The notes under the pieces are model-generated. The model searched no databases, was not told the DNA's origin, and saw only the letters and a list, made by a program, of their open reading frames with translations. From Pacificispira spongiicola (lineage in GTDB: Bacteria > Pseudomonadota > Alphaproteobacteria > UBA8366 > Aestuariispiraceae), in assembly GCF_012926505.1 (NCBI RefSeq), contig NZ_JABBNT010000005.1, positions 372,001-436,000 on the forward strand: DNA of 64,000 nt, written 5' to 3'. A program made the position numbers and the translations under genes. Shown one piece after another: positions 1 through 64,000 of this stretch; within the stretch, counting starts at the first letter, position 1; each line of letters starts with the position of its first letter.

Positions 1-310
1 GGTCGTAGACGATTTCCAACATCGGCAGGCGTTCATAGGACACCATGCCGGAATCGATGATCGCCTCGATCCCCGATTTCGATCCGTCGTCGTCGCCGCC
101 CTCCTGAAAGCCAAGGAGGCTGTCGATTTCGTCCTGATTCAGCACACGGGCGGAGCCACCGCCGCCGCCCATATCGTCGTCGCCTTCGGCCATCGCGGCC
201 CATTCAGCCGCAAGGTCGTCCGCGTCCGCATCTCCATCCGCGCCGCCGCCGATATCTTCTTCGGCCATTGCGGCCCATTCGTCGGCCATTGCGTCCTGAT
301 CGTCAGCCAT
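1..310 (-). CDS. fliM: Flagellar motor switch protein FliM, N-terminal part (cut by window edge)
   Basis: The first 103 codons of FliM, the C-ring protein that binds phospho-CheY and sets rotation direction. The family's N-terminal signature is present at about residues 55-66 (LNQDEIDSLLGF), followed by the start of the middle domain (SYERLPMLEIVYD near residues 93-103). Before the signature lies an unusual leader of about 50 residues, acidic and rich in Ala and Gly, in which EWAAMAE occurs twice (residues 11-17 and 36-42). E. coli FliM starts almost directly at the CheY-binding motif. fliL lies 78 bases upstream on the same strand, so the two are probably one operon. The rest of the gene lies beyond position 1. 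Confidence 0.9.
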   Translation of the reverse strand, partial: MADDQDAMADEWAAMAEEDIGGGADGDADADDLAAEWAAMAEGDDDMGGGGGSARVLNQDEIDSLLGFQEGGDDDGSKSGIEAIIDSGMVSYERLPMLEIVYD

Positions 311-388
311 ACCTTGCTCGCTCGCGCTTCTTCGTAGTCAGACTTCCGAACACATAAAGCAATATCGGGGCCAAAAGCATTCCGGGCG

Positions 389-931
389 CTATTGAACCAG
401 CATCTTGACCAGCAGCAAATCCTTCACCGGCGTCGGCGCCACGATCTGCGAGACCCGCCGATACAACTCCTCCCTTATAAGGTAAGCGCCCTCGCTGCCG
501 TTCAATTCCTCCGGCCGCAATTCGCGCAGGAAGACGTTGAACTCACTGACGATCTTGGGACGCAACTGCTCCACCGCCGCCACCGCTTCCTGATTTTCGA
601 GTTCCAGCTGAATCTCGACGACCAGGAAATTCTTACGCGTGCCTGTGCCGCTCAAAGAGACGGTAATTTCTTCCATCGGATAGAAAATGCCGGGCGGCGT
701 AACCTCCTGCGGGGCGGCATGATCTTCCGCGGGCGCCTCATGGTCCGCCGCGGCCTCCCCTTCCGGATGCTCTGCCTCGATCCCTAAAAGCGGATCCAGA
801 AGACCCAATGCGAAAACGGCCCCCGCCGCGCCCCCCAACAACAGGACGGGCAGGACGATGAACAGGATCAGCTTCTTGCCGCTGACCTTTTTCTTTACCG
901 GACCGCCTTCAAAATCGTCTTCGTCGCTCAT
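389..931 (-). CDS. fliL: Flagellar basal-body-associated protein FliL
   Basis: FliL is a single-pass inner-membrane protein that surrounds and supports the stator units of the motor. The 180-residue product has a short basic N-terminus (about residues 10-20, VKKKVSGKKL), one membrane segment at about 20-45, an acidic Ala/His/Glu-rich linker at about 52-75, and a periplasmic domain with the family features FYPMEEITVSLSG and NFLVVEIQLELE. Length and layout are normal. It is followed by fliM on the same strand and is divergent from flgF across 293 bases. Confidence 0.93.
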   Translation of the reverse strand: MSDEDDFEGGPVKKKVSGKKLILFIVLPVLLLGGAAGAVFALGLLDPLLGIEAEHPEGEAAADHEAPAEDHAAPQEVTPPGIFYPMEEITVSLSGTGTRKNFLVVEIQLELENQEAVAAVEQLRPKIVSEFNVFLRELRPEELNGSEGAYLIREELYRRVSQIVAPTPVKDLLLVKMLVQ

Positions 932-954
932 CGCTTATTCCGTTTCCTTGCCTA

Positions 955-1082
955 CCCGGCAGCGCCAACCCGGCAGCCGTTGCACGGCATATCCTGCCCG
1001 AAAGACCCTATCACAGGGCCACCGGATGCGAAAAACCTTCCCTGTCACCGGCGAGATATGTCTGCCCAGCCCGGCAACGATT
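955..1082. promoter_or_regulatory. Possible upstream activator region of flgF (repeated CCCGGCA)
   Basis: Between fliL and flgF, CCCGGCAGC occurs twice in close tandem (about 956 and 970), and CCCGGCAAC occurs again at about 1070. They lie about 60-175 bases upstream of the flgF -24/-12 promoter, where a sigma-54 activator would bind. The last copy contains GGCAA, the half-site of the inverted repeats at 6115 and 44775. The functional reading is inference. Confidence 0.35.
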
Positions 1083-1128
1083 TCAGAAAACCACCAACAA
1101 CCCATTGTTTCAAATGATTTTTTAAAAC

Positions 1129-1144
1129 TGGCACGCCCTTTGCT
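1129..1144 (+). promoter_or_regulatory. Sigma-54 (-24/-12) promoter of flgF operon
   Basis: TGGCACG-CCCT-TTGCT matches the sigma-54 consensus TGGCACG-N4-TTGCW fully, with the invariant GG and GC ten bases apart. The flgF start lies about 80 bases downstream. No competing -35/-10 pair was noticed. Confidence 0.85.
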
Positions 1145-1224
1145 GAGTGAGGGGCGAGAGAGCAGACGGCCAATCCTTGGAGAGGGGGCGGCCGGAAACG
1201 AAGAGAGAGAAAGGCGTCCGCGCC

Positions 1225-1953
1225 ATGGAGAATACTACCTATATCGGACTTTCCCGTCAGATCGGGTTGCGCAGAGCGATGGACGTGGTTGCCCACAATA
1301 TCGCGAACGCCAACACGCCGGCCTATAAGGCGGAACGGCTGGTCTTTCAGGAATATCTCGCCAAACCGGAACATTCCGAAAAGCTCTCCTTTGTCCAGGA
1401 TGTCGGCATGGCGCGAGACCAAAGCATCGGTCCGCTGACCACGACCGGGAACGACTTCGATGTCGCCATCACGGAAGAAGCCGGTTTCTTTGTCGTCGAT
1501 ACACCGCTCGGCGAACGCTACACCCGGCACGGCCGCTTTCAGTTGAGTGCCGATGGACAATTGGTCACCGGCGAAGGTTATCCGGTTCAAGGCGCCGCCG
1601 GGGCCATCAACATCCCGACGGATGAAGGCCGGATTTCCATTGCCGCGGACGGCACGATCTCGAATGAGAACGGCGTCCTGGGAAAATTGCAGGTCGTCGA
1701 CTTCGAAGACCCGCAACAATTGCGGAAGGCCGCCAACGGGTTGTTTTCCGCCCCGGACGGTGTGGAGCCGAACGATGTCGCAACGCCGTCCCTGGCCCAG
1801 GGAATGATTGAGGATTCGAACGTTCAGCCGATCCTGGAACTGACCCGGATGATGGATATCAACCGGACGCATGAAAGCGTCACCAAGTTCCTGCAACGCG
1901 AAGATGAGCGGATCAAGGACATGGTCGAGAAGCTGGGCAAGCCCGCAGCGTAA
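1225..1953 (+). CDS. flgF: Flagellar basal-body rod protein FlgF
   Basis: FlgF is a proximal rod subunit joining the MS ring to the distal rod. The 242-residue product has the rod/hook N-terminal helix with the ANIANANTPAYKAE-type signature (about residues 24-38), the central FlgG-like fold (TGNDFDVAI, GFFVVDT) and the C-terminal heptad segment ending in LQREDERIKDMVEKL. The ATG at 1225 begins MENTTYIGLSRQ, as in other FlgF proteins. An earlier in-frame start would add 26 unrelated residues. It opens the flgF-flgG-flgA-flgH operon behind a sigma-54 promoter. Confidence 0.95.
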   Translation: MENTTYIGLSRQIGLRRAMDVVAHNIANANTPAYKAERLVFQEYLAKPEHSEKLSFVQDVGMARDQSIGPLTTTGNDFDVAITEEAGFFVVDTPLGERYTRHGRFQLSADGQLVTGEGYPVQGAAGAINIPTDEGRISIAADGTISNENGVLGKLQVVDFEDPQQLRKAANGLFSAPDGVEPNDVATPSLAQGMIEDSNVQPILELTRMMDINRTHESVTKFLQREDERIKDMVEKLGKPAA

Positions 1954-2019
1954 CGACCTCTCGGTAACGCTTACCTGATCTGACACGAAACACGAACGAC
2001 GGATACGAGGAGAAATACC

Positions 2020-2805
2020 ATGCGCTCATTGAGCATCGGTGCAACGGGGATGCTGGCTCAGCAGCTCAACGTTGAAGTGATCTCCCACAACATCGCGAAC
2101 ATGAACACGACGTCCTATCAACGGCGGCGTGCGGAATTCCAAGATCTGCTGTATCAGAACCTGCGGCGCGTCGGGTCCGAAAGTTCGGACGCCGACACGA
2201 CAGTTCCCGTCGGGGTTCAGGTCGGCCTGGGTGTGAAAACCGCCGCCGTCTATCGCATCACGGAACAAGGCAACCTGACGCTGACGGAAAACCCGCTGGA
2301 TGTCGCGATCAACGGCGAAGGGTATTTCCAGGTCGATCTGCCCAGCGGCGAAACCGCCTATACCCGTGCCGGATCGTTCCAGTTGGATGGGCAGGGTGAC
2401 TTGGTCACCGTGGACGGTTTCACCGTCAATCCGGGCATCACCATCCCGGCCAACGCGGTCGACATTTCCATTAACGCGTCCGGTCAGGTTCTCGTGTCCA
2501 TCGACGGCCAAACCGGAACGTCCAATGTCGGACAGCTGGAATTGGCGCGCTTCGCCAACGATGCGGGCCTGCTGGCGATCGGGGACAACCTGTTCATGGA
2601 AACCCCGGCCTCCGGCACGCCCAACACCGCAGTTCCGGGCACGACGGGCTTCGGCACCATTCAGCAGGGTTTCCTGGAAACGTCGAACGTGAACGTCGTT
2701 GAGGAAATCACAAACCTGATCACCGCCCAGCGCGCCTACGAAATGAACTCGAAGGTCATCGAGACCTCCGACCAGATGATGTCGACCCTGACCAACCTGC
2801 GCTAA
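2020..2805 (+). CDS. flgG: Flagellar distal rod protein FlgG
   Basis: FlgG forms the distal rod that crosses the periplasm. The product (261 residues) begins MRSLSIGATGMLAQQLNVEVISHNIAN-like, the FlgG signature, has the central domain (NPLDVAINGEGYFQV), and ends with the polymerising C-terminal helix (NVNVVEEITNLITAQRAYEMNSK). The length is typical. A GAGGAG ribosome-binding site precedes the ATG. It lies 66 bases after flgF. Confidence 0.97.
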   Translation: MRSLSIGATGMLAQQLNVEVISHNIANMNTTSYQRRRAEFQDLLYQNLRRVGSESSDADTTVPVGVQVGLGVKTAAVYRITEQGNLTLTENPLDVAINGEGYFQVDLPSGETAYTRAGSFQLDGQGDLVTVDGFTVNPGITIPANAVDISINASGQVLVSIDGQTGTSNVGQLELARFANDAGLLAIGDNLFMETPASGTPNTAVPGTTGFGTIQQGFLETSNVNVVEEITNLITAQRAYEMNSKVIETSDQMMSTLTNLR

Positions 2806-2845
2806 TCCGCGACCGGTCCGACTGAAGACGAAAAGGACGAAAGCC

Positions 2846-3883
2846 ATGAACATCAAGACGACGCACGGGATCGGTTTGGTCTATGCCCTGCTGCTCGCGG
2901 GGATGGCCGTGGCTGTCGGGATCAGCGCGTTCAACGGCACCGCCCACGCGGCGGAAGACGATACGGCGCAGCAAGTGGAAGATGTCGGCGGCCCGGTCGT
3001 CATCAACCCCATCGTTCAGGTCGACGGCGACTATGTTCTTCTGGCCGATCTGTTCAGCCCGGCGGAAAAGTATGGTGACCGCGTCGTCCTTCGGTCGCCG
3101 GAACCGGGCCAGGAAACGGTTCTTCCCGCCGTGTGGTTGTGGAAGGTGGCGAAGACCTTCGGTATCGATTGGCAGCCGTCCAGCACCGCCGACACGATCA
3201 CGGTCAACCGTCGCAGCACGATGCTGAAAGCGGACTCCATTACCGGCCTGCTGCGGGACGCCTATTTCAAGCGGACGGGTGAAGACGACCTCGTCGAACT
3301 GGAAACAGACGGAACGGTGCAGCCGATCCATCTGCCGGTTTCCACCGCGCCGACGGTGCGCCTGGATCGGTTCGACCTCGACAACCGTACCGGGCGCTTC
3401 ACGGCCACGGTCATTGCTCCCGCGGAAGGTCGTCCGCTTTACAAAACCACCGTTGCAGGCCGCTTCCTGCGGGTGGTGGAGATGCCGGTTCCGACCCGAC
3501 GTCTGGGCAAGGGACATGTGATCGAGCCCGGAGATATCGCGATGGTGCGCCTGCATGAGGAAGACCTGGGCACCAATCTGATCGTGGACCCGGATCGTCT
3601 GATCGGTCAGGCCGTCTGGCGGTCCCTGTCGACCGGCCGTCCGGTTGCAAACACCGATGTCCGCGCGCCGGTGCTTATCGAAAAGGGTCGCGTGGTCAGC
3701 GTGATGCTACAGAACGGCAGCATGACCCTGACCGTTCAAGGTCGCGCCATGCAGGACGGTTCTAAGGACGAGGTCATCCGCGTGCAGAACACGCAAAGCA
3801 ATATGGTGATCGAAGCCGTCGTGGTGAATGAAGGCCGGGTCATGGTGACCCTGCCCGAAAACCTGGCACTGAATACACAGTAA
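2846..3883 (+). CDS. flgA: P-ring assembly chaperone FlgA
   Basis: FlgA is a periplasmic chaperone for assembly of the FlgI P-ring. The 345-residue product has an N-terminal signal peptide (hydrophobic residues about 9-30, cleavage near AHAA), a long N-terminal region, and a C-terminal SAF domain (about 208-345) containing RRLGKGHVIEPGDI and LIGQAVWRSLSTGRPV. This is the long alphaproteobacterial form; the E. coli protein is shorter. It sits between flgG and flgH as in Caulobacter-type operons. Confidence 0.92.
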   Translation: MNIKTTHGIGLVYALLLAGMAVAVGISAFNGTAHAAEDDTAQQVEDVGGPVVINPIVQVDGDYVLLADLFSPAEKYGDRVVLRSPEPGQETVLPAVWLWKVAKTFGIDWQPSSTADTITVNRRSTMLKADSITGLLRDAYFKRTGEDDLVELETDGTVQPIHLPVSTAPTVRLDRFDLDNRTGRFTATVIAPAEGRPLYKTTVAGRFLRVVEMPVPTRRLGKGHVIEPGDIAMVRLHEEDLGTNLIVDPDRLIGQAVWRSLSTGRPVANTDVRAPVLIEKGRVVSVMLQNGSMTLTVQGRAMQDGSKDEVIRVQNTQSNMVIEAVVVNEGRVMVTLPENLALNTQ

Positions 3884-3938
3884 GAGAGCAGGCCCGAAGG
3901 CGCCCCTTTCGGACGCCCTTCCCTGAAGGAGAGAGACG

Positions 3939-4715
3939 ATGAGCCAGTTAAACGAACGAGGACGGAATTGGAAACGCGGTCGCACCTTGGCCGCCGCGAC
4001 CCTCGCCGCTGCCCTGCTGTCCGGCTGCAACTCGCTGGAACGCCTTGCGCAAGTGGGCGAGGAACCGTCGATGAACCCGGTGGAAAATCCGACTTACGCG
4101 CATGACTACAAGCCGGTCAGCATGCCGATGCCTGCCCCCGTACAGGCGGCCTATCAGCCCAACTCGCTGTGGCGACCGGGCAGCCGGGCTTTCTTCAAGG
4201 ACCTGCGCGCCAATGAAATCGGCGATATCGTGACCATCAACATCGATATCTCCGACAACGCGACCCTGAACAACTCGACGACCCGCGGTCGAAACACGGC
4301 CGAAAACGTCGATGTCGACTCCCTACTCGGCTATGCCGGATCGTTGAACGCCATTCTGCCGGAAGCGGTCAATCCCGCCGCGCTGCTCGCCTATGACGGT
4401 CAGACGACGAATACCGGGTCCGGCACGATCACCCGTGGCGAGACGATCCTCCTCAACGTTGCGGCGGTTGTGACGCAAGTCCTACCCAACGGGAACCTCG
4501 TCATTCACGGACGCCAGGAAACGCGCGTGAACTACGAAATCCGCGAGTTGCAGATCGCGGGCGTCATTCGTCCGCAAGACATCTCCGCCGAAAATACCGT
4601 GGCTTATGACGATATCGCGGAAGCCCGGCTGTCCTATGGCGGACGCGGCCATATCAGCGACTTCCAGCAGCCGCGCTGGGGCACTCAGATCATCGACGTG
4701 ATCATGCCCTTCTAA
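3939..4715 (+). CDS. flgH: Flagellar L-ring lipoprotein FlgH
   Basis: FlgH forms the outer-membrane L-ring bushing. The 258-residue product has a lipoprotein signal sequence with lipobox LLSGC (Cys at about residue 30) and the conserved motifs SLWRPGSRAFFKDLRANEIGD-like, GSGTITRGET, NGNLVIHGRQE and VIRPQDISAENTV. It closes the operon; a strong rho-independent terminator follows about 70 bases downstream. Confidence 0.96.
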   Translation: MSQLNERGRNWKRGRTLAAATLAAALLSGCNSLERLAQVGEEPSMNPVENPTYAHDYKPVSMPMPAPVQAAYQPNSLWRPGSRAFFKDLRANEIGDIVTINIDISDNATLNNSTTRGRNTAENVDVDSLLGYAGSLNAILPEAVNPAALLAYDGQTTNTGSGTITRGETILLNVAAVVTQVLPNGNLVIHGRQETRVNYEIRELQIAGVIRPQDISAENTVAYDDIAEARLSYGGRGHISDFQQPRWGTQIIDVIMPF

Positions 4716-4784
4716 AGAAAAAACAGAGCTTCGACGACGCCCGCGTACTCTCTCTCCTCTCTCTCCAACGCGGCGTTATCGAAC

Positions 4785-4819
4785 GGGGCCCGGACTCTCC
4801 ATCCGGGCCCCCATTTTTT
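4785..4819 (+). terminator. Rho-independent terminator after flgH
   Basis: A GGGGCCCGGA / TCCGGGCCCC stem with a short loop is followed by CATTTTTT. It closes the flgF-flgG-flgA-flgH operon. Confidence 0.88.
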
Positions 4820-4839
4820 AGCCGCCTGCTTTCAGATAC

Positions 4840-4870
4840 AAAAAAGCCCGGGTCAATCGGCCCGGGCTCT
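4840..4870 (-). terminator. Rho-independent terminator after dksA
   Basis: Read on the minus strand, a GAGCCCGGG / CCCGGGCTT stem with an 8-base loop runs into a T tract. It lies just past the dksA stop and is back to back with the flgH terminator. Confidence 0.85.
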
Positions 4871-4893
4871 TGTCGCGATGCGCGGTGGAAGGA

Positions 4894-5364
4894 TCAGTCT
4901 TCGCGATGTAGGCGTTCCATCCGCTCGTGCCGCTCCTGGGCTTCCAGGCTCAGCGTCGCGATGGGACGCGCTTCCAACCGGCGCAACGAAATCGGTTCAC
5001 CCGTTTCTTCGCAATAACCGTAGGAATCGTCAGTAATGCGCTCCAGCGCCGCGTCGATCTTGGAAATCAACTTCCGCTCCCGATCGCGGGTGCGCAATTC
5101 GATCGCCCGGTCCGTTTCCATGGAGGCACGATCCGTCAGATCCGGCTGCGCCAAGCTCTCCGACTGCATGCTTTCCAGAGTTTCAGAGGATTCCCGCAGG
5201 AGTTCGGCCCGCCAAGTCAGGAGCTTCTGACGGAAGTACTCCTTCTGAAGAGGATTCATGAACTCTTCATCATCGCGGGGGCGATAGTCCGGCGGAAGCA
5301 GGGTAGACGCCATCTGCGCCTTCACGTTGCTACCGGTATCGTCCGAAGCTTCGCTGCTCGACAT
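4894..5364 (-). CDS. dksA: RNA polymerase-binding transcription factor DksA
   Basis: DksA binds the RNA polymerase secondary channel and works with ppGpp at stringent-response promoters. The 156-residue product has the coiled coil (about residues 40-110) and a C-terminal zinc-finger region reading YGYCEETGEPI. Only one of the four classical zinc cysteines remains, the form known from many Alphaproteobacteria. The tail TLSLEAQERHERMER is typical. It has its own promoter (5409-5437) and terminator (4840-4870), so it looks monocistronic, placed among flagellar genes. Confidence 0.93.
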   Translation of the reverse strand: MSSSEASDDTGSNVKAQMASTLLPPDYRPRDDEEFMNPLQKEYFRQKLLTWRAELLRESSETLESMQSESLAQPDLTDRASMETDRAIELRTRDRERKLISKIDAALERITDDSYGYCEETGEPISLRRLEARPIATLSLEAQERHERMERLHRED

Positions 5365-5408
5365 ATCGTTCTCCCGATCTAGCCGGTCCCTTATAAAGGA
5401 ACGCGCGG

Positions 5409-5437
5409 CTTATATTGCGGGTGCCAGAACAAAACAA
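5409..5437 (-). promoter_or_regulatory. Sigma-70-like promoter of dksA
   Basis: On the minus strand, TTGTTT is separated by 17 bases from TATAAG, with the dksA start about 45 bases beyond the -10. This fits a housekeeping promoter for dksA alone. Confidence 0.6.
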
Positions 5438-5552
5438 CCCATTTTTTCGAGGATATGTGCGGCCTTCCCGTACAAAGCGCGTATCCGAGTAACGCATAGG
5501 CCTGTAAGGATTTGAAATCGCCGCAGGACCGCCTTTTGGGTCAAACTGCGGA

Positions 5553-6014
5553 TCAGTCGCGCGGGGCGTGCTTCGCCAGTTCGACGGCCACCCGCAACTC
5601 GATGTCGTCCAACACTGTCTTCAGTGCCGGATCCGAGGTTGTTTCCGTCCGAGTCGCAAGCTTATTTTGGAGCTGCGTCAACTGATGTACGGAAAGGCTG
5701 CCCGTCAAAAGACCGATACGGATGGCATCCAATTCCTTCAGCAGGGATTCTCCCCGTTCGACGGCGGCACGGTTCTTCCCCTTCCCGTCGGGATTGGTCG
5801 CATCGACCGCGTCGACACCTTGCAAGGCGAGCAAGGCATCGATGGATCCAAGCGTCGCGCCACCGGCAAGTCCTGAGGTTTCCTCAACCGGTTCCTCTTC
5901 CGACGAAGACCCGCGTAGCGCGGACGAAAAGCCCGCGCCTTTCGATGCGCCAGCCTTCGAGGTTTTCTTAGCCTGCCCCGGTTTCCCGGATGAGCTCGGT
6001 CCGTCGACTTTCAT
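5553..6014 (-). CDS. fliX: Flagellar assembly regulator FliX
   Basis: In Caulobacter, FliX links assembly of the early basal body to activity of the sigma-54 activator FlbD. The 153-residue product starts MKVDGPSSS, has a Ser/Lys/Glu-rich linker to about residue 50, and has the conserved C-terminal part (DALLALQGVD, SLLKELDAIRIGLLTGSL, LDDIELRVAVELAK). It is divergent from flgI, the arrangement known in Caulobacter, with an inverted repeat and a sigma-54 promoter between them. The FlbD partner is also in this window (50044). Confidence 0.92.
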   Translation of the reverse strand: MKVDGPSSSGKPGQAKKTSKAGASKGAGFSSALRGSSSEEEPVEETSGLAGGATLGSIDALLALQGVDAVDATNPDGKGKNRAAVERGESLLKELDAIRIGLLTGSLSVHQLTQLQNKLATRTETTSDPALKTVLDDIELRVAVELAKHAPRD

Positions 6015-6114
6015 GGAAGTACCTTACCCGCTTTGCGCCAAGAGCGAAATCGCCGTGTCGCCTGAGTTGAGAACTAGCACCGGATTCTCACCCGGAATCA
6101 AGTGATCCCATACC

Positions 6115-6129
6115 CGGCAAGCTTTGCCG
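6115..6129. promoter_or_regulatory. Inverted repeat CGGCAA-N3-TTGCCG, candidate FlbD site
   Basis: A perfect 6-3-6 inverted repeat lies in the divergent fliX/flgI region, about 70-85 bases upstream of the -24 element of the flgI sigma-54 promoter. That is a usual distance for an enhancer. The core GGCAA-N3-TTGCC recurs upstream of fliF (44775). FlbD binding is inferred from position and recurrence. Confidence 0.55.
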
Positions 6130-6199
6130 AAACGCCTCATCCGCTTTCGGCGATATAAAAATAACCTATTAAAATCTGCACCTTACCGAACATTCAGTT

Positions 6200-6214
6200 T
6201 GGCACGGCATTCGC
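6200..6214 (+). promoter_or_regulatory. Sigma-54 (-24/-12) promoter of flgI operon
   Basis: TGGCACG-GCAT-TCGC has a perfect -24 half and one mismatch in the -12 half, with GG and GC ten bases apart. The flgI start is about 50 bases downstream. Confidence 0.72.
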
Positions 6215-6264
6215 AAGTATCGTCACGAGACGGGAATATATGTCCATCCCGGAGAGAGAGAACG

Positions 6265-7449
6265 ATGCTGCAACGTGATTTTCGCATACGCTCCGCCGGC
6301 TACGGCGACTGCCGCGCACGGCCGATCTACCACTTCACGCGATGGCTAGCCGCCGCGCTGGTCGTGGTTCTCGCCTGGGCCCTTGCCCCGGCGGAGGCAT
6401 CCGCCCAGTCGCGGATCAAGGATATCGTCGATATCGAAGGCGTCCGCGACAACATCCTGGTCGGTTACGGCCTCGTCGTCGGTCTGAACGGTACGGGCGA
6501 CAGCCTGGACAGCGCGGTTTTCACCCGCGAAAGCTTGGTCGGCATGCTGCAGCGCATGGGCGTCAACGCCAGCAACGACGACCTGGACACGGACAATGTC
6601 GCCGCCGTCATGGTCACCGGCATGCTCCCCCCCTTCGCCCGTCAGGGATCGAAGATCGACGTAACGATTTCCGCGATGGGCGACGCCGACAACCTGCTGG
6701 GCGGCACGCTTCTGGTCACGCCGATGCTGGGTGCCGACGGCGAAATCTACGCCGTGGCGCAAGGCACGATCGCGGTCGGTGGATTTTCGGCGCAGGGGGC
6801 GGCGGAAACCGTCGTCAAAGGCGTACCGACCAGCGGACGCATCGCTAACGGGGCGATCGTCGAACGCGAAATCCCGTTCGAACTGGCCCAGTTGGGCAGC
6901 GTGAAGCTGAGCCTGCGCAACCCGGACTTCACGACGGCGCGTCGTATCGCCCGTGCGATCGACGCCTTCGTCGGCGAACCGACGGCCAAGGCGACGGACC
7001 TCAGCACCGTCCAATTGAATATCCCACCCAGCTATCAGGGCCAGTTGGTCGAGCTTCTAACCGATATCGAACAACTGCGCGTGGAACCGGACCAAGTGGC
7101 CCGCGTCGTGATCGACGAACAATCCGGTGTCATCGTCATGGGTGAAAATGTCGGGATCAGCACGGTCGCGGTGGCCCAAGGCAATCTGACCGTCCGCATC
7201 ACGGAAACGCCGCAGGTCAGCCAGCCGACGCCGTTCTCCAACACCGGCACGACGGAAACAGTCGATCGCACGAATATCGAGGTGACGGAAGACGAGGACC
7301 GCCGCTTGGGCATCGTCGACGGCAGTGTCGAACTGCAAGACCTCGTGAACGGCCTGAACGCCCTGGGCGTAGGGCCGCGCGACATGATCACCATCCTACA
7401 GGCCATAAAGGCGTCCGGCGCCCTGCAGGCGGAAATTCAGGTGATGTGA
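6265..7449 (+). CDS. flgI: Flagellar P-ring protein FlgI
   Basis: FlgI forms the periplasmic P-ring around the rod. The 394-residue product has an N-terminal signal peptide (hydrophobic about residues 26-48, cleavage near ASAQ), then the conserved SRIKDIVDIEGVRDN, GYGLVVGLNGTGD, MLQRMGV, TISAMGDA and LLVTPMLGADG, and the typical C-terminus (DLVNGLNALGVGPRDMITILQAIKASGALQAE). The ATG at 6265 was chosen because GGAGAGAG precedes it and the signal peptide follows directly. A longer frame from 6124 would overlap the promoter. Confidence 0.95.
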   Translation: MLQRDFRIRSAGYGDCRARPIYHFTRWLAAALVVVLAWALAPAEASAQSRIKDIVDIEGVRDNILVGYGLVVGLNGTGDSLDSAVFTRESLVGMLQRMGVNASNDDLDTDNVAAVMVTGMLPPFARQGSKIDVTISAMGDADNLLGGTLLVTPMLGADGEIYAVAQGTIAVGGFSAQGAAETVVKGVPTSGRIANGAIVEREIPFELAQLGSVKLSLRNPDFTTARRIARAIDAFVGEPTAKATDLSTVQLNIPPSYQGQLVELLTDIEQLRVEPDQVARVVIDEQSGVIVMGENVGISTVAVAQGNLTVRITETPQVSQPTPFSNTGTTETVDRTNIEVTEDEDRRLGIVDGSVELQDLVNGLNALGVGPRDMITILQAIKASGALQAEIQVM

Positions 7450-7814
7450 TGATGGAACAGACCGGACAGATGATGTTGGACATGGCGGGCAGCGCCGCGC
7501 TGCAAGCCAAGCCGAAAATGCCGGTAAACGGCACCCCGGAGAAAATCCGAGAGGCGGCGGTTCAATTCGAAGCCGTCTTCGCCACCCAGATGCTGCAGCC
7601 GATGTTCGAGGAAATCTCGACCGACGGTCTGTTTGGCGGGGGTCAGGGCGAAAATGTCTTTCGGTCCCTGCTGGTTCAGGAGTTCGGCGAGATCATCGCG
7701 GAACGGGGCGGTTTCGGCATCGCAGACTCCGTGGCCCGAGAATTGCTTAAGGCTCAAGAGGCGCAGTCCGCAGCGGGCGCGCCGGAACCGAAACCCGAAG
7801 GACAGCCGTCATGA
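7449..7814 (+). CDS. flgJ: Rod-binding protein FlgJ, N-terminal domain only
   Basis: The 121-residue product matches the FlgJ/CheL rod-binding domain, a rod-assembly scaffold (REAAVQFEAVFATQMLQPMFEE, GQGENVFRSLLVQEFGEIIAERGGFGIAD). The C-terminal muramidase domain of enterobacterial FlgJ is absent, which is normal for Alphaproteobacteria, where peptidoglycan is opened by a separate enzyme. The start overlaps the flgI stop (TGATG), so translation is likely coupled. ATG at 7452 is an equally possible start. Confidence 0.9.
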   Translation: MMEQTGQMMLDMAGSAALQAKPKMPVNGTPEKIREAAVQFEAVFATQMLQPMFEEISTDGLFGGGQGENVFRSLLVQEFGEIIAERGGFGIADSVARELLKAQEAQSAAGAPEPKPEGQPS

Positions 7815-8239
7815 ACGCCGTCATCCGCGCCCATAACCTGATCGACCTGCTGCAGGATCTCGTGTCGGTTCTTGAACGCGAGAACGAACTTCTCGAACGC
7901 CCCCGGTCCAGCGAGTTGGAGCCGGTGGTGAAGGAGAAACAGGCCCTGTTCAAACTGTACGAAGACCAAATGACGGCCGTTGCCGCGGAAGTCGATTTCG
8001 GTGCGAAGCTGCCGGACGACCTGCGCGAGCGCCTGAAGGCCCTGGCAATGGAATTCGATACGGTGATGAAGCTCAACCGCCGCCGGTTGGAGCTGCTGAC
8101 GAAGTCCAGCCAGATGATCGTCGACCGCATTATCGAGGCCGCGCGCACCGCCGCAGGCCAAGTGCCGCGTTACGAACGATCCGGCGGCGTGAAGCACGGC
8201 AGCCACGCGGCGCCGATCGCCATGAACAAGGAAATCTGA
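7811..8239 (+). CDS. FlgN-like export chaperone
   Basis: A 142-residue, mostly helical protein (coiled-coil-like about residues 1-115) with LIDLLQDLVSVLERENELLERPRSSEL near the start, resembling FlgN-type chaperones that deliver FlgK and FlgL to the export gate. The position fits: it overlaps flgJ by four bases (ATGA) and lies directly upstream of flgK. Sequence evidence alone is moderate; a generic coiled-coil protein cannot be excluded. Confidence 0.7.
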   Translation: MNAVIRAHNLIDLLQDLVSVLERENELLERPRSSELEPVVKEKQALFKLYEDQMTAVAAEVDFGAKLPDDLRERLKALAMEFDTVMKLNRRRLELLTKSSQMIVDRIIEAARTAAGQVPRYERSGGVKHGSHAAPIAMNKEI

Positions 8240-8310
8240 CCGCGGGCTTCGACATCCGGCCGTAGAAACGGTCCGCGAAGCCGGCGCGAAACACGGAAAA
8301 GGCAAAGAAA

Positions 8311-10341
8311 ATGTCTCTGTTCTCCGCCCTCAGTGTCGCCGTTACCTCGATCAACGCGCTGAACTCCGCGACGCGTGTCGTTTCCGACAACGTGGCGAAC
8401 GCAACCAACGAAGGTTACAACCGACGCATCGCACAGTTCGAAAACCTGCAATATGGCGGCGTATCGATCAGCGACATCACCCGTGCGACAAATACCGGGT
8501 TGCTCCGCGATTTCTTCCAGCAAACCACGACCGCCCGCGCCGACACCGTGCGCGACGGTTTGTATCAACAGGTTGAACAGCTCTTCGGGACCAGCAACGG
8601 TCAAACGCCGCTGGTGGATGAAATCGAACAGCTCCGCTCCGCATTCAAGGCGTTGGAAGCGTCCCCAGAAAGCGATGCCGCCCAGAACGAGGTTTTGATC
8701 GCCGCGGCCGGGATCGTCGACGAAATCGAACGTCTGTCCGACGGATTGGACCTGATCGAAGATCAAATCCTGCGAAATATCGAAGACGTCGTCACGGAAG
8801 CAAACGACGTCATGCAGGAAATCGACCGCCTGAACGCAAAAATAGTGACAGAAAAGGCGGGCGGACGATCGACATCCAACCTCGAAAACCTGCGCGATTC
8901 GCAAGTCGAAAAGCTGGCGAATATCGCGCAGATCCGCACCTTCGAACGGGACGACGGGTCGCTTGCCGTCTATACGACATCCGGTCTTGTTCTGGTCGAT
9001 GCGGACCCGGAAACCTTCAGTTGGGATTCGGCAACGCGATCCCTCACCCTTTCCGGCTCGACAGCCCCGAATTTGCTAACCAGCGGTCAATTGCCGGATG
9101 GCGAATTGGGCGCCATGGCCAACTTTATCCGCACGGACTCCACCGCGATCGAAAGTTCCGAAAGCGGCATGGGCACCTTGGAAAAGATGCGCAACCAGTT
9201 GGACGACCTGGCCTTCGCTCTGGCGGACGATTCCACGGCGCGCACGTCCGGTACGACCTATGTCGAAGGCAATGACGATCTGACGACCAGCGGCGTTGTC
9301 ACCGCCGGGAACACGCTGACCTTCACGATCGGCGGTACGCTGATGGGTACGGTTACCGTCAATGCTGGCGACAGCATCGATGATGTCGCGACCGCCATCA
9401 ACGGCATCACCAACATGCGGGCGCGTGTCGACGGCAACGGCCATCTTCAGGTTCTTAGCGACGGCGGGGCTTTCACCATCGGCGGGACTGCCGCCGGCGA
9501 ACTGGGCCTGACCACCAGCCAGATCGCCGCCGATGCGGAAGACTCGCTGGCTTACGCCTATGAAAAGGAATTCGCGGCCGGGACTGTTCCGGTCAACGCG
9601 ACGACCGTACTCAGCAGCATCAACGGCATCGCAGTCAACGACTCCTTCACCTTCAACAATGCCAATCTGGGCGGCGCGGTGACCTATACGGTCGGTGCCG
9701 GCGATACGGTTCAGGATATGCTGGACGCCATCAATTCCCAGGACGGCATGTATGCGAAGATCGGCACCGGCGGCGTTATCGAAATCAGCAGCCGCGCCGG
9801 CAGCCTTGCGCTGACCGAAGGCACGAATACGCCGCTGACGGCCCTGGGCTTCACGATCAACGGGACGACCGCCTCCATCAGCGGCACCGCATCGTCGACG
9901 CAGAGCAATTCCTTCTTTGTCGCGGAAGCCGGAACGACACCGCTCGACGTATCGCGAACCAACCTCGCCCTGGCGACATCGCTGAACAACCGGTCGCAAT
10001 CCCTCAAGGTCGAAAACGGAACCGAAATCGTCCAGGCGATGAATTCCAGTTCCCGCAGCCTTGTCGGGTCGGGTCTGACCACGTCCAACACGGACTATAC
10101 CGGCCTTAGCAACGGCATCCTGACGGGCCTGTCGCTGAACGCTTACCGCGCCACGAACAATGCGGAAGAAAGCGAAATTCTACGCGCCGGTTTGGAACAG
10201 TCGCTGCGCGACGACCTAGGCGTCGACATCGACGAGGAATTGGCGAACCTGACCGTGTTGCAGAACGCATATGCCGCGACGGCGCGGGTGATCGATACGA
10301 TCAATCAGATGTTCGTCGCGCTTGAAAACGCCGGACGGTAA
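8311..10341 (+). CDS. flgK: Flagellar hook-associated protein FlgK (HAP1)
   Basis: FlgK is the first hook-filament junction protein. The 676-residue product has the conserved N-terminus (SATRVVSDNVANATNEGYNRR at about residues 20-40), a Thr/Gly/Ala-rich variable central domain (about 310-540), and the C-terminal helix (DEELANLTVLQNAYAATARVIDTINQMF). It is longer than E. coli FlgK (547 residues) because of the central region, as is common in Rhodospirillales. flgL is not adjacent here; it lies at 36403. Confidence 0.95.
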   Translation: MSLFSALSVAVTSINALNSATRVVSDNVANATNEGYNRRIAQFENLQYGGVSISDITRATNTGLLRDFFQQTTTARADTVRDGLYQQVEQLFGTSNGQTPLVDEIEQLRSAFKALEASPESDAAQNEVLIAAAGIVDEIERLSDGLDLIEDQILRNIEDVVTEANDVMQEIDRLNAKIVTEKAGGRSTSNLENLRDSQVEKLANIAQIRTFERDDGSLAVYTTSGLVLVDADPETFSWDSATRSLTLSGSTAPNLLTSGQLPDGELGAMANFIRTDSTAIESSESGMGTLEKMRNQLDDLAFALADDSTARTSGTTYVEGNDDLTTSGVVTAGNTLTFTIGGTLMGTVTVNAGDSIDDVATAINGITNMRARVDGNGHLQVLSDGGAFTIGGTAAGELGLTTSQIAADAEDSLAYAYEKEFAAGTVPVNATTVLSSINGIAVNDSFTFNNANLGGAVTYTVGAGDTVQDMLDAINSQDGMYAKIGTGGVIEISSRAGSLALTEGTNTPLTALGFTINGTTASISGTASSTQSNSFFVAEAGTTPLDVSRTNLALATSLNNRSQSLKVENGTEIVQAMNSSSRSLVGSGLTTSNTDYTGLSNGILTGLSLNAYRATNNAEESEILRAGLEQSLRDDLGVDIDEELANLTVLQNAYAATARVIDTINQMFVALENAGR

Positions 10342-10344
10342 CGG

Positions 10345-11349
10345 ATGGCGAAGCCGTTGAAAGTCGGGGTCATCGGCCTGGGCGTCGGCGAACGGCATAT
10401 CGTCGGTTATCAGGCGATCGACGGGGTAGAGGTCACCGCCTGTTGCGACACCGACCCGGCGAAAATGGCCGCCGTCGCGGAACGCCGGGGCGTCCCCCAT
10501 CTGCACAAGGATTACCGGACGCTGATCGCCGATCCGTCGATCGACGCTGTGTCCATTTGCTCCTACGACGACGCCCATGTGGATCAGGCCGTCGCCGCCT
10601 TCGAGGCGGGCAAGCATGTCTTCTGTGAAAAACCGATCGCGCTGGACCGCGCTGGACTGGATCGTGTTATCCGTGCCTGGTCGGATAGCGGTAAACGTAT
10701 TTCGTCCAATCTGATCCTACGCCAAAGCCCGCGATTCAAGGCGGTGCGCGACATGGTCCGCGCCGGGGAATTCGGGGACCTGCACTATATGGAAGGTGAT
10801 TACATCCACCAGATTCTGTGGAAAATCACCGAAGGCTGGCGCGGCAAGATGGACTTCTATTGCGTCACCTATGGCGGCGGCATCCATTTGATCGACCTGA
10901 TGCGCTGGATCGCGGGGGAAGAGGTTACCGAAGTCACCGCCATGGCCGCGAAAAAGGTTACGCGCGATTCCACCTTTCCATACCCGGACACAATGACCAG
11001 CCTGTTGCGGTTCGACAGCGATCTGATGGCGAAATCGACCACCAGCTTCGCGCCGCAACGTCGCCAGATTCACACATTGAACATCTACGGCACGAAACTG
11101 AGCTTCGAAAACGCGAACGGCCCGGCCCGCCTGTATCGCGGCGATCAGCCGGAAGACGAGGAAGTCTTCGACGTCCCCTACCCCGCCATCGAAAAAGGCG
11201 ATTTGCTGCCGGATTTCATTGATGCGATCCGCGAGGACCGGGAACCGATCGTTGGCGCACGCGACGTTTTCGAGGTCATGAATATCTGCCTGAGCGCTTG
11301 GGAATCCGCGGATAACGGCAAGGCCGTCCCCGTCGCCCGTGTGGTGTAG
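10345..11349 (+). CDS. Gfo/Idh/MocA-family sugar oxidoreductase
   Basis: NAD(P)-dependent sugar dehydrogenase fold, 334 residues. The N-terminal Rossmann motif is GVIGLGVGERH, the family motif CEKPIAL lies at about residues 94-100, and the C-terminal substrate domain holds YGGGIHLIDLMRW with the usual His-Asp. It starts four bases after the flgK stop, so it is almost certainly in the flgI-flgJ-flgN-flgK transcript. With other sugar genes in the window, a role in making a flagellin sugar is plausible. The substrate is unknown. Confidence 0.85.
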   Translation: MAKPLKVGVIGLGVGERHIVGYQAIDGVEVTACCDTDPAKMAAVAERRGVPHLHKDYRTLIADPSIDAVSICSYDDAHVDQAVAAFEAGKHVFCEKPIALDRAGLDRVIRAWSDSGKRISSNLILRQSPRFKAVRDMVRAGEFGDLHYMEGDYIHQILWKITEGWRGKMDFYCVTYGGGIHLIDLMRWIAGEEVTEVTAMAAKKVTRDSTFPYPDTMTSLLRFDSDLMAKSTTSFAPQRRQIHTLNIYGTKLSFENANGPARLYRGDQPEDEEVFDVPYPAIEKGDLLPDFIDAIREDREPIVGARDVFEVMNICLSAWESADNGKAVPVARVV

Positions 11350-11441
11350 GTAACAAAAACTTCATCGCTTCGTTTCCGTTCCGCCACAGAACCGCTTCAT
11401 AGACTGGTTTCCTTCCGATAGATCAGTCTTGGAGCTCTGAC

Positions 11442-13667
11442 ATGCCCTTCCCCACGGTGCGCGGTGCCCGCGCCTTCGCCCTGGCGCTGCTTGGCGCAAC
11501 GATCCTCAGCCCCGCAGGTGCGGCCCTGGCCGACGGTGCCTTCAACCGCATCGCGACCTTCCCGGTCTATGAGACGCTGCCGGACGGCGTGGACCGGAAG
11601 ACGGAAACATCCGCCGAAATCATTTCCGCCAGCAAGGACGGCAATACGCTGATCTTCACCGACAGCCCCTCGAACGCCCTCGTCTTCGTCGATGCTTCCC
11701 AGGCAGATGCGCCGAAATCCCTGGGCCGCGTCGCCCTGGGCGGCGAACCGACCTCCGTTTCCGTGGCTGCCGGTGTCGCCCTGGTCGGCGTGAACACCAG
11801 CAAAAGCTATGTCGAACCGTCGGGGAACCTGTCCGTCGTCACTATCGACGGCCATGAAATCGCCGCCCGTTGCGACGTGAAAGGACAACCGGATTCCGTC
11901 GCGGTCAGCCCGGACGGCAAATACGTCGCCATCGCCATCGAAAACGAACGCGATGAAGACCTGAATGACGGCGTCATCCCGCAGATGCCCGCCGGACACT
12001 TGGCGGTCTTCGACCTCGATGGCAATGGCATGCCGACCAATTGCGACGCCGTGCGCATCGTGGATATGACCGGCCTTGCCGACATCGCGCCCAGCGATCC
12101 AGAACCGGAATTCGTTTCCATCAATGCGGACAATATCGCCGTCGTCACGCTGCAGGAAAACAACCACATCGCCCTGGTGGACCTCGCCGCGGGCAAGGTA
12201 ACCGCGCATTTCTCTGCCGGAACCTCTAGCGCCGACGCCATCCCGACCGAAAAAGCCCGTTCCAGCGACGGAACTGGTTCGATCAAGGATGTTCCGCGCG
12301 AACCGGATGCCGTCGCCTGGATCGATGAAAACCGCTTCGTCACCGCGAATGAAGGCGACTACAAGGGAGGGTCGCGCGGCTTCACCATCTTCGACACGAC
12401 CGGCGCGATCCTGTTCGACAGCGGCGCCGATCTGGAACACATGGCCATGCGGCACGGCCACTATCCGGCCAAACGCGCCCATAAGAAGGGTGCGGAACCG
12501 GAAGGCGTGACCGTCGGTACCTTCGGCGGCGAAACCTATATCTTCGTCAGCGCCGAACGCGCCAATTTCGCCGCCGTCTATCGCGATACCGGCGCGGCGC
12601 CGGAATTCGTTCAATTCTTGCCGACCAACGTCGGCCCGGAAGGCTCGCTGGCCCTGCCCCAGCGTGACCTGTTCGTCGTCGCGAACGAGGTCGACAGCGC
12701 CGAAGACAACGTTCGCGCCGCCGTCGGTCTGTATCGTTTCGGGTCCGATACGCCCGCCTATCCGACGATCCTGTCCGACAAGGATCCCAAGACCGGCGCG
12801 CCGATCGGTTGGGGCGCCCTGTCCGGTATGGCCGCCGATCCGCAATCGCCCGGTAAGGTCTTCGCAGTCAGTGACAGCTTCTATGACGCGGCGCGCATCT
12901 TCACGTTGGATGTGTCGTCCTCCCCGGTTCACATCACATCTTATGTCGATCTGCACGGCGGCACCGCCAAGCATTACGATCTGGAAGGCATCGCCCTGCG
13001 CGACGCGGGCGGGTTCTGGTTGGCCAGTGAAGGCCATCCGAAAAAGGAACTGGCCCATCTGCTGATCCAGGCGGCCGCCGACGGCACGGTCATCCGCGAA
13101 ATCCCGCTGCCGGAAGCCCTGACCGCCCAGGCGGAACGTTTCAGCCTGGAAGGCGTTTCCGAATTCACGGTCGACGGGAAGCCGCGCGTCGTCGTCGCGG
13201 TGCAGCGCGAGTGGGGAGACGATCCGAAGGACCTTACAAAGCTCGGCATTTTCGACCCGGAAGCGGAAGCCTGGACCTTCGTCCGCTATCCGCTGGACGC
13301 GCCGAAGGACGGCGGCTGGGTCGGCCTGTCCGAAATCACCCATCTGGACGGCCAACGCTTCCTGGTCATCGAACGCGACAATAAGGGCGGCCCGGATGCG
13401 GCGATCAAACAACTCGCGCTAATTGATCTGTCCACGGTTACACCGAAACCCTTCGGTGAAGACCTGCCGACCGTCGAAAAGCGCGTCATCATGGACCTGC
13501 TGCCCGCCATGCAGTCCGGCCACGGTTGGACGCCGGATAAGGTGGAAGGTCTTGCCGTCACCGCCGACAACCGCCTGCTGGCCGTAACCGACAATGACGG
13601 CGTCGACGATGCGTCCGGGGAAACGATGTTCCTCGACCTCGGCACCGTCGATACGGCCGGTTGGTAA
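11442..13667 (+). CDS. Secreted beta-propeller protein with esterase-like (phytase-like) domain
   Basis: A 741-residue exported protein. It has a signal peptide (about residues 1-30, cleavage near ALA-DG), an N-terminal beta-propeller-like half with repeated surface strands (DSVAVSPDGKYVAIA, ANEGDYKGGSRGF), and a C-terminal half resembling the esterase-like activity of phytase domain (ALSGMAADPQSPGKVFAVSDS, YDLEGIAL, EGVSEFTVDGKPRVVV). Homologues are periplasmic or extracellular and often tied to phosphate scavenging; the reaction here is not shown. A GGAGC site precedes the ATG and a terminator follows. Confidence 0.75.
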   Translation: MPFPTVRGARAFALALLGATILSPAGAALADGAFNRIATFPVYETLPDGVDRKTETSAEIISASKDGNTLIFTDSPSNALVFVDASQADAPKSLGRVALGGEPTSVSVAAGVALVGVNTSKSYVEPSGNLSVVTIDGHEIAARCDVKGQPDSVAVSPDGKYVAIAIENERDEDLNDGVIPQMPAGHLAVFDLDGNGMPTNCDAVRIVDMTGLADIAPSDPEPEFVSINADNIAVVTLQENNHIALVDLAAGKVTAHFSAGTSSADAIPTEKARSSDGTGSIKDVPREPDAVAWIDENRFVTANEGDYKGGSRGFTIFDTTGAILFDSGADLEHMAMRHGHYPAKRAHKKGAEPEGVTVGTFGGETYIFVSAERANFAAVYRDTGAAPEFVQFLPTNVGPEGSLALPQRDLFVVANEVDSAEDNVRAAVGLYRFGSDTPAYPTILSDKDPKTGAPIGWGALSGMAADPQSPGKVFAVSDSFYDAARIFTLDVSSSPVHITSYVDLHGGTAKHYDLEGIALRDAGGFWLASEGHPKKELAHLLIQAAADGTVIREIPLPEALTAQAERFSLEGVSEFTVDGKPRVVVAVQREWGDDPKDLTKLGIFDPEAEAWTFVRYPLDAPKDGGWVGLSEITHLDGQRFLVIERDNKGGPDAAIKQLALIDLSTVTPKPFGEDLPTVEKRVIMDLLPAMQSGHGWTPDKVEGLAVTADNRLLAVTDNDGVDDASGETMFLDLGTVDTAGW

Positions 13668-13684
13668 AACGCCTCATACGGCGG

Positions 13685-13717
13685 AAAGGCCCCTCACCTC
13701 GGTGGGGGGCCTTTTCG
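13685..13717 (+). terminator. Rho-independent terminator after the phytase-like gene
   Basis: An AAAGGCCCC / GGGGCCTTTT hairpin with a T tract on the plus strand lies in the short gap before the convergent cupin gene. It may act weakly in both directions. Confidence 0.8.
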
Positions 13718-13719
13718 TA

Positions 13720-14361
13720 TTAGGTCTTCGCAAAGGTCATCTTGTTGTTCACCAGCGTTTCCGCCGTCCCGACCCAGGCCCAGGCCAGCAGGCTGGGTTC
13801 ACGGTCCGGCGTCGTGATCCGGTGGCTATGCCCCGCCTGATTGAAGATCAGCGATCCCGGCGCATAGACACCGACATCGTTTTCCGACACGTTGCCGCTG
13901 ACGCAGTAATAGCTTTCGGTGATGCCCTTATGGCTGTGTGCCGGATAGGTCGTTTTCGGACCGAACAGCACGAATCCCAGAATGATCCGGTCGCTGAAAA
14001 TCGGGCCGCGCGGCCCCATGATTTCCGTGAAACCGTATTTCTGCGTCAGGCCCTTCGGCACCTTTTCATAACCGTATTGCCAACGCAGATGATCGCGCAC
14101 GGCGTCCAGGGATCGCGCCAGTTTTGCCGTTCTATGGCCCGTTGCGTTGCTCAGGGCACGGCTCAGATGGTCGCAAACGGGCAGTGCAACGGCCTCTTCC
14201 TCAACTATGGTCGGGTCGTCCTCGAACACCTTGCCAAGGAGACGGCGGACCTCCGCCAGATGAGATCGTATTTTCGAACTGCCGCCCGCCGATCCGGTTT
14301 GGTAAAGTTCGTAAAAGTCGCGGACGAGGTATTGCCAGTCAGGTTGTGTTGAAAGACGCAT
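13720..14361 (-). CDS. DMSP-lyase-like cupin (DddL/DddQ type)
   Basis: A 213-residue protein with an N-terminal helical region and a C-terminal cupin (about residues 110-205). It carries LRWQYGY near residue 91 and MGPRGPIFSD, LGFVLFGPKTTYPAHSHKG, TESYYCVSG and PGSLIFNQAGHSHRI. The two His of AHSH, the following Glu and Tyr, and the later His match the metal site of bacterial dimethylsulfoniopropionate (DMSP) lyases, which cleave DMSP to dimethyl sulfide and acrylate. Related cupins with other substrates exist, so the substrate is inferred. It stands alone and convergent to its neighbour. Confidence 0.7.
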   Translation of the reverse strand: MRLSTQPDWQYLVRDFYELYQTGSAGGSSKIRSHLAEVRRLLGKVFEDDPTIVEEEAVALPVCDHLSRALSNATGHRTAKLARSLDAVRDHLRWQYGYEKVPKGLTQKYGFTEIMGPRGPIFSDRIILGFVLFGPKTTYPAHSHKGITESYYCVSGNVSENDVGVYAPGSLIFNQAGHSHRITTPDREPSLLAWAWVGTAETLVNNKMTFAKT

Positions 14362-14478
14362 ATCCCTGCCCTTGTTATTGTGCGGTGCAACAATCAGACA
14401 TCAGTTAGCATGATGATGCCACACCGCGACTTTCAAATTGGAGAACAAAGATTTCCCGGTAACGACATCCGCAAAAGC

Positions 14479-14494
14479 TGGCGTAAAACTTGCT
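14479..14494 (+). promoter_or_regulatory. Sigma-54 (-24/-12) promoter of the sugar aminotransferase operon
   Basis: TGGCGTA-AAAC-TTGCT keeps GG and GC ten bases apart and a perfect TTGCT -12 half; the -24 half deviates at two positions. The start codon is about 60 bases downstream. This suggests that nucleotide-sugar synthesis is co-regulated with late flagellar genes. Confidence 0.68.
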
Positions 14495-14524
14495 TAGGAA
14501 AAGCAGTGCTATGCTATTGTAACT

Positions 14525-14539
14525 AAGAGATCATCTCTT
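14525..14539. repeat. 15-base palindrome in the leader of the sugar operon
   Basis: AAGAGAT-C-ATCTCTT is a perfect inverted repeat between the predicted sigma-54 start site (about 14505) and the ribosome-binding site GGAAGG. It could be an operator or a small leader hairpin. Confidence 0.45.
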
Positions 14540-14555
14540 TCCGGAAGGTTCGCGA

Positions 14556-15707
14556 ATGTCCGATACCCCGATCCCCTTCGGCAAGCCGCAACTGGACGAC
14601 GCGGCCTTCGACGCCGTCCGCGCCGTGCTGGAAAGCGGCATGCTGGTCCACGGCACCGTCACCCCGGCTTTCGAGGACGCCTTTGCCGCCCGTATCGGCG
14701 CAAAGGAAGCGGTGGCCGTGTCCAGTTGCACCGCCGGCCTGCATCTAACGCTGTTCGTGCGGGGGATCGGCCCCGGCGACCGGGTTGCGGTTCCGGCCAT
14801 GACCCATGTCGCAACGGCCCATTCCGTCGAACTGCAGGGTGCGGAGCCGGTTTTCATCGATGTCGATCCGGCGACCGGCAATATGGACCCGGCGAAGCTG
14901 GAAGCGGTCGACGGGCCGCTGGCCGCGATCATGCCCGTCCATTATCTGGGCCTGCCCTGCGACATGGACCGGATCAACGCGGTCGCGGAGGCGAAAGGCG
15001 CCTTCGTCCTGGAAGACTGCGCGCTGGCCGTCGATTCAAAATGGGGCGACGACAAGGCCGGAACCTTGGGGCTGGCCGGTAGCTTTTCCTTCTATCCGGT
15101 GAAGCATATGACCTCCATCGAAGGCGGCATGGTGACCACCAACGATTCCGACCTTGCAACGGAACTGCGCCGCCGCCGGGCCTTCGGCTATAACCGGGCG
15201 CTGGGGGAACGGGCGCGTCCCGGCATTTACGATGTCGATGCGCTGGGCATGAATTACCGGATGAGCGAAGTCGAAGCGGCCGTCGGCCTGTCGCAGATGA
15301 ACCGGTTGGACGACTTTATGGCCGCGCGGTCGGCAAACGACGCGACATTGCGGGCGATCCTTTCGGAAATCGATGGGTTGACCGTCTTCCCCGATCGCAT
15401 CGGCAAGGCCCTGTCTTCCCATTATTGCCTGAACGCCGTTTTGCCGCTCGACGGATCCGTATCCCGCGACAAGGTTGTCGATGGGCTGAAAGACAGAGGG
15501 ATCGGGTCGTCGGTGCACTATCCGGGGCCGGTACCGTTGTTTACTTATTATCAAGGAAAATACGGGTATAAGGCAGGTGACTTCCCGGTTGCCGAATGGC
15601 TGGCCGAACAGACCATCTCCCTTCCCGTCGGGCCGCATCTGGGACCGGATGGGGCGAAAAGAGTGGGCGAGGCCTTCCGGGAAGCCTATAACAGCGCTAT
15701 CGCGTGA
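14556..15707 (+). CDS. DegT/DnrJ/EryC1-family PLP sugar aminotransferase
   Basis: A pyridoxal-phosphate aminotransferase that adds an amino group to a keto nucleotide sugar, 383 residues. It begins MSDTPIPFGKPQLDD as in the family, has the cofactor-binding stretch VAVSSCTAGLHLTL, the Asp of LEDCALAVDS, and the Schiff-base lysine in FYPVKHMTSIEGG. The C-terminal YPGPVPLFTYY and LPVGPHLG are also typical. It is first of three sugar genes (aminotransferase, epimerase, cytidylyltransferase), consistent with making a 4-amino-deoxy intermediate for the flagellin glycan; the exact sugar is unknown. Confidence 0.9.
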   Translation: MSDTPIPFGKPQLDDAAFDAVRAVLESGMLVHGTVTPAFEDAFAARIGAKEAVAVSSCTAGLHLTLFVRGIGPGDRVAVPAMTHVATAHSVELQGAEPVFIDVDPATGNMDPAKLEAVDGPLAAIMPVHYLGLPCDMDRINAVAEAKGAFVLEDCALAVDSKWGDDKAGTLGLAGSFSFYPVKHMTSIEGGMVTTNDSDLATELRRRRAFGYNRALGERARPGIYDVDALGMNYRMSEVEAAVGLSQMNRLDDFMAARSANDATLRAILSEIDGLTVFPDRIGKALSSHYCLNAVLPLDGSVSRDKVVDGLKDRGIGSSVHYPGPVPLFTYYQGKYGYKAGDFPVAEWLAEQTISLPVGPHLGPDGAKRVGEAFREAYNSAIA

Positions 15708-15780
15708 CAACCCGGCAGAAAGCCGCGGGACCACGCGGTGACATGTGCCGTCAGCGGAAAGACCAGAAGGAGGAACCGCG

Positions 15781-16860
15781 ATGAGTTCGATACCTTACGA
15801 CACGCTTCGCCCGAAATTGACGGACCAGCGCATTTTACTGGTCGGCGGCGCGGGCTTTATCGGCCACAATCTCGCGCTCGAACTCGCCCGCATGGGGGCG
15901 ACAGTCGGGATTTGCGACAACCTGATGGTCAACAGCCTGATCGAAAATTGTTACGATCCGAAACGGACGGGCGTGCAGCGGGTCGCCTATCAGAACTTCC
16001 TGCTAGACCGCTTCCTGATGTTGCGCGAATCCGGCGTCGAACTGATGAACTGCGACGCGCGGCTGCTGGCCGATCTGGGTCGCGTGTTCGAATCCTTCCA
16101 GCCGACAAAGGTCGTCCAAATGGCGGCCATCGCCAGCGCCGTCGACGCGAAGGCGGAACCAGGCCTTGCCTTCGACCTACAGCTCATCACGCTCCGCAAT
16201 GTTTTGGAACTGGTGCGCCCGAAGGTGAAGGACATCAACCAAGTGATGTTCATGTCCTCGTCCACCGTCTATGGCGATTTCGAGGGCGACAGTGTCGATG
16301 AGACGACCTTCCCCCGCCCTGAAGGCATCTATGCCAACGCGAAGTTCATGGGCGAACGTCTGGTCCGGACGTATCGCACCCAGTACGGTCTGGGCACCAC
16401 GGTTATCCGTCCGTCCGCGCTGTATGGCGAACGTTGCATTTCGCGCCGGGTCAGCCAGATCTTCATCGAAAACGCGCTGACCGGAAAGCCGCTGCTGCTG
16501 GAAGGCGGCGGCGACGGCAGGCTGGACTTCACCTACATCAACGACTTGGTTCAGGGCATGGTCCGTGCCTTGGCCCTGCATCGCGGTCACGACGACAGTT
16601 CGACCTTCAACATCACCTTCGGCAATGCCCGCACCATCGCGGACCTCGCCGCCGTGGTGAAATCGGTCGTGCCGGAAACGATCCTGGAAGAACGCCCGCG
16701 CGCCGTCGACAAACCGATCCGCGGCACTCTGTCCATCGACCGGGCACGCGAAAAGCTGGGCTTCGAGCCGACCTGGACGCTGGAAACCGGCTATAAGCAA
16801 TACTGCGAGTGGTATGCGGAACAATGGCGCCGCGCGCAGCATCAGGTGGAAGCGAACTGA
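15781..16860 (+). CDS. NAD-dependent epimerase/dehydratase (nucleotide sugar)
   Basis: Short-chain dehydrogenase-type nucleotide-sugar enzyme, 359 residues. The NAD-binding GGAGFIGHN lies at about residues 22-30, the catalytic SSSTVYGD and YANAK (YxxxK) follow, and RPSALYGERC marks the substrate domain. The ATG at 15781 follows AGGAGG and directly precedes the conserved domain. It lies between the aminotransferase and the cytidylyltransferase, with a one-base gap to the latter. 4-epimerase and 4,6-dehydratase activities cannot be separated by eye. Confidence 0.88.
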   Translation: MSSIPYDTLRPKLTDQRILLVGGAGFIGHNLALELARMGATVGICDNLMVNSLIENCYDPKRTGVQRVAYQNFLLDRFLMLRESGVELMNCDARLLADLGRVFESFQPTKVVQMAAIASAVDAKAEPGLAFDLQLITLRNVLELVRPKVKDINQVMFMSSSTVYGDFEGDSVDETTFPRPEGIYANAKFMGERLVRTYRTQYGLGTTVIRPSALYGERCISRRVSQIFIENALTGKPLLLEGGGDGRLDFTYINDLVQGMVRALALHRGHDDSSTFNITFGNARTIADLAAVVKSVVPETILEERPRAVDKPIRGTLSIDRAREKLGFEPTWTLETGYKQYCEWYAEQWRRAQHQVEAN

Positions 16861-16861
16861 G

Positions 16862-17563
16862 ATGAGCGAGACCGATCGGGGGCCGGCGGCACTGTTGCTG
16901 CTGGCCCGTCTCGACTCCCGGCGCTTGCCGGGCAAGGGGTTGATGGATTTAGGCGGCCGCCCGGTATTGGGTCGCGCCGTCGACAGGCTGCGGCGCTGCG
17001 GCATTGTCAACGACATGATCCTGGCGACCAGCGACCGGGCCATCGACGACCCGCTTGAAGCCTTTGCCGAGGCGGAAGGCATCGGTTGCTATCGCGGCGA
17101 TGCGCATGATGTGGCGAAACGCTGCACCGATGCCTGCACCGACAACGGCCTGGACTGGTTCATCCGCATTTGTGGCGACAGCCCCTTTGCGGATCCCGCC
17201 GTGGTCGACAGCGTCGCCCGGCGGTTTCTGGACGCCGGCGTCGATCTGGCAACGAATGTCTATCCCCGCTCCTTTCCAATAGGGGCAAGCGCCGAAGCGG
17301 TTTCCCGCGCGGCGATGGAACGCATTCTGGCGGCCACGGACGATCTGGCCTACCGGGAACATGTGACGCTCTATGCCTATGAGCATCCGGCTGATTTCAC
17401 GATCGATAGCGTTCTGCCCGCCGATCCGGGATATGAGGATCTCTCGATCGCCGTCGATACCCCTGAAGACTTGGACCGAGCACGGCGTCTGATCGCTTTG
17501 TTGCCGGACCCGAAGACCGCGACGCTGGAAGAAATCCTGAAACTCCAGCCGCAGGCGGCTTAG
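16862..17563 (+). CDS. SpsF/NeuA-type cytidylyltransferase
   Basis: A nucleotidyltransferase of 233 residues with the N-terminal LLLARLDSRRLPGKGLMDLGGRPVLG, a variant of the RxxSxRLPGK signature of CMP-sugar synthetases and SpsF proteins, and RICGDSPFADPAVVD in the nucleotide-binding region. The likely role is activating a sugar acid or related sugar with CTP, matching the NeuB-type synthase at 26229. It begins one base after the epimerase stop, so translation is probably coupled. Its 3' end overlaps the convergent TetR gene by four bases. Confidence 0.8.
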   Translation: MSETDRGPAALLLLARLDSRRLPGKGLMDLGGRPVLGRAVDRLRRCGIVNDMILATSDRAIDDPLEAFAEAEGIGCYRGDAHDVAKRCTDACTDNGLDWFIRICGDSPFADPAVVDSVARRFLDAGVDLATNVYPRSFPIGASAEAVSRAAMERILAATDDLAYREHVTLYAYEHPADFTIDSVLPADPGYEDLSIAVDTPEDLDRARRLIALLPDPKTATLEEILKLQPQAA

Positions 17564-18153
17564 GGTCCTCCCTGCGCATTGGCGTCGGTCCAGCGCTCCA
17601 AATCTTCGATCATCTGGGTGAAGGCGGCGTCGACGGGGGCGGCGGGATCGGTCAGCGCTTGTAGGATCAACCCCTCCACCGCCGCCACGGTCAAGCAGGC
17701 GCGATGCTGTGCGGCCACGGGATCGATACCGTCCTGAACCAGCATATCCGCAACGATACGGTTCCAACCGCCGACAAGGCGGTCAAGAAAAGGTCGATAA
17801 AGATCGCCGCCGACAGCCAGCGCCTGGGTCCACAATTGCAGCGTTAGCAGATGCAATCCCCGCGCATTCGGATCGGCCAAGGACGTCTTCCAAAAGGCGG
17901 TCAATGAGTTGCTGGCACTCCCCGCCTGACCGGCTGATAAATCGGCAGCCCATCGCGCGCCGACCGCTTCGACCGCCGCCAGCAGAAGCGCATCCTTCGT
18001 CCCGAAGTGATAGATCAACATCCGGGCGGAGGTGCCGATGTCCGAGGCGACATCCCGCAACGAAAAATCCGCTTTCGGATTGGCAATCATCCAATCGACC
18101 ACAGCCCTCAATATCTCGTCCCGCCGCTCGTTTCGGTCGCTCACCCCGATCAC
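17560..18153 (-). CDS. TetR-family transcriptional regulator
   Basis: A helix-turn-helix repressor of about 197 residues. The N-terminal DNA-binding part reads DEILRAVVDWMIANP and SLRDVASDIGTSARMLIYHFGTKDALL, the TetR signature; the C-terminal part is a variable ligand-binding helical domain. No ATG fits; GTG at 18153 is used here, and GTG at 18144 is equally possible. It is divergent from the DUF2834 gene, and the gap holds two matching palindromes, so it probably represses that gene and itself. Confidence 0.85.
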   Translation of the reverse strand: MIGVSDRNERRDEILRAVVDWMIANPKADFSLRDVASDIGTSARMLIYHFGTKDALLLAAVEAVGARWAADLSAGQAGSASNSLTAFWKTSLADPNARGLHLLTLQLWTQALAVGGDLYRPFLDRLVGGWNRIVADMLVQDGIDPVAAQHRACLTVAAVEGLILQALTDPAAPVDAAFTQMIEDLERWTDANAQGGP

Positions 18154-18171
18154 CCGTTTCTTGCCAAACAA

Positions 18172-18203
18172 TGTAACAAACGTTACACGTAACAATCGTT
18201 ACA
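18172..18203. promoter_or_regulatory. Double palindromic operator for the TetR regulator
   Basis: TGTAAC-AAAC-GTTACA (18172-18187) and CGTAAC-AATC-GTTACA (18188-18203) stand next to each other with a 16-base period, between the divergent TetR and DUF2834 genes. Two adjacent palindromes are typical of TetR-family operators. Confidence 0.72.
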
Positions 18204-18220
18204 CGAAAGGGAGAAACGTC

Positions 18221-18532
18221 ATGAATATGCGTCCGCTGTACGCCGCGTTGGCAATCGTCGGAACGGTCGCCCCCTATACCGTCTTTCTGCCATGGCTCGT
18301 GGAGAACGGGATCGCGCCCGACCTATTTCTTTCCGCTATGTTCGAGACGAATATCTCATCCTTCTTCAGTCTCGACGTCCTGATTTCCGCCCTCGTCCTT
18401 GTGATCGCTACCATTGTGTCGAAAGGGTTATCCAGCGGTAAGAAAGCCGGAATAATCGTCGCCACCTGCCTGATCGGCGTATCTTCGGGCCTGCCTTTGT
18501 ATCTCTACCTGACAGCGTCCAAGGAAAGATAA
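18221..18532 (+). CDS. DUF2834-type small membrane protein
   Basis: A 103-residue protein with three predicted membrane segments (about residues 4-24, 45-66 and 74-96). It starts MNMRPLYAALAIVGTVAPYTVFLPWL and contains FFSLDVLISALVLV, matching the DUF2834 family, which has no known function. A GGGAGA site precedes the ATG. The double palindrome directly upstream implies control by the adjacent TetR protein. Confidence 0.75.
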   Translation: MNMRPLYAALAIVGTVAPYTVFLPWLVENGIAPDLFLSAMFETNISSFFSLDVLISALVLVIATIVSKGLSSGKKAGIIVATCLIGVSSGLPLYLYLTASKER

Positions 18533-18643
18533 AACCGCGCGGCCAGAGCTGAAGATTACTGACAGAACGATGTCAGGAGACCTGTGCGATATGAACCTCG
18601 CCAAATGCCGCCCCAACGGATCCGCAAACGATCGGAGATCACA

Positions 18644-19042
18644 ATGAAGTTCGCATCGACACGCCTTTACGCGACCGACATCGCGAAAATGGTCGCCTTC
18701 TATGAAATGGTAACGGAGCGAGAAGCAACCTGGCTCGCCCCCGTATTTGCGGAAATCGTAACGCCGGGGGCAACAATTGCCATTGGTGCCGCAGAAACCG
18801 TCGCTCTCTGGAAGGAAGGAAGCGGAGAACCGGCGATGAACCGAACCGCAACCCTGGAATTTCAGGTCGATGACGTCGACGCGGACTACGCGCGCCTGAA
18901 AGACAAGGTGACGTTGGTTCACGCGCTGAAGACAATGCCCTGGGGAAACAAAACCTTCCAGTTTCGCGATCCGGAAGGAACCGCTGTTTCTTTGTTCGCA
19001 CCGATAACCGGCTCCGCCAAAGAACGATTTGCGGATCGGTGA
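18644..19042 (+). CDS. VOC-family (glyoxalase/bleomycin-resistance fold) protein
   Basis: A 132-residue protein of the vicinal-oxygen-chelate fold: MKFASTRLYATDIAKMVAFYEMVT at the start, LEFQVDDVDADYARLKDKV in the middle, and KTFQFRDPEGTAVSLFAP at the end. Members bind metals and include glyoxalases, dioxygenases and antibiotic-binding proteins. The substrate cannot be predicted. GGAG precedes the chosen ATG; a longer frame from 18584 is open but lacks a good site. Confidence 0.78.
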   Translation: MKFASTRLYATDIAKMVAFYEMVTEREATWLAPVFAEIVTPGATIAIGAAETVALWKEGSGEPAMNRTATLEFQVDDVDADYARLKDKVTLVHALKTMPWGNKTFQFRDPEGTAVSLFAPITGSAKERFADR

Positions 19043-19051
19043 GGACATATT

Positions 19052-19909
19052 CTAACCGCCCTGGAACGGCACCTGTACGTTATCGATCAATCGCGTTTCC
19101 CCAAGCTGCGCCGCGACCAGCAAGCGTCCGTTCCGCTCCAAGTCGGATAGCGGCGCCAGATCGTCTTCCGCACGCAATTCCAAATACTCGACGGATTGGA
19201 ACCCCGCGGACAGAATACGGTCGCGCGCCTCGGAAAGCGTGACCTCGACCGGTGCCCCCACCGCAATTCGGGTTGCCGATTCCATAAGCGTCGCGGCGAG
19301 AACGATCGCCGTTTTACGCTCTGTATCAGACAGACGCATGTTGCGGGACGACATGGCGAGGCCGTTCTCCTCCCGGATCGTCGGGCATCCGATGACATCG
19401 ATGGGAATATTCAAATCCGCCGCCAGCCGCTTCACCACATGCAATTGCTGGAAGTCCTTCTCACCGAAATAGGCAAGGTCGGCCTGGGTTTGGAGGAACA
19501 GTTTCGCAACCACGGTCGCGACCCCATCGAAATGACCCGGGCGCTGGGCACCGCACAGGCCTTCAGTGACGCCGGTGATGGAAATCGTCGTGGCGAACCC
19601 CGCCGGATACATTTCATCGCCGTCCGGACAGAACAACAGGTCCGCGCCAAGCGGCGCAAGCTTCGCTGCATCCTCGACCTCGGTTCTGGGATAGGCAGCC
19701 AAGTCCGCCGCGCTGTTGAACTGCTTCGGATTGACGAACAGCGTCACGATAACCCGGTCCGCCCCGGTCAAGGCCGCGCGCACGAGGCTTAGATGCCCGT
19801 CATGCAGGGCGCCCATCGTCGGCACGACAGCGATCTTTTCCCCAGCAGCACGCCATTCGGCGACAATCCGGCGCAGGTCGAAAACGGTTCGAACGATGGG
19901 AACACTCAT
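19052..19909 (-). CDS. panC: Pantoate--beta-alanine ligase
   Basis: PanC joins pantoate and beta-alanine with ATP, the last step of pantothenate (coenzyme A precursor) synthesis. The 285-residue product has [15 protein letters not shown] (HIGH-like motif, about residues 27-41), [20 protein letters not shown] and MSSRNMRLS (KMSKS-like). Its start overlaps the panB stop by four bases (ATGA), so panB-panC form one unit. Confidence 0.96.
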
Positions 19910-20748
19910 GCCGCACCCTCCCCGGACGGTGCCTCACCATCGCCGAAAACATGGCTATCGTCGGGAAAACGGCGTTCCCGCACCTCCTCCGCATAGGCCG
20001 CGACGGCCTTATCCGCCGCTTCCCCCAATTCGGCATAGCGTTTGACGAATTTCGGACGAAAGGCGGTGAACATGCCCAGCATGTCGTCAATGACCAGGAT
20101 TTGTCCGTCGCAGGCCGGGGACGCACCGATACCGATCGTCGGAATCGACAGTTCCGCCGTAATGTTCCGCGCAAGGCTTTCCGGCACCTTTTCCAGGACG
20201 ACGGAAAAGGCCCCGGCCTGCGTCACCGCCCGGGCGTCTCGGCGAATGCGATCGGCGGCCTCTCCCCGGCCCTGAACCTTATAGCCGCCGAACAGGTTCA
20301 CTGCCTGCGGCGTCAGACCGATATGCGCCATGACCGGAATGCCGCGTGCGGTCAGGAAACCGATGGTGTCGCGCATGTTTTCGCCGCCTTCCAGCTTCAC
20401 GGCGTCACACGCGGTTTCGGCCATCATTCGGGCCGCATTGCGAAATGCCTGTTCAGGGCTTTCCTCATAGGAGGAGAAGGGCATATCGACGACAAGCAAT
20501 GCCTTTTCCACACCGCGCCGCACGGCCTTGCCATGCAGGATCATCATATCCAGCGTCACGGACAGGGTGGACGGCAATCCGTGCAGCACCATGCCGACGC
20601 TGTCACCGACAAGGACAACGTCGCAATGACGATCCGCCAGCGCCGCGATCGGCGTCGTATAGGCGGTCAGACAGATCAGCGGCACCCCGCCCTTGCGCGC
20701 GATAACATCCGGCACGGACGTGCCGCCGATAGCGGTGGTAGCACTCAT
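19906..20748 (-). CDS. panB: 3-methyl-2-oxobutanoate hydroxymethyltransferase
   Basis: PanB makes ketopantoate from alpha-ketoisovalerate and methylene-tetrahydrofolate. The 280-residue product carries [51 protein letters not shown] and [15 protein letters not shown], all family landmarks. It is the first gene of panB-panC. The 200 bases upstream (20749-20948) hold no gene; no strong promoter could be assigned there. Confidence 0.96.
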
Positions 20749-20948
20749 AAGCGTCGCGTTTCCTTGCCCAAATGACGTCGTCTATCCCGCCGGTTTCGGA
20801 CCGAGTCCAGCCGGGGATGCCAACGCGCTTCTTATTCTATGAGAGGTATGACAGGCCTTGAGCGGCCTTTTGGTGAACGCATAGTCTCGGCGGGCGGGAT
20901 GCTATTGCAGCGCACACAATACCGCAACAGATGGGTAAACCGGTCGAT

Positions 20949-21644
20949 TTAACGACCTGGGGTCCAATGCCAAGTCACCGCCTGGGACAGCGTTTCGAAG
21001 CCCATGGCAGCGTAAAGCGCCAAGGACGCGGTATTTTCTGCCTGGGTCCCGACAAGCATACGATCGGCCTGCCCGCCGCCCACAGCCAAGGCACCGTCCA
21101 CAAGGCGGCGTCCGATCCCCCGCCCCTGATATCCGGGCGCAACGGCGATCAGGTCGATCAACAGGCCGTCGGTACGGGACAGGACCGCGTTGAAGCCGAC
21201 GATCTCCTCCCCCTCCACGGCCAGGACGGTAAAATCTGCCCTGCCCCCGACATCGTTCACTGTCCATGTCCGCTTGAAGGCGTCCGCCCGGTCGTTCGGA
21301 ATTTCAGGGTCGCGATGCCAACGGTCGCTGCGAAAGGCCACCGCCGCGATATCCCCTGCGGTTTCTGCATCGGCAGGCGTCGCAAGCCGGGTTCCCTCGG
21401 GAAGCGCCGACTGGCTTTTCGGCAAGTCGCGGCCCAGGGTCACCAGTGTCTCGATACGTCTAAACCCCGCCGCCAGCAGCAAGGCATCCTCATCAGCATC
21501 GCCCCGCCGGAACAACAGACCGACCCCGTGGTCTTCCGCCGCCGCAACCGCCGCCGCCGCCTTCGTCGGGTCCGACAAGGCCCATACGGGCTTACCCAGA
21601 ATGGCGCCGTCGAACAGGCGTTCCTCGCAATATGCCGGGATCAT
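20949..21644 (-). CDS. GNAT-family N-acetyltransferase
   Basis: A 231-residue acyl-CoA N-acyltransferase. The C-terminal GNAT fold includes LIDLIAVAPGYQGRGIGRRLVDGAL (Q/RxxGxG/A motif) and ASLALYAAMGFE. The N-terminal half is a diverged second domain, a layout seen in sugar-amine acetyltransferases such as WecD. It is last in the eight-gene minus-strand glycosylation cluster and overlaps the methyltransferase by four bases. N-acetylation of an amino sugar is the likely but unproved role. Confidence 0.8.
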   Translation of the reverse strand: MIPAYCEERLFDGAILGKPVWALSDPTKAAAAVAAAEDHGVGLLFRRGDADEDALLLAAGFRRIETLVTLGRDLPKSQSALPEGTRLATPADAETAGDIAAVAFRSDRWHRDPEIPNDRADAFKRTWTVNDVGGRADFTVLAVEGEEIVGFNAVLSRTDGLLIDLIAVAPGYQGRGIGRRLVDGALAVGGGQADRMLVGTQAENTASLALYAAMGFETLSQAVTWHWTPGR

Positions 21645-22465
21645 GCCGCTGGCTCCGGTCGCATCAGGCCGCGCAATGTGTATTTACCGCTCGGCTCCAC
21701 CAACCGATCCAACAGCATCAGCCGGAACCCGGCGCGACGGGCCAGCATGGCGTAGGAAACGGCGGAAAAGGCGCAATAATGTTCGATGAAGAATTCTTCC
21801 CGGTCGGGACCGGCATCGGCGAGAGCGGCCTCCCCATCCGGCAATTCGACATAGACGACGCCGCAATCCGTCAGAACGTCGCGCGATTTCGCCAGCATCG
21901 TCACCGGGTCCGGCACATGTTCCAAGACCTTGTTGAAGGTCACCAGATCGAAGCGCCGGTCGATCGTATCGGTCATGAAGTCGGCAACGAGACCATCCAC
22001 ATCGGCCTTGCTGCGGGCATGTTCCGCTGAACGGGGATCGGGATCCAGCGCGGTCGCATGCCACCCCGCCTGCCGCATCGCGGCGGGGAAAACGGCCAGC
22101 CCCGCGCCGACATCCAGCAATTTGTTCCGCCCGGCCTTGCGCATATCGCCGCAATGCCCATCGACAAAGGCGACCCGACCGCGGTTGTCGGACCGTTCCG
22201 GCGGCAGGGCCATGATCTTGTCGAACATCGCGGCCATCCGTCCCCCGCCATAGGTACGGTTCCAATAGTCACCGCTATACAGATCCGACAGGTCCATATC
22301 GTGTCGGTTCACCACATGGCCGGTAGACGGGCTTTGCAACAGATCACGGCGATAGGGGGACAGGCCGAAGTCGGTCTCCCCCGTCGGCGGTGCATTGTAG
22401 GATTTGATAAGGAACCAATCCGTCGCCCCGGTTACCGGGCATGAAATTCCGTCATAGCCTGCCAT
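21641..22465 (-). CDS. Class I SAM-dependent methyltransferase
   Basis: A 274-residue methyltransferase. Motif I is NKLLDVGAGLAVFPAAM (about residues 113-129), the post-I acidic region is ATALDPDPRSAEHA, and FDLVTFNKVLEHVPDP matches motif II of the Methyltransf_11/23 type. The N-terminal 100 residues are a separate region ending in LYSGDYWNRTYG, common among cluster-linked sugar or lipid methyltransferases. Its place in the glycosylation operon suggests that the acceptor is the flagellar sugar or its precursor. Confidence 0.82.
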   Translation of the reverse strand: MAGYDGISCPVTGATDWFLIKSYNAPPTGETDFGLSPYRRDLLQSPSTGHVVNRHDMDLSDLYSGDYWNRTYGGGRMAAMFDKIMALPPERSDNRGRVAFVDGHCGDMRKAGRNKLLDVGAGLAVFPAAMRQAGWHATALDPDPRSAEHARSKADVDGLVADFMTDTIDRRFDLVTFNKVLEHVPDPVTMLAKSRDVLTDCGVVYVELPDGEAALADAGPDREEFFIEHYCAFSAVSYAMLARRAGFRLMLLDRLVEPSGKYTLRGLMRPEPAA

Positions 22466-22490
22466 GCGGGTCGGCCCTCCCCGGGACGGG

Positions 22491-23231
22491 TCAGAGAGAT
22501 GCGGTGAACTCTTCGAACTTGGTCATGCAACGATCCTTCAACACGGCCGGCATGAAGGAATAGTGCCGACCGATATAGAGCTGCGGCTGGCTGATGTACT
22601 GGCCGTAATTGGCCAGCATCTCCAAGCCCCTGTCGGCCAGTTCGATGCAGATATCCGTATTGGCCTTGCGCAGCTCGAACAGCTTCATGCCCCGGTGCAG
22701 CGGGATCGGCATTTTCATCACCACCCCACCGCGTTCCAGCACCGCGCTGACCTTGTGCAGGGTCGTCACAAGCCCCCGGAAGTCGCCATGATAGATCGCC
22801 CACAGATGCGTATCCAATCCGCGATAATGTTCCGGGTCCGCGCCGTGAAGATTCACCACCTTGTCTGGCGCAAGGTTCACGATTTCCTGGGTCAGCTTTC
22901 CGGTGCCGAACACGATCAATGTGTCGCAATCCGCCGCGCGAATTTCCGCAACGCAGGCCGGATCGTTCAGGTCGGAGAATGTGGAAACGTCGGCAACGTC
23001 GCGCAGGCCTGTCGGCTTGCCGTCAAACCAGGTTTCCAGCTCATAGGCGTCGCGCCGCTTTTCAAATTCATGATTGGTTTCGAAGGTCGCGCTGATCTCG
23101 CGTTTTTCCTCGAAAACCTTAACGACGTTCCATTTTTCGGCAATTGCCTGAACGAAACGCGCGTGGTGGGAGGTATCGGTCGTCAGAATGCCTACGCGCG
23201 GCCGATCCTTGGGGGACTCCGGTGTTACCAT
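22491..23231 (-). CDS. Formyltransferase-family protein (sugar N-formyltransferase-like)
   Basis: A 246-residue protein of the formyl-tetrahydrofolate transferase fold (PurN/Fmt type). The core reads LIVFGTGKLTQEIVNLAPDKVVNLHGADPEHYRGLD (split by turns), with Asn and His of the N-x-H catalytic motif present, followed by HLWAIYHGD. The usual catalytic Asp of LDxG is Glu here (LERGG), as seen in some sugar-cluster members. It starts two bases after the amidotransferase stop. It could formylate an amino sugar of the flagellin glycan. A second, differently built formyltransferase lies at 38088. Confidence 0.78.
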   Translation of the reverse strand: MVTPESPKDRPRVGILTTDTSHHARFVQAIAEKWNVVKVFEEKREISATFETNHEFEKRRDAYELETWFDGKPTGLRDVADVSTFSDLNDPACVAEIRAADCDTLIVFGTGKLTQEIVNLAPDKVVNLHGADPEHYRGLDTHLWAIYHGDFRGLVTTLHKVSAVLERGGVVMKMPIPLHRGMKLFELRKANTDICIELADRGLEMLANYGQYISQPQLYIGRHYSFMPAVLKDRCMTKFEEFTASL

Positions 23232-23233
23232 GA

Positions 23234-24379
23234 TCAACTCGGTTCCATTTCGCTTTCCGGTTTTCCCCAATCCCAATCAGGGATCAGAAAGTCCGGAATT
23301 GTCCATCGCCCCTCGCTCCGCACCCAAACATCCGGGTTGCGGAATTTTTCGCAGACGGCCCAGAACCAATCCTCCGATTTCCCCTGGAACGCACAGAAGG
23401 TCGCGATATCGGCCTTCGGCGCGTCGAGCCCCCGTCGCCGGATTTCCGCAACGGCCTGATCGCGTGTAATCATGCCATAACGAATCTGGACGGACAGGGT
23501 ATCGAATGCCCGCGTGAATCCAAATTTGTACCATTTAAGAAAGTGATGCAACGAGATGAACTCGCAATCGATATCCGCGAAGTCCCACGTTCCCGTGCGC
23601 TCCGCCCCTTGTTCGTACACAAATCCGTGATCTTGGGCGATCCGTGTGTTTTCGTAGCTGTTCCATTTATAGAACGCCCCCAGGAAAACGGACCGCACCG
23701 TGAAGTCTGGAGACGCCGGCAATCGATAGGCATGCAGGTCGGTTTCGCTCAACCCTTCCTTACCCAACCAGTAGCTTGCATCCGTCGATTCCAGACAGCC
23801 GTGCTTCGACAACCAATCGGCATCCAGTGTGTTCGACAAACGCTCCAGCTCGTTTCCGCCATATTCCAATTGCGGGTTTTCGCCCCATAGGATGAGCGGG
23901 ATACGGAATTGGACGGCCAGCCGGATCGGGATGGCGAACAGCGCCATATGCATCGGCAACCCGGTCGTGCCGCGTTCCTCGAACGTCGCCTTCATGAAGC
24001 GCCGTTCGACATCCGGCGAAATCGTATAGTCGATGTGATCCACGCCCAGCTTTTCGATCATCCGATCCAGGTTGCGTTGGCCGATTTCCGTGCGCGCGGG
24101 TGTCCGCCATGTGACCGCCAGGACCGACAACCCGTGTTCCTTCGCCTTGATGACCTGATACCAACTGTCCTTACCGCCGGACACCGGGACGATGCAGTCA
24201 TAGGACGTGGATTGCGTCTTTGTTTCGGCGACCAGCGTTTCGAACGCTTTCGCGCGCGAAGTCCAGTCGATCTTCGTTTCCTTGTCGCGATGGCCGTGAC
24301 AGGCGGAACATATCCCATCGTCGTCCAGAAAGATTCCGGGGCGTGTATCGGGCAGGATGCATTGTTTGCAGTAGCGCAT
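23234..24379 (-). CDS. N-acetyl sugar amidotransferase (WbpG/PseA type)
   Basis: A PP-loop ATP pyrophosphatase of 381 residues. It opens MRYCKQCILPDTRPG with a CxxC...CxxC zinc pair (second pair CSACHGH), and has the PP-loop PVSGGKDS at about residues 63-70. This matches the family that turns an N-acetyl group of a sugar into an acetamidino group, as in WbpG of Pseudomonas O-antigen and PseA of Campylobacter flagellin sugars. The conserved WGENPQLEYGG also fits. The start at 24379 is set by the zinc motif; AsnB ends one base before it. Confidence 0.88.
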   Translation of the reverse strand: MRYCKQCILPDTRPGIFLDDDGICSACHGHRDKETKIDWTSRAKAFETLVAETKTQSTSYDCIVPVSGGKDSWYQVIKAKEHGLSVLAVTWRTPARTEIGQRNLDRMIEKLGVDHIDYTISPDVERRFMKATFEERGTTGLPMHMALFAIPIRLAVQFRIPLILWGENPQLEYGGNELERLSNTLDADWLSKHGCLESTDASYWLGKEGLSETDLHAYRLPASPDFTVRSVFLGAFYKWNSYENTRIAQDHGFVYEQGAERTGTWDFADIDCEFISLHHFLKWYKFGFTRAFDTLSVQIRYGMITRDQAVAEIRRRGLDAPKADIATFCAFQGKSEDWFWAVCEKFRNPDVWVRSEGRWTIPDFLIPDWDWGKPESEMEPS

Positions 24380-24380
24380 A

Positions 24381-26222
24381 TCAAACCTTTTCCAGCGCCG
24401 AATGGTTATCCAGGAACAACCGCGTCGCCAACAGGGAGAACAGGAACTTGCTTTCGCTGTTCCGCGCGACGTCCGATCCCAGCAAAGCCTCGAATTTAGC
24501 ACGATCGACGATGTCGAAGAACGGTCCGTCATCCAAAAGCCGCTCACGCACCGCCTTGTCCTTGAAATCGACGAAGGACGTCACCGGCGCGTTGATTCCC
24601 TGCTTGCGGGGGTTATCCAGTATCTTGCCGGATACCAGCCCGCGGCCCGCCCGCCGCAGCAGGTATTTCGGCAAACCGCCGCGCACCAGATGGCGGCTGG
24701 GGATGGAAAACAGGCAGGTCACGAGGTCCCGGTCCAGATAGGGCGCCCGGTTTTCAACGGACCACCGCATCCCGGCCAGATCGTCGTCATGCAGCATGAC
24801 CGGCACGGTTTCCCGCGTCAGTTCGTTCAACATCCGGTTCCGCAGCAGCGCATCGCAGAGGGTGAGTTCCTGATGCGGTTCGTCGAACGGATCGCGCAGG
24901 AAGCCCGCGAAACTTTCCGCCCCCAGAAAGATATGATCGCGCGCGTCGGGATTCTTAACGAAGCGATGCGGGTCCTGCAGGAAGGGATTTCTTACGAAAT
25001 TGCCATAGGTGCCGCGCCATTCTTCGACCAAGGCTTCGAAGTCGTCCCGACCGGCCATTTCCGCCAACCAGAAAAGGTAATGGTCGTAATAGCCGGAGAA
25101 CACCTCGTCCGCGCCGGTGCCGCCCAGGGATACCTTGAACCCGTCGCGGTGGATCGCTTCACTGACGAGGTAGTGCAGATAATAGGAAATCGTCAGCGGC
25201 GGCCCGTCGAAATAGGCGATCATATCCTCCAGCCGCTCCACGAAGTTTTCCTTCGGGATACGGATTTGCCGGTTCGGCACATTCAAGCCTTTCAGCCCTT
25301 CCGCGATCATCGCGGATTCATCGTACCGCCAATCATCCTCGATAATCGAAAAGCATGTGATATCCGCTCCCAACCGATGGTGGGCCAATCCGGCGACAAC
25401 GTTGGAATCGATCCCGCCGGACAGGCGCAGGGCGATGGGAACATCGGCGCGCAGCACCCGTTCGACAGCCTTTGTCATGACCGCGTCGACGCGGTCCTGC
25501 GCCTCGCCTTCCGTCATGTCCTGCGGTTGATAGGACAGGGTCCAATAGCGGTGCAGCATCGGTTGGCCGCCCGGATCCAGGATCATCGCATGGGCGGCGG
25601 GCAGTTCCCGGACACCGTCGAAAAACGTCCGCCCGTCCCGCATCAGTCCCTTGTATCCGTTGACGAGATAGCGACGTAGATGCAGGCGGTCGAAACCGGG
25701 GACCTTACCCGCAAGCACTGGCAACACCTTGATCTCGGAGGCAAAGCAGAACGCCCCGTCCGGGCCCGTCATCGTGTAGAGCGGCTTCTCCCCGAACCGG
25801 TCCCGCGCCAGCACCAATCTGCCGGTCCCTTCGTCATAGATCGCAAAGGCGAACATGCCGACAAGCCGGTCGAGCGCATCAAGCCCCCAGGCGCGCCAGG
25901 CTTCCAGCAATACTTCGGTATCGCCGGTCGTCGTAAATCCGTGGCCAAGGCGGCTCAGTTCCTCGCGCAATTCCGGATAGTTGTAGATTTCACCGTTATA
26001 GACCAGGGACAACCCGCCCTTCACGAAGGGCTGGTTCGACCGATGATCCAGATCGACGATGGACAGACGGCTGTGCAGAAGGTCGAGGGCGCTTCCGTCC
26101 AGGCGCGTCGCGGCATAGCCGCCGTTGCCGTCCGGTCCGCGATTGCGCATACGGGTCAGCGCCGCGTCCCGACGGTCGTCCGTCAGCCGCGTCGGCGCCA
26201 CCCTACCCGCGATACCGCACAT
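24381..26222 (-). CDS. asnB: Asparagine synthase (glutamine-hydrolysing) family protein
   Basis: A 613-residue amidotransferase. Cys2 of MCGIAGR is the nucleophile of the N-terminal glutaminase domain (about residues 1-210); the synthetase domain carries the PP-loop LRLSGGIDSN at about 263-272. Family members in polysaccharide clusters amidate sugar acids or supply ammonia, not only asparagine. It lies between a NeuB-type synthase and the sugar amidotransferase, with gaps of six bases and one base, so it very probably serves the glycan pathway. Confidence 0.88.
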   Translation of the reverse strand: MCGIAGRVAPTRLTDDRRDAALTRMRNRGPDGNGGYAATRLDGSALDLLHSRLSIVDLDHRSNQPFVKGGLSLVYNGEIYNYPELREELSRLGHGFTTTGDTEVLLEAWRAWGLDALDRLVGMFAFAIYDEGTGRLVLARDRFGEKPLYTMTGPDGAFCFASEIKVLPVLAGKVPGFDRLHLRRYLVNGYKGLMRDGRTFFDGVRELPAAHAMILDPGGQPMLHRYWTLSYQPQDMTEGEAQDRVDAVMTKAVERVLRADVPIALRLSGGIDSNVVAGLAHHRLGADITCFSIIEDDWRYDESAMIAEGLKGLNVPNRQIRIPKENFVERLEDMIAYFDGPPLTISYYLHYLVSEAIHRDGFKVSLGGTGADEVFSGYYDHYLFWLAEMAGRDDFEALVEEWRGTYGNFVRNPFLQDPHRFVKNPDARDHIFLGAESFAGFLRDPFDEPHQELTLCDALLRNRMLNELTRETVPVMLHDDDLAGMRWSVENRAPYLDRDLVTCLFSIPSRHLVRGGLPKYLLRRAGRGLVSGKILDNPRKQGINAPVTSFVDFKDKAVRERLLDDGPFFDIVDRAKFEALLGSDVARNSESKFLFSLLATRLFLDNHSALEKV

Positions 26223-26228
26223 GGCCGG

Positions 26229-27242
26229 TCACTCCAAATCAGCGCGCTTCAGGGAATGACCCTTTGCGATGGGCCCGGCCAGCTTCTTGCCGATAACTGT
26301 GCGATATTCAGCGGACGGAAGTTCCGTCGCCGGTCGCGTATAGATCATATCGCCTTCTTGGAGCACATGTCCGGCGGGCATATCGACCGCCGCGGTCAGC
26401 CCCTTTCGGATCGCCGGTCCGACCCCGTCCTCACACGGTTGCGGGCGCTTTTCGCCCGTCCCCCGCGCCAGCCACACCTTCGGCAAGGTTTCCGCGAGAT
26501 AGGCCAAATCCTGAGGGTCGCAGGACAGTGAATGATCGCGGAAGGTCCGCCCGTGCTTTTGATCGGTGAAATGGACTTCAACGATCCGTGCGCCCAAGGC
26601 AACGGCGGCGATGGACGCTTCCGGCCCCATGACATGGTTCGAATATCCGATGGTGATATCGGGAAACGTCGTTGCCAGTGTCGGAATGGCCAGCAGGTTC
26701 GCCTGTTCCAGCGGCGTCGGATAGGCGGATACGCAATGCAGCACCGCGAGGCGGTTCTTCGCGCCGTCGGTGCCCATTTCCTCAATCGCCCAGCCGACGG
26801 CCAGTTTCACTTCCGCCAGTGTCGCCGTACCGGTCGATAGTATGACGGCTTTGCCCGTCGCCGCCGATTGCCGGATCACGGGTTCGAAATCGATATCGCC
26901 GCTGGCGATTTTGATCGCCTCACATTCGGCGGCCAGGAACGGCACCCAATCTTCGCTGATCGCGGATGAAAAGAAGGCAACGCCGCGCGTTTCTGCAGCT
27001 CTCTTCAAGGTGTGGTGGGCGTCTTCGTCGAGGCCGAAACGGGAAACGCGTTCCAACCGTTCCGCATCGGCGGCGGCAATGAACCGATCCGGGGTATAGC
27101 TTTGGAACTTGACCGCATCCGCCCCGGCCTTCGCCGCCAGTTCGACAAGTTCAACCGCCTTATCCAGACTGCCCTCGTGGTTTACCCCGATTTCGGCGAT
27201 CAAAAGAGGACGCCGGTCCGTATCGACACCGAACAATTTCAT
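26229..27242 (-). CDS. neuB: NeuB-family nonulosonic acid synthase (Neu/Leg/Pse type)
   Basis: The enzyme condenses a hexosamine with phosphoenolpyruvate to give a nine-carbon sialic-acid-like sugar. The 337-residue product has LIAEIGVNHEGSLDKA, ADAVKFQSYTPD, FFSSAISEDWV, AIKIASGDI, VILSTGTAT, VLHCVSAYPTP and GYSNHV in the barrel, and a C-terminal SAF domain (about 280-337). Pseudaminic, legionaminic and neuraminic specificities cannot be separated by eye. It lies upstream of asnB and downstream of maf, whose product is thought to attach such sugars to flagellin. Confidence 0.92.
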   Translation of the reverse strand: MKLFGVDTDRRPLLIAEIGVNHEGSLDKAVELVELAAKAGADAVKFQSYTPDRFIAAADAERLERVSRFGLDEDAHHTLKRAAETRGVAFFSSAISEDWVPFLAAECEAIKIASGDIDFEPVIRQSAATGKAVILSTGTATLAEVKLAVGWAIEEMGTDGAKNRLAVLHCVSAYPTPLEQANLLAIPTLATTFPDITIGYSNHVMGPEASIAAVALGARIVEVHFTDQKHGRTFRDHSLSCDPQDLAYLAETLPKVWLARGTGEKRPQPCEDGVGPAIRKGLTAAVDMPAGHVLQEGDMIYTRPATELPSAEYRTVIGKKLAGPIAKGHSLKRADLE

Positions 27243-27277
27243 GCTACGCCTCCGGTCCCAAAGGGATGACCAACCTG

Positions 27278-29326
27278 TCAGGCGGTTTTCGCCATATCCG
27301 CCTGCGCGTCTTCAACTTCTGTAATCAATTCGTCGATGACGCTGGTCAGGATCGCTTCCATATCGTCCAGGAAGGCCTGCAATTCACCCAGGAACAGGTG
27401 GAAGAGGCGCATAGAGTCTTCCTCCACCACCCGACGGTGCATTCGGAAGTAGATGTTGAACATGGTCATAACCGTGCCGAAGTTGTTCTGCCAGACGACG
27501 GTCATGATGGAATCCAGGGGGGTGCCCGGCACATCCGGCTGAAACAGCTTCCACAGCCGGTCGTAGCTTTCGAACGGGTCCGGTTTGTCGGCCGCTTCTT
27601 CCTTCAAGGATTTGATCGTCTCCCGCGCCTTGTCGTACCAGATATCCGTCTTGCGGCGCAGATCCTTGAAGTTTTCCAGGGAAACGCCCTCACCCTTTGC
27701 GAAATGAGAGATTTCCTTGTCGATCAGGTTGAGCGCGCGATCCCGTTCAGACGGCTCGGCGGTGACATTCACAACGGTCGGCAATTTCGGAATGGCGCCC
27801 GGAATGTCGACACCGTCAGAGCAGTTATAAAGTCGGTACGACGGATAGGACGCGATCAACTTCTGCATGAACAGGCGACTTAGCAGGAAGCCGTCATGGG
27901 TTTTGACCGTACCGCCCAGATTGCCGTCATTGGTGACGCTCATTTGCGTGTTTTCCACCGTCCCTTGGAAGGAGTACATGAACTCCTCGTCCGTGTAATA
28001 GCTGGACGCCTTGGAATGGTGGTAGCCTTCGATCCGGGACCCCAGATCGACGCCGAACATGTAGACTTCCTTGAACGCCATGCCGAAGGCGAAGCGCACG
28101 CCGCCATTCGCCACGGTCGGCACCGCCATATAGACCGGTTCGTCATCGCCCAGATAAAAGCGGCTGGAACACACAGTGTCGCGGTGGAAGAAAATCGCCT
28201 TATCGAAGACAGCCGCCGTCCGCTTGTTCACCGTGGCGGCGGATACCAGTGTAATGCCCGACAGGTCGTGCTGTGACGCAACCCGTTCCAGGATATCCGC
28301 CTGACCAAAGGTGTTTTCCACCTCCACATGGTAATCGGGTCGGATTCCTTGCGACAGCAACACCTTCAAACCGGACCCGCAGGAAATCAGAACCACCTGG
28401 TCGCGGCATTTACGGATCGTGTCGAGCGCCCCGTCGACGGAAGGACCCGCGGCAACGACAAAGGCCGGGCAATATTTCTCCCGGCGCGGTCGGCTTTTCC
28501 ATATCGCATAATCCCGCGCCAGGAAGTTCCTGGTCGCGTTCTGGATCATGATGTTTTCGTCTTCGAAGAAACCACGGTTCGTCCCGATATAGGAAATCTG
28601 TTCGGACAGGCTTCGATGGATTTCCCGAACCAGGTGGGACCGATAATGCGTATAGATCAGCGTGCCATCCAACGTCCCGCCATTGTCGGACCGCAAGGCA
28701 TCGGTCAGCGCGGACGAAACGGATGTCGGGTTGTCGTTGATAATGAAAAAGACACGTCCATTCCGGGATTCCACCAATTCGACCCATTCATGCCACGGAT
28801 GCAGGTGCATCGAATGCCACAGGAATTCCTCGAATTGCTCCACCACGATTAGCGACTGGGCAAGGTGATCATTCAGCAACCGCCCAATATGATCGCCGAT
28901 ACCGACGCCGAGCGATACCGCGAACCCGGTAATGTCGTGCTGACGTCCGGCGGGCAGGCGACGGATGTTATTCACCGTCGCCAATGCCGAAAGACGACGA
29001 ATGGCTACCTTCGACAGCAGTTGTGGGGCGCTGTTGTCGATGGACGGCCAGGAGATATCGATACGATACGGTTCCTTGACGTATACGTCATATTGTTCGT
29101 CGACGAATTTCCGGACCCCCTTGTCGTAAAAAAGCGTGTGCCCGATATCGAGGTTCAGGTCCTGGTCTTCCCCATCTTCACCGTCGACGGAAACGATCTT
29201 CGCAACCGGGGTTTCAATCAGCGCAAGCCGATCGGCCAGCGCTTCATCGTAGCGCCGAATGGCCTCCAGGTTCTTTTCGAACAGGTCTCGCGCCGCAGGG
29301 TCTTCCGTCAAATCGACAATGCTCAT
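27278..29326 (-). CDS. maf: Motility accessory factor Maf (DUF115, flagellin glycosyltransferase)
   Basis: Maf proteins transfer nonulosonic acids to flagellin in Campylobacter, Helicobacter and Magnetospirillum. The 682-residue product holds the MAF_flag10/DUF115 domain at about residues 285-500 (PAFVVAAGPSVDG, LISCGSGLKVLLSQGIRPDYHVEVEN, VANGGVRFAFGMAFKEVYMFGVDLG). It also has an N-terminal domain containing LPAGRQHDITGFAVSLGVGIGDHI and a helical C-terminal region. The start overlaps the stop of the upstream TPR glycosyltransferase by four bases, so the two are translated together. Confidence 0.92.
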   Translation of the reverse strand: MSIVDLTEDPAARDLFEKNLEAIRRYDEALADRLALIETPVAKIVSVDGEDGEDQDLNLDIGHTLFYDKGVRKFVDEQYDVYVKEPYRIDISWPSIDNSAPQLLSKVAIRRLSALATVNNIRRLPAGRQHDITGFAVSLGVGIGDHIGRLLNDHLAQSLIVVEQFEEFLWHSMHLHPWHEWVELVESRNGRVFFIINDNPTSVSSALTDALRSDNGGTLDGTLIYTHYRSHLVREIHRSLSEQISYIGTNRGFFEDENIMIQNATRNFLARDYAIWKSRPRREKYCPAFVVAAGPSVDGALDTIRKCRDQVVLISCGSGLKVLLSQGIRPDYHVEVENTFGQADILERVASQHDLSGITLVSAATVNKRTAAVFDKAIFFHRDTVCSSRFYLGDDEPVYMAVPTVANGGVRFAFGMAFKEVYMFGVDLGSRIEGYHHSKASSYYTDEEFMYSFQGTVENTQMSVTNDGNLGGTVKTHDGFLLSRLFMQKLIASYPSYRLYNCSDGVDIPGAIPKLPTVVNVTAEPSERDRALNLIDKEISHFAKGEGVSLENFKDLRRKTDIWYDKARETIKSLKEEAADKPDPFESYDRLWKLFQPDVPGTPLDSIMTVVWQNNFGTVMTMFNIYFRMHRRVVEEDSMRLFHLFLGELQAFLDDMEAILTSVIDELITEVEDAQADMAKTA

Positions 29327-31296
29327 TTCGTCTCCTCCGACGCCGCTTGCGCGAGCAACCGGTCAAACAGCTCCGCAAAGGCGCGTCCGCGTTCCAATCG
29401 GGGTTCCAGCGACGCGGCCTGTTTGACGGCATCCCGAACCTTTTGTCCCAGGGCGCGCACCGTTTCCGGTTGCTTCAAGTAATCGGAAAGCCGCGTGGCA
29501 TAGTCGGCTTCGGTTTCAACCACGAAATCACCCAGCCCGATGGACGACAGCAAGCTGGTCACAGCGCCGTTGCGGGCAAAGACGGGCCGCTTGGACAATA
29601 CGGGAATTCCCCGCCGAAGGGCGGCGAAGCTGACTTCCAGCGACGGTACCGGGAAGGTATCCAGGACAAGGTCCGTGCCGGACAACAAGCTTTCGAGCGA
29701 CTGCCTTAAATCCACCTTTGTAAAGGCGGCATCATCGATTCCGGCCGCGGCGAGACGTTCCGCCAGGATCGTCGTCGCCGTCGTGTCTTCCGGGTTTTCG
29801 CAACGCAGGACGAATTCCACCGCATCGAGACCTTTGATCGTCCCCGCGATCGTGGCCAAAAACGCTTCCGACAGCCGCGCTGACGGTCCGTCGATCAGGA
29901 TGCGAAGCGGTTCGTCTGCCCCCTTTGCTTCCTGTTCCTCAGCGTCGGCACTGACATAGAGCGGCCAGTTGGACAATCCGCATTCTATCGAACAAACGGT
30001 ATCGTCCGTTCCGGCAAAGCCCGGCAAACCGGGCTCGCCAAGGCATTTGACGCCGACCGATTTTCCGGGAACGAAGCCCGGATCCGCAAAAACCGACAGG
30101 ACGACAGGCGCTGGCTTCAACGCAATCACACCGGGCCGACCGCCCCAATCGAAGCCATCCAAATCGATCAAAACTTGAACTTCATCGTTTCGGATCATTG
30201 TCGACACGGTTTGGTCGTCGACCAGGGAAATGTCCCGCCATCGAATGGCACTGCGACGCAAACGTCGGGTCACCGCGTCTTCGCTCTTGCGGTTCACGTA
30301 GTAATAAATTTCCGCCGCGCGCCCGATGCATTCCTCAATCGTCGACAAGAGAGGCGCATGTCGCGACCCGGCATAGATTGAACCGGACAGGATACCGACC
30401 CGAAACTTGTCGTTTTGGCTGCGCCGCTGGGCGACCAAGGGCGTATCGTTCGAATGAACAGCAACCTTGTCCCAGGCATCGGCCAGCTCCGCCGCGAATT
30501 CAGGAGTCGCGTTGACATCATACCGTGCCAGGGACGGTAGGTATTGCGCGACATCCGGATCGGGCCCCGCATTCTGGATCGCGGTGCTTACAGATGTCCA
30601 GGCGGTGTCCGTCTGACCGATATCGACCTGGCATTTGGCCAGTGTCGCCCAGTTTTCCGGATCGTCCGGTTCGATGGATACGATCGCTTCCGCAGCCTTA
30701 AGCGCATCGCCGTAGAAGTGGCGGCGGCGGCTGGCCTCGACCAGTCCTTTCCAAGGCTCGACAATGCCCGCATCCAATTGAATTGCATCGATAAACGCCT
30801 CGACCGCCTTGTCGGGCTTGTCCATGGCGATCAGGCGATAACCCCAGTCGACCACCGGGTTTTCTTCCGCGGCCATCAGCAATTTTCCGAAAGATTCCAA
30901 CCAGCTTGGAACCAGTGCGTATTCCGGGTAGCCGAGCTTCAACGCGGTCGCGAGTTTCGCGTAGTATACCGCTTCCGTCCGTTTACCGACGGCAGCCAGG
31001 ATTGTGGCCAGAACTTCCGCATGTTCATACGCGCTCGGCGCCTGTTCGTGAGCCGCTTCCAGCAATTGTATGGCGGGCACAGGACGCCCCATGCGTGTCA
31101 CGGCCAGCGCCAACAAATGTTGAACCAAAGGCGATGCACCGTCACGGTCGCGCAGTTTTTGAATTTCGCCGAGAGCTTCTTCGGTTTCCAGCGCGGTCAG
31201 ATGGGTCAGGACGCGGTGCACACCGCTGTCGCCGAGCGACATGCCAAGGCCGAGATTTCCAAGGTCTAGATCGAAAGAAAAGCTGTCGTCGGACAT
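29323..31296 (-). CDS. TPR-containing GT41-like glycosyltransferase (FlmG-like)
   Basis: A 657-residue protein with TPR-like helices in the N-terminal half (repeats near residues 45-110 and 160-265) and a GT-B catalytic half like O-GlcNAc transferase/SPY (FRVGILSGSIYAGSRHAPLL near 297, DLDGFDWGGRPGVIALKPAPVV, and DLVLDTFPVPSLEVSFAALRRGIPVLS near the end). TPR-GT proteins of this plan (FlmG of Caulobacter) glycosylate flagellins. ATG at 31296 follows GGAAAG; the upstream TTG is less likely. It heads the eight-gene operon behind a sigma-54-like promoter and overlaps maf. Confidence 0.82.
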   Translation of the reverse strand: MSDDSFSFDLDLGNLGLGMSLGDSGVHRVLTHLTALETEEALGEIQKLRDRDGASPLVQHLLALAVTRMGRPVPAIQLLEAAHEQAPSAYEHAEVLATILAAVGKRTEAVYYAKLATALKLGYPEYALVPSWLESFGKLLMAAEENPVVDWGYRLIAMDKPDKAVEAFIDAIQLDAGIVEPWKGLVEASRRRHFYGDALKAAEAIVSIEPDDPENWATLAKCQVDIGQTDTAWTSVSTAIQNAGPDPDVAQYLPSLARYDVNATPEFAAELADAWDKVAVHSNDTPLVAQRRSQNDKFRVGILSGSIYAGSRHAPLLSTIEECIGRAAEIYYYVNRKSEDAVTRRLRRSAIRWRDISLVDDQTVSTMIRNDEVQVLIDLDGFDWGGRPGVIALKPAPVVLSVFADPGFVPGKSVGVKCLGEPGLPGFAGTDDTVCSIECGLSNWPLYVSADAEEQEAKGADEPLRILIDGPSARLSEAFLATIAGTIKGLDAVEFVLRCENPEDTTATTILAERLAAAGIDDAAFTKVDLRQSLESLLSGTDLVLDTFPVPSLEVSFAALRRGIPVLSKRPVFARNGAVTSLLSSIGLGDFVVETEADYATRLSDYLKQPETVRALGQKVRDAVKQAASLEPRLERGRAFAELFDRLLAQAASEETK

Positions 31297-31366
31297 ATTC
31301 AATTACTTTCCGTTTTCTCCGACACTTACGGAGTATCCCGAATTCGTTGGCCACCCTATTCAGGTA

Positions 31367-31382
31367 TGCAGGAAAAGTGCCG
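31367..31382 (-). promoter_or_regulatory. Probable sigma-54 promoter of the glycosylation operon
   Basis: On the minus strand CGGCACT-TTTC-CTGCA keeps GG and GC ten bases apart; it deviates from consensus at three outer positions. The TPR-glycosyltransferase start is about 70 bases downstream. Confidence 0.55.
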
Positions 31383-31461
31383 CGATTCGAAGGAAATCCA
31401 AATTTTTCCTTGAGCGTACGCGCCGCCCGGACATCACCGGAGCAAAAATGAAGCCGAAACG

Positions 31462-31493
31462 CAAACCGGGAGATCCCATACAGGATCTCCCGG
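31462..31493 (-). terminator. Rho-independent terminator after flagellin 1
   Basis: On the minus strand a CCGGGAGATCC / GGATCTCCCGG hairpin with a short loop is followed by TTTGCGTTT. It lies about 37 bases past the flagellin stop. Confidence 0.75.
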
Positions 31494-31529
31494 CGCTTTA
31501 ACCTCAGTCCTAGGACAGGGTCACTGGGC

Positions 31530-32489
31530 TTACTGGAGAAGCGCCAGGATCGCCTGCTGCTGCTGGCCGGCGATGGACAGCGACTGAATGCCCAACTGCT
31601 GGCGAGTCTGAAGGGCAACCAAGTTGGCGCCTTCTTCGTTCAGATCGGCCAGGGTCAGCTTGTCGGAGCCGGTTTCCAGCGTGTTGACGTAGGTCGACGT
31701 GAAGTCCACGCGGGTCTGCAGGATCGCGACGTTGGTACCCAGTTCGGCGGAGACCGAACGCACCCGGCTGATCGCCGAGTCCAGGTTGGTCACGATGGTG
31801 TCGACAACTTCCAGATAGGTATTGTTCGTACCGATGTCGGAGAAGCTGTTGAAGCTAACCGCCGTGTCCGCCGCAATACCGGTCGTGGTCAGGGCCGACA
31901 GACCGATGAAGGAGTCGGCGGCACCGAAGGCACCGGCCGCGATGGCCGTGTTGACGCCGGTGAACAGACCGCGGGTCCCCGTGGCCGTCTTCGATGTGGC
32001 GTTCAGGTCGAAACCATCGACCGTCAGGCGGGACGCCGTCCGGGTCGAGAAGGCGATGTCCAGCTCCGCACCGGTGTTGTTCAGCAGGTTCAGGCCCTGG
32101 TAGCTCGCGTCTTCGATCAGCTGCGAGATCTGGTTGCCGAGTTCGTTGAACTGCGTGGTGGAGGAAGCACGTTCCGTCGCGGTCTGCGTCTTCGCGGCCT
32201 GGGCGACACCTTTCATCTGCTTGAGCAGGGAATCGATGCTTTCCAGCGCGTCGAGAGCGGCGGTAATGGAGGAAATACCCTGGTCGATCGTATCTTTACG
32301 TTCGGTGAAATCCGACGCCCGGTCATTCAGCGACTTCGCCTGGAAGAACGAGACGGCGTTATCAACGACGCTATTGACTTTCTTACCGGTGGTCAGACGG
32401 TTCTGAGTCCGATCGGAAAGATCAGCGACATTTTGCAGGGTGAGAAGAGCACTGCGCTGCGCGCCAGTGAGGGTAATCGAGGAAGCCAT
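31530..32489 (-). CDS. fliC: Flagellin 1
   Basis: Filament subunit, 319 residues. The N-terminal D0/D1 region (about residues 1-140: ITLTGAQRSALLTLQN, LTTGKKVNSVVDNAVSFFQAKSL) and the C-terminal D1/D0 region (RSVSAELGTNVAILQTR, QQLGIQSLSIAGQQQQAILALLQ) are standard. The middle part is short and rich in Thr, Ser and Ala, and contains no cysteine. It differs from flagellin 2 at 24 positions by manual count. Its upstream region holds a -35/-10 type promoter, unlike flagellin 2. Glycosylation on surface Ser/Thr is likely given the neighbouring operon. Confidence 0.96.
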   Translation of the reverse strand: MASSITLTGAQRSALLTLQNVADLSDRTQNRLTTGKKVNSVVDNAVSFFQAKSLNDRASDFTERKDTIDQGISSITAALDALESIDSLLKQMKGVAQAAKTQTATERASSTTQFNELGNQISQLIEDASYQGLNLLNNTGAELDIAFSTRTASRLTVDGFDLNATSKTATGTRGLFTGVNTAIAAGAFGAADSFIGLSALTTTGIAADTAVSFNSFSDIGTNNTYLEVVDTIVTNLDSAISRVRSVSAELGTNVAILQTRVDFTSTYVNTLETGSDKLTLADLNEEGANLVALQTRQQLGIQSLSIAGQQQQAILALLQ

Positions 32490-32566
32490 GGCTCAAGTCC
32501 TTTCTGGATTGCCAAGTATGTAAAACCACTTCTGTGGCTTGAACGAATTTTTCCGTTCGTTCTTGG

Positions 32567-32595
32567 CTTATACGCGTGCGCAAAGAAGGAGTCAA
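32567..32595 (-). promoter_or_regulatory. Sigma-70-like promoter of flagellin 1
   Basis: On the minus strand TTGACT is separated by 17 bases from TATAAG, close to the housekeeping consensus, with the start codon about 78 bases past the -10. No -24/-12 pair was found in this gap. Confidence 0.65.
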
Positions 32596-32617
32596 TAGGT
32601 TTTTCGTCTCTCTCGAC

Positions 32618-32629
32618 CGCCCCCTAAAA
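32618..32629 (-). repeat. Shared 12-base box TTTTAGGGGGCG upstream of flagellin 1
   Basis: The identical 12 bases occur upstream of flagellin 2 (33765-33776). Here the box lies 22 bases upstream of the -35 element. It could be a regulator site or a remnant of the gene duplication; flanking bases are otherwise different, which favours a functional site. Confidence 0.5.
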
Positions 32630-32685
32630 CAGCCAAGAACGCCCGATTTTTGCGCGAGAAAAGGCCTACTTCGAAATTTCGGGTA

Positions 32686-32720
32686 CAAAAAACCCCGGCG
32701 CGACGATGCGGCCGGGGTTT
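32686..32720 (-). terminator. Rho-independent terminator after flagellin 2
   Basis: On the minus strand an AACCCCGGC / GCCGGGGTT hairpin runs into TTTTTT, about 20 bases past the flagellin 2 stop. The two flagellins are therefore transcribed separately. Confidence 0.87.
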
Positions 32721-32740
32721 CCGTTGGAACGATTGCGCCG

Positions 32741-33700
32741 TTACTGAAGCAGCGTGAGGATCGCCTGTTGCTGCTGACCGGCGATAGACAGAGATTGAAT
32801 GCCCAACTGTTGACGAGTCTGAAGGGCAACCAGGTTGGCCCCTTCTTCGTTCAGGTCGGCCAGGGTCAATTTGTCGGAACCGGTGTCCAGCGTGTTCACA
32901 TATGCGGACGTGAAATCGAGGCGAGTCTGCAAGATCGCAACGTTGGTACCCAGTTCGGCGGAGACCGAACGCACCCGGCTGATCGCCGAGTCCAGTTTGG
33001 TAACGATGGCGTCGACGACCTCAAGATAGGTGTTATTCGTGCCGATAGCGGAGAAACTGGCAAAACTGACCGCCGTGTCCGCCGCGATACCGGTCGTGGT
33101 CAGCGCCGACAGACCGATGAAGGAATTGTTGGCCCCGAAGGCACCGGCGGCAATCGCCGTATTGACGCCGGTGAACAGACCGCGGGTTCCCGTGGCCGTC
33201 TTCGACGTGGCGTTCAGATCGAACCCTTCCACCGTCAGGCGCGACGCCGTCCGGGTCGAGAAGGCGATATCCAGCTCCGACCCCGTGTTGCTCAACAGGT
33301 TCAGGCCCTGATAGCTCGCATCTTCGACCAATTGCGAAATCTGGTTGCCGAGTTCGTTGAACTGCGTGGTCGAGGAAACACGTTCCGAGCCGGTCTGCGT
33401 CTTCGCGGCCTGCGCAACCCCCTTCATCTGCTTCAACAACGCATCGATGCTTTCCAGCGCGTCGAGAGCAGCTGTAATAGAGGAGATGCCCTGGTCGATC
33501 TGGTCCTTTCGGTCGGTGAAGTCCGACGCCCGGTCGGTCAGTGATTTCGCCTGAAAGAAGGAGACGGCGTTGTCGACGACATTGTTGACCTTTTTGCCGG
33601 TTGTCAGCCGGTTCTGCGTCCGGTCGGAAAGATCCGCCACATTCTGAAGTGTCAAAAGCGCGTTGCGCTGTGCCCCGGTCAGAGTGATGGAATTAGCCAT
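32741..33700 (-). CDS. fliC: Flagellin 2
   Basis: Second filament subunit, 319 residues, the same length as flagellin 1 and about 92% identical by manual count, with differences spread over the whole protein. The N-terminal (ITLTGAQRNALLTLQNVADLSDR) and C-terminal (SLSIAGQQQQAILTLLQ) helices are complete, so the gene looks functional. It lies behind a -24/-12 promoter and is separated from flagellin 1 by a terminator. The DNA differs at many third positions, so the duplication is not very recent. Confidence 0.96.
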   Translation of the reverse strand: MANSITLTGAQRNALLTLQNVADLSDRTQNRLTTGKKVNNVVDNAVSFFQAKSLTDRASDFTDRKDQIDQGISSITAALDALESIDALLKQMKGVAQAAKTQTGSERVSSTTQFNELGNQISQLVEDASYQGLNLLSNTGSELDIAFSTRTASRLTVEGFDLNATSKTATGTRGLFTGVNTAIAAGAFGANNSFIGLSALTTTGIAADTAVSFASFSAIGTNNTYLEVVDAIVTKLDSAISRVRSVSAELGTNVAILQTRLDFTSAYVNTLDTGSDKLTLADLNEEGANLVALQTRQQLGIQSLSIAGQQQQAILTLLQ

Positions 33701-33739
33701 ACCTAAAAGCCTCCGATTACATTCATTCGACCCCGCCTA

Positions 33740-33755
33740 TGCAAACATTGGGCCG
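33740..33755 (-). promoter_or_regulatory. Sigma-54 (-24/-12) promoter of flagellin 2
   Basis: On the minus strand CGGCCCA-ATGT-TTGCA has GG and GC ten bases apart and a perfect TTGCA -12 half; the start codon is about 40 bases downstream. Confidence 0.65.
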
Positions 33756-33764
33756 AACGGCATA

Positions 33765-33776
33765 CGCCCCCTAAAA
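33765..33776 (-). repeat. Shared 12-base box TTTTAGGGGGCG upstream of flagellin 2
   Basis: Identical to the box at 32618-32629; here it lies 9 bases upstream of the -24 element. Confidence 0.5.
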
Positions 33777-33880
33777 ATTACGTCATGCAAGACTACAGGG
33801 AATCTGTCATTAGCAGCAATAAAATTAGGAAAACCGCGCACATTCGACGCAAAGATGATCAAAAGGCACATTCAGGCACG

Positions 33881-35140
33881 ATGAGCGGAGACACTTCCAA
33901 CACCGACGCCTTGCCACCGTCACAAGGCAACGAGAATGCGATCAGAGACCCGGCGTTGCGCCACCGCGCGCCACGCTGTTTCTCTCTGGCCTCCTTCACC
34001 CCCTTTGCCTCGCTGGAGGTTATGTCGGCGGATATCGACCAGGCTCTCCGACAGCGCGGTGTGCAGGTTTTCAATCACATGCATTACGGCGACATGAACG
34101 CCGATCTGTTCAAACGCCAATTCGTTCTGGCCGCCCAATATCCCGGCCGGCGTTTCGCCATGGATGTGAACGTCACCAATAATTTCATGTCCGGCGACCG
34201 CCCCCTATACGACGTTTGGGCCTTGCCGCGTTTTACCTTTTTGACGGATTCACCGGTACATAAGATCACGCAGTTCCGCACCTTTCCCCATATGGGATTG
34301 ATCGGCCTCGTCGACCTGGATTTTCCCGAGATCGCCGCCGATCTGGGGCTGCCGGTCGACCGCTGCGTTTCCTTCGCCCATGCCGGTCCGCCCCCCGCCC
34401 CGGCGCAACCTGACACGGCAGATCGCCCGATTGATGTTCTGATTGCCGGCAATGTCGGCCCGACGCCGCCCCTGGCGGACTGGCTACAAGCCGAATCTGG
34501 TGGCGACCCGGTTAAGAAGGCGGCCCTGGACGCGGCGTTGGAACGCTGTCGGACCAGCGATACCGGGCTTTGGCAGATCCTGAAAGAAGAACTGACGAGC
34601 CGAGGCGGCGACATTTCGATAAGCAGCATCGTGCCTCTGGCCACCGCATTGGAAGGCTACCTTATCGCCATGCGGCGCAAGGAAATGCTGGAAAACGCCA
34701 GCCGGGGAGTGGTCCACTATTCGGGATATATTGATCCGGCCGTGACCCTGACCCTGCCGGACAATATCGTTCATCACGGCCCCCTGCCCTTTCTGGACAT
34801 ACTGGACCTGATGACCAATACCAAGATCGTGGTCAATTCGAGTCCGAGCTTCCGGAACGGTCCCCACGAAAGGATATTCTACGGATTGAGCCGTGGCGCC
34901 TTTATCCTGACCGAACCGTCACGCTTCATGTCGGAGATGGTTGACGGCGGATACGGCGTATCTTTCCTGCCCTGGGACGGTACCCGCATTAATGAGTTCG
35001 TCGCGGACGCATTGGACCACGATCTTGATGCAGTCCGTCAGACCGCCCTGCCTTACTACGCCGCCCGTCATACCTGGGGCGAACGGGTCGATCGGCTGTT
35101 GGCCGAGTTGGACGAGCGGTTCTGGAAGGAAATCGCATGA
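33881..35140 (+). CDS. CgeB-like glycosyltransferase-fold protein, copy 1
   Basis: A 419-residue protein whose C-terminal part (about residues 300-360) reads TKIVVNSSPSFRNGPHERIFYGLSRGAFILTEPSRF in pieces, matching the Glyco_trans_1_2/CgeB-type GT-B domain (NxxPxFxxGxHER and GA.xLT). Its next neighbour (35137) has the same plan, so the two are tandem paralogues. They lie between the flagellins and flgL, so transfer of a sugar to flagellin or its glycan is likely but unproved. ATG at 33881 is used; the frame stays open to 33785, where start signals are poor. Confidence 0.72.
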   Translation: MSGDTSNTDALPPSQGNENAIRDPALRHRAPRCFSLASFTPFASLEVMSADIDQALRQRGVQVFNHMHYGDMNADLFKRQFVLAAQYPGRRFAMDVNVTNNFMSGDRPLYDVWALPRFTFLTDSPVHKITQFRTFPHMGLIGLVDLDFPEIAADLGLPVDRCVSFAHAGPPPAPAQPDTADRPIDVLIAGNVGPTPPLADWLQAESGGDPVKKAALDAALERCRTSDTGLWQILKEELTSRGGDISISSIVPLATALEGYLIAMRRKEMLENASRGVVHYSGYIDPAVTLTLPDNIVHHGPLPFLDILDLMTNTKIVVNSSPSFRNGPHERIFYGLSRGAFILTEPSRFMSEMVDGGYGVSFLPWDGTRINEFVADALDHDLDAVRQTALPYYAARHTWGERVDRLLAELDERFWKEIA

Positions 35141-36288
35141 AGCCCAGATGTTTCTTCGTCGCGAATTTCGTTCCCATGTGTTCGATCTGGGATATGGGCC
35201 GGGATATCCGCACAGCGCTGGAAACGGCCGGGGTTTCGGTCATGGAATTCCTGCGCAGCGATTTTCCGAATGCGCAACTCCATGAAATAATGCTGCGCTA
35301 CATCACGGTCCATAAAGGGCCGCGCTTCCTGTTCGACATTAACGCGAATGAAAATTATCGGTCTGGCGATACCTCATTTTATGATCGGCACGATTTGCCG
35401 AGGGCGAGCTTCATCACGGATTCGCCGCTGCGTCATATGTCGAAGATTCTGGGCATGACTCCGGGGTCCGCACTGTGCCTCGTCGACCGGGATTTCGCCC
35501 GGATCGCAAGCGATTTCGGATGCGCCAGCCGCGAAGTGCTGTTCTTTCCGCATGGCGGGCCACCGCCCCTCGACAGCGTCCGGACGGATGCGGAACGCGA
35601 CATCCCCTTCCTGATGATCGGCAATATCGGGGCCGCGCCCGGCGGCGATGCCTTGGCGGATCGATATGGGCGCTTCCCGGGCACGGACCGCATGTCGGTC
35701 CAAAGGATGATCGACCGCATCCGGTCGGAAACCACCGGGATATATGACGTGATCGTGTCGGAATCCCCTGACCTGTCCCTGGATCACCGCTTGGAGGTCG
35801 GAAACGGGCTGGAGCAGATGCTGATCGCCGAACGACGCGCAGATCTGGTCAAATCCATGGCGGGTCGCGGCCTTCACCTCTATGGCAGTATCGACGCCAC
35901 GATTGCGCGCGAACTGCCGTCCGACGTCACGGCGGGCCCGGTTATCTCGTTCGAGGACGGGTGCGACCTGATGGAACGTGCCCGCGTCGTTGTGAACAGC
36001 AGCCCCAGCTTCCGAAACGGCGGGCATGAGCGGATATTTTATGCCCAATCGCGCGGCGCCTATGTCCTGACGGAGCCGAGCCGGTTTCTGGAACAGGAAG
36101 CCGCCGCCGATTTGGGTCTGTCCTTCCTGCCGTTCGATATCGACGGGATAACGGATGTCCTGGATCATGCGTCAAATTCCGGCGATGCCCGACGGGATGC
36201 CGCGACGGACCATTATCGCCGGACGCATACCTGGACGCACCGGATATCTCCGTTACTGGACCGAATGACAGCGGCATTCTGGGGGTGA
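35137..36288 (+). CDS. CgeB-like glycosyltransferase-fold protein, copy 2
   Basis: 383 residues; the start overlaps the previous gene by four bases (ATGA). It keeps the same core as copy 1 (VVNSSPSFRNGGHERIFYAQSRGAYVLTEPSRF in pieces, and YRRTHTWTHR near the end matching YAARHTWGER of copy 1), but is diverged elsewhere. The conserved His-Glu-Arg is intact in both copies, so both may be active, perhaps on successive sugars. The 114 bases downstream hold the flgL promoter. Confidence 0.72.
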   Translation: MKPRCFFVANFVPMCSIWDMGRDIRTALETAGVSVMEFLRSDFPNAQLHEIMLRYITVHKGPRFLFDINANENYRSGDTSFYDRHDLPRASFITDSPLRHMSKILGMTPGSALCLVDRDFARIASDFGCASREVLFFPHGGPPPLDSVRTDAERDIPFLMIGNIGAAPGGDALADRYGRFPGTDRMSVQRMIDRIRSETTGIYDVIVSESPDLSLDHRLEVGNGLEQMLIAERRADLVKSMAGRGLHLYGSIDATIARELPSDVTAGPVISFEDGCDLMERARVVVNSSPSFRNGGHERIFYAQSRGAYVLTEPSRFLEQEAAADLGLSFLPFDIDGITDVLDHASNSGDARRDAATDHYRRTHTWTHRISPLLDRMTAAFWG

Positions 36289-36309
36289 GATAATGCCCCG
36301 TCCTCACGG

Positions 36310-36325
36310 TGGCATACGAATTGCT
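36310..36325 (+). promoter_or_regulatory. Sigma-54 (-24/-12) promoter of flgL
   Basis: TGGCATA-CGAA-TTGCT fits TGGCAYR-N4-TTGCW fully. The flgL start is about 78 bases downstream. Confidence 0.82.
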
Positions 36326-36402
36326 TGTTCTTCCTATCGAAATGACAGCCTCTCGCCGCAGAAGCGACGTCGGGACGCTGTCGATGCGCAAGGAACTGAA
36401 TC

Positions 36403-37437
36403 ATGGTATCTCGAGTCAGTGCAATCGGCATTCTCAGCCAGAATCTGGCGACGATCACGTCCAACCGGAAACAGTTGGATAAACTGAACTATTCCCTGAC
36501 GACGGGTCAGAACTTTCAGGAACTGAAGTTCTATGGCCGCGACGCATCGCGGGTCGTCGACCTGCAAAAGGACATCGAGGCCCGGAATTCCTACCTGAGT
36601 TCCATCGAATACGCGCAAAGCATTACGAGTTCCTACGACACGGTTCTGGAACGTCTCGTTGAAATGACGTCCGACGCGCTGGCCGCGGCGGAACCGCTAT
36701 CCAGCAACGACGACGATTTCGACACGACAACGACGGTTCTGTCGAACAACTTCATGCTGGAATTCGAAGCCAACATGAATATCAAAATCGGCGATCGTTT
36801 CGTTTTCGGCGGCACGAATTTCTCCAGTGCGCCGGTTACCGACCTGCGGACGCTGTCGTTGTATACGACCAACGATCTCGTCTCCAACGGCGCGACGTTG
36901 AACACGATCGAAACGGGCGACCAAATCCCGGAACACACGGTCGACCAGGGTGGCGCGAATACCGTTGAGTCCTATCATAACGCCTTCGCCGGGACCGGAA
37001 CCTTCGATACCGCCTCCCGGAAGACGCTGCGCGTAACAATCAACGACTCCCAACCCGTCACCTACACGATGACCGCGGCGGATACCGCATTTCAGAATCT
37101 CGCGGAAGGTCTGCTACAGCTAAAGTCAGCGGCACAAAGCGGCCTGACCGAAGACGAGCGCGAAGAATTTCTGGGGAATGCCCGGAACGCGCTGGACACC
37201 GCGCGCGGCCAGTTGCGGCAACTTCAAGCCAGCAACGGGACGGTCATTACCGAATTGGAACGCACCGCCAGCATCCATCAGAGCTTCATCACGATTTCAC
37301 AAACCGCCCTGACCGAGTTGACGGTCGCGGACGACGCGGAGGTCGCGGTGAAGATTTCGGCTTTGCAGAATCAGTTGCAGGCGTCCTACTCGCTGATTGC
37401 CACGCAAAGCCAGCTCACGCTGGTTAACTTCCTGTAG
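36403..37437 (+). CDS. flgL: Flagellar hook-associated protein FlgL (HAP3)
   Basis: FlgL is the second junction protein, between FlgK and the filament. The 344-residue product has the flagellin-like N-terminus (RVSAIGILSQNLATITSNRKQLDKLNYSLTTGQNF), a central region (IGDRFVFGGTNFSSAPV) and the C-terminal helix (VKISALQNQLQASYSLIATQSQLTLVNFL). Unlike most genomes it is 26 kb from flgK, but it has its own sigma-54 promoter. AAGGA precedes the ATG. Confidence 0.9.
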   Translation: MVSRVSAIGILSQNLATITSNRKQLDKLNYSLTTGQNFQELKFYGRDASRVVDLQKDIEARNSYLSSIEYAQSITSSYDTVLERLVEMTSDALAAAEPLSSNDDDFDTTTTVLSNNFMLEFEANMNIKIGDRFVFGGTNFSSAPVTDLRTLSLYTTNDLVSNGATLNTIETGDQIPEHTVDQGGANTVESYHNAFAGTGTFDTASRKTLRVTINDSQPVTYTMTAADTAFQNLAEGLLQLKSAAQSGLTEDEREEFLGNARNALDTARGQLRQLQASNGTVITELERTASIHQSFITISQTALTELTVADDAEVAVKISALQNQLQASYSLIATQSQLTLVNFL

Positions 37438-37483
37438 GAATTAGCGGGATAGTCGAAAGTATTGGGAAAGCCGGATACGACCG

Positions 37484-37498
37484 TTAACCATGGCTTTA
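37484..37498 (+). promoter_or_regulatory. CtrA-like box upstream of flaF
   Basis: TTAACCAT followed by TTTA after seven bases (TTAA-N7-TTTA) matches the CtrA consensus TTAA-N7-TTAA with one mismatch, about 100 bases upstream of flaF. ctrA and sciP are both in the window. Binding is inferred. Confidence 0.45.
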
Positions 37499-37599
37499 CG
37501 AAATAAACATAGACTGACACACTGAACCGCGTGAGTAGTCGGCTGGGTTGGCGCGCAAGCGAAACCGGGCCGCGCCGCAAAAGGACGAGAAAGATCAGC

Positions 37600-38091
37600 A
37601 TGGCCAATCCCTACGCCAGTCAACAACGTGCTGCCCTCGAAAACGCCCCGCCCCAGGCGGCGGAAGGCTACGCGCTAGCAGAAATGGCGCGGCGGCTGGA
37701 CGCGGTTTCGAAGACGCCCGACGACTTGGTGTCTATCCGGGACATGGTGCGTTTGAACTGGCGCATATGGACGATCTTTCAGGCGGAACTGGTTGATCCG
37801 GAATGCAAGACGCCGCAGGCGATTCGCGAAAACCTGCTCAGCCTGTCCAACTTCATCGACAAACGGTCTGCCGAATTGATCAGCAAGCCGGATGCGTCGA
37901 AACTGGCCGTTCTGATCAACATCAACCGTCAGATCGGGGCCGGTCTTCTCGGCAATCCATCGGACGACCCGGAAGAGGCGGAACGCCTGCGCCGTGAATT
38001 CGCTGAGAAAAACGGTATGGCCACCCAGGCCGACGCGGGTGCGGACGCCCCGGACACGCCTGCGACACAAGCAACCGATCGTGAGGCGTGA
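37600..38091 (+). CDS. flaF: Flagellin synthesis regulator FlaF
   Basis: FlaF acts with FlbT in the post-transcriptional control and secretion of flagellin in Alphaproteobacteria. The 163-residue product starts MANPYASQQRAALEN and has LAEMARRLDAVSKTPD, LVRLNWRIWTIFQAEL-like and LLSLSNFIDKRS, all typical. The acidic C-terminal tail is longer than in Caulobacter FlaF. flbT is not adjacent: a formyltransferase gene starts within the flaF stop codon, and flbT lies beyond it on the other strand. Confidence 0.9.
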   Translation: MANPYASQQRAALENAPPQAAEGYALAEMARRLDAVSKTPDDLVSIRDMVRLNWRIWTIFQAELVDPECKTPQAIRENLLSLSNFIDKRSAELISKPDASKLAVLININRQIGAGLLGNPSDDPEEAERLRREFAEKNGMATQADAGADAPDTPATQATDREA

Positions 38092-38810
38092 CGGACTTCA
38101 CCGTCCACGCCGACATTGGAACGGACCGGTTCGGTCTACCTGCCCCTTACGACATCGTCATCCTATCGCGCTATCGACCGGCATTGCAGTGCGGTCGCAT
38201 GCTTCGCTCTATGGATCCGACGCTCAAGATCGCTTGGGCCAGGGATGTGAGAGCCTTGGAGGCCCTGTCGCGTCGTGTGGTGTCCGATGCGAAACTCATC
38301 GGATTTTCGACATCGGTTATCGTCCCGGGCCGCCTCCTGCCCCGGTTCGGCGGCGGTGCCTTCAACTTCCATCCCGGCCCGCCTGAATTCCCCGGCAATC
38401 ATCCGTCCGCTTTTGCGGTCTACGCCGATGCACCGCAATTCGGTGTCACCTTCCACCGCATGATCGAAGCGGTCGATGCCGGTGAGATATTGGACTGCCA
38501 CCGGTTTCCGGCGGCATCCTATCGGACCGCACAGGAACTGGCCGCTGAAACATTCGCCCGATTGGTCGATCTCTTCACCGCGAATGCCCGCAATCTGGCG
38601 CGGCGCGGTTTCACCCCACAGGGATGCGGCGAGATATGGTCGGGGAAAAAGGGAACAACCGCACGCGCCAACGCGATGCGTCTATTGACCGGCCCCCTCG
38701 ACGACACGGAATTGGACCGCCGCATCCGGTCTTTTCAATGGATATTCAGTCCGGCGGACGGCTACCGACCGTCGACCGTTCAAGATAGCTCGGATTCGTC
38801 TTCGTCCTGA
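38088..38810 (+). CDS. Formyltransferase-family protein translationally coupled to flaF
   Basis: A 240-residue protein of the formyl-tetrahydrofolate transferase fold. FNFHPGPPEFPGNHPS at about residues 102-117 carries the catalytic N-x-H, and EAVDAGEIL provides the catalytic Asp, as in methionyl-tRNA and sugar formyltransferases. The N-terminal part lacks the usual Fmt start. GTG overlaps the flaF stop (GTGA), so translation is coupled. The 3' end overlaps convergent flbT by 31 bases. An N-formylated sugar on flagellin would explain the location; the substrate is unknown. Confidence 0.75.
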   Translation: MTDFTVHADIGTDRFGLPAPYDIVILSRYRPALQCGRMLRSMDPTLKIAWARDVRALEALSRRVVSDAKLIGFSTSVIVPGRLLPRFGGGAFNFHPGPPEFPGNHPSAFAVYADAPQFGVTFHRMIEAVDAGEILDCHRFPAASYRTAQELAAETFARLVDLFTANARNLARRGFTPQGCGEIWSGKKGTTARANAMRLLTGPLDDTELDRRIRSFQWIFSPADGYRPSTVQDSSDSSSS

Positions 38811-39235
38811 TCGTCATCCGACCCGGAAGCGGCCTCTTCCGGCCAAAGCCCGAGACTGCGCATGCGTTCGACTTCATGCTCGATCAGATCATGCGTGTTT
38901 CGAAGCGCGTTGTAGAGGCGATCCTTTTCAATCTCGGCGCGGATTTTTTCGGTAATCGATTTCCCGCTTGGCGCAGCGCTTTCATACTGGTTCAGCAGTT
39001 CAAGCGCCATCTGGCGATATCGCACCCGTTCGTCTTCGAACATATAGGCGCATTGAAGGGCATAATAGACGCGGCGCGCGGGACTTTGCGCGTCGGCCTC
39101 GCTCATGACTTCCTTACGACGCAGAATGTCAGCGTGGTTGTGCAGGATGATCGTCGTGGCTTCCCCGGCATTTTCCAACACGGCGCCATTGATGATGATG
39201 CGTTCCTTGGAGGGAAGTTTAATCCTGAGCGGCAT
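38780..39235 (-). CDS. flbT: Flagellin mRNA regulator FlbT
   Basis: FlbT binds the 5' leader of flagellin mRNA and links its stability to assembly in Caulobacter. The 151-residue product has MPLRIKLPSKERIIINGAVLENAG, HNHADILRRKEVM, RRVYYALQCAYM and YNALRNTHDLIEHE, all characteristic. The C-terminus is highly acidic (SDDDQDEDESE). The overlap with the formyltransferase 3' end is unusual but both frames are convincing. Confidence 0.94.
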   Translation of the reverse strand: MPLRIKLPSKERIIINGAVLENAGEATTIILHNHADILRRKEVMSEADAQSPARRVYYALQCAYMFEDERVRYRQMALELLNQYESAAPSGKSITEKIRAEIEKDRLYNALRNTHDLIEHEVERMRSLGLWPEEAASGSDDDQDEDESELS

Positions 39236-39401
39236 AGGCTATCCTTAACCCGAAACAGGGCAATGCGAATTCGAAGTGTCGACACGTCCATGACGTGCAC
39301 TGCACACTCGACTATAGGCGGTTCGCTGCTAGGCGCAAACCGGAAGAACGGGTTGATGGGGGATCACTGCGACACAGGTTTCCCGCCACGACGCAGGTAT
39401 C

Positions 39402-39430
39402 TTGCATTTTTTAGCGATTTCCCCCATAAT
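39402..39430 (+). promoter_or_regulatory. Sigma-70-like promoter of the FlaG-like gene
   Basis: TTGCAT is separated by 17 bases from CATAAT, with the gene start about 96 bases past the -10. The rest of the flbT/FlaG-like gap holds no other clear signal. Confidence 0.5.
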
Positions 39431-39525
39431 AGTGTCGTGGGTTGGTGTGACCGCCCGCTGAACAGCGCATTCCGAAATGGCGGAATGGCGTGAAACGGCA
39501 GCAGAAGCTGTCGAGGAGACTAGAA

Positions 39526-39948
39526 ATGGACGTAAATCTTACTTCCCAAGTGCCGCTGCCGCAGAACAATCAGTCGCAGCAGGCGCCGAACGCCACCAAT
39601 CAGACCGGTGCGACCGCGACGGTGCAGACCGTTCCGGACAATGTCGTAACGGCAGCAACCGAATCCGCGCAATCCAATTCCCGTGAAGAAGACGCCCTGC
39701 GTCGTCAGGAACGGTCCGTGCGGGAACAAGCTGTCGCTTCCCTCGACGACATCCGGATTGAAGGGCTGAAAACGCGCTTCGGTTTCGATGCGGAAAAGGA
39801 CCGGGTGTTCCTGGAAATCCTGCTGCCGAAGACCGAGGAAGTGCTGCGCCGCATTCCGTCGGAAAGTCTGATCGAATTCCTGCAAAGCCAGGTGGATCGG
39901 ATTTCCTCGCCGGGCGGGTCTTCCCAGGCGTTCGACCAGTCTATCTAA
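39526..39948 (+). CDS. flaG: FlaG-domain flagellar protein
   Basis: A 140-residue protein. After an N-terminal Gln/Asn/Thr/Ala-rich part (about residues 1-75), the C-terminal RFGFDAEKDRVFLEILLPKTEEVLRRIPSESLIEFLQSQV (in pieces) matches the FlaG fold, whose family signature is FxxD.x..v.v.v.D..T.EVIRQIP. FlaG proteins influence filament length and polar flagellum function in Pseudomonas, Vibrio and Campylobacter. A GAGGAG site precedes the ATG. Its place next to flbT and fliK supports a flagellar role. Confidence 0.78.
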   Translation: MDVNLTSQVPLPQNNQSQQAPNATNQTGATATVQTVPDNVVTAATESAQSNSREEDALRRQERSVREQAVASLDDIRIEGLKTRFGFDAEKDRVFLEILLPKTEEVLRRIPSESLIEFLQSQVDRISSPGGSSQAFDQSI

Positions 39949-40174
39949 GCCAATCCTTCGACGAAATCGTCGTAGCGCGGACGCGGTAAAACGTCTGCGA
40001 AAGGTCATGTGCGCCTCCATTTGGGGTACCGATACCGGCAGGGCAGAAGATTCCCAGTCCCCCGGAATTCGCTAGGAAAGAATCGGATACGCCTCCGATC
40101 ACGCGCGCCAAACCGATCAAATCCGAAAATATTTTATTCCTTTTTTTCAACCACATACGACCGTTCCCAAAAAC

Positions 40175-40190
40175 TGGCCCGCCGCTTGCT
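40175..40190 (+). promoter_or_regulatory. Sigma-54 (-24/-12) promoter of fliK operon
   Basis: TGGCCCG-CCGC-TTGCT matches TGGCNCG-N4-TTGCW fully. The start codon is about 35 bases downstream. The 226 bases between the FlaG-like gene and this element show no gene. Confidence 0.82.
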
Positions 40191-40224
40191 CCGGATATGG
40201 CAAATCTGACACCGGAGATGCGCC

Positions 40225-41811
40225 ATGTCCGTTACAAGTGCCAACGATACGATGTACGAACTGTACGGTTCCGACGCGCGCCGCTCTGCTACGGAGCGCA
40301 GCAAGGACAAAGACCGTTCGCAGCAGGATGCCCAGACCGACGGCGGCACCGTCGCGTCGCAGTTCTCGGCCCTTCTCCAAAACCGCATGTCGAACAATTT
40401 CGGCTCCGCGCGCGTGGACCAGTCGCTGGAACTGCCGGAACGGGCGTCTTCCGATCGTCAGGAAGCCCCGGTCGTCGAGCGCCGCGACACATCCGAACGC
40501 CACGACGACCGCGATGACTATGAAAAAGCCGACCGTCCCGACGACGCCAATCGCGATCAGGCGGCGACCGCACCGATAACCGACCCCACCATCGAAAGCA
40601 CTCTGCCGACGACCACCGTCGAAACGGGCGAGGTAGATGCGCTCGCCGATACCGGGGACGCGCCGGTTCAGGCGCAAGCCGCCGCCGCGGCCCAATCCGG
40701 TAAGACGGAAACCAAGGACGGCGCCGCCAACCAGGCCGCCACGCTAAACGACGCCACGAAGAAGGCACCCAAGACAGAAGTCGCGGCCAATGCCGGCGAT
40801 GCGGAAGAAATTTCCCCCGAATTGACGGAAGCCGCGAAGGAAGCGGCGAAGAAAGGTTCCGGCAAGGCGCAGGTCACGGTGACCGACGCGGATGCAAAAC
40901 TGACGTCCCAGCCGCAAACCACGCTCTCCGCCAAGGCCGCCGTGGATGCTGCCGCCGGGGCTCGCAAGGCGCAGAACGCGGAAATGGTGGCGTCCGCCGA
41001 CGCGGAATCCGCCGCCGCCACGGAAGCCGAGGAAAACGCCAACACGATCTTCAACCGCGTCAAGGCGCAGAATACCCCGGCCGGTGCCAAGGCCGCCGAT
41101 GCGGCCGCAAATGCCAAGACCGATATGCCGACCGCCGACGCGCCGAAGGCCAACGCGCAGCAAACCCCGACTCCGGCCAACCAGAATACGCAGCCGGGTT
41201 TCGGCCTGAGCGGCATGGGCACCGCCGGCAAACAGACATCCGGCCTGACCGGCACGACGCAAAGCGGCATGACCGTGGATGGCGCGACCGGCGGCGCGGC
41301 TACGCTCGGCGAGAACAATGCCGTTCAGCAGCGCAGCATGCCGACGCAAACGCCAGCCAATGCGGCAGCCCGCAACGCGGCCATGCCGAACCAGGCCCTG
41401 ACCGACCAGGTCGCCGTTAATATCCAAAAGGGTGCCGCCCAGGGTCAGGACAAGATCACCATTCAGCTTCGTCCCGCCGAACTCGGCAAGGTCGAGGTCA
41501 AAATGGAGGTCACCCATGACGGCAAGATGACCGCCGTGGTGTCCGCCGAACGACCGGAAACGCTGGACATGCTGCGTCAGGACGCCCGCCATCTGCTGCA
41601 ATCCCTGAACGATGCGGGCCTGCAGGCCGATCAGAACAGCCTGAGCTTCTCGCTGCAAGGTCAGGACGCGGGCGGCAACCGCAGCGAAACCGGACAGAAC
41701 ATGGCGTCCGCCGAAACGATGGGGCCCGACGACGATCTGATCCAGTCCGGCTTCATCTTCGAAGAAACCGGCGGTTTCAAAGGCGACGGCCGCCTGGACG
41801 TCCGAATTTAA
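40225..41811 (+). CDS. fliK: Flagellar hook-length control protein FliK
   Basis: FliK measures the hook and switches export from hook to filament subunits. The 528-residue product has a long Ala/Asp/Thr-rich, low-complexity N-terminal region (about residues 1-385) and a compact C-terminal domain (about 390-480) with QGQDKITIQLRPAELGKVEVKMEV and QDARHLLQSLNDAGLQ, the Flg_hook domain. It begins the fliK-flgD-flgE operon. The opposite strand of the low-complexity part is open by composition only. Confidence 0.93.
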   Translation: MSVTSANDTMYELYGSDARRSATERSKDKDRSQQDAQTDGGTVASQFSALLQNRMSNNFGSARVDQSLELPERASSDRQEAPVVERRDTSERHDDRDDYEKADRPDDANRDQAATAPITDPTIESTLPTTTVETGEVDALADTGDAPVQAQAAAAAQSGKTETKDGAANQAATLNDATKKAPKTEVAANAGDAEEISPELTEAAKEAAKKGSGKAQVTVTDADAKLTSQPQTTLSAKAAVDAAAGARKAQNAEMVASADAESAAATEAEENANTIFNRVKAQNTPAGAKAADAAANAKTDMPTADAPKANAQQTPTPANQNTQPGFGLSGMGTAGKQTSGLTGTTQSGMTVDGATGGAATLGENNAVQQRSMPTQTPANAAARNAAMPNQALTDQVAVNIQKGAAQGQDKITIQLRPAELGKVEVKMEVTHDGKMTAVVSAERPETLDMLRQDARHLLQSLNDAGLQADQNSLSFSLQGQDAGGNRSETGQNMASAETMGPDDDLIQSGFIFEETGGFKGDGRLDVRI

Positions 41812-41851
41812 CGAATAGGAGCCTTCGGGGCCGACCCCCGGGAGAACGACA

Positions 41852-42559
41852 ATGAGCAATTACGCAGATGTTCTAGGCACATCGAACAACACCTCGCCGT
41901 CTTCCGGGGTGAATACGGTCAGCGCCCAACAGCTGTCCGCGATGTCCAGCCTGTCGGACAACTTCGACAACTTCCTGACCATTCTGACGACACAGTTGAA
42001 GAACCAGGACCCGTTGTCGCCCATGGAAACGACGGAATTCACCAACCAGTTGGTCATGTTCGCGGATCTGGAACAGTCCGTACGCCATAGCGGCCAGTTG
42101 GACGACCTTATCGGCCTACAGCAACAGAACGAAGCGGCGGCGGCTGTCGGATATCTCGGCAAGTCTGTTGTCGCCGATTACAACGAGGTCGATTTCCAAG
42201 GCGAGCCGGTTGAAATGACCTACAACCTTCCGGAAGAAGCGAAGGCGGCGGTGATGGAAATCTACGACACAGAAGGAAACCTCGCCGGGATCATCACCGG
42301 CCTGGAAACCGATTTCGGTGAGCACACCGTTACCTGGGAAGGCACCGACATCGACGGCGATCCGCTAGATTTTGGCGCCTATTCCTTTCAGGTCACCGCC
42401 GTGACCAAGGAAAACGAGGAAATCGAGCCGACCTACAAGACCCGCGGCACCGTAACAGGCGTCGAATATGCCGATGGAACGACGATGCTGAAGCTCGGCT
42501 CGTTCTCCGTCAATATCAATCAGGTTTTGGGAATCGAGGATCCGGAGACGGCTTCTTAA
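41852..42559 (+). CDS. flgD: Flagellar hook capping protein FlgD
   Basis: FlgD caps the growing hook. The 235-residue product has the N-terminal signature DNFDNFLTILTTQLKNQDPLSPMETTEFTNQLVMFADLEQ (in pieces, about residues 34-75) and the FlgD Ig-like/tudor domains (TYNLPEEAKAAVMEIYDTEGNLAG, TVTWEGTDIDGDPLDFGAYSF). GGGAGA precedes the ATG; flgE follows after 54 bases. Confidence 0.95.
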   Translation: MSNYADVLGTSNNTSPSSGVNTVSAQQLSAMSSLSDNFDNFLTILTTQLKNQDPLSPMETTEFTNQLVMFADLEQSVRHSGQLDDLIGLQQQNEAAAAVGYLGKSVVADYNEVDFQGEPVEMTYNLPEEAKAAVMEIYDTEGNLAGIITGLETDFGEHTVTWEGTDIDGDPLDFGAYSFQVTAVTKENEEIEPTYKTRGTVTGVEYADGTTMLKLGSFSVNINQVLGIEDPETAS

Positions 42560-42613
42560 TCCAGATACACCGATGCATGCCGACCCGGCATACATAGCGC
42601 GGAGGATGTTGAA

Positions 42614-44125
42614 ATGAGTATTTTCGGTGGTTTGCGGTCCGGCGTTTCCGGCCTGTTCGTACAAAGCCAGGCGATGGCTATGATTTCCGATAACATCGCC
42701 AACGTGAACACGGTCGGGTACAAAGTGAACCGCCCTCAATTTTCTACCCTCGTCACGACGCAGGCTTCGGAGGCGCTGTTTGCCTCGGGCGGTGTGCAAT
42801 CGCATGTCGCACGCGAAATCGATCAGCAAGGCCTGCTCGCCTCCTCGACTTCCGCAACCGACATCGCCGTATCCGGGGCTGGGTTCTTCGCGGTGACGGA
42901 CGAACTGACCCTGAATACAACGACCGGCGAATACGAGCCGACGGGCGATATCATGTACACCCGTGCGGGCGAATTCCGGGCAGATAAGGACGGAAACCTC
43001 GTCAATGCCGGTGGGTTCTACCTTCTCGGTTTCCCGCGCAATGCGACGGATACAGGTTATGATGTCACGAACGTTCTGTCCGCGATGAGCGGCGTGAACG
43101 TCGCCAGTCGGTCCGCAACGCCGACCCAAACCTCTCAGGTCCAACTGGAGGCGAACCTACAACAGTCGACCGCGACGGGCGGCACGTTCGATATGTCCAT
43201 TCAGGTCTTCGACCGACTGGGCGCGAAACGCACGCTGACCCTGACCTTCACCAAGGTCGACCCGGCGATTTCCGCCAATGCCTGGGATATCAGCGCGGAA
43301 ATTTCCGCCGGTCAGTTCATCAACACGGACGTCTCCAACGATGGTGCCGTTACCGCATCACAGCTTGATGACGGTACCGGCGCGGATACCGCCGCCGATG
43401 AAATCATGGGCGATGACGAATTGGAGGCCTTCTTCGGCATCGTCGCCGGAACGGAAACCGACTATTCCGCATTCGCGGACGATGCGATCGGCACGGGCGG
43501 CGTTGCCAATCTGGGCCGCATCACATTCAACTCGAACGGGACCATCGCGTCGATCACCGACGATTTCGGCGGTGTCGCCAACTCCGGGATCGGGTTGACC
43601 GGCGACAACAAGATGCAGTTGCTGATCGACTATGACGGCGACGACACCACGTCCCGTGACGCCGCGTCGATCATCATCGACCTCGGGTCGATCAACGGGT
43701 CGGACGGTATCTCCCAGTTCGACGGTACCAGCGTCATCAACGACATCGATCAGAACGGCAAGCAGTTCGGGTCCCTGTCTTCCGTATCCGTCGATGAAAA
43801 CGGCGAAGTGACCGCCCTGTTCGACAACGGTGAACAGCGTCAGTTGTTCCAGGTACCGCTGGTGACCTTCAACAACCCGAACGGCTTGCAGGCCCTCACC
43901 GGCAACGTCTACGCCCAGACCGACAATTCTGGTCAGGCGGTCGTGAAGGTCGCGAACTCCGGTGGTGCGGGTTTGATTTCGCCGTCCTCGCTGGAACAGT
44001 CGACCGTCGACCTTGCCGATGAATTCACGAAACTGATCGTCACCCAACGCGCCTTCGCCGCCAACACCCGTATCATTACCACGGCGGATGAGATGTTGGA
44101 CGAATTGATCCGGGCGAAACGGTAA
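42614..44125 (+). CDS. flgE: Flagellar hook protein FlgE
   Basis: FlgE polymerises into the hook. The 503-residue product has SIFGGLRSGVSGLFVQSQAMAMISDNIANVNTVGYK at the start (in pieces), the conserved middle domains (VSGAGFFAV, YTRAGEFRADKDGNLVNAGGFYLLGFP), a longer variable domain with acidic turns (about 230-330), and the C-terminal helix (VDLADEFTKLIVTQRAFAANTRIITTADEML). GGAGG precedes the ATG. A terminator follows at 44191. Confidence 0.96.
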   Translation: MSIFGGLRSGVSGLFVQSQAMAMISDNIANVNTVGYKVNRPQFSTLVTTQASEALFASGGVQSHVAREIDQQGLLASSTSATDIAVSGAGFFAVTDELTLNTTTGEYEPTGDIMYTRAGEFRADKDGNLVNAGGFYLLGFPRNATDTGYDVTNVLSAMSGVNVASRSATPTQTSQVQLEANLQQSTATGGTFDMSIQVFDRLGAKRTLTLTFTKVDPAISANAWDISAEISAGQFINTDVSNDGAVTASQLDDGTGADTAADEIMGDDELEAFFGIVAGTETDYSAFADDAIGTGGVANLGRITFNSNGTIASITDDFGGVANSGIGLTGDNKMQLLIDYDGDDTTSRDAASIIIDLGSINGSDGISQFDGTSVINDIDQNGKQFGSLSSVSVDENGEVTALFDNGEQRQLFQVPLVTFNNPNGLQALTGNVYAQTDNSGQAVVKVANSGGAGLISPSSLEQSTVDLADEFTKLIVTQRAFAANTRIITTADEMLDELIRAKR

Positions 44126-44190
44126 TAGTCTCTGACCGGCGACGTCGGCTTTACCGTCGTCTCGGTCAGGAACCTTCCAGCCGCACAACG

Positions 44191-44224
44191 TCGGGGCGCC
44201 CCAATCGGGCGCCCCTTCCTTTTG
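44191..44224 (+). terminator. Rho-independent terminator after flgE
   Basis: A GGGGCGCC / GGGCGCCCC stem with a 5-6-base loop is followed by TTCCTTTT. It ends the fliK-flgD-flgE operon. Confidence 0.8.
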
Positions 44225-44355
44225 GCACGGTCGGGGTCCGGATATACCGACACTGGGAAATTTCGGTGGATCGTTAAAATTTTATCTGCTTTTATCATTT
44301 ATTAAGAACTTCCAGTGCAGTATTGTTTTTAACGGGTGAAACGGGACCGACAGGC

Positions 44356-44601
44356 ATGCGAAACGAGGATCGTAAACCGACACCTCCCCACGCCGATCCC
44401 GTCATCCTTCCCTCCGCCAGAACGGCGCGTTGGGTCGCTTCCAGAAAGGCACAAATCGTACGGGCGCTCGATCGGGGCGTGCTGGACGAACAAGAGGCCT
44501 GCGACCGCTACGGTCTCACGCTTGAGGAACTGAACGGCTGGCGTAGCGCCCTGTCGGTTCACGGTGAAGAAGGCCTGCTTGTGACGCGCCGGAAACCGTA
44601 A
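44356..44601 (+). CDS. sciP: CtrA inhibitor SciP (DUF1153)
   Basis: SciP binds CtrA and limits transcription of CtrA-dependent genes in Caulobacter. The 81-residue product contains TARWVASRKAQIVRALDRGVLDEQEACDRYGLTLEELNGW (in pieces), the DUF1153/SciP core with its helix-turn-helix. The start ATG at 44356 gives the usual length; an upstream in-frame start at 44323 would add 11 residues. It lies between flgE and the fliF operon, its place in many Rhodospirillales. The 5' region (44225-44355) is AT-rich. Confidence 0.88.
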   Translation: MRNEDRKPTPPHADPVILPSARTARWVASRKAQIVRALDRGVLDEQEACDRYGLTLEELNGWRSALSVHGEEGLLVTRRKP

Positions 44602-45071
44602 CGTTAGGCAAAAGTGCCATAAGAGTCTGAAATGACTCTACGAATACAATATCTGGTATGCGCTCTTTACTGACGAGTATCAGATAAAGTCTTCGAATCG
44701 CGCGGAATTTATACAATATTTTGTAGATTTTCCATTGCGTAGGCACCGAATTAAGTTATGTTCGCATGGAGATAGGCAATTTTTGCCGATCAAGGTGTAG
44801 GGGGAAATGGTGTGGTTCTCCCGAAAGAGAATCGGTCCCGAATCAGATTTTCGCGATACGATTCGTCTATAGCGACACACCGACGTTGAGGGAGTTTTCG
44901 CGCCGCCCACGGATTGAATTTGGGAACCGATCGGACGGTGGGAAATAATGGTGGGGAAGTATCAGGGGGTCGCACTGGCAAAGTACCGCCACCCCCCGGC
45001 CGGGCACGGAAGGCGTTTTACCCAAGCGCAGAACCGACCCGATCTGGCAGCCGGAACGGAAGGAACGGATC
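44602..45071 (+). other. 470-base AT-rich intergenic region before fliF
   Basis: No convincing gene is seen here. The first 170 bases are clearly AT-rich compared with the rest of the window and contain an imperfect inverted repeat (TATCTGGTA at about 44650 with TATCAGATA at about 44679) and a smaller one (AGAGTC-N6-GACTCT at about 44622). A GGCAA-N3-TTGCC repeat follows at 44775. No sigma-54 -24/-12 pair and no perfect CtrA box was found. It must contain the early promoter of the fliF operon. Confidence 0.6.
44775..44787. promoter_or_regulatory. Inverted repeat GGCAA-N3-TTGCC upstream of fliF, candidate FlbD operator
   Basis: The same core as the repeat at 6115-6129. Here it lies about 285 bases before fliF in a region without a sigma-54 promoter. 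In Caulobacter FlbD represses fliF through a site in its promoter, so a repressor operator is the expected role. Binding is inferred. Confidence 0.5.
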
Positions 45072-46718
45072 ATGGGTGGCTTGATAGAGACCATTCGCAA
45101 TATCGGGATGCCCCGGGTTACGGCGATCGTCGCCGGGACCGCGGTCATGTTGGGTCTTCTCGTCTTCCTGATCATCAACAGTTCCAAGCCGGAAATGGCG
45201 CTGCTCTACAGCGACCTGGACCCGCAAGCCACCAATCAGATCGCCGACCAACTGGCCAGCCGCCAGGTCGAATTCAGCATGTCGGCGGACCAGACCCGGA
45301 TTTCGGTGCCGCGCGATCAAGTTGCTCAGCTTCGCCTGGAATTCGCGGAACAGGGCCTAAGCGGCGCCATCGTCGGATATGACATCTTCGACCGCGACGA
45401 AAGCCTGGGCCAGTCAAGCTTCACGCAGGAAATCAACAAGCTGCGCGCGCTGGAAGGCGAGCTTTCCCGCACCATCGCGTCCATCGACAATGTCCGCGGC
45501 GCCCGCGTCCATATCGTCATGCCGCGCCGAGAAGTCTTCACCCGCGAACCGCAGCCGGCCACCGCCTCCATCATCATCAAGATGAAGGGCGCGCAGCGTC
45601 TGGATTCCAACCGTACGGCGGCGATCCAACAATTGGTCGCCACGGCGGTGCCGCAGCTGGACCCGTCCCGCATCACCATCATCGACGATCGCGGCACCCT
45701 GCTGCATGGCGGCGGCGACGCCGAAGATGGCCCGATGAGCGCGACCAACATCGCCGACATGCGCTCCGGCTATGAAAGTCGTGTCGGCAGCAAGATCACC
45801 GAAATGCTGGAAAAGGTCGTCGGCGTCGGCAAGGCCCGGGTCGAGATCACGGCGGAAATGGATTTCTCTCAGGAAGTTCAGAACATCCAGTCCTTTGACC
45901 CGGAACAGCAGGTACTCGTTTCCTCCCGCGAGGTCGAGGAAGTCCAGCAGTCGCAGGAACAGGCCCAGGATAGCGTCACTGTCGGCAACAACCTGCCGGC
46001 CGCACCGGGCATCGACGGCGGCGCCGGGGGCAACACCGACTCTCGATCCAAGACCGATGCCATCCAGAACTTCCAAACCGGCAATACGAAAACCGAACGC
46101 ATCGTGCCGCCGGGTCGGATCGAACGTCTGTCGGTCGCGGTCGTGGTTGATGGTGTTCGCCTTGAAGACGGCACCTATCAGCCGCGCACGGACGAAGAGA
46201 TGGAAGTCCTGCGCGAACTTGTGGAATCGGCTGCCGGTATCGATCGCGGCCGCGGCGACCAGATCACCATCCACAATCTGCGCTTCGAGGAAGTCCCCGT
46301 CTTCGAGCCGCTGGACGAAGAACAGCTGTTCGGCATCCCCTTCCCGCTGTCGAGCCTGCGGAACTTCGCGCAGCCGCTCTTCGCCCTGATCGCGATCATT
46401 CTGGTGGCCCTGATCGTCGTCCGCCCGCTGATGACCCGCTTCTTCGACATGAAGCAGCAGGAAGCGGCAGCCCGCGCCGCGGCGGATCAGCCTACCATGA
46501 TCACCGACCAATCCGGTGGTATGATGGGGGGCGACATGATGGGCGGCGATATGGTGCCGCATGAAGGCGGCGGTGAATTCGACGCCATGATCGACATCGC
46601 CCATATCGAAGGCCGGGTGAAGGCATCCTCGTTGAAAAAGATCGGCGAAATCATCGAGAAACACCCGGAAGAGGCCGTGTCCATCCTGCGCAGTTGGATG
46701 TATCAGGAATCGAACTAG
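45072..46718 (+). CDS. fliF: Flagellar MS-ring protein FliF
   Basis: FliF forms the MS ring in the inner membrane around the export gate. The 548-residue product has two membrane segments (about residues 16-36 and 436-456), the YscJ-like ring-building domains (LYSDLDPQATNQIADQL, RARVHIVMPRREVF-like) and GARVHIVM, KTERIVPPGRIERLSVAVVVDG in the periplasmic part. The cytoplasmic C-terminal tail contains an unusual Met/Gly-rich stretch (MMGGDMMGGDMV) before the FliG-binding end (VSILRSWMYQ). It heads the fliF-to-flhG operon. Confidence 0.96.
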   Translation: MGGLIETIRNIGMPRVTAIVAGTAVMLGLLVFLIINSSKPEMALLYSDLDPQATNQIADQLASRQVEFSMSADQTRISVPRDQVAQLRLEFAEQGLSGAIVGYDIFDRDESLGQSSFTQEINKLRALEGELSRTIASIDNVRGARVHIVMPRREVFTREPQPATASIIIKMKGAQRLDSNRTAAIQQLVATAVPQLDPSRITIIDDRGTLLHGGGDAEDGPMSATNIADMRSGYESRVGSKITEMLEKVVGVGKARVEITAEMDFSQEVQNIQSFDPEQQVLVSSREVEEVQQSQEQAQDSVTVGNNLPAAPGIDGGAGGNTDSRSKTDAIQNFQTGNTKTERIVPPGRIERLSVAVVVDGVRLEDGTYQPRTDEEMEVLRELVESAAGIDRGRGDQITIHNLRFEEVPVFEPLDEEQLFGIPFPLSSLRNFAQPLFALIAIILVALIVVRPLMTRFFDMKQQEAAARAAADQPTMITDQSGGMMGGDMMGGDMVPHEGGGEFDAMIDIAHIEGRVKASSLKKIGEIIEKHPEEAVSILRSWMYQESN

Positions 46719-46827
46719 GGTCCGTGCTTAATCGTGTTGGATCGCCCGGACTCGCCTTATAAGGAAGAATCTTGGGCGGACCTGCACGGTCGGCTGAACG
46801 ACGCACAGAACTGACACGAACGGCACA

Positions 46828-47844
46828 ATGCGTATTCGCGACGACTATCGTAGCCTCTCAGGCCCCGAAAAGGCGGCGATGATGATGCTTGCCATCGGCG
46901 AAGACAACGCCGTCAAGCTCTTTACCCATATGGATGACGAGGAGATCCGCGAGATCTCCCAATCCATGGCGAATTTGGGCACGGTCAGTTCGAACCTTGT
47001 CGAACGTCTGTTCGTCGAATTCGCGGAACAGATTTCGTCCACCGGCTCCCTGGTCGGGTCCTACGAATCCACGGAACGTCTGCTGCTTAAGACGTTGGAC
47101 CCGGAAAAAGTCGCGACCATCATGGAAGAAATCCGCGGTCCGGCGGGTCGTACCATGTGGGATAAGCTGGCGAATGTGAACGAGGTCGTTCTCGCCAACT
47201 ATCTGAAGAACGAATATCCGCAGACCGTCGCCGTCGTTCTGTCGAAAATCAAACCGGACCATGCCAGCCGCGTGCTTGCCTCCCTGCCGGAAAGCTTCGC
47301 GATGGAAGTCATCATGCGTATGCTGCGCATGGAGGCGGTGCAGAAGGAAGTTCTGGACGATGTCGAACGGACGCTGCGCAACGAGTTCATGACGAACCTG
47401 GCGCGGACGGCGCGGCGCGACAGCCACGAGATGATGGCGGAAATCTTCAACGCCCTGGACCGGAATACCGAAAACCGCTTCATGACGCTGCTGGAAGAGC
47501 GCAACCGCGACAGCGCGGAGCGGATCAAGGCCCTCATGTTCACCTTCGAGGACCTTCAGAAACTCGATCCCAGCGGGGTTCAGACGCTGCTGCGCAATGT
47601 CGACAAGGACAAGCTGGGCACGGCGCTGAAGGGATCGTCGGAACAGATGAAGGAACTGTTCTTCTCCAACATGTCCGAACGCGCGGCGAAGATCCTGCGC
47701 GAAGACATGAACGCATTGGGGCCGGTCCGCCTGCGCGACGTCGACGAGGCGCAGATGGAAATGGTGAACTTGGCCAAGGATTTGGCCGCCAAGGGCGAGA
47801 TCGTGATCTCCGAAGGCGGCGCCGAAGACGAACTGATCTATTGA
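46828..47844 (+). CDS. fliG: Flagellar motor switch protein FliG
   Basis: FliG couples the stator to the rotor. The 338-residue product has all three domains: N-terminal ([22 protein letters not shown]), middle with the EHPQ-like motif replaced by [19 protein letters not shown], and C-terminal torque helix region ([35 protein letters not shown] in pieces). The charged torque residues are present. It lies 109 bases after fliF. Confidence 0.97.
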
Positions 47845-47857
47845 TCGGAAGGAGCGT

Positions 47858-48685
47858 ATGGCAATCCCTGCAAAAAGCGCAGACATGAAACCTTTCCTGT
47901 TCGATCGTGCCTTCGACGATTACGGACGGGAGGTGAAGTCGCGTGAGCAGATCGCGGCGGAAAAGGCGGCCAAGGAAGCGGCGGAAAATCCGGAACCGGC
48001 GGAACCCGAGATCGAGCTGATCTATTCCGAAGACGATATCACGGCGTTCAAGCAGGAAGCCTATATGGACGGTCACGCGGACGGATTCCGCGAAGGCCAG
48101 ACCGAGGCCCTGGAGACGATCGAGAAGAACCTGAACGACCTGCTGGAACGGATCGTTCCGCTTGTCGGGTCCTTGGCGTCGGAACAGAAGCTGGCGAACG
48201 AACGGGCCCAGGCCAACATGGCCCGGATGGTGCAGGCCCTGATGTCGAAGCTGATGCCGGTTTATATCCGCGAACACGGCGCGGACGAGGCGTTGGCCGT
48301 CGTTTCCGATTGTCTGGCGGAGTTGCAGGACGCCGGACGCCTGACCGTCTTTCTGTCGGAAGAAACGATGGATCAATTGGGCGAACGCCTGGACCGGGTG
48401 GTACAACGCGTCGGCTTCGAAGGACAATTCCGCGTGCTGGCCGACGATACGATGGGCCCGTCCGACATTCGGGTCGATTGGGGCGCGGGCGGCGCCGAAC
48501 GCCATTACGATTCCATTCGCGGCGATATCGATGCGGCAATCGACCGTGCAGTTTCCCGCGTCGAGGCGGAAATCGCGGAACGCGAAGAGGCCAAGAACGC
48601 CGCCGACGCAGACTTGGACGACGATTATGACGACGAAACCGACGATCCGGCGGATACCCGCCCTTCCCCGTCCGGTGAGGAGTAG
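47858..48685 (+). CDS. fliH: Flagellar export regulator FliH
   Basis: FliH binds the FliI ATPase and delivers it to the export gate. The 275-residue product has an acidic N-terminal third, the long GxxxG-poor helix with FKQEAYMDGHADGFREGQTEALETIEKNL (about residues 64-92), and a C-terminal domain (VQRVGFEGQFRVLADDTMGPSDIRVDWGAGGAERHYD) matching FliH. It is followed by an acidic tail. FliI and FliJ are 9 kb away on the other strand. Confidence 0.88.
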   Translation: MAIPAKSADMKPFLFDRAFDDYGREVKSREQIAAEKAAKEAAENPEPAEPEIELIYSEDDITAFKQEAYMDGHADGFREGQTEALETIEKNLNDLLERIVPLVGSLASEQKLANERAQANMARMVQALMSKLMPVYIREHGADEALAVVSDCLAELQDAGRLTVFLSEETMDQLGERLDRVVQRVGFEGQFRVLADDTMGPSDIRVDWGAGGAERHYDSIRGDIDAAIDRAVSRVEAEIAEREEAKNAADADLDDDYDDETDDPADTRPSPSGEE

Positions 48686-48690
48686 AAAAT

Positions 48691-49143
48691 ATGGCTGACG
48701 AAACAGACGATCCCGAAAACGGCGCGGCAGAGCCGGACGCGGACGACACCGATATGGCCGCGGCCATGGCCGCCGAGGCCGCGGAATCCGGCAAGAATGC
48801 CGACAATTTCGATCTGAAGGAATTGGGCGACGGCGTCAGCACGGACGACTATCTGGACCCGCGCGCCGCCGATCTGGCCGTACCCACCGGCGCCCGCGAC
48901 CTCGAGGCGGTTTACGAAATTCCGGTGCAGGTCGCCGCCGTGCTGGGTAAATCGTCCATGCAGGTCAGCCAGTTGTTGAAACTGGGGCGCGGCGCCGTGG
49001 TCGAACTCGACCGTAAGGTCGGAGAAGCGATCGACATCTACGTGAACAACCGCCTTGTCGCGCGTGGCGAGGTTGTCCTGGTGGACGACAAGCTGGGCGT
49101 GACCATGACGGAAATCATCAAATCCGACAAAACGCAGACCTGA
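48691..49143 (+). CDS. fliN: Flagellar motor switch protein FliN
   Basis: FliN is the bottom-ring subunit of the C-ring. The 150-residue product has an acidic Ala/Glu/Asp-rich N-terminal part (about 1-70) and the SpoA domain (VYEIPVQVAAVLGKSSMQVSQLLKLGRGAVVELDRKVGEAIDIYVNNRLVARGEVV in pieces). The usual N-terminal tryptophan motif (xEWAxAL) of many FliN proteins is not present here, while two similar motifs occur in FliM. Confidence 0.95.
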   Translation: MADETDDPENGAAEPDADDTDMAAAMAAEAAESGKNADNFDLKELGDGVSTDDYLDPRAADLAVPTGARDLEAVYEIPVQVAAVLGKSSMQVSQLLKLGRGAVVELDRKVGEAIDIYVNNRLVARGEVVLVDDKLGVTMTEIIKSDKTQT

Positions 49144-49202
49144 CAACAGCCGGTCGGAAACGGCCTTAACCACAGCCCATAACGGATCGGACATAAGCCC
49201 GC

Positions 49203-50039
49203 ATGGCATTGCAATCGGATCAAAGCCGTTCAGGAGAACGGCCGCTGACACAGCCCTCCACCCGGGGGTCCGTGGATCTGGCGACCATCCTGGGGCTGAT
49301 CGGCGCCGCCGCACTGGTCGGATCAGCGATCGTTCTCGGCGGCAGCCCGTCCTCCTTTGTCGACTGGCCGTCCGTTCTGATCGTCATCGGCGGCACGTTC
49401 GGCGTGGTCACGGCCTGTTTCTCGCTCCGTGATATCGCGGAATCCGCACGCATCATCGGACGCGCCTTTTTCCGCAGCAACCTGGATGCGGGCGAGGCTG
49501 CGCTACAACTGCTGCAACTGGCGCAGATCGCGCGATTCCGGGGTGTCCTGGCGATCCAGAACTATATGCCCGCCGTGGAAGACCGCGAAATGCTGCGCGC
49601 CGGGTTGGCGATGGTCGTGGACGGAACGCCGGGCGAAGATGTGGAACGCATCATGCGGCGGGAGGTGCAGTCGACCGCCCAACGCAGCGCGCGGGCGGTT
49701 TCGATCCTGAAGAAGGCCGCTGAAATCTCCCCGGCGATGGGGCTGATCGGGACTCTGGTCGGCCTGATCCAAATGCTGGCCAACCTGGACGACCCGAATT
49801 CCATCGGCCCGTCCATGGCGGTCGCGCTGCTGACGACCTTCTATGGCGCCTTGCTGTCCAATATGGTTTTCACCCCGCTGGCGGCGAAGCTGGAACGCAA
49901 CGCCGCGGAGGAAATGATCCTGAACCAACTCTATGTCATGGCGGCGGCGTCCATCGGGCGTCAGGAAAATCCGCGCCGCCTGGAAATGCTGTTCAACACC
50001 ATCCTGCCGCCGTCGGCGCGCATCGACTATTTCGGGTGA
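49203..50039 (+). CDS. motA: Flagellar motor stator protein MotA
   Basis: MotA forms the ion channel with MotB. The 278-residue product has four membrane segments (about 26-46, 52-72, 172-192, 203-224) with the stator landmarks SVLIVIGGTFGVV and AAEISPAMGLIGTLVGLIQML, and the cytoplasmic loop between TM2 and TM3. It resembles polar-type MotA/PomA proteins. No motB is in the window, so the partner must lie elsewhere. It lies between fliN and flbD. Confidence 0.9.
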   Translation: MALQSDQSRSGERPLTQPSTRGSVDLATILGLIGAAALVGSAIVLGGSPSSFVDWPSVLIVIGGTFGVVTACFSLRDIAESARIIGRAFFRSNLDAGEAALQLLQLAQIARFRGVLAIQNYMPAVEDREMLRAGLAMVVDGTPGEDVERIMRREVQSTAQRSARAVSILKKAAEISPAMGLIGTLVGLIQMLANLDDPNSIGPSMAVALLTTFYGALLSNMVFTPLAAKLERNAAEEMILNQLYVMAAASIGRQENPRRLEMLFNTILPPSARIDYFG

Positions 50040-50043
50040 CGTT

Positions 50044-51447
50044 ATGAAACTTCTGATCATCGGCACACTGGAAGGGCATATGACGACGGCCAGCCAAATC
50101 GCGATCAAGCGCGGGGCGAAGGTCGCGGCCGTCGATTCCATCGATCAGGGGCTGGAGCATCTGCGCAACGGCAAGGGCGCGGATGTAGTTCTGGTCGATG
50201 TTCGGCTGAACCTGGAACGCTTCTGCAAGGCGCTGGAATCCGAACGCATCAACACGCCCGTCGTCGCCTGCGGCATCGAGGGCACCGACGCTGCGACCGC
50301 TGCCGGCGCCATCCGGTCGGGCGCGAAGGAATACCTGCCCCTCCCCCCGGACCCGGACCTGATCGCGGCGGTTTTGGAAGCCGTGGCCGAAGAAAGCACC
50401 AGCATCATCCATCGCGACCCGGCGACGCAGCGCGTCATCAAGCTGGCGGATCAGATCGCGCCGTCCGATGCTTCCGTCCTGATCACCGGCCAGTCCGGGA
50501 CGGGGAAGGAAGTCATGGCGCGTTATCTGCACGCCAAGTCTCGCCGCGCCGCTGGAAGCTTCGTTGCCGTCAACTGCGCCGCCATTCCGGAAAACCTGCT
50601 GGAAAGCGAATTGTTCGGGCATGAGAAAGGCGCGTTTTCCGGTGCCATCGCCCGGCGTGTCGGCAAGTTCGAGGAAGCCAATGGCGGCACCCTGCTTCTC
50701 GACGAAGTTAGCGAGATGGACCCGCGCCTTCAGGCAAAACTGCTGCGCGCCATTCAGGAACGGGAGATCGACCGGGTCGGCGGCTCGAAGCCGGTTAAGG
50801 TGGATGTCCGCATCCTGGCGACGTCGAACCGGAACCTGCAGGAAAGCGTGAAGTCCGGCGACTTCCGCGAGGATTTGTACTATCGCCTGAATGTCGTGAA
50901 TCTGTCGCTGCCGTCGCTGGCGGAACGCCCGCAGGACATCCCCCTATTGGCGGATCATTTCGTCAAAAAGTACACGGAAGCCAACGGCATGCCCGTTCGC
51001 GCCCTGTCGGCGGACGCCAAGGCGATGCTGCAGACCTATCACTGGCCGGGCAATGTGCGTGAACTGGAAAACACGATGCATCGCGCCGTGCTCCTGGCCG
51101 GCGGCGACGAAATCGGAACGGAGGCGATTATGCTGACCGAAGCGCCCCAACAGGCCCACGCCTCGACACCGGCCCCGAAACCCGCGTCGGAAAGCACCGG
51201 CATGGACGCCGCCCCTGGCGGCATGCCCGGCGGCGTCGATCCTGCCGCCGATGCAAATGCCGTTGGGCTGGTCGGACGCACTGTCGCGGATGTCGAACGC
51301 GATCTGATCATCGACACGTTGGGCCATTGTCTCGGCAACCGGACGCATGCGGCGAATATCCTGGGGATTTCGATCCGAACATTGCGAAACAAGCTGAAGC
51401 AATATTCCGAAGAAGGATTTGCTGTCCCGGCTCCCGGTGAGTCCTGA
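50044..51447 (+). CDS. flbD: Sigma-54-dependent flagellar regulator FlbD
   Basis: FlbD activates late, sigma-54-dependent flagellar genes and represses early ones in Caulobacter. The 467-residue product has a degenerate receiver domain (about 1-110, Asp52 in VLVDVRLN present, the acidic pair near residue 8 missing), the AAA+ domain with Walker A TGQSGTGKE, the sigma-54 contact motif GAFSGA at 196-201 (usually GAFTGA), FEEANGGTLLLDEV and WPGNVRELEN, and a C-terminal Fis-type HTH (THAANILGISIRTLRNKLKQY). FliX (5553) is the expected partner. Confidence 0.95.
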   Translation: MKLLIIGTLEGHMTTASQIAIKRGAKVAAVDSIDQGLEHLRNGKGADVVLVDVRLNLERFCKALESERINTPVVACGIEGTDAATAAGAIRSGAKEYLPLPPDPDLIAAVLEAVAEESTSIIHRDPATQRVIKLADQIAPSDASVLITGQSGTGKEVMARYLHAKSRRAAGSFVAVNCAAIPENLLESELFGHEKGAFSGAIARRVGKFEEANGGTLLLDEVSEMDPRLQAKLLRAIQEREIDRVGGSKPVKVDVRILATSNRNLQESVKSGDFREDLYYRLNVVNLSLPSLAERPQDIPLLADHFVKKYTEANGMPVRALSADAKAMLQTYHWPGNVRELENTMHRAVLLAGGDEIGTEAIMLTEAPQQAHASTPAPKPASESTGMDAAPGGMPGGVDPAADANAVGLVGRTVADVERDLIIDTLGHCLGNRTHAANILGISIRTLRNKLKQYSEEGFAVPAPGES

Positions 51448-51545
51448 GATTGATGGATCGTCGCCCCCGACGAATCGTGCGAACGGGTGCGTAGTAAGGA
51501 ACGTTTACAAGAGGCCCTCCAAAGAGTCGGCCTTCGGATGGTGAG

Positions 51546-53672
51546 ATGGCGGAAACGGGCGATACCAAGAAAAGCTCCGTAACCCGCATCGGGGGCGATG
51601 CGGGCGATCGCCTGCGTTCCGCTTTCACCAGTTCGGAATTGCTGCTGCCCGTCGGGATCATGGCGATCCTGGTTCTGCTGCTGATCCCGTTGCCGACATG
51701 GCTTCTGGACCTGTCGCTATCGATCTCGATCACGATTTCCGTCCTGATCCTGATGACGGTTATCTTCATCGTCTCGCCGTTGGAACTGACCAGTTTCCCG
51801 ACAATCCTGCTGATCGCGACCATGTTGCGGCTGGGGTTGAACGTCGCCTCGACACGCCTGATCCTGTCCGAAGGACATACCGGCACGGACGCCGCCGGAC
51901 AGGTTATTCAGGCCTTCGGCGGCTTTGTTGCCGGGGGCAACTATGTCATCGGGGTAATCGTTTTCGCCATCCTGGTGCTGATCAACTTCATCGTCATCAC
52001 CAAAGGTGCGGGCCGTATCGCGGAAGTCGCCGCCCGTTTCACCTTGGACGCGATGCCCGGCAAACAGATGGCGATCGACGCCGATATGTCGTCCGGCCTG
52101 ATCAACGAGGATCAAGCCCGCGCCCGCCGTAAGGAATTGGAGTCGGAAAGCTCCTTCTTCGGGGCCATGGACGGTGCGTCGAAATTCGTGCGCGGCGATG
52201 CGATCGCCGGTCTTCTGATCACCTTTATCAATATCATCGGCGGCATCATCATCGGCGTCGTGCAGCGTGACATGTCCCTGGCCGACGCGGCGGAGAACTA
52301 TACCCTGCTGACCATCGGGGACGGTCTGGTCAGTCAGGTGCCGGCGCTGATCGTATCCGTCGGCGCGGGTCTACTGGTAACCAAGGCGGGGGTCAGCGGC
52401 GCGACCGACAAAGCCCTGTTCGGACAGCTATCCGGCTATCCCAGCGCTCTGGGCATGGCGTCGGGGATGCTATTGCTGATGGCGGCGATTCCGGACCTGC
52501 CCGCCTGGCCCTTCCTGATCATGTCGCTTGCCGCCGGGGCGGGCGCTTTCTTCGTGTCGCAGGGCAACGCCCGCCGGAAGGTAGAGGAAGAAACCAAGGT
52601 CCTGGAGCAGGAAGCCGCAGCGGAGATGGCGCCGAAGGAGGAACCGATTTCGGCGGCGCTGCAAATCGACCTGATCCGGCTGGAACTCGGCTATGGGCTG
52701 TTGCCGCTCATCAATGCGTCGCAAGAACACAAACTGACGGACCAGATCAAATCCCTGCGCCGCCAACTGGCGGGAGATTTGGGCTTCGTCATGCCCGCTG
52801 TGCGCATTCAGGACAATCTGCAGCTTCCGGCCAATACCTATGTCATCCGCGTGAAGGAGATCGAGGCCGGACGCGGGGACCTGCGGCCCAATATGCAGCT
52901 GTGTATGGATCCGCATGGGGAAAAGATCTCCCTGCCCGGCGAGGCCACCGTGGAACCGACATTCGGTCTGCCCGCCGTTTGGATCCAGGAAAACCAGCGC
53001 GAAGAAGCGATGTTCCGGGGCTATACCGTCGTGGATAGCGCCACCGTGATCACCACCCACATCACCGAAATCATCAAGGACAACATGTCGGAACTGTTGT
53101 CCTATTCCGAAACGCAGAAGCTTCTGGACGAACTGCCGCAGGGACAGCAGAAACTGGTCAGCGACCTGATCCCCAACCAGATCGCCCTGGGCGCGGTCCA
53201 GCGCGTGTTGCAGAACCTGCTGAACGAACGCGTGTCGATCCGCGACCTGCCGACGATCCTGGAAGGCATATCCGAGGCCGTCGGCTATACACGCAATTTG
53301 ACAAACATCACCGAACATGTCCGCAGCCGCCTGTCACGTCAGATATCGGACGCGAATACCAACGATTCCGGCTACGTCACCCTGGTGACCTTGACGCCCG
53401 CCTGGGAACAGGCCTTCCTGGAAAGCCTTGTCGGTCAGGGCGACGAACGGCAATTGGCGATGGCACCGTCGAAGCTTCAGGAATTCATCGGTCTGGTCCG
53501 CACCGTTTTCGAACGTCAGGCGATGCAGGGCGAAACCCCGGCCCTGCTGGTCAGCCCGAATATCCGTCCCTATGTGCGGTCCGTGATTGAACGTTTCCGG
53601 CCCGTCACCGTGGTGATGAGCCAGAACGAAATCCATCCCAAGGCGCGGATCAAGACGGTGGACTCGATCTAA
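51546..53672 (+). CDS. flhA: Flagellar export gate protein FlhA
   Basis: FlhA is the large export-gate protein of the flagellar secretion system. The 708-residue product has eight membrane segments in the first 330 residues, the family signature (RIAEVAARFTLDAMPGKQMAIDADM at about residues 155-180), and the cytoplasmic domain (RLELGYGLLPLI, QIALGAVQRVLQNLLNERVSIRDLPTILEGI in pieces) that binds chaperones. Its length is normal. Confidence 0.97.
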   Translation: MAETGDTKKSSVTRIGGDAGDRLRSAFTSSELLLPVGIMAILVLLLIPLPTWLLDLSLSISITISVLILMTVIFIVSPLELTSFPTILLIATMLRLGLNVASTRLILSEGHTGTDAAGQVIQAFGGFVAGGNYVIGVIVFAILVLINFIVITKGAGRIAEVAARFTLDAMPGKQMAIDADMSSGLINEDQARARRKELESESSFFGAMDGASKFVRGDAIAGLLITFINIIGGIIIGVVQRDMSLADAAENYTLLTIGDGLVSQVPALIVSVGAGLLVTKAGVSGATDKALFGQLSGYPSALGMASGMLLLMAAIPDLPAWPFLIMSLAAGAGAFFVSQGNARRKVEEETKVLEQEAAAEMAPKEEPISAALQIDLIRLELGYGLLPLINASQEHKLTDQIKSLRRQLAGDLGFVMPAVRIQDNLQLPANTYVIRVKEIEAGRGDLRPNMQLCMDPHGEKISLPGEATVEPTFGLPAVWIQENQREEAMFRGYTVVDSATVITTHITEIIKDNMSELLSYSETQKLLDELPQGQQKLVSDLIPNQIALGAVQRVLQNLLNERVSIRDLPTILEGISEAVGYTRNLTNITEHVRSRLSRQISDANTNDSGYVTLVTLTPAWEQAFLESLVGQGDERQLAMAPSKLQEFIGLVRTVFERQAMQGETPALLVSPNIRPYVRSVIERFRPVTVVMSQNEIHPKARIKTVDSI

Positions 53673-53675
53673 GCC

Positions 53676-54665
53676 ATGCGCCTGAAAACTTTCCACGCAG
53701 ACAGCCTTCCCGCCGCCATGGAACTGGTCCGTCAAACCTTGGGGCCGAATGCGATCATCGTCGCAACCCATGAAGACGACGCCAATCGCGGCGCCCGCGT
53801 GACCGCCGCTATCGAACCGGAAGAACAGAATTTCGATTTTTTCAACGACGGTCCCTCGGAAGAAATCCTGGAAACGATCACGCGCATCCTGGAACAGCAC
53901 GGCACACCGCCGCCATTGGTCGACCGCTTGCTCGACGCGGCATCCGATACGACAGCGGAAACGGCAAAGGACACCCTGGCCCATGCCTTGGCGAAAGTTT
54001 TCACCTTCAAGCCGCTACCGGACAGGCCGGGGCCGCCGCCAATCATGCTGATCGGTCCGCCGGGCGTAGGGAAGACGGTATCCTGTGCGAAGCTGGCCGC
54101 CCGCATCGCGCTGACCCATGACAAGGACGACGAAACGCCTGTCGCGCTGATCGCGGCGGACCCGGTTCGCATCGGTGCGGTCGAACAATTGCGCGCTTAT
54201 GCCGACCGGTTGGGGGCGACGCTTTACGAGGCATCCGACGGCGCCGCGCTGGCATCCGTCCTCACCCGCATTCGCCGCAGCGAACTTGTCGTCATCGATA
54301 CGCCGGGAACCAACCCTTATCACCTGGACGAACTGGCACATCTGGTGGAATTGGCGGAAGCGGGAAAGACGGAAACCGTGCTGGTCCTGACCGCCGGACG
54401 AAACGCGGAGGAAGCCGCCGAAATCGCAGAGGCATTCCGACCCGTCGGCGCGACCCGCCTGATGACGACCGGCTTGGATATGGCCAAACGCCTGGGCGCG
54501 ATTCTGGCTGCGGCGGAGGCCGGAAATCTGGCGATTTCCGATGTCTCTCTGGCGCCGGAAATCGGTCAGGGACTGACGCCGATGGATGCCGGCGCCTTGG
54601 CGAAACTTTTGATACCCGAAGCAACTGCCGAACCGGCCAAGTCCGGCATCGGGGTGGGGGAGTAG
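53676..54665 (+). CDS. flhF: SRP-type GTPase FlhF
   Basis: FlhF is a GTPase that sets the polar placement of the flagellum. The 329-residue product has a short N-terminal helix region, an N domain, and the GTPase domain with G1 GPPGVGKT (about 127-134), AADPVRIGAVEQLRAYADRLG, G3 as DTPGTN instead of DTAGR, and G4 as TTGLDMAKRLG instead of TKLDE. The last two differ from the canonical family, as in other alphaproteobacterial FlhF proteins or beyond. It starts three bases after flhA. Confidence 0.88.
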   Translation: MRLKTFHADSLPAAMELVRQTLGPNAIIVATHEDDANRGARVTAAIEPEEQNFDFFNDGPSEEILETITRILEQHGTPPPLVDRLLDAASDTTAETAKDTLAHALAKVFTFKPLPDRPGPPPIMLIGPPGVGKTVSCAKLAARIALTHDKDDETPVALIAADPVRIGAVEQLRAYADRLGATLYEASDGAALASVLTRIRRSELVVIDTPGTNPYHLDELAHLVELAEAGKTETVLVLTAGRNAEEAAEIAEAFRPVGATRLMTTGLDMAKRLGAILAAAEAGNLAISDVSLAPEIGQGLTPMDAGALAKLLIPEATAEPAKSGIGVGE

Positions 54666-54671
54666 CGAGCG

Positions 54672-55424
54672 ATGAATGCCCAAGCGCCGAACAACAATCT
54701 GATCGCGATCGCTTCCGGCAAGGGCGGCGTCGGCAAGACATGGTTTGCCATCACGCTTGCCCAGGCCCTGGCCCGTTCGGGACGCAAGGTCCTGCTGTTC
54801 GACGGCGATCTGGGGCTGGCGAATATCGACATTCAACTGGGGCTGACACCGGAACGCGACCTTGCGCTCGCCATCGCGGGCAAATTGCGTATGACCCAAT
54901 GCGTCGAAAAGTTTGCAGCGGGGCCGTTCGACATCATCGCGGGCCGGTCGGGCAGCGGTTCGCTGGCCAGCCTGCCCACGCCCCGCATCGAGCGGATCGG
55001 GCGCGAGTTGGTCGCGCTAGCGGGCGGCTACCAACATGTGCTGATCGATCTGGGCGCCGGGGTCGACAAGACCGTCCAGATGCTGGCCGCGACCGCGTCC
55101 CGCACCTTGCTGCTGGTCAATGACGAGCCGACGTCCCTTACCGACGGTTATGCCTTCATAAAACTGGGATGGACGAACCATCCCGGCATGGATATCCGCA
55201 TCGTCGTCAACGGTGCGGAAAGTCAGGCGGCGGGTCAAAAGACCTACGATATCCTGTCACGGTCTTGCGAGAATTTCCTGAAGCGGAAACCGCCGCTGGC
55301 CGGGATCGTCCGGCGCGACAACCGTGTTCGAGACGCGATCCGGGCGCAACAGCCGCTGCTGACACGGTCCCCCACATCGGAAGCGGCATCGGATGTCGAG
55401 GCGATCGCCCGCTCCTTGCTTTAG
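54672..55424 (+). CDS. flhG: MinD-like ATPase FlhG (FleN)
   Basis: FlhG limits flagellum number together with FlhF. The 250-residue product has the deviant Walker A SGKGGVGKTWFAITLAQALA (about residues 14-33), the DGDLGLANIDIQLGL switch region, and a MinD-type body (VLIDLGAGVDKTVQMLA). It starts seven bases after the flhF stop. It is the last clearly canonical gene of the operon. Confidence 0.93.
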   Translation: MNAQAPNNNLIAIASGKGGVGKTWFAITLAQALARSGRKVLLFDGDLGLANIDIQLGLTPERDLALAIAGKLRMTQCVEKFAAGPFDIIAGRSGSGSLASLPTPRIERIGRELVALAGGYQHVLIDLGAGVDKTVQMLAATASRTLLLVNDEPTSLTDGYAFIKLGWTNHPGMDIRIVVNGAESQAAGQKTYDILSRSCENFLKRKPPLAGIVRRDNRVRDAIRAQQPLLTRSPTSEAASDVEAIARSLL

Positions 55425-55523
55425 TTTGGTACAATTCCTGCTTCAGTATTTCCGAGCGGGGACCAGAAGGGAATCCGACGCGAAATTATGCTATAGAGGG
55501 GCCGGAGAACCGGCCGGATAGAA

Positions 55524-57056
55524 ATGCAGACACCCATCGTACCGACAGCGGGCGGCACAGGGTCCGCCCCGGCGGCAAACGCCCCCCCCCTCCCTTCCGG
55601 CACGGCGACAGTCTCGCCGAGCCTCCCCCCAAGCCTTGCGCAAGCGCTGCAAAACGGCGCCACCCTGACCGCACAGGTCACGGCGAAACCCGCAGCGGGC
55701 CAATTGACGTTGTCCGTGCAAGGACAAACGGTGCAGGTGCAAACGCCCCTGCCCTTGCCGCCCGGCACAAATCTGGCCGTTGCATTGCAATCCGTCTCGT
55801 CCGGCGGTCAGGCGACGCTGTTCCTGCAACCGCAGAATCCGGGCGCGGCGCAGACCGGAACCGCGACGGCGGGGCAACAACCAGCCCCGCAAACGGCCCA
55901 AACCGCAGCCCCGCAGCCTGCCGTCGTCACGAATACCTCTGTCGGATCGGTCCTGTCGGGCACAATTACCGCCCCGCCGACATCTGCGACCTCGGCAACA
56001 GCGGCCGCAACCGCTCAAACAACACCGACGTCCTCCCCTTCCGCGCAAACGACCGTGAATACGGCAGCGCAACCGACCGGCGGCGGCACCCCCGCCCCGA
56101 CCGCACCGGCACAAAGCCCACTGCCGGTTCTACCCCCGGGAAGCGCCGTACAGTTGCGCCTGCTGTCCTTCGCCCCACCCGGCCAATCGTTGGCGGGTGG
56201 CACGCCGGGCACCTTCACCGGGACCGTCACCGGTCAAACGGGTAGTGGATCGGTATCCGTCCAAACACCGATGGGGACGGTCAATTTGACCATGCCGAAC
56301 CCGCCTCCTACCGGAACCCAACTGATGTTGGGGTTGGTCGGCACACCGAAAATAGCGGCCTTCGGGTCCGCCGCCGCGCAGGGGGCCGCCGCGCGCTATC
56401 AGGCGCTACAGGACGCCGTCGCCTTGCTGAAAGGCGGCGACCCGGCCCTGGCACAACGCATGACCCAATCGCTGCTGCCGCAGCCGAATGGACAAATGGG
56501 ATTGGCGGCTGTCTTTCTGCTCAGCGCCATGCGGCAGGGCGGCGCGGAGAAATGGTTGGGCGGGGACACGGCGCGCGGTATCGACGCCGCCGGGCGGGCC
56601 GCGGGAAAGCCGGGCCTGCTGTCGGAGTTGGACGGCGAGGTAACCCCGACGCATACCCGCACGAGGGACGCCGCCGGTCAGGATTGGCGCGTGACCTCCC
56701 TGCCCCTGATGAACGGCAATCAAGTCGACGAAATCCGTCTCTATACCCGCGACCGTCCGAAGGACGAGGAAAACGGTAAAGGCGGCGGCAAGAAGGAAGA
56801 GGCGAAACGCTTCGTCGTGGAAGCCAGTTTCAGCCATCTGGGGCCGATCCAATTGGACGGCCTGTCCCGCGACAAGAAGGTCGATGTCATGGTTCGCAGC
56901 CAACGCGCCCTGCCGCCGGAAGCCCGCGACGACATTCGCGGCCTGTTCGCCGATACCGTCAGTGCGCTGGGCCTATCCGGACAGGTTGAATTTTCCGTCG
57001 TGTCCCATTTCGACCTTGTTCCGAATGAAGACATCCCGCATGGATTGACGGTATGA
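55524..57056 (+). CDS. FliK-like low-complexity flagellar operon protein
   Basis: A 510-residue protein with a long Ala/Thr/Pro/Gly/Gln-rich first half (about residues 1-210) and a more ordered C-terminal part (about 285-510: RYQALQDAVALLKGGDPALAQRM, FVVEASFSHLGPIQLDGLSRDKKVDVMVRSQRALPPEARDDI in pieces). The final region resembles the C-terminal domain of FliK-type proteins. A true fliK is at 40225, so this would be a second, diverged relative. It is 99 bases after flhG; no strong ribosome-binding site was noted. Confidence 0.65.
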   Translation: MQTPIVPTAGGTGSAPAANAPPLPSGTATVSPSLPPSLAQALQNGATLTAQVTAKPAAGQLTLSVQGQTVQVQTPLPLPPGTNLAVALQSVSSGGQATLFLQPQNPGAAQTGTATAGQQPAPQTAQTAAPQPAVVTNTSVGSVLSGTITAPPTSATSATAAATAQTTPTSSPSAQTTVNTAAQPTGGGTPAPTAPAQSPLPVLPPGSAVQLRLLSFAPPGQSLAGGTPGTFTGTVTGQTGSGSVSVQTPMGTVNLTMPNPPPTGTQLMLGLVGTPKIAAFGSAAAQGAAARYQALQDAVALLKGGDPALAQRMTQSLLPQPNGQMGLAAVFLLSAMRQGGAEKWLGGDTARGIDAAGRAAGKPGLLSELDGEVTPTHTRTRDAAGQDWRVTSLPLMNGNQVDEIRLYTRDRPKDEENGKGGGKKEEAKRFVVEASFSHLGPIQLDGLSRDKKVDVMVRSQRALPPEARDDIRGLFADTVSALGLSGQVEFSVVSHFDLVPNEDIPHGLTV

Positions 57057-57481
57057 GCAAGACCGACGACATCACTGCCGCCCTGGCCAAAGACGCCGCT
57101 GACCTGAATGCGGCGCTGAACCGTCACGCGGAATTGGAGACCATCCCCAACCCGCTACCACGGGCGGATTATCTGTGCCGATTGAGCGGCACCGCCATGG
57201 AAGGCGCCGCCTTGATCGAACTGCGCTACGTTCCGGACAAGCTGCTGGTGCAGGAAGACGGTTTCGGCACATACCTCGCCGGACTCCACTCGCAAGAAAG
57301 TCTGGAAGCCCTGGCCGCCATCATTCTGGACGATCTGAACAACGAATTGGTGCCGCGCTTCCTGCAAATCCGCATCATGGCAAGCCGGAACACACTGGAC
57401 GCCGGGCACGCCATCCTGGTGGAAGACCGTCGCCCGCGCTGGGACAATCCGGCGCTATTGGCCCACCTGGCGCAGATCTAA
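57053..57481 (+). CDS. Small QueF-like (T-fold) protein in the flagellar operon
   Basis: A 142-residue protein that starts within the stop of the FliK-like gene (ATGA). Residues 39-110 align by eye with QueF, the nitrile reductase that makes preQ1: DYLCRLSG with SLCPVTG (Cys42 at the catalytic position), IELRYVPDK with IVIRYIPDK, and SLEALAAIILDDL with FHEDCVNIIMKDL (Glu85 at the substrate-binding Glu). The NADPH-binding motif ESKSLKLY of QueF is QEDGFGTY here, so reductase activity is doubtful. It ends four bases into the convergent fliJ. Confidence 0.6.
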   Translation: MSKTDDITAALAKDAADLNAALNRHAELETIPNPLPRADYLCRLSGTAMEGAALIELRYVPDKLLVQEDGFGTYLAGLHSQESLEALAAIILDDLNNELVPRFLQIRIMASRNTLDAGHAILVEDRRPRWDNPALLAHLAQI

Positions 57482-57903
57482 GCGCCGTCCTTACGGCGGA
57501 AGGCATTCAGTCCCATTTCATCCATGGCGATGCCTTCCTTGCGCTTCTCGTCTGCGGCTTCCGCCTCGTCGCGGTTTTGCTTGGCGATTTCGTATTTCTT
57601 CTGCTCCGCAAAGGCATCGGCAAGGGCGTCGCGGACGGTGTCGATCTTCGGCACCAATTCGCGCATTTCCGCGTCCAGCTTCTCCCGCCGGTCTTTCGCC
57701 CAGACCATGAAGGATCCGAACTGGCTGCCGAATTCGGGCTTTGCTCGGACCATTTCCGATTCCGACTCGATCCGTTCCGCCAGCGCGGCATAGTCGGCAT
57801 TGATGCGGTCTTCTTCGGCCAGCAGGACTTGCAGGGCGCGTCTCGCGTTATCGACACTGCGTCCCGCCAGACGGACGAGAGTATCCAGCGTATCCCCTGC
57901 CAT
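57478..57903 (-). CDS. fliJ: Flagellar export protein FliJ-like
   Basis: FliJ is the coiled-coil stalk that works with the FliI ATPase. The 141-residue product is almost entirely helical with strong heptads (DRINADYAALAERIESESEMVRAKPEFG, KKYEIAKQNRDEAEAADEKRKEG) and lies directly after fliI with a gap of 18 bases. The sequence family is weakly conserved, so the position counts for much of the call. Confidence 0.82.
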   Translation of the reverse strand: MAGDTLDTLVRLAGRSVDNARRALQVLLAEEDRINADYAALAERIESESEMVRAKPEFGSQFGSFMVWAKDRREKLDAEMRELVPKIDTVRDALADAFAEQKKYEIAKQNRDEAEAADEKRKEGIAMDEMGLNAFRRKDGA

Positions 57904-57921
57904 TATCTAACCCCGGCCATT

Positions 57922-59262
57922 TTAGGCGGCGCCCGGATAGTCTTCGCCCAGCACCGCTGCCAACTCGGAATACCCCTGTTCCAGCGATGTCGTTTCGTTC
58001 TTCCCCTGGGCGATGAAGTCTTCCAGCGGCGTATTGAAAGAGATCGCCTCATCCACCGCCGGATCGGACCCTTTGCGATAGGCGCCCAACCGGATCAATT
58101 CCGCCATGTCGTCATAGGTGGCAAGTAGCCGGCGCGCGCGGTTGACGATCCGCGTCTGATCCTCGGTATTGCAGTCGGGCATGGTACGCGAGACGGAGCG
58201 CAGAATATTCACGGCGGGATAGCGGTTCCGATGCGCGATGGTACGATCCAACACGATGTGACCGTCCAGAATCCCACGCACTGCATCCGATATCGGCTCG
58301 TTATGGTCGTCGCCTTCGACAAGGACGGTAAAGAGGCCGGTAATCGTACCGATATCCGGTCCGGGCCCGGCGCGCTCCAGCAGACGCGGCAATTCGGAAA
58401 AGACCGTCGGCGTATAGCCCTTGGTCGCCGGGGGTTCGCCCGCCGACAGGCCGATTTCACGCTGCGCCATGGCGAAACGGGTGACGCTGTCCATCAAGCA
58501 GAGCACATCCTTGCCCTGATCCCGGAAATATTCGGCGACGGCGAAGGTCATATAGGCCGCCTGCCGCCGCATCAGTGCCGATTCGTCGGAGGTCGCGACG
58601 ACGACCACACTGCGCGCCAGGCCTTCTTCCCCCAGTTCATCCTGGATGAATTCCTGAACCTCGCGCCCGCGTTCGCCGATCAGGCCGATGACGATGACCT
58701 CTGCCTCGGAAAACCGCGCCATCATGGCCATCAGCACCGATTTCCCGACGCCGGACCCGGCAAATATCCCCATACGCTGTCCGCGGCAGCAGGTGGTGAA
58801 GGTGTTCAGACACCGGACGCCGAGATCGATCTTTCCGCCGATCCGCCGCCGTTTGTGCGCCGGCGGCGGGTCCCCCCGGATCGCCACGGCCTCCTCCCCC
58901 AAGGGCAGCGGGCCCAGACCGTCCACCGGGTCCCCGAATGCATTGATGACCCGTCCCAGCCATTCCCGGGTCGGATTGATCGTCGGCTGAGCGCTCACCA
59001 CGAATGCCTTGGTGCCCAACGCAACCCCTTCCAGCGCGCCGAAGGGCATGGCCAGTGCCCGTTTGTCGCGGAAACCCACCACCTCGCACGGAACGGTCTT
59101 GCCGCGCCGCGCCTGAAGCATGCAACGGTCGCCGATGGACAGATGCCCCTCCACGCCTTCGATTTCGATCAGCATGCCCTGCACCGCCGCGACACGTCCG
59201 TAGACCTGTCTGTCGGATACTTTCGACAAGTCGGCGATCAGGAAATCCAAGAGGCTCGACAT
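57922..59262 (-). CDS. fliI: Flagellum-specific ATPase FliI
   Basis: FliI is the hexameric ATPase of flagellar export, related to F1-ATPase beta. The 446-residue product has Walker [21 protein letters not shown] (about residues 163-182), [57 protein letters not shown] (in pieces), and the C-terminal helical domain. It is divergent from ctrA across a 163-base region and followed by fliJ. Confidence 0.97.
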
Positions 59263-59303
59263 ACGCGCTCCACATATCGAAGGAGGTTCGGATTATACCG
59301 CTT

Positions 59304-59308
59304 GATTC
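59304..59308. promoter_or_regulatory. GANTC (CcrM-type) site upstream of ctrA
   Basis: GATTC lies in the fliI/ctrA intergenic region, about 120 bases before ctrA. In Caulobacter a GANTC site in the ctrA promoter ties expression to DNA replication through CcrM methylation. A single 5-base match may be chance. Confidence 0.3.
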
Positions 59309-59395
59309 CAACCCGGGAAATGCCCCGGAGTTCCGTCAAATCAAGAGAGTATGGCCAGGAAGCCGGTAGCATGGTAATTAATATTTCGAATATGA

Positions 59396-59412
59396 GGCGC
59401 ACTGAATGCGCC
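59396..59412 (+). promoter_or_regulatory. Hairpin in the ctrA leader next to the ribosome-binding site
   Basis: GGCGCA-CTGAA-TGCGCC is a perfect 6-base stem that ends four bases before the AGGGGG ribosome-binding site of ctrA. It could affect translation start or be a protein operator. Confidence 0.45.
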
Positions 59413-59425
59413 CTAGGGGGTTTTG

Positions 59426-60127
59426 ATGCGTATTCTCTTGGTCGAAGACGACAGCCTTATGGCGCAAAGCATCGAATTGATGCTGAAATCCGAAGGGTAC
59501 ATCGTTGACCATTCCGACTGTGGCGAAGACGGTCTGGAAATCGGGAAATTATACGATTACGACCTGATCATCCTGGACCTGATGCTGCCGGATATCGACG
59601 GGTATGAGGTCCTGCGTCGACTGCGCGACGCGCGCGTCGAAACGCCGGTCCTGATTCTGTCCGGTCTGGCGGAAATGTCCAACAAGATCAAAGGCCTCGG
59701 CTACGGTGCCGACGATTACCTGACCAAACCGTTCGACAAACGCGAACTTATTGCGCGAATTCAGGCGATCGTGCGCCGGTCGCGCGGTCATTCCCACTCG
59801 GAAATCAGCATCGGCGCTCTGCGGGTCGATCTGAACTCCCGCGTCGTCAATATCGAAGGCCAACCGGTACATCTGACCGGCAAGGAATTCGGTATCATCG
59901 AATTACTGGCCCTGCGCAAGGGATCGACGCTGACCAAGGAAATGTTCCTGAACCACCTTTACGGCGGAATGGACGAGCCGGAAGCGAAGATCATCGACGT
60001 CTTCGTCTGCAAACTGCGTAAGAAACTGGCCGCCGCGTCGAACGGCGACAACTATATCGAAACCGTCTGGGGCCGGGGCTACGTCCTGCGCGACCCGCAC
60101 GAGGCGCAGCAGAAAGCGGCCGGGTAA
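59426..60127 (+). CDS. ctrA: Cell-cycle and flagellar response regulator CtrA
   Basis: An OmpR-type response regulator of 233 residues that controls cell-cycle and early flagellar genes in Alphaproteobacteria. The receiver domain has MRILLVEDD, phospho-acceptor Asp in [17 protein letters not shown], and [19 protein letters not shown]; the DNA-binding domain has [39 protein letters not shown] (in pieces), the near-invariant CtrA signature. The start is ATG at 59426 behind AGGGGG. It stands alone beside fliI. Confidence 0.96.
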
Positions 60128-60146
60128 CCGTATAACGGTAAGCCCG
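60121..60146. terminator. Possible terminator between convergent ctrA and AspA-like gene
   Basis: CGGG...ACCGT-ATA-ACGGT...CCCG forms a nested inverted repeat starting inside the last ctrA codons. There is no clear T tract on either strand, so intrinsic termination is uncertain. Confidence 0.35.
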
Positions 60147-60160
60147 ACCGTTCCTTCACA

Positions 60161-61303
60161 TCACGGTTCCAGCAAGGCGCCCTTCTTGCGGTGTGCAAGC
60201 GGTTGCCGCCCCGCCACCTTCCCGACATTCTCCCCTGGCTGAACCAGACGCAGGTCGTTCCGCGCGAAGAACAGGCCGTCCGTGGACGATTTCAACGGGA
60301 TGCGCGCCGTCAGCGGATCCGCCGCCGTCAGGTCGATGACTTCGGCGACCACCTGTCCCGCCGCGACCGTTTCGCCTACCGCCGCCTTGAACGCGACCAG
60401 CCCGGCGATGGGGGATGAAATGACATCGACCTCGTCCAGTCGATACGGTATCGGCCCATCGGAAAGCGCCGTGCCATCCCCTGAAATCAGGCCACGTTTC
60501 GCCAGAAACCGGTACAGACCTTCCGCATCGCTGCGCCCCAGATCGTCCTCGATATCGTCTTTACCGCGCAGTTCCAGGGTACAGGCGAAGCAGGTCATGG
60601 ACAGCGCGTCCCCGTTTTCAACCAGCCCGCCCATGCGGCGCCAAACACCGGCATTGCAATCGTCGAAGCTGAAGCCGCCCGCTTCCTCCTCCAGCAGAAC
60701 GACCGGGAAGTCGATGGCGGCGGCCATTTCGCGCGCAATTTCCGCATGTTCGACATGGCAATAGACATGTGCCTGCGCTTCCTGGTCGCAATGAATATCG
60801 ATCACATAGTCGGAATCCACGCTGAGCCCCAGCAGCGTCGCGCGCCAATGTTGAACATCGGATCGCGCGGGCAAATCGGCGACAGCAGCTTTCAACGCCC
60901 CGCGAAACGCGACGATGTCCGCGTCGGCATCGCCGGTGAGACCGTTGCCGAGATAGGGCGCGGCCATGGGCGATAGGTCCGGCCAGTTCCGGTTGAAGTT
61001 GCCGGATCCGTCATAGGCATAGCGACCGGGAACGGCCCCGCCCTGACGCTGGTCCATGCCGATCGGATTGGCGTACGGCAGTACGATAATTTCCCCGACG
61101 ATCTTCCCCTCGCGATCCGCCGCATCCAGCATCGAAACCAGGTGATGCAGCGCCATCAGCCCCGGCCATTCGTCGGCATGCAAGGCAGCGTGCAGATAAG
61201 CCTTTGGTCGCGCCCCTTCGGTTCCGAAACGGTGCACGGTCAGGAACCGTTCGGTTCCCGGAGACGGCGATTTCAGAGGAATACGGTCAACGCTGTGGGT
61301 CAT
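60161..61303 (-). CDS. Succinylglutamate desuccinylase/aspartoacylase family hydrolase
   Basis: A zinc-dependent M14-type amidohydrolase of 380 residues. The zinc motif HADEWPG (HxxE) is at about residues 43-49, FNRNWPDL and VIDIHC (second zinc His) follow, and a C-terminal beta-barrel contains SPIAGLVAFKAAVGETVAAGQVVAEV, which resembles a lipoyl-like lid. Members deacylate N-acyl amino acids or similar amides; the substrate here is unknown. It is convergent to ctrA and shares no operon. Confidence 0.85.
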   Translation of the reverse strand: MTHSVDRIPLKSPSPGTERFLTVHRFGTEGARPKAYLHAALHADEWPGLMALHHLVSMLDAADREGKIVGEIIVLPYANPIGMDQRQGGAVPGRYAYDGSGNFNRNWPDLSPMAAPYLGNGLTGDADADIVAFRGALKAAVADLPARSDVQHWRATLLGLSVDSDYVIDIHCDQEAQAHVYCHVEHAEIAREMAAAIDFPVVLLEEEAGGFSFDDCNAGVWRRMGGLVENGDALSMTCFACTLELRGKDDIEDDLGRSDAEGLYRFLAKRGLISGDGTALSDGPIPYRLDEVDVISSPIAGLVAFKAAVGETVAAGQVVAEVIDLTAADPLTARIPLKSSTDGLFFARNDLRLVQPGENVGKVAGRQPLAHRKKGALLEP

Positions 61304-61407
61304 GATTTTTACAGGCCTTATTGAGGAGGGATGATTTCAGCGACCGTAAGCAGACGCCCCGCCCGCGGCAAGCCCGCTCGTCGCCATTCAATTGAGAGGG
61401 CATTCGA

Positions 61408-61422
61408 TTAAGGGCGTATTAA
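61408..61422 (+). promoter_or_regulatory. Perfect CtrA box upstream of the diguanylate cyclase
   Basis: TTAA-GGGCGTA-TTAA matches the CtrA consensus TTAA-N7-TTAA without mismatch. It lies about 100 bases upstream of the GGDEF gene, so CtrA control of c-di-GMP synthesis is likely. Confidence 0.6.
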
Positions 61423-61519
61423 GATTCCATGGATATTAAACACCGCGTGAATATTGGGTTTCCCCGCCCATCCCGGTCGACTATTTTCCGGGCGGGAGAT
61501 CGGGCACAAGGTTCAGTAA

Positions 61520-62959
61520 ATGCTTTCCAAACGTAAGTACCGATATGTGGCAGCCCTCAGTGCAATGCTGGTGGCCGGTTTTGTCGTGACCAGCCTCGTC
61601 AGCTATTTCGTGGCCCATGACTCCATCGCCAGACAGGTATCCGAAAGCACGCTTCCCCTGACCAGCGACAATATTTATTCCGAAATCCAACGCGACATCC
61701 TGCGGCCCATCTTCATCTCTTCGCTGATGGCGCAGGATACGTTTCTGCGCGATTGGACAATCCGCGGCGAACAGAACGCCTCTCAGATTCAGCGTTACCT
61801 GACAGCCATCCAAACGCGATATGAAACCGTAACGGCCTTTTATGTTTCAGAACGAACGCGGCGGTACTACCACCCGTCCGGCATATTGCGCACTGTGACC
61901 GACGACGATCCGCAGGATCAATGGTACAAGCGCGTCCGAACGATGAAAGACGACTATGAAGTCAATGTCGACTGGGACACTGCGGATCCGACCCGGCTGA
62001 CGGTCTTCGTAAACTATCGGGTTTACGATTATACAGGCGGCTATCTGGGTGCCGCCGGTGTCGGGCTGTCCGTCTCCGACGTCCGCCACCTGATCGAAGC
62101 CTATCAGAAACGCTACGGGCGGCGAATTTTCTTCGTGGACCGCGAAGGCAATGTAACCCTGCGCGCCGTCGGCTCCAACCTCGCGGAGTCCCTGCGCGAC
62201 GATCCTGACCTGGCGCCGGTCGCGACCAAGATCCTGACCTCCCCCAGCGGTACGATCGAATATCAACGCAACGGCGATACGGTTTATCTGAACAGCCGAC
62301 TGATCCCGGATTTCGGCTGGTACCTGATTGTCGAGGAACCGGAAGGTCGAACCGCCTCGGGCATTCAAAGCGCGCTGATCTGGAACCTCGCGATTTGTTT
62401 GGCCGTTACCCTGGTCGTTGTCGCTCTCGCCAACCTCATCATCGGCCGCTACCAGAACCAGCTGGAGGAAATGGCGACAACGGATAAGCTGACCGGCGTC
62501 GCAAACCGACATGCCTTTGAAATCGTTCTGGACTACATGCTGCGCAATGCGCGGCGAATGGAGTCTCCGCTGGCCGTGGCCATGGTCGATATCGACCATT
62601 TCAAATTGGTCAACGATCGGTTGGGCCATTTCGCAGGCGACAAGGTGCTTCAGACCATCGCCCGGATCATGAAGGAAAATTTGCGGGGATCGGATTCGAT
62701 CTGCCGCTGGGGCGGTGAGGAATTCCTGATCGTCCTTCCGGACTGCGACCTGAATCAGGCACAGACCATCACGGACAATATCCGACGCGAAATCGAGAAT
62801 ACCCCGGTACTCACCGGCAAGGGCGAAGCGCGGGTCACCATCAGCATGGGCGTCGGGCAATTGTCAAAATCCGAGCATTTGGACGATTTGATCCGACGCA
62901 CGGACGAGGCTCTCTATCGTGCAAAAGCGGCTGGTCGGAACCGCGTTGAACCTGCTTAA
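61520..62959 (+). CDS. Cache-domain diguanylate cyclase (GGDEF)
   Basis: A membrane-bound c-di-GMP synthase of 479 residues. TM1 is at about 9-32 and TM2 at about 285-312; between them lies a periplasmic double-Cache-like sensor (YHPSGILRTVTDDDPQDQWY, YRVYDYTGGYLGAAGVGLSV). The cytoplasmic GGDEF domain has DKLTGVANRHAFE, MVDIDHFKLVNDRLGHFAGD and the active-site GGEEF at about 398-402, with an intact product-inhibition site RGSD five residues before it. It is probably catalytic and feedback inhibited. No EAL domain is attached. Confidence 0.93.
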   Translation: MLSKRKYRYVAALSAMLVAGFVVTSLVSYFVAHDSIARQVSESTLPLTSDNIYSEIQRDILRPIFISSLMAQDTFLRDWTIRGEQNASQIQRYLTAIQTRYETVTAFYVSERTRRYYHPSGILRTVTDDDPQDQWYKRVRTMKDDYEVNVDWDTADPTRLTVFVNYRVYDYTGGYLGAAGVGLSVSDVRHLIEAYQKRYGRRIFFVDREGNVTLRAVGSNLAESLRDDPDLAPVATKILTSPSGTIEYQRNGDTVYLNSRLIPDFGWYLIVEEPEGRTASGIQSALIWNLAICLAVTLVVVALANLIIGRYQNQLEEMATTDKLTGVANRHAFEIVLDYMLRNARRMESPLAVAMVDIDHFKLVNDRLGHFAGDKVLQTIARIMKENLRGSDSICRWGGEEFLIVLPDCDLNQAQTITDNIRREIENTPVLTGKGEARVTISMGVGQLSKSEHLDDLIRRTDEALYRAKAAGRNRVEPA

Positions 62960-63105
62960 GAACAAGATGTATTCGAGGAAACTAGAAATTTTAAATCGCA
63001 GCTTCACAGAACTATAGCTGTTGCCTAGACTTGTACCCACTTGTGATCGAGCGGTTGTACTTCCTGTATTTAGAACTTTAGGGGTGGTGGGAGAAAGAGG
63101 CTGGC

Positions 63106-64000
63106 GTGAGCTACAATGCGCATACGTATCGATCGATGATCGAGTATATGCCGATCAACGTAATGACCTGCGATCTCAAGAATTTCAAAATCGACTACCT
63201 GAACCGAAAAAGCCTAGAGACATTAAAAACCATCGAACATGCGCTACCGTGCCGGGCCGACCAGATGCTCGGCACCTGTATCGATATCTTCCATAAAAAT
63301 CCGGCGCATCAACGCCAGATGCTCAAAGACCCGAAGAACCTGCCGCATTCCGCCGTCATTTCCATCGGCGGCGAATATCTGGACCTGCATATCACCCCGA
63401 TTACGGACAAATCTGGACGCTATATAGCGCCGATGGTCACCTGGTCGGTGATTACGGACAAGGTTGAACATGAACGGCAAAATCTGGTGCAGGCGCAGAT
63501 GCTGGACCAAATGCCGATCAATACGATCCTGTGCAATATCGAAACCTTTGAAATCACCTATGCCAATCAGGCGACGAAGGACACACTGAAAAGCATCGAA
63601 CATTTGCTGCCGATCAAGGCGAAGGATCTGATCGGCGCGAATATCGACGTATTCCACAAAAACCCAGCCCATCAACGCAACTTGCTGAAAGACCCGTCCA
63701 ACCTGCCGCATTCGACCAGGATCAGGCTTGGTGACCAATTCCTCAACCTGAACGTCTCCGCATTGTATGACAAATCCGGTCATTACTTCGCCGCCCTGCT
63801 GACCTGGTCGGTCGTGACCGCGCAAGTGCGACTCGCCGACCAGTTCGAAGCGGATGTGAAAACGGTGGTCGACGGTGTGTCTTCCGCATCGACCGAAATG
63901 CAGGCGACGTCCGAAACCATGGCGTCCGGGGCCGAGGAGACCAGCGTGCAGGCAAACACCGTGGCGTCGGCAGCGGAGGAATTGTCGCGGTCGATCACGG
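63106..64000 (+). CDS. PAS-domain methyl-accepting chemotaxis protein, N-terminal part
   Basis: An open frame that runs off the window end, with a GTG start at 63106 behind GAGAAAGAGG. Two PAS-like units of about 115 residues follow each other (about residues 8-120 and 128-240). Each contains EH-LP, an IFHKNPAHQR-type stretch and a NLPHS loop, so they arose by duplication. From about residue 248 the sequence becomes an Ala/Ser/Glu-rich heptad helix typical of chemoreceptor signalling domains (SSASTEMQATSETMASGAEE). No membrane segment is seen, so it is probably soluble. Confidence 0.85.
   Translation, partial: MSYNAHTYRSMIEYMPINVMTCDLKNFKIDYLNRKSLETLKTIEHALPCRADQMLGTCIDIFHKNPAHQRQMLKDPKNLPHSAVISIGGEYLDLHITPITDKSGRYIAPMVTWSVITDKVEHERQNLVQAQMLDQMPINTILCNIETFEITYANQATKDTLKSIEHLLPIKAKDLIGANIDVFHKNPAHQRNLLKDPSNLPHSTRIRLGDQFLNLNVSALYDKSGHYFAALLTWSVVTAQVRLADQFEADVKTVVDGVSSASTEMQATSETMASGAEETSVQANTVASAAEELSRSIT

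Follow-up and report, generated by a model that had tools for sequence, protein, structure and literature searches.

A predicted T-fold protein of the QueF branch, lacking QueF catalytic residues, is encoded in flagellar gene clusters of Alphaproteobacteria

Results

Organization of the locus

The window analysed here is a 64,000-nt stretch of Pacificispira spongiicola contig NZ_JABBNT010000005.1. As originally predicted, it contains an open reading frame of 142 residues, designated QFL, which starts inside the stop codon of the preceding gene, X, with the sequence ATGA forming a -4 overlap. The gene assignments also agree with the prediction that QFL closes the run from fliF to flhG: the order on the + strand is fliF, fliG, a 275-aa ORF, fliN, a MotA/ExbB-type gene, flbD, flhA, flhF, flhG, X and QFL. 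The fliJ-fliI genes are convergent to QFL, the 3' ends sharing 4 bases. No metabolic genes were assigned next to QFL within the window by Pfam or NCBIfam. The features are as follows.

40225..41811, + strand: canonical fliK, Flg_hook 65.3 bits against a cut-off of 29.8
41852-42559, + strand: flgD, after canonical fliK
45072-46718, + strand: fliF
46828-47844, + strand: fliG
47858-48685, + strand: 275-aa ORF at the usual place of fliH, no Pfam match
48691-49143, + strand: fliN
49203..50039, + strand: MotA/TolQ/ExbB-type gene
49933..51447, + strand: flbD-type sigma-54 activator; the true start is probably further downstream because the model match begins at residue 38
51546..53672, + strand: flhA, flagellar export gate
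53676..54665, + strand: flhF, SRP-type GTPase
54672..55424, + strand: flhG, MinD/ParA-type ATPase
55524..57056, + strand: partner gene X, 510 aa, 4-base overlap (ATGA) with the QFL start
57053..57481, + strand: QFL, QueF-derived protein with a predicted T-fold, 142 aa; Glu85 retained, but neither the catalytic loop nor the QueF motif nor the RGG (NADPH) segment; EDR(Q/R)PxWDNPxLLxxL conserved as a C-terminal motif
57478..57903, - strand: fliJ, convergent to QFL
57922..59262, - strand: fliI, export ATPase

Relationship to QueF

QFL matches the QueF models of Pfam (PF14489; E 7.9e-5, 23.2 bits) and NCBIfam (QueF-II, TIGR03139; E 3.7e-6, 26.8 bits), in neither case reaching the curated cut-off (27.3 and 86.9 bits, respectively). 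Both models match all 24 of the 24 QFL family members at a limit of E 1, with best E values of 4.4e-9 (Pfam) and 8.9e-11 (NCBIfam). A profile search of the PDB with QFL finds QueF 4fgc at E 7.8e-6, and hhalign aligns QFL with QueF over 113 columns at a probability of 98.9%. The resemblance to QueF first noticed by eye is thus beyond chance. The T-fold that had been proposed is supported by the predicted monomer model, whose fold matches solved T-fold proteins; the YVPDK strand is recovered in both the profile and the family alignments.

The similarity to FolE is weaker, the best FolE in the PDB profile search having an E value of 0.12 versus 7.8e-6 for QueF. FolE models match weakly a single member of the 24 in Pfam (E 0.11) and a single one in NCBIfam (E 0.039), and the PHROGs GTP cyclohydrolase family matches six of them (best E 4.8e-4). 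In the tree, QFL forms a group separate from QueF, on a long branch with modest support. From profiles and model together, we are nearly certain that QFL belongs to the QueF branch of T-fold proteins.

A canonical queF carrying SLCP..TGQPDF and PRGG was found elsewhere in the same genome (G000:C14), distinct from QFL, which rules out QFL as the only QueF of the genome. Two further weak PF14489 matches are, by their sequence, what we take to be FolE genes.

Loss of the catalytic features

In PMC5372742, any sequence without Cys55, Asp62, Glu97 or the QueF motif is regarded as non-QueF, the motif E(S/L)K(S/A)hK(L/Y)(Y/F/W) is assigned to NADPH binding, and Glu97 is described as anchoring the substrate. 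Of these four defining features, Glu97 alone remains in QFL, as Glu85. In both profile alignments, Cys55 faces a 9-residue gap in QFL, and Asp62, the general acid/base, lies inside that gap in one alignment and just past it in the other. The QFL family alignment contains no conserved Cys and, as judged by eye, no conserved Asp between D39 and Y59. The Cys21/Asp pair of QueF-L, Cys21 being the equivalent of Cys55 (PMC5485725), is missing at the same gap. In 24 of the 25 QueFs compared, the D of DY and the Y of YVPD are 29 residues apart; the 25th falls outside the pattern by which the spacing was measured. For QFL the spacing is 19 or 20 in 34 rows and 22-32 in seven, counted over 41 rows with the truncated L052 left out. 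The position of the NADPH-binding QueF motif reads QEDGFGTY and the motif is missing from the family alignment, in line with the loss noted originally.

The original prediction had also placed Cys42 at the catalytic position, and this did not hold. Besides the gap facing Cys55, Cys42 is the first residue of strand 42-48 of the predicted model, and its column is not conserved (Val 20, Cys 11, Ser 5 and others 5 in the same 41 rows), all 11 rows with Cys belonging to the window's own family. A single-sequence phmmer alignment does pair Cys42 with Cys55, leaving the DY motif unaligned, and a pairing of this type may be the source of the earlier assignment. A conserved catalytic Cys in the QFL family is accordingly not supported. 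The sequence comparisons make it highly probable that QFL is not a QueF reductase, and naming the family so by homology would be wrong.

Conservation of Glu85

The assignment of Glu85 to the substrate-binding position was borne out, since it occupies the Glu97 column in two profile alignments and is present in 42 of 42 rows. D94, N96, V100, R102, D125, P128 and W130 are likewise identical in all 42 rows. The predicted model places D94, N96 and R102 where helix 84-99 ends and strand 103-110 begins, away from the Glu85 end of the helix.

In three loci (L170, L172 and L174 of genomes G188, G085 and G106), X is followed by cheR and this by a QFL that is highly diverged yet retains the Glu. These far relatives score 33.9-50.1 bits and have lost most of DDLNNELVPRW and of the C-terminal motifs. 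Read by eye, the alignments show that the three have in common the Glu, the Pro-Asp within the (V/I/L)PD strand and the proline of the C-terminal QP; N96, R102, D125 and W130 are missing in all three and D94 in one. Glu85 is therefore not alone in its deep conservation, which it shares with Pro128 and the strand Pro-Asp. On sequence evidence, it is among the few most deeply conserved QFL residues and the sole one with a known ligand role in QueF. Its conservation may also be due to folding.

Gene neighbourhood

A survey of gene neighbourhoods, as suggested originally, ties QFL to flagellar operons at most loci: in 41 of 44, or 38 of 41 distinct ones, three genomes being counted twice, it has neighbours from the window's flagellar set. 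The three loci that lack such neighbours, L014, L017 and L102, come from genomes with FlhA, in that of L014 (G760) as three pieces, the best of which is below the cut-off.

The searches returned 69 distinct QFL loci, among which Azospirillum and the window's family are over-represented. In 65 of them, an upstream ORF ends at the QFL start; the gene directly upstream is X in 55, a MinD-type flhG in 7 and cheR, itself after X, in 3. An exact 4-base overlap is present in 34 of the 69 (29 with X, 5 with flhG). The four loci without such an upstream ORF are L014, L017, L077 (the same place as L102) and the truncated L052. No fusion of QFL with X or flhG was found in the 65 loci with an upstream gene, and where QFL lies in a long open frame, this frame is not that of the upstream gene.

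At one locus (L098:7820-9664, - strand), a 615-residue frame just before QFL carries an FlhF-type SRP54 GTPase domain and an FlhG-type MinD domain, possibly representing an FlhF-FlhG fusion.

Distribution

Strong QFL matches (>=74 bits) are found, among the matches listed, in at least 33 of 387 alphaproteobacterial genomes, a lower bound because the class scan missed G085 and G106. The other matches listed score at most 50.1 bits, and most of them, like canonical QueF, reach no further than profile position 104; some of these loci, including far relatives, were inspected individually. QFL is present in 24 of the 39 genomes nearest to the window. In a scan of 387 genomes of the phylum, 30 pass E 1e-9. 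Six of these, each from the class of the window, are QFL; the other 24 carry the canonical TGQPDF motif; no QFL outside Alphaproteobacteria was found at this threshold. There was no match in 50,697 phage records, and 72,556 plasmid records gave 12 matches, all from Azospirillum. In the laboratory strain Azospirillum brasilense Sp7, the QFL orthologue lies at NZ_CP012915.1 1285983-1286333.

Of the 33 strong-QFL genomes, 30 contain FlhA (E 1e-100 or better), compared with 195 of the 354 others (Fisher p 2.8e-5, kinship ignored). One of the three without it, G143, has a piece of flhA at a contig end. The other two, G141 and G086, have X-QFL beside fliJ-fliI, and their missing FlhA is perhaps attributable to assembly gaps. 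Co-occurrence with FlhF was dropped as a measure, its model matching 370 of 387 genomes, probably because it also picks up related GTPases.

A metagenome-assembled genome titled Mesoflavibacter sp. (CP051228.1, L001) contains an alphaproteobacterial-type flagellar operon and a QFL with 63% identity to that of the window in the matched segment. Mesoflavibacter is a genus of Bacteroidota, and the record may be mislabelled.

The preceding gene X

X consists of a low-complexity N-terminus and a conserved C-terminus of ~230 aa, and occurs in 127 of 387 alphaproteobacterial genomes. The original prediction called it FliK-like, a label that is weakened here. At the profile level the identification as FliK finds no support: Flg_hook (PF02120) is found in 0 of 27 X homologues, searches of Pfam, NCBIfam and PDB sequences gave nothing significant for X, and the comparison with a FliK alignment (14 of 16 fetched FliK loci, two being without an extracted sequence) was negative. 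A canonical fliK is present at 40225-41811. The model of the X C-terminus is nevertheless nearest to FliK-type switch domains, at a low score; X could possibly have a FliK-type switch fold despite the canonical FliK in the genome.

X was not found in 8 of the 33 strong-QFL genomes listed. Reading downstream of 40 X loci, hand-picked among the 102 genomes that carry X and lack a strong QFL match, we found QFL missing in 37 (one of them, in G282, ending at a contig edge) and a far relative behind cheR in three. Neither protein is therefore strictly dependent on the other. X, which has no gene name, is widespread in the flagellar clusters of Alphaproteobacteria.

Discussion

Sequence comparison and modelling establish the homology of QFL to QueF, its predicted T-fold, the loss of the catalytic loop and of the QueF/NADPH motif, the invariance of Glu85, and the linkage with flhA-flhF-flhG-X. 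Since the catalytic parts are lost and the gene travels with flagellum genes, QFL probably contributes to the assembly or control of the flagellum; that it has some flagellar role seems to us very likely. We suppose, with somewhat better than even confidence, that a T-fold protein of the QueF branch lost catalysis and became a non-catalytic, dedicated flagellar accessory in a subset of Alphaproteobacteria.

B. subtilis QueF and QueF-L are decamers, the QueF sites lying between subunits (PMC5372742, PMC5485725). By analogy, QFL probably assembles as a ring, perhaps with Glu85 at the subunit interface either anchoring a guanine- or pterin-like ligand or holding the interface together. It would reside in the cytoplasm, close to the export gate or to the FlhF/FlhG machinery at the cell pole, and act, perhaps with X, as a factor of flagellar assembly or export control. 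Of these elements, cooperation with X falls a little short of an even chance, and we are similarly hesitant about a ligand still being bound.

A purely structural role, in which a QFL ring would scaffold X, FlhA or FlhG, with Glu85 serving fold or interface only, is the best of the alternatives, albeit an unlikely one. Three of the four QueF-defining features are gone, the strongly conserved C-terminal EDRQPxWDNPxLLARL looks like an interface or partner-binding tail, and coupled synthesis is suggested by the 34 of 69 loci that overlap X or flhG by 4 bases. Moreover, Pro61-Asp62 and Pro128, for which we know of no ligand role, are as deeply conserved as Glu85. What weighs against a mere scaffold is that Glu85 persists in the far relatives lacking most of the C-terminal motif and of the DDLNNELVPRW helix, and that the corresponding position anchors the substrate in QueF (PMC5372742).

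It is also conceivable that QFL is an enzyme of new chemistry, in which Asp94, Asn96, Arg102, Asp125 and Trp130 would take the place of the Cys/Asp pair and act on a purine or pterin anchored by Glu85, for example to produce a flagellum-related signal. In favour of this are the seven further invariant residues and the very diverse reactions of the T-fold superfamily (PMC5485725). However, the three far relatives, all of which retain Glu85, lack four of the five proposed residues, and one of them also lacks Asp94; in the model Asp94, Asn96 and Arg102 are away from the Glu85 end of the helix, and the window offers no metabolic neighbours. We therefore consider this improbable. That QFL is a bystander, an old queF duplicate in a flagellar operon working in tRNA or folate metabolism, might be argued from its homology to QueF and, more weakly, FolE and from the three loci outside flagellar clusters, but is very improbable given the missing catalytic residues, a flagellar linkage that holds over deep divergence (36-66% identity) and a genome already equipped with canonical queF and two FolE genes.

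Returning to the non-catalytic accessory that we favour, a bolder form of it would be a sensor ring derived from a tRNA-modification enzyme that is no longer active. It would use the Glu that once anchored the substrate to read a nucleotide of the guanine type (GTP, c-di-GMP or a deazapurine) and, with a FliK-fold X, would time the export switch or set flagellum number. This is a speculative proposal with a small chance of being right in full. The invariant Glu85 offers a single-residue test of whether a purine-binding pocket has survived.

No QueF-like flagellar protein appears among the listed titles on QueF and the T-fold, flagella, FliK and Azospirillum (e.g. PMC12826043), a scope in which subscription papers are mostly not included. 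As far as these literature searches show, QFL is new as a family and in its context, within a known fold. If the flagellar role is true, a metabolic enzyme fold in a flagellar operon adds a component to a well-studied machine.

Among known systems, the type III switch domains of FliK and PscP (2rrl, 5cuk) are nearest to X only, through its model and at a low score, and canonical FliK differs from X in having Flg_hook. GTP cyclohydrolase I (FolE) is less similar to QFL in sequence than QueF is. The archaeal QueF-like protein QueF-L (5jyx/5k0p) keeps the Cys and the Asp (PMC5485725), whereas QFL has neither. A further close system is unimodular QueF (B. subtilis, 4fgc/4f8b/5udg; TIGR03139, PF14489), whose Cys55, Asp62, E(S/L)K(S/A)hK motif and RGG segment are all missing from QFL, and whose context is metabolic while that of QFL is flagellar.
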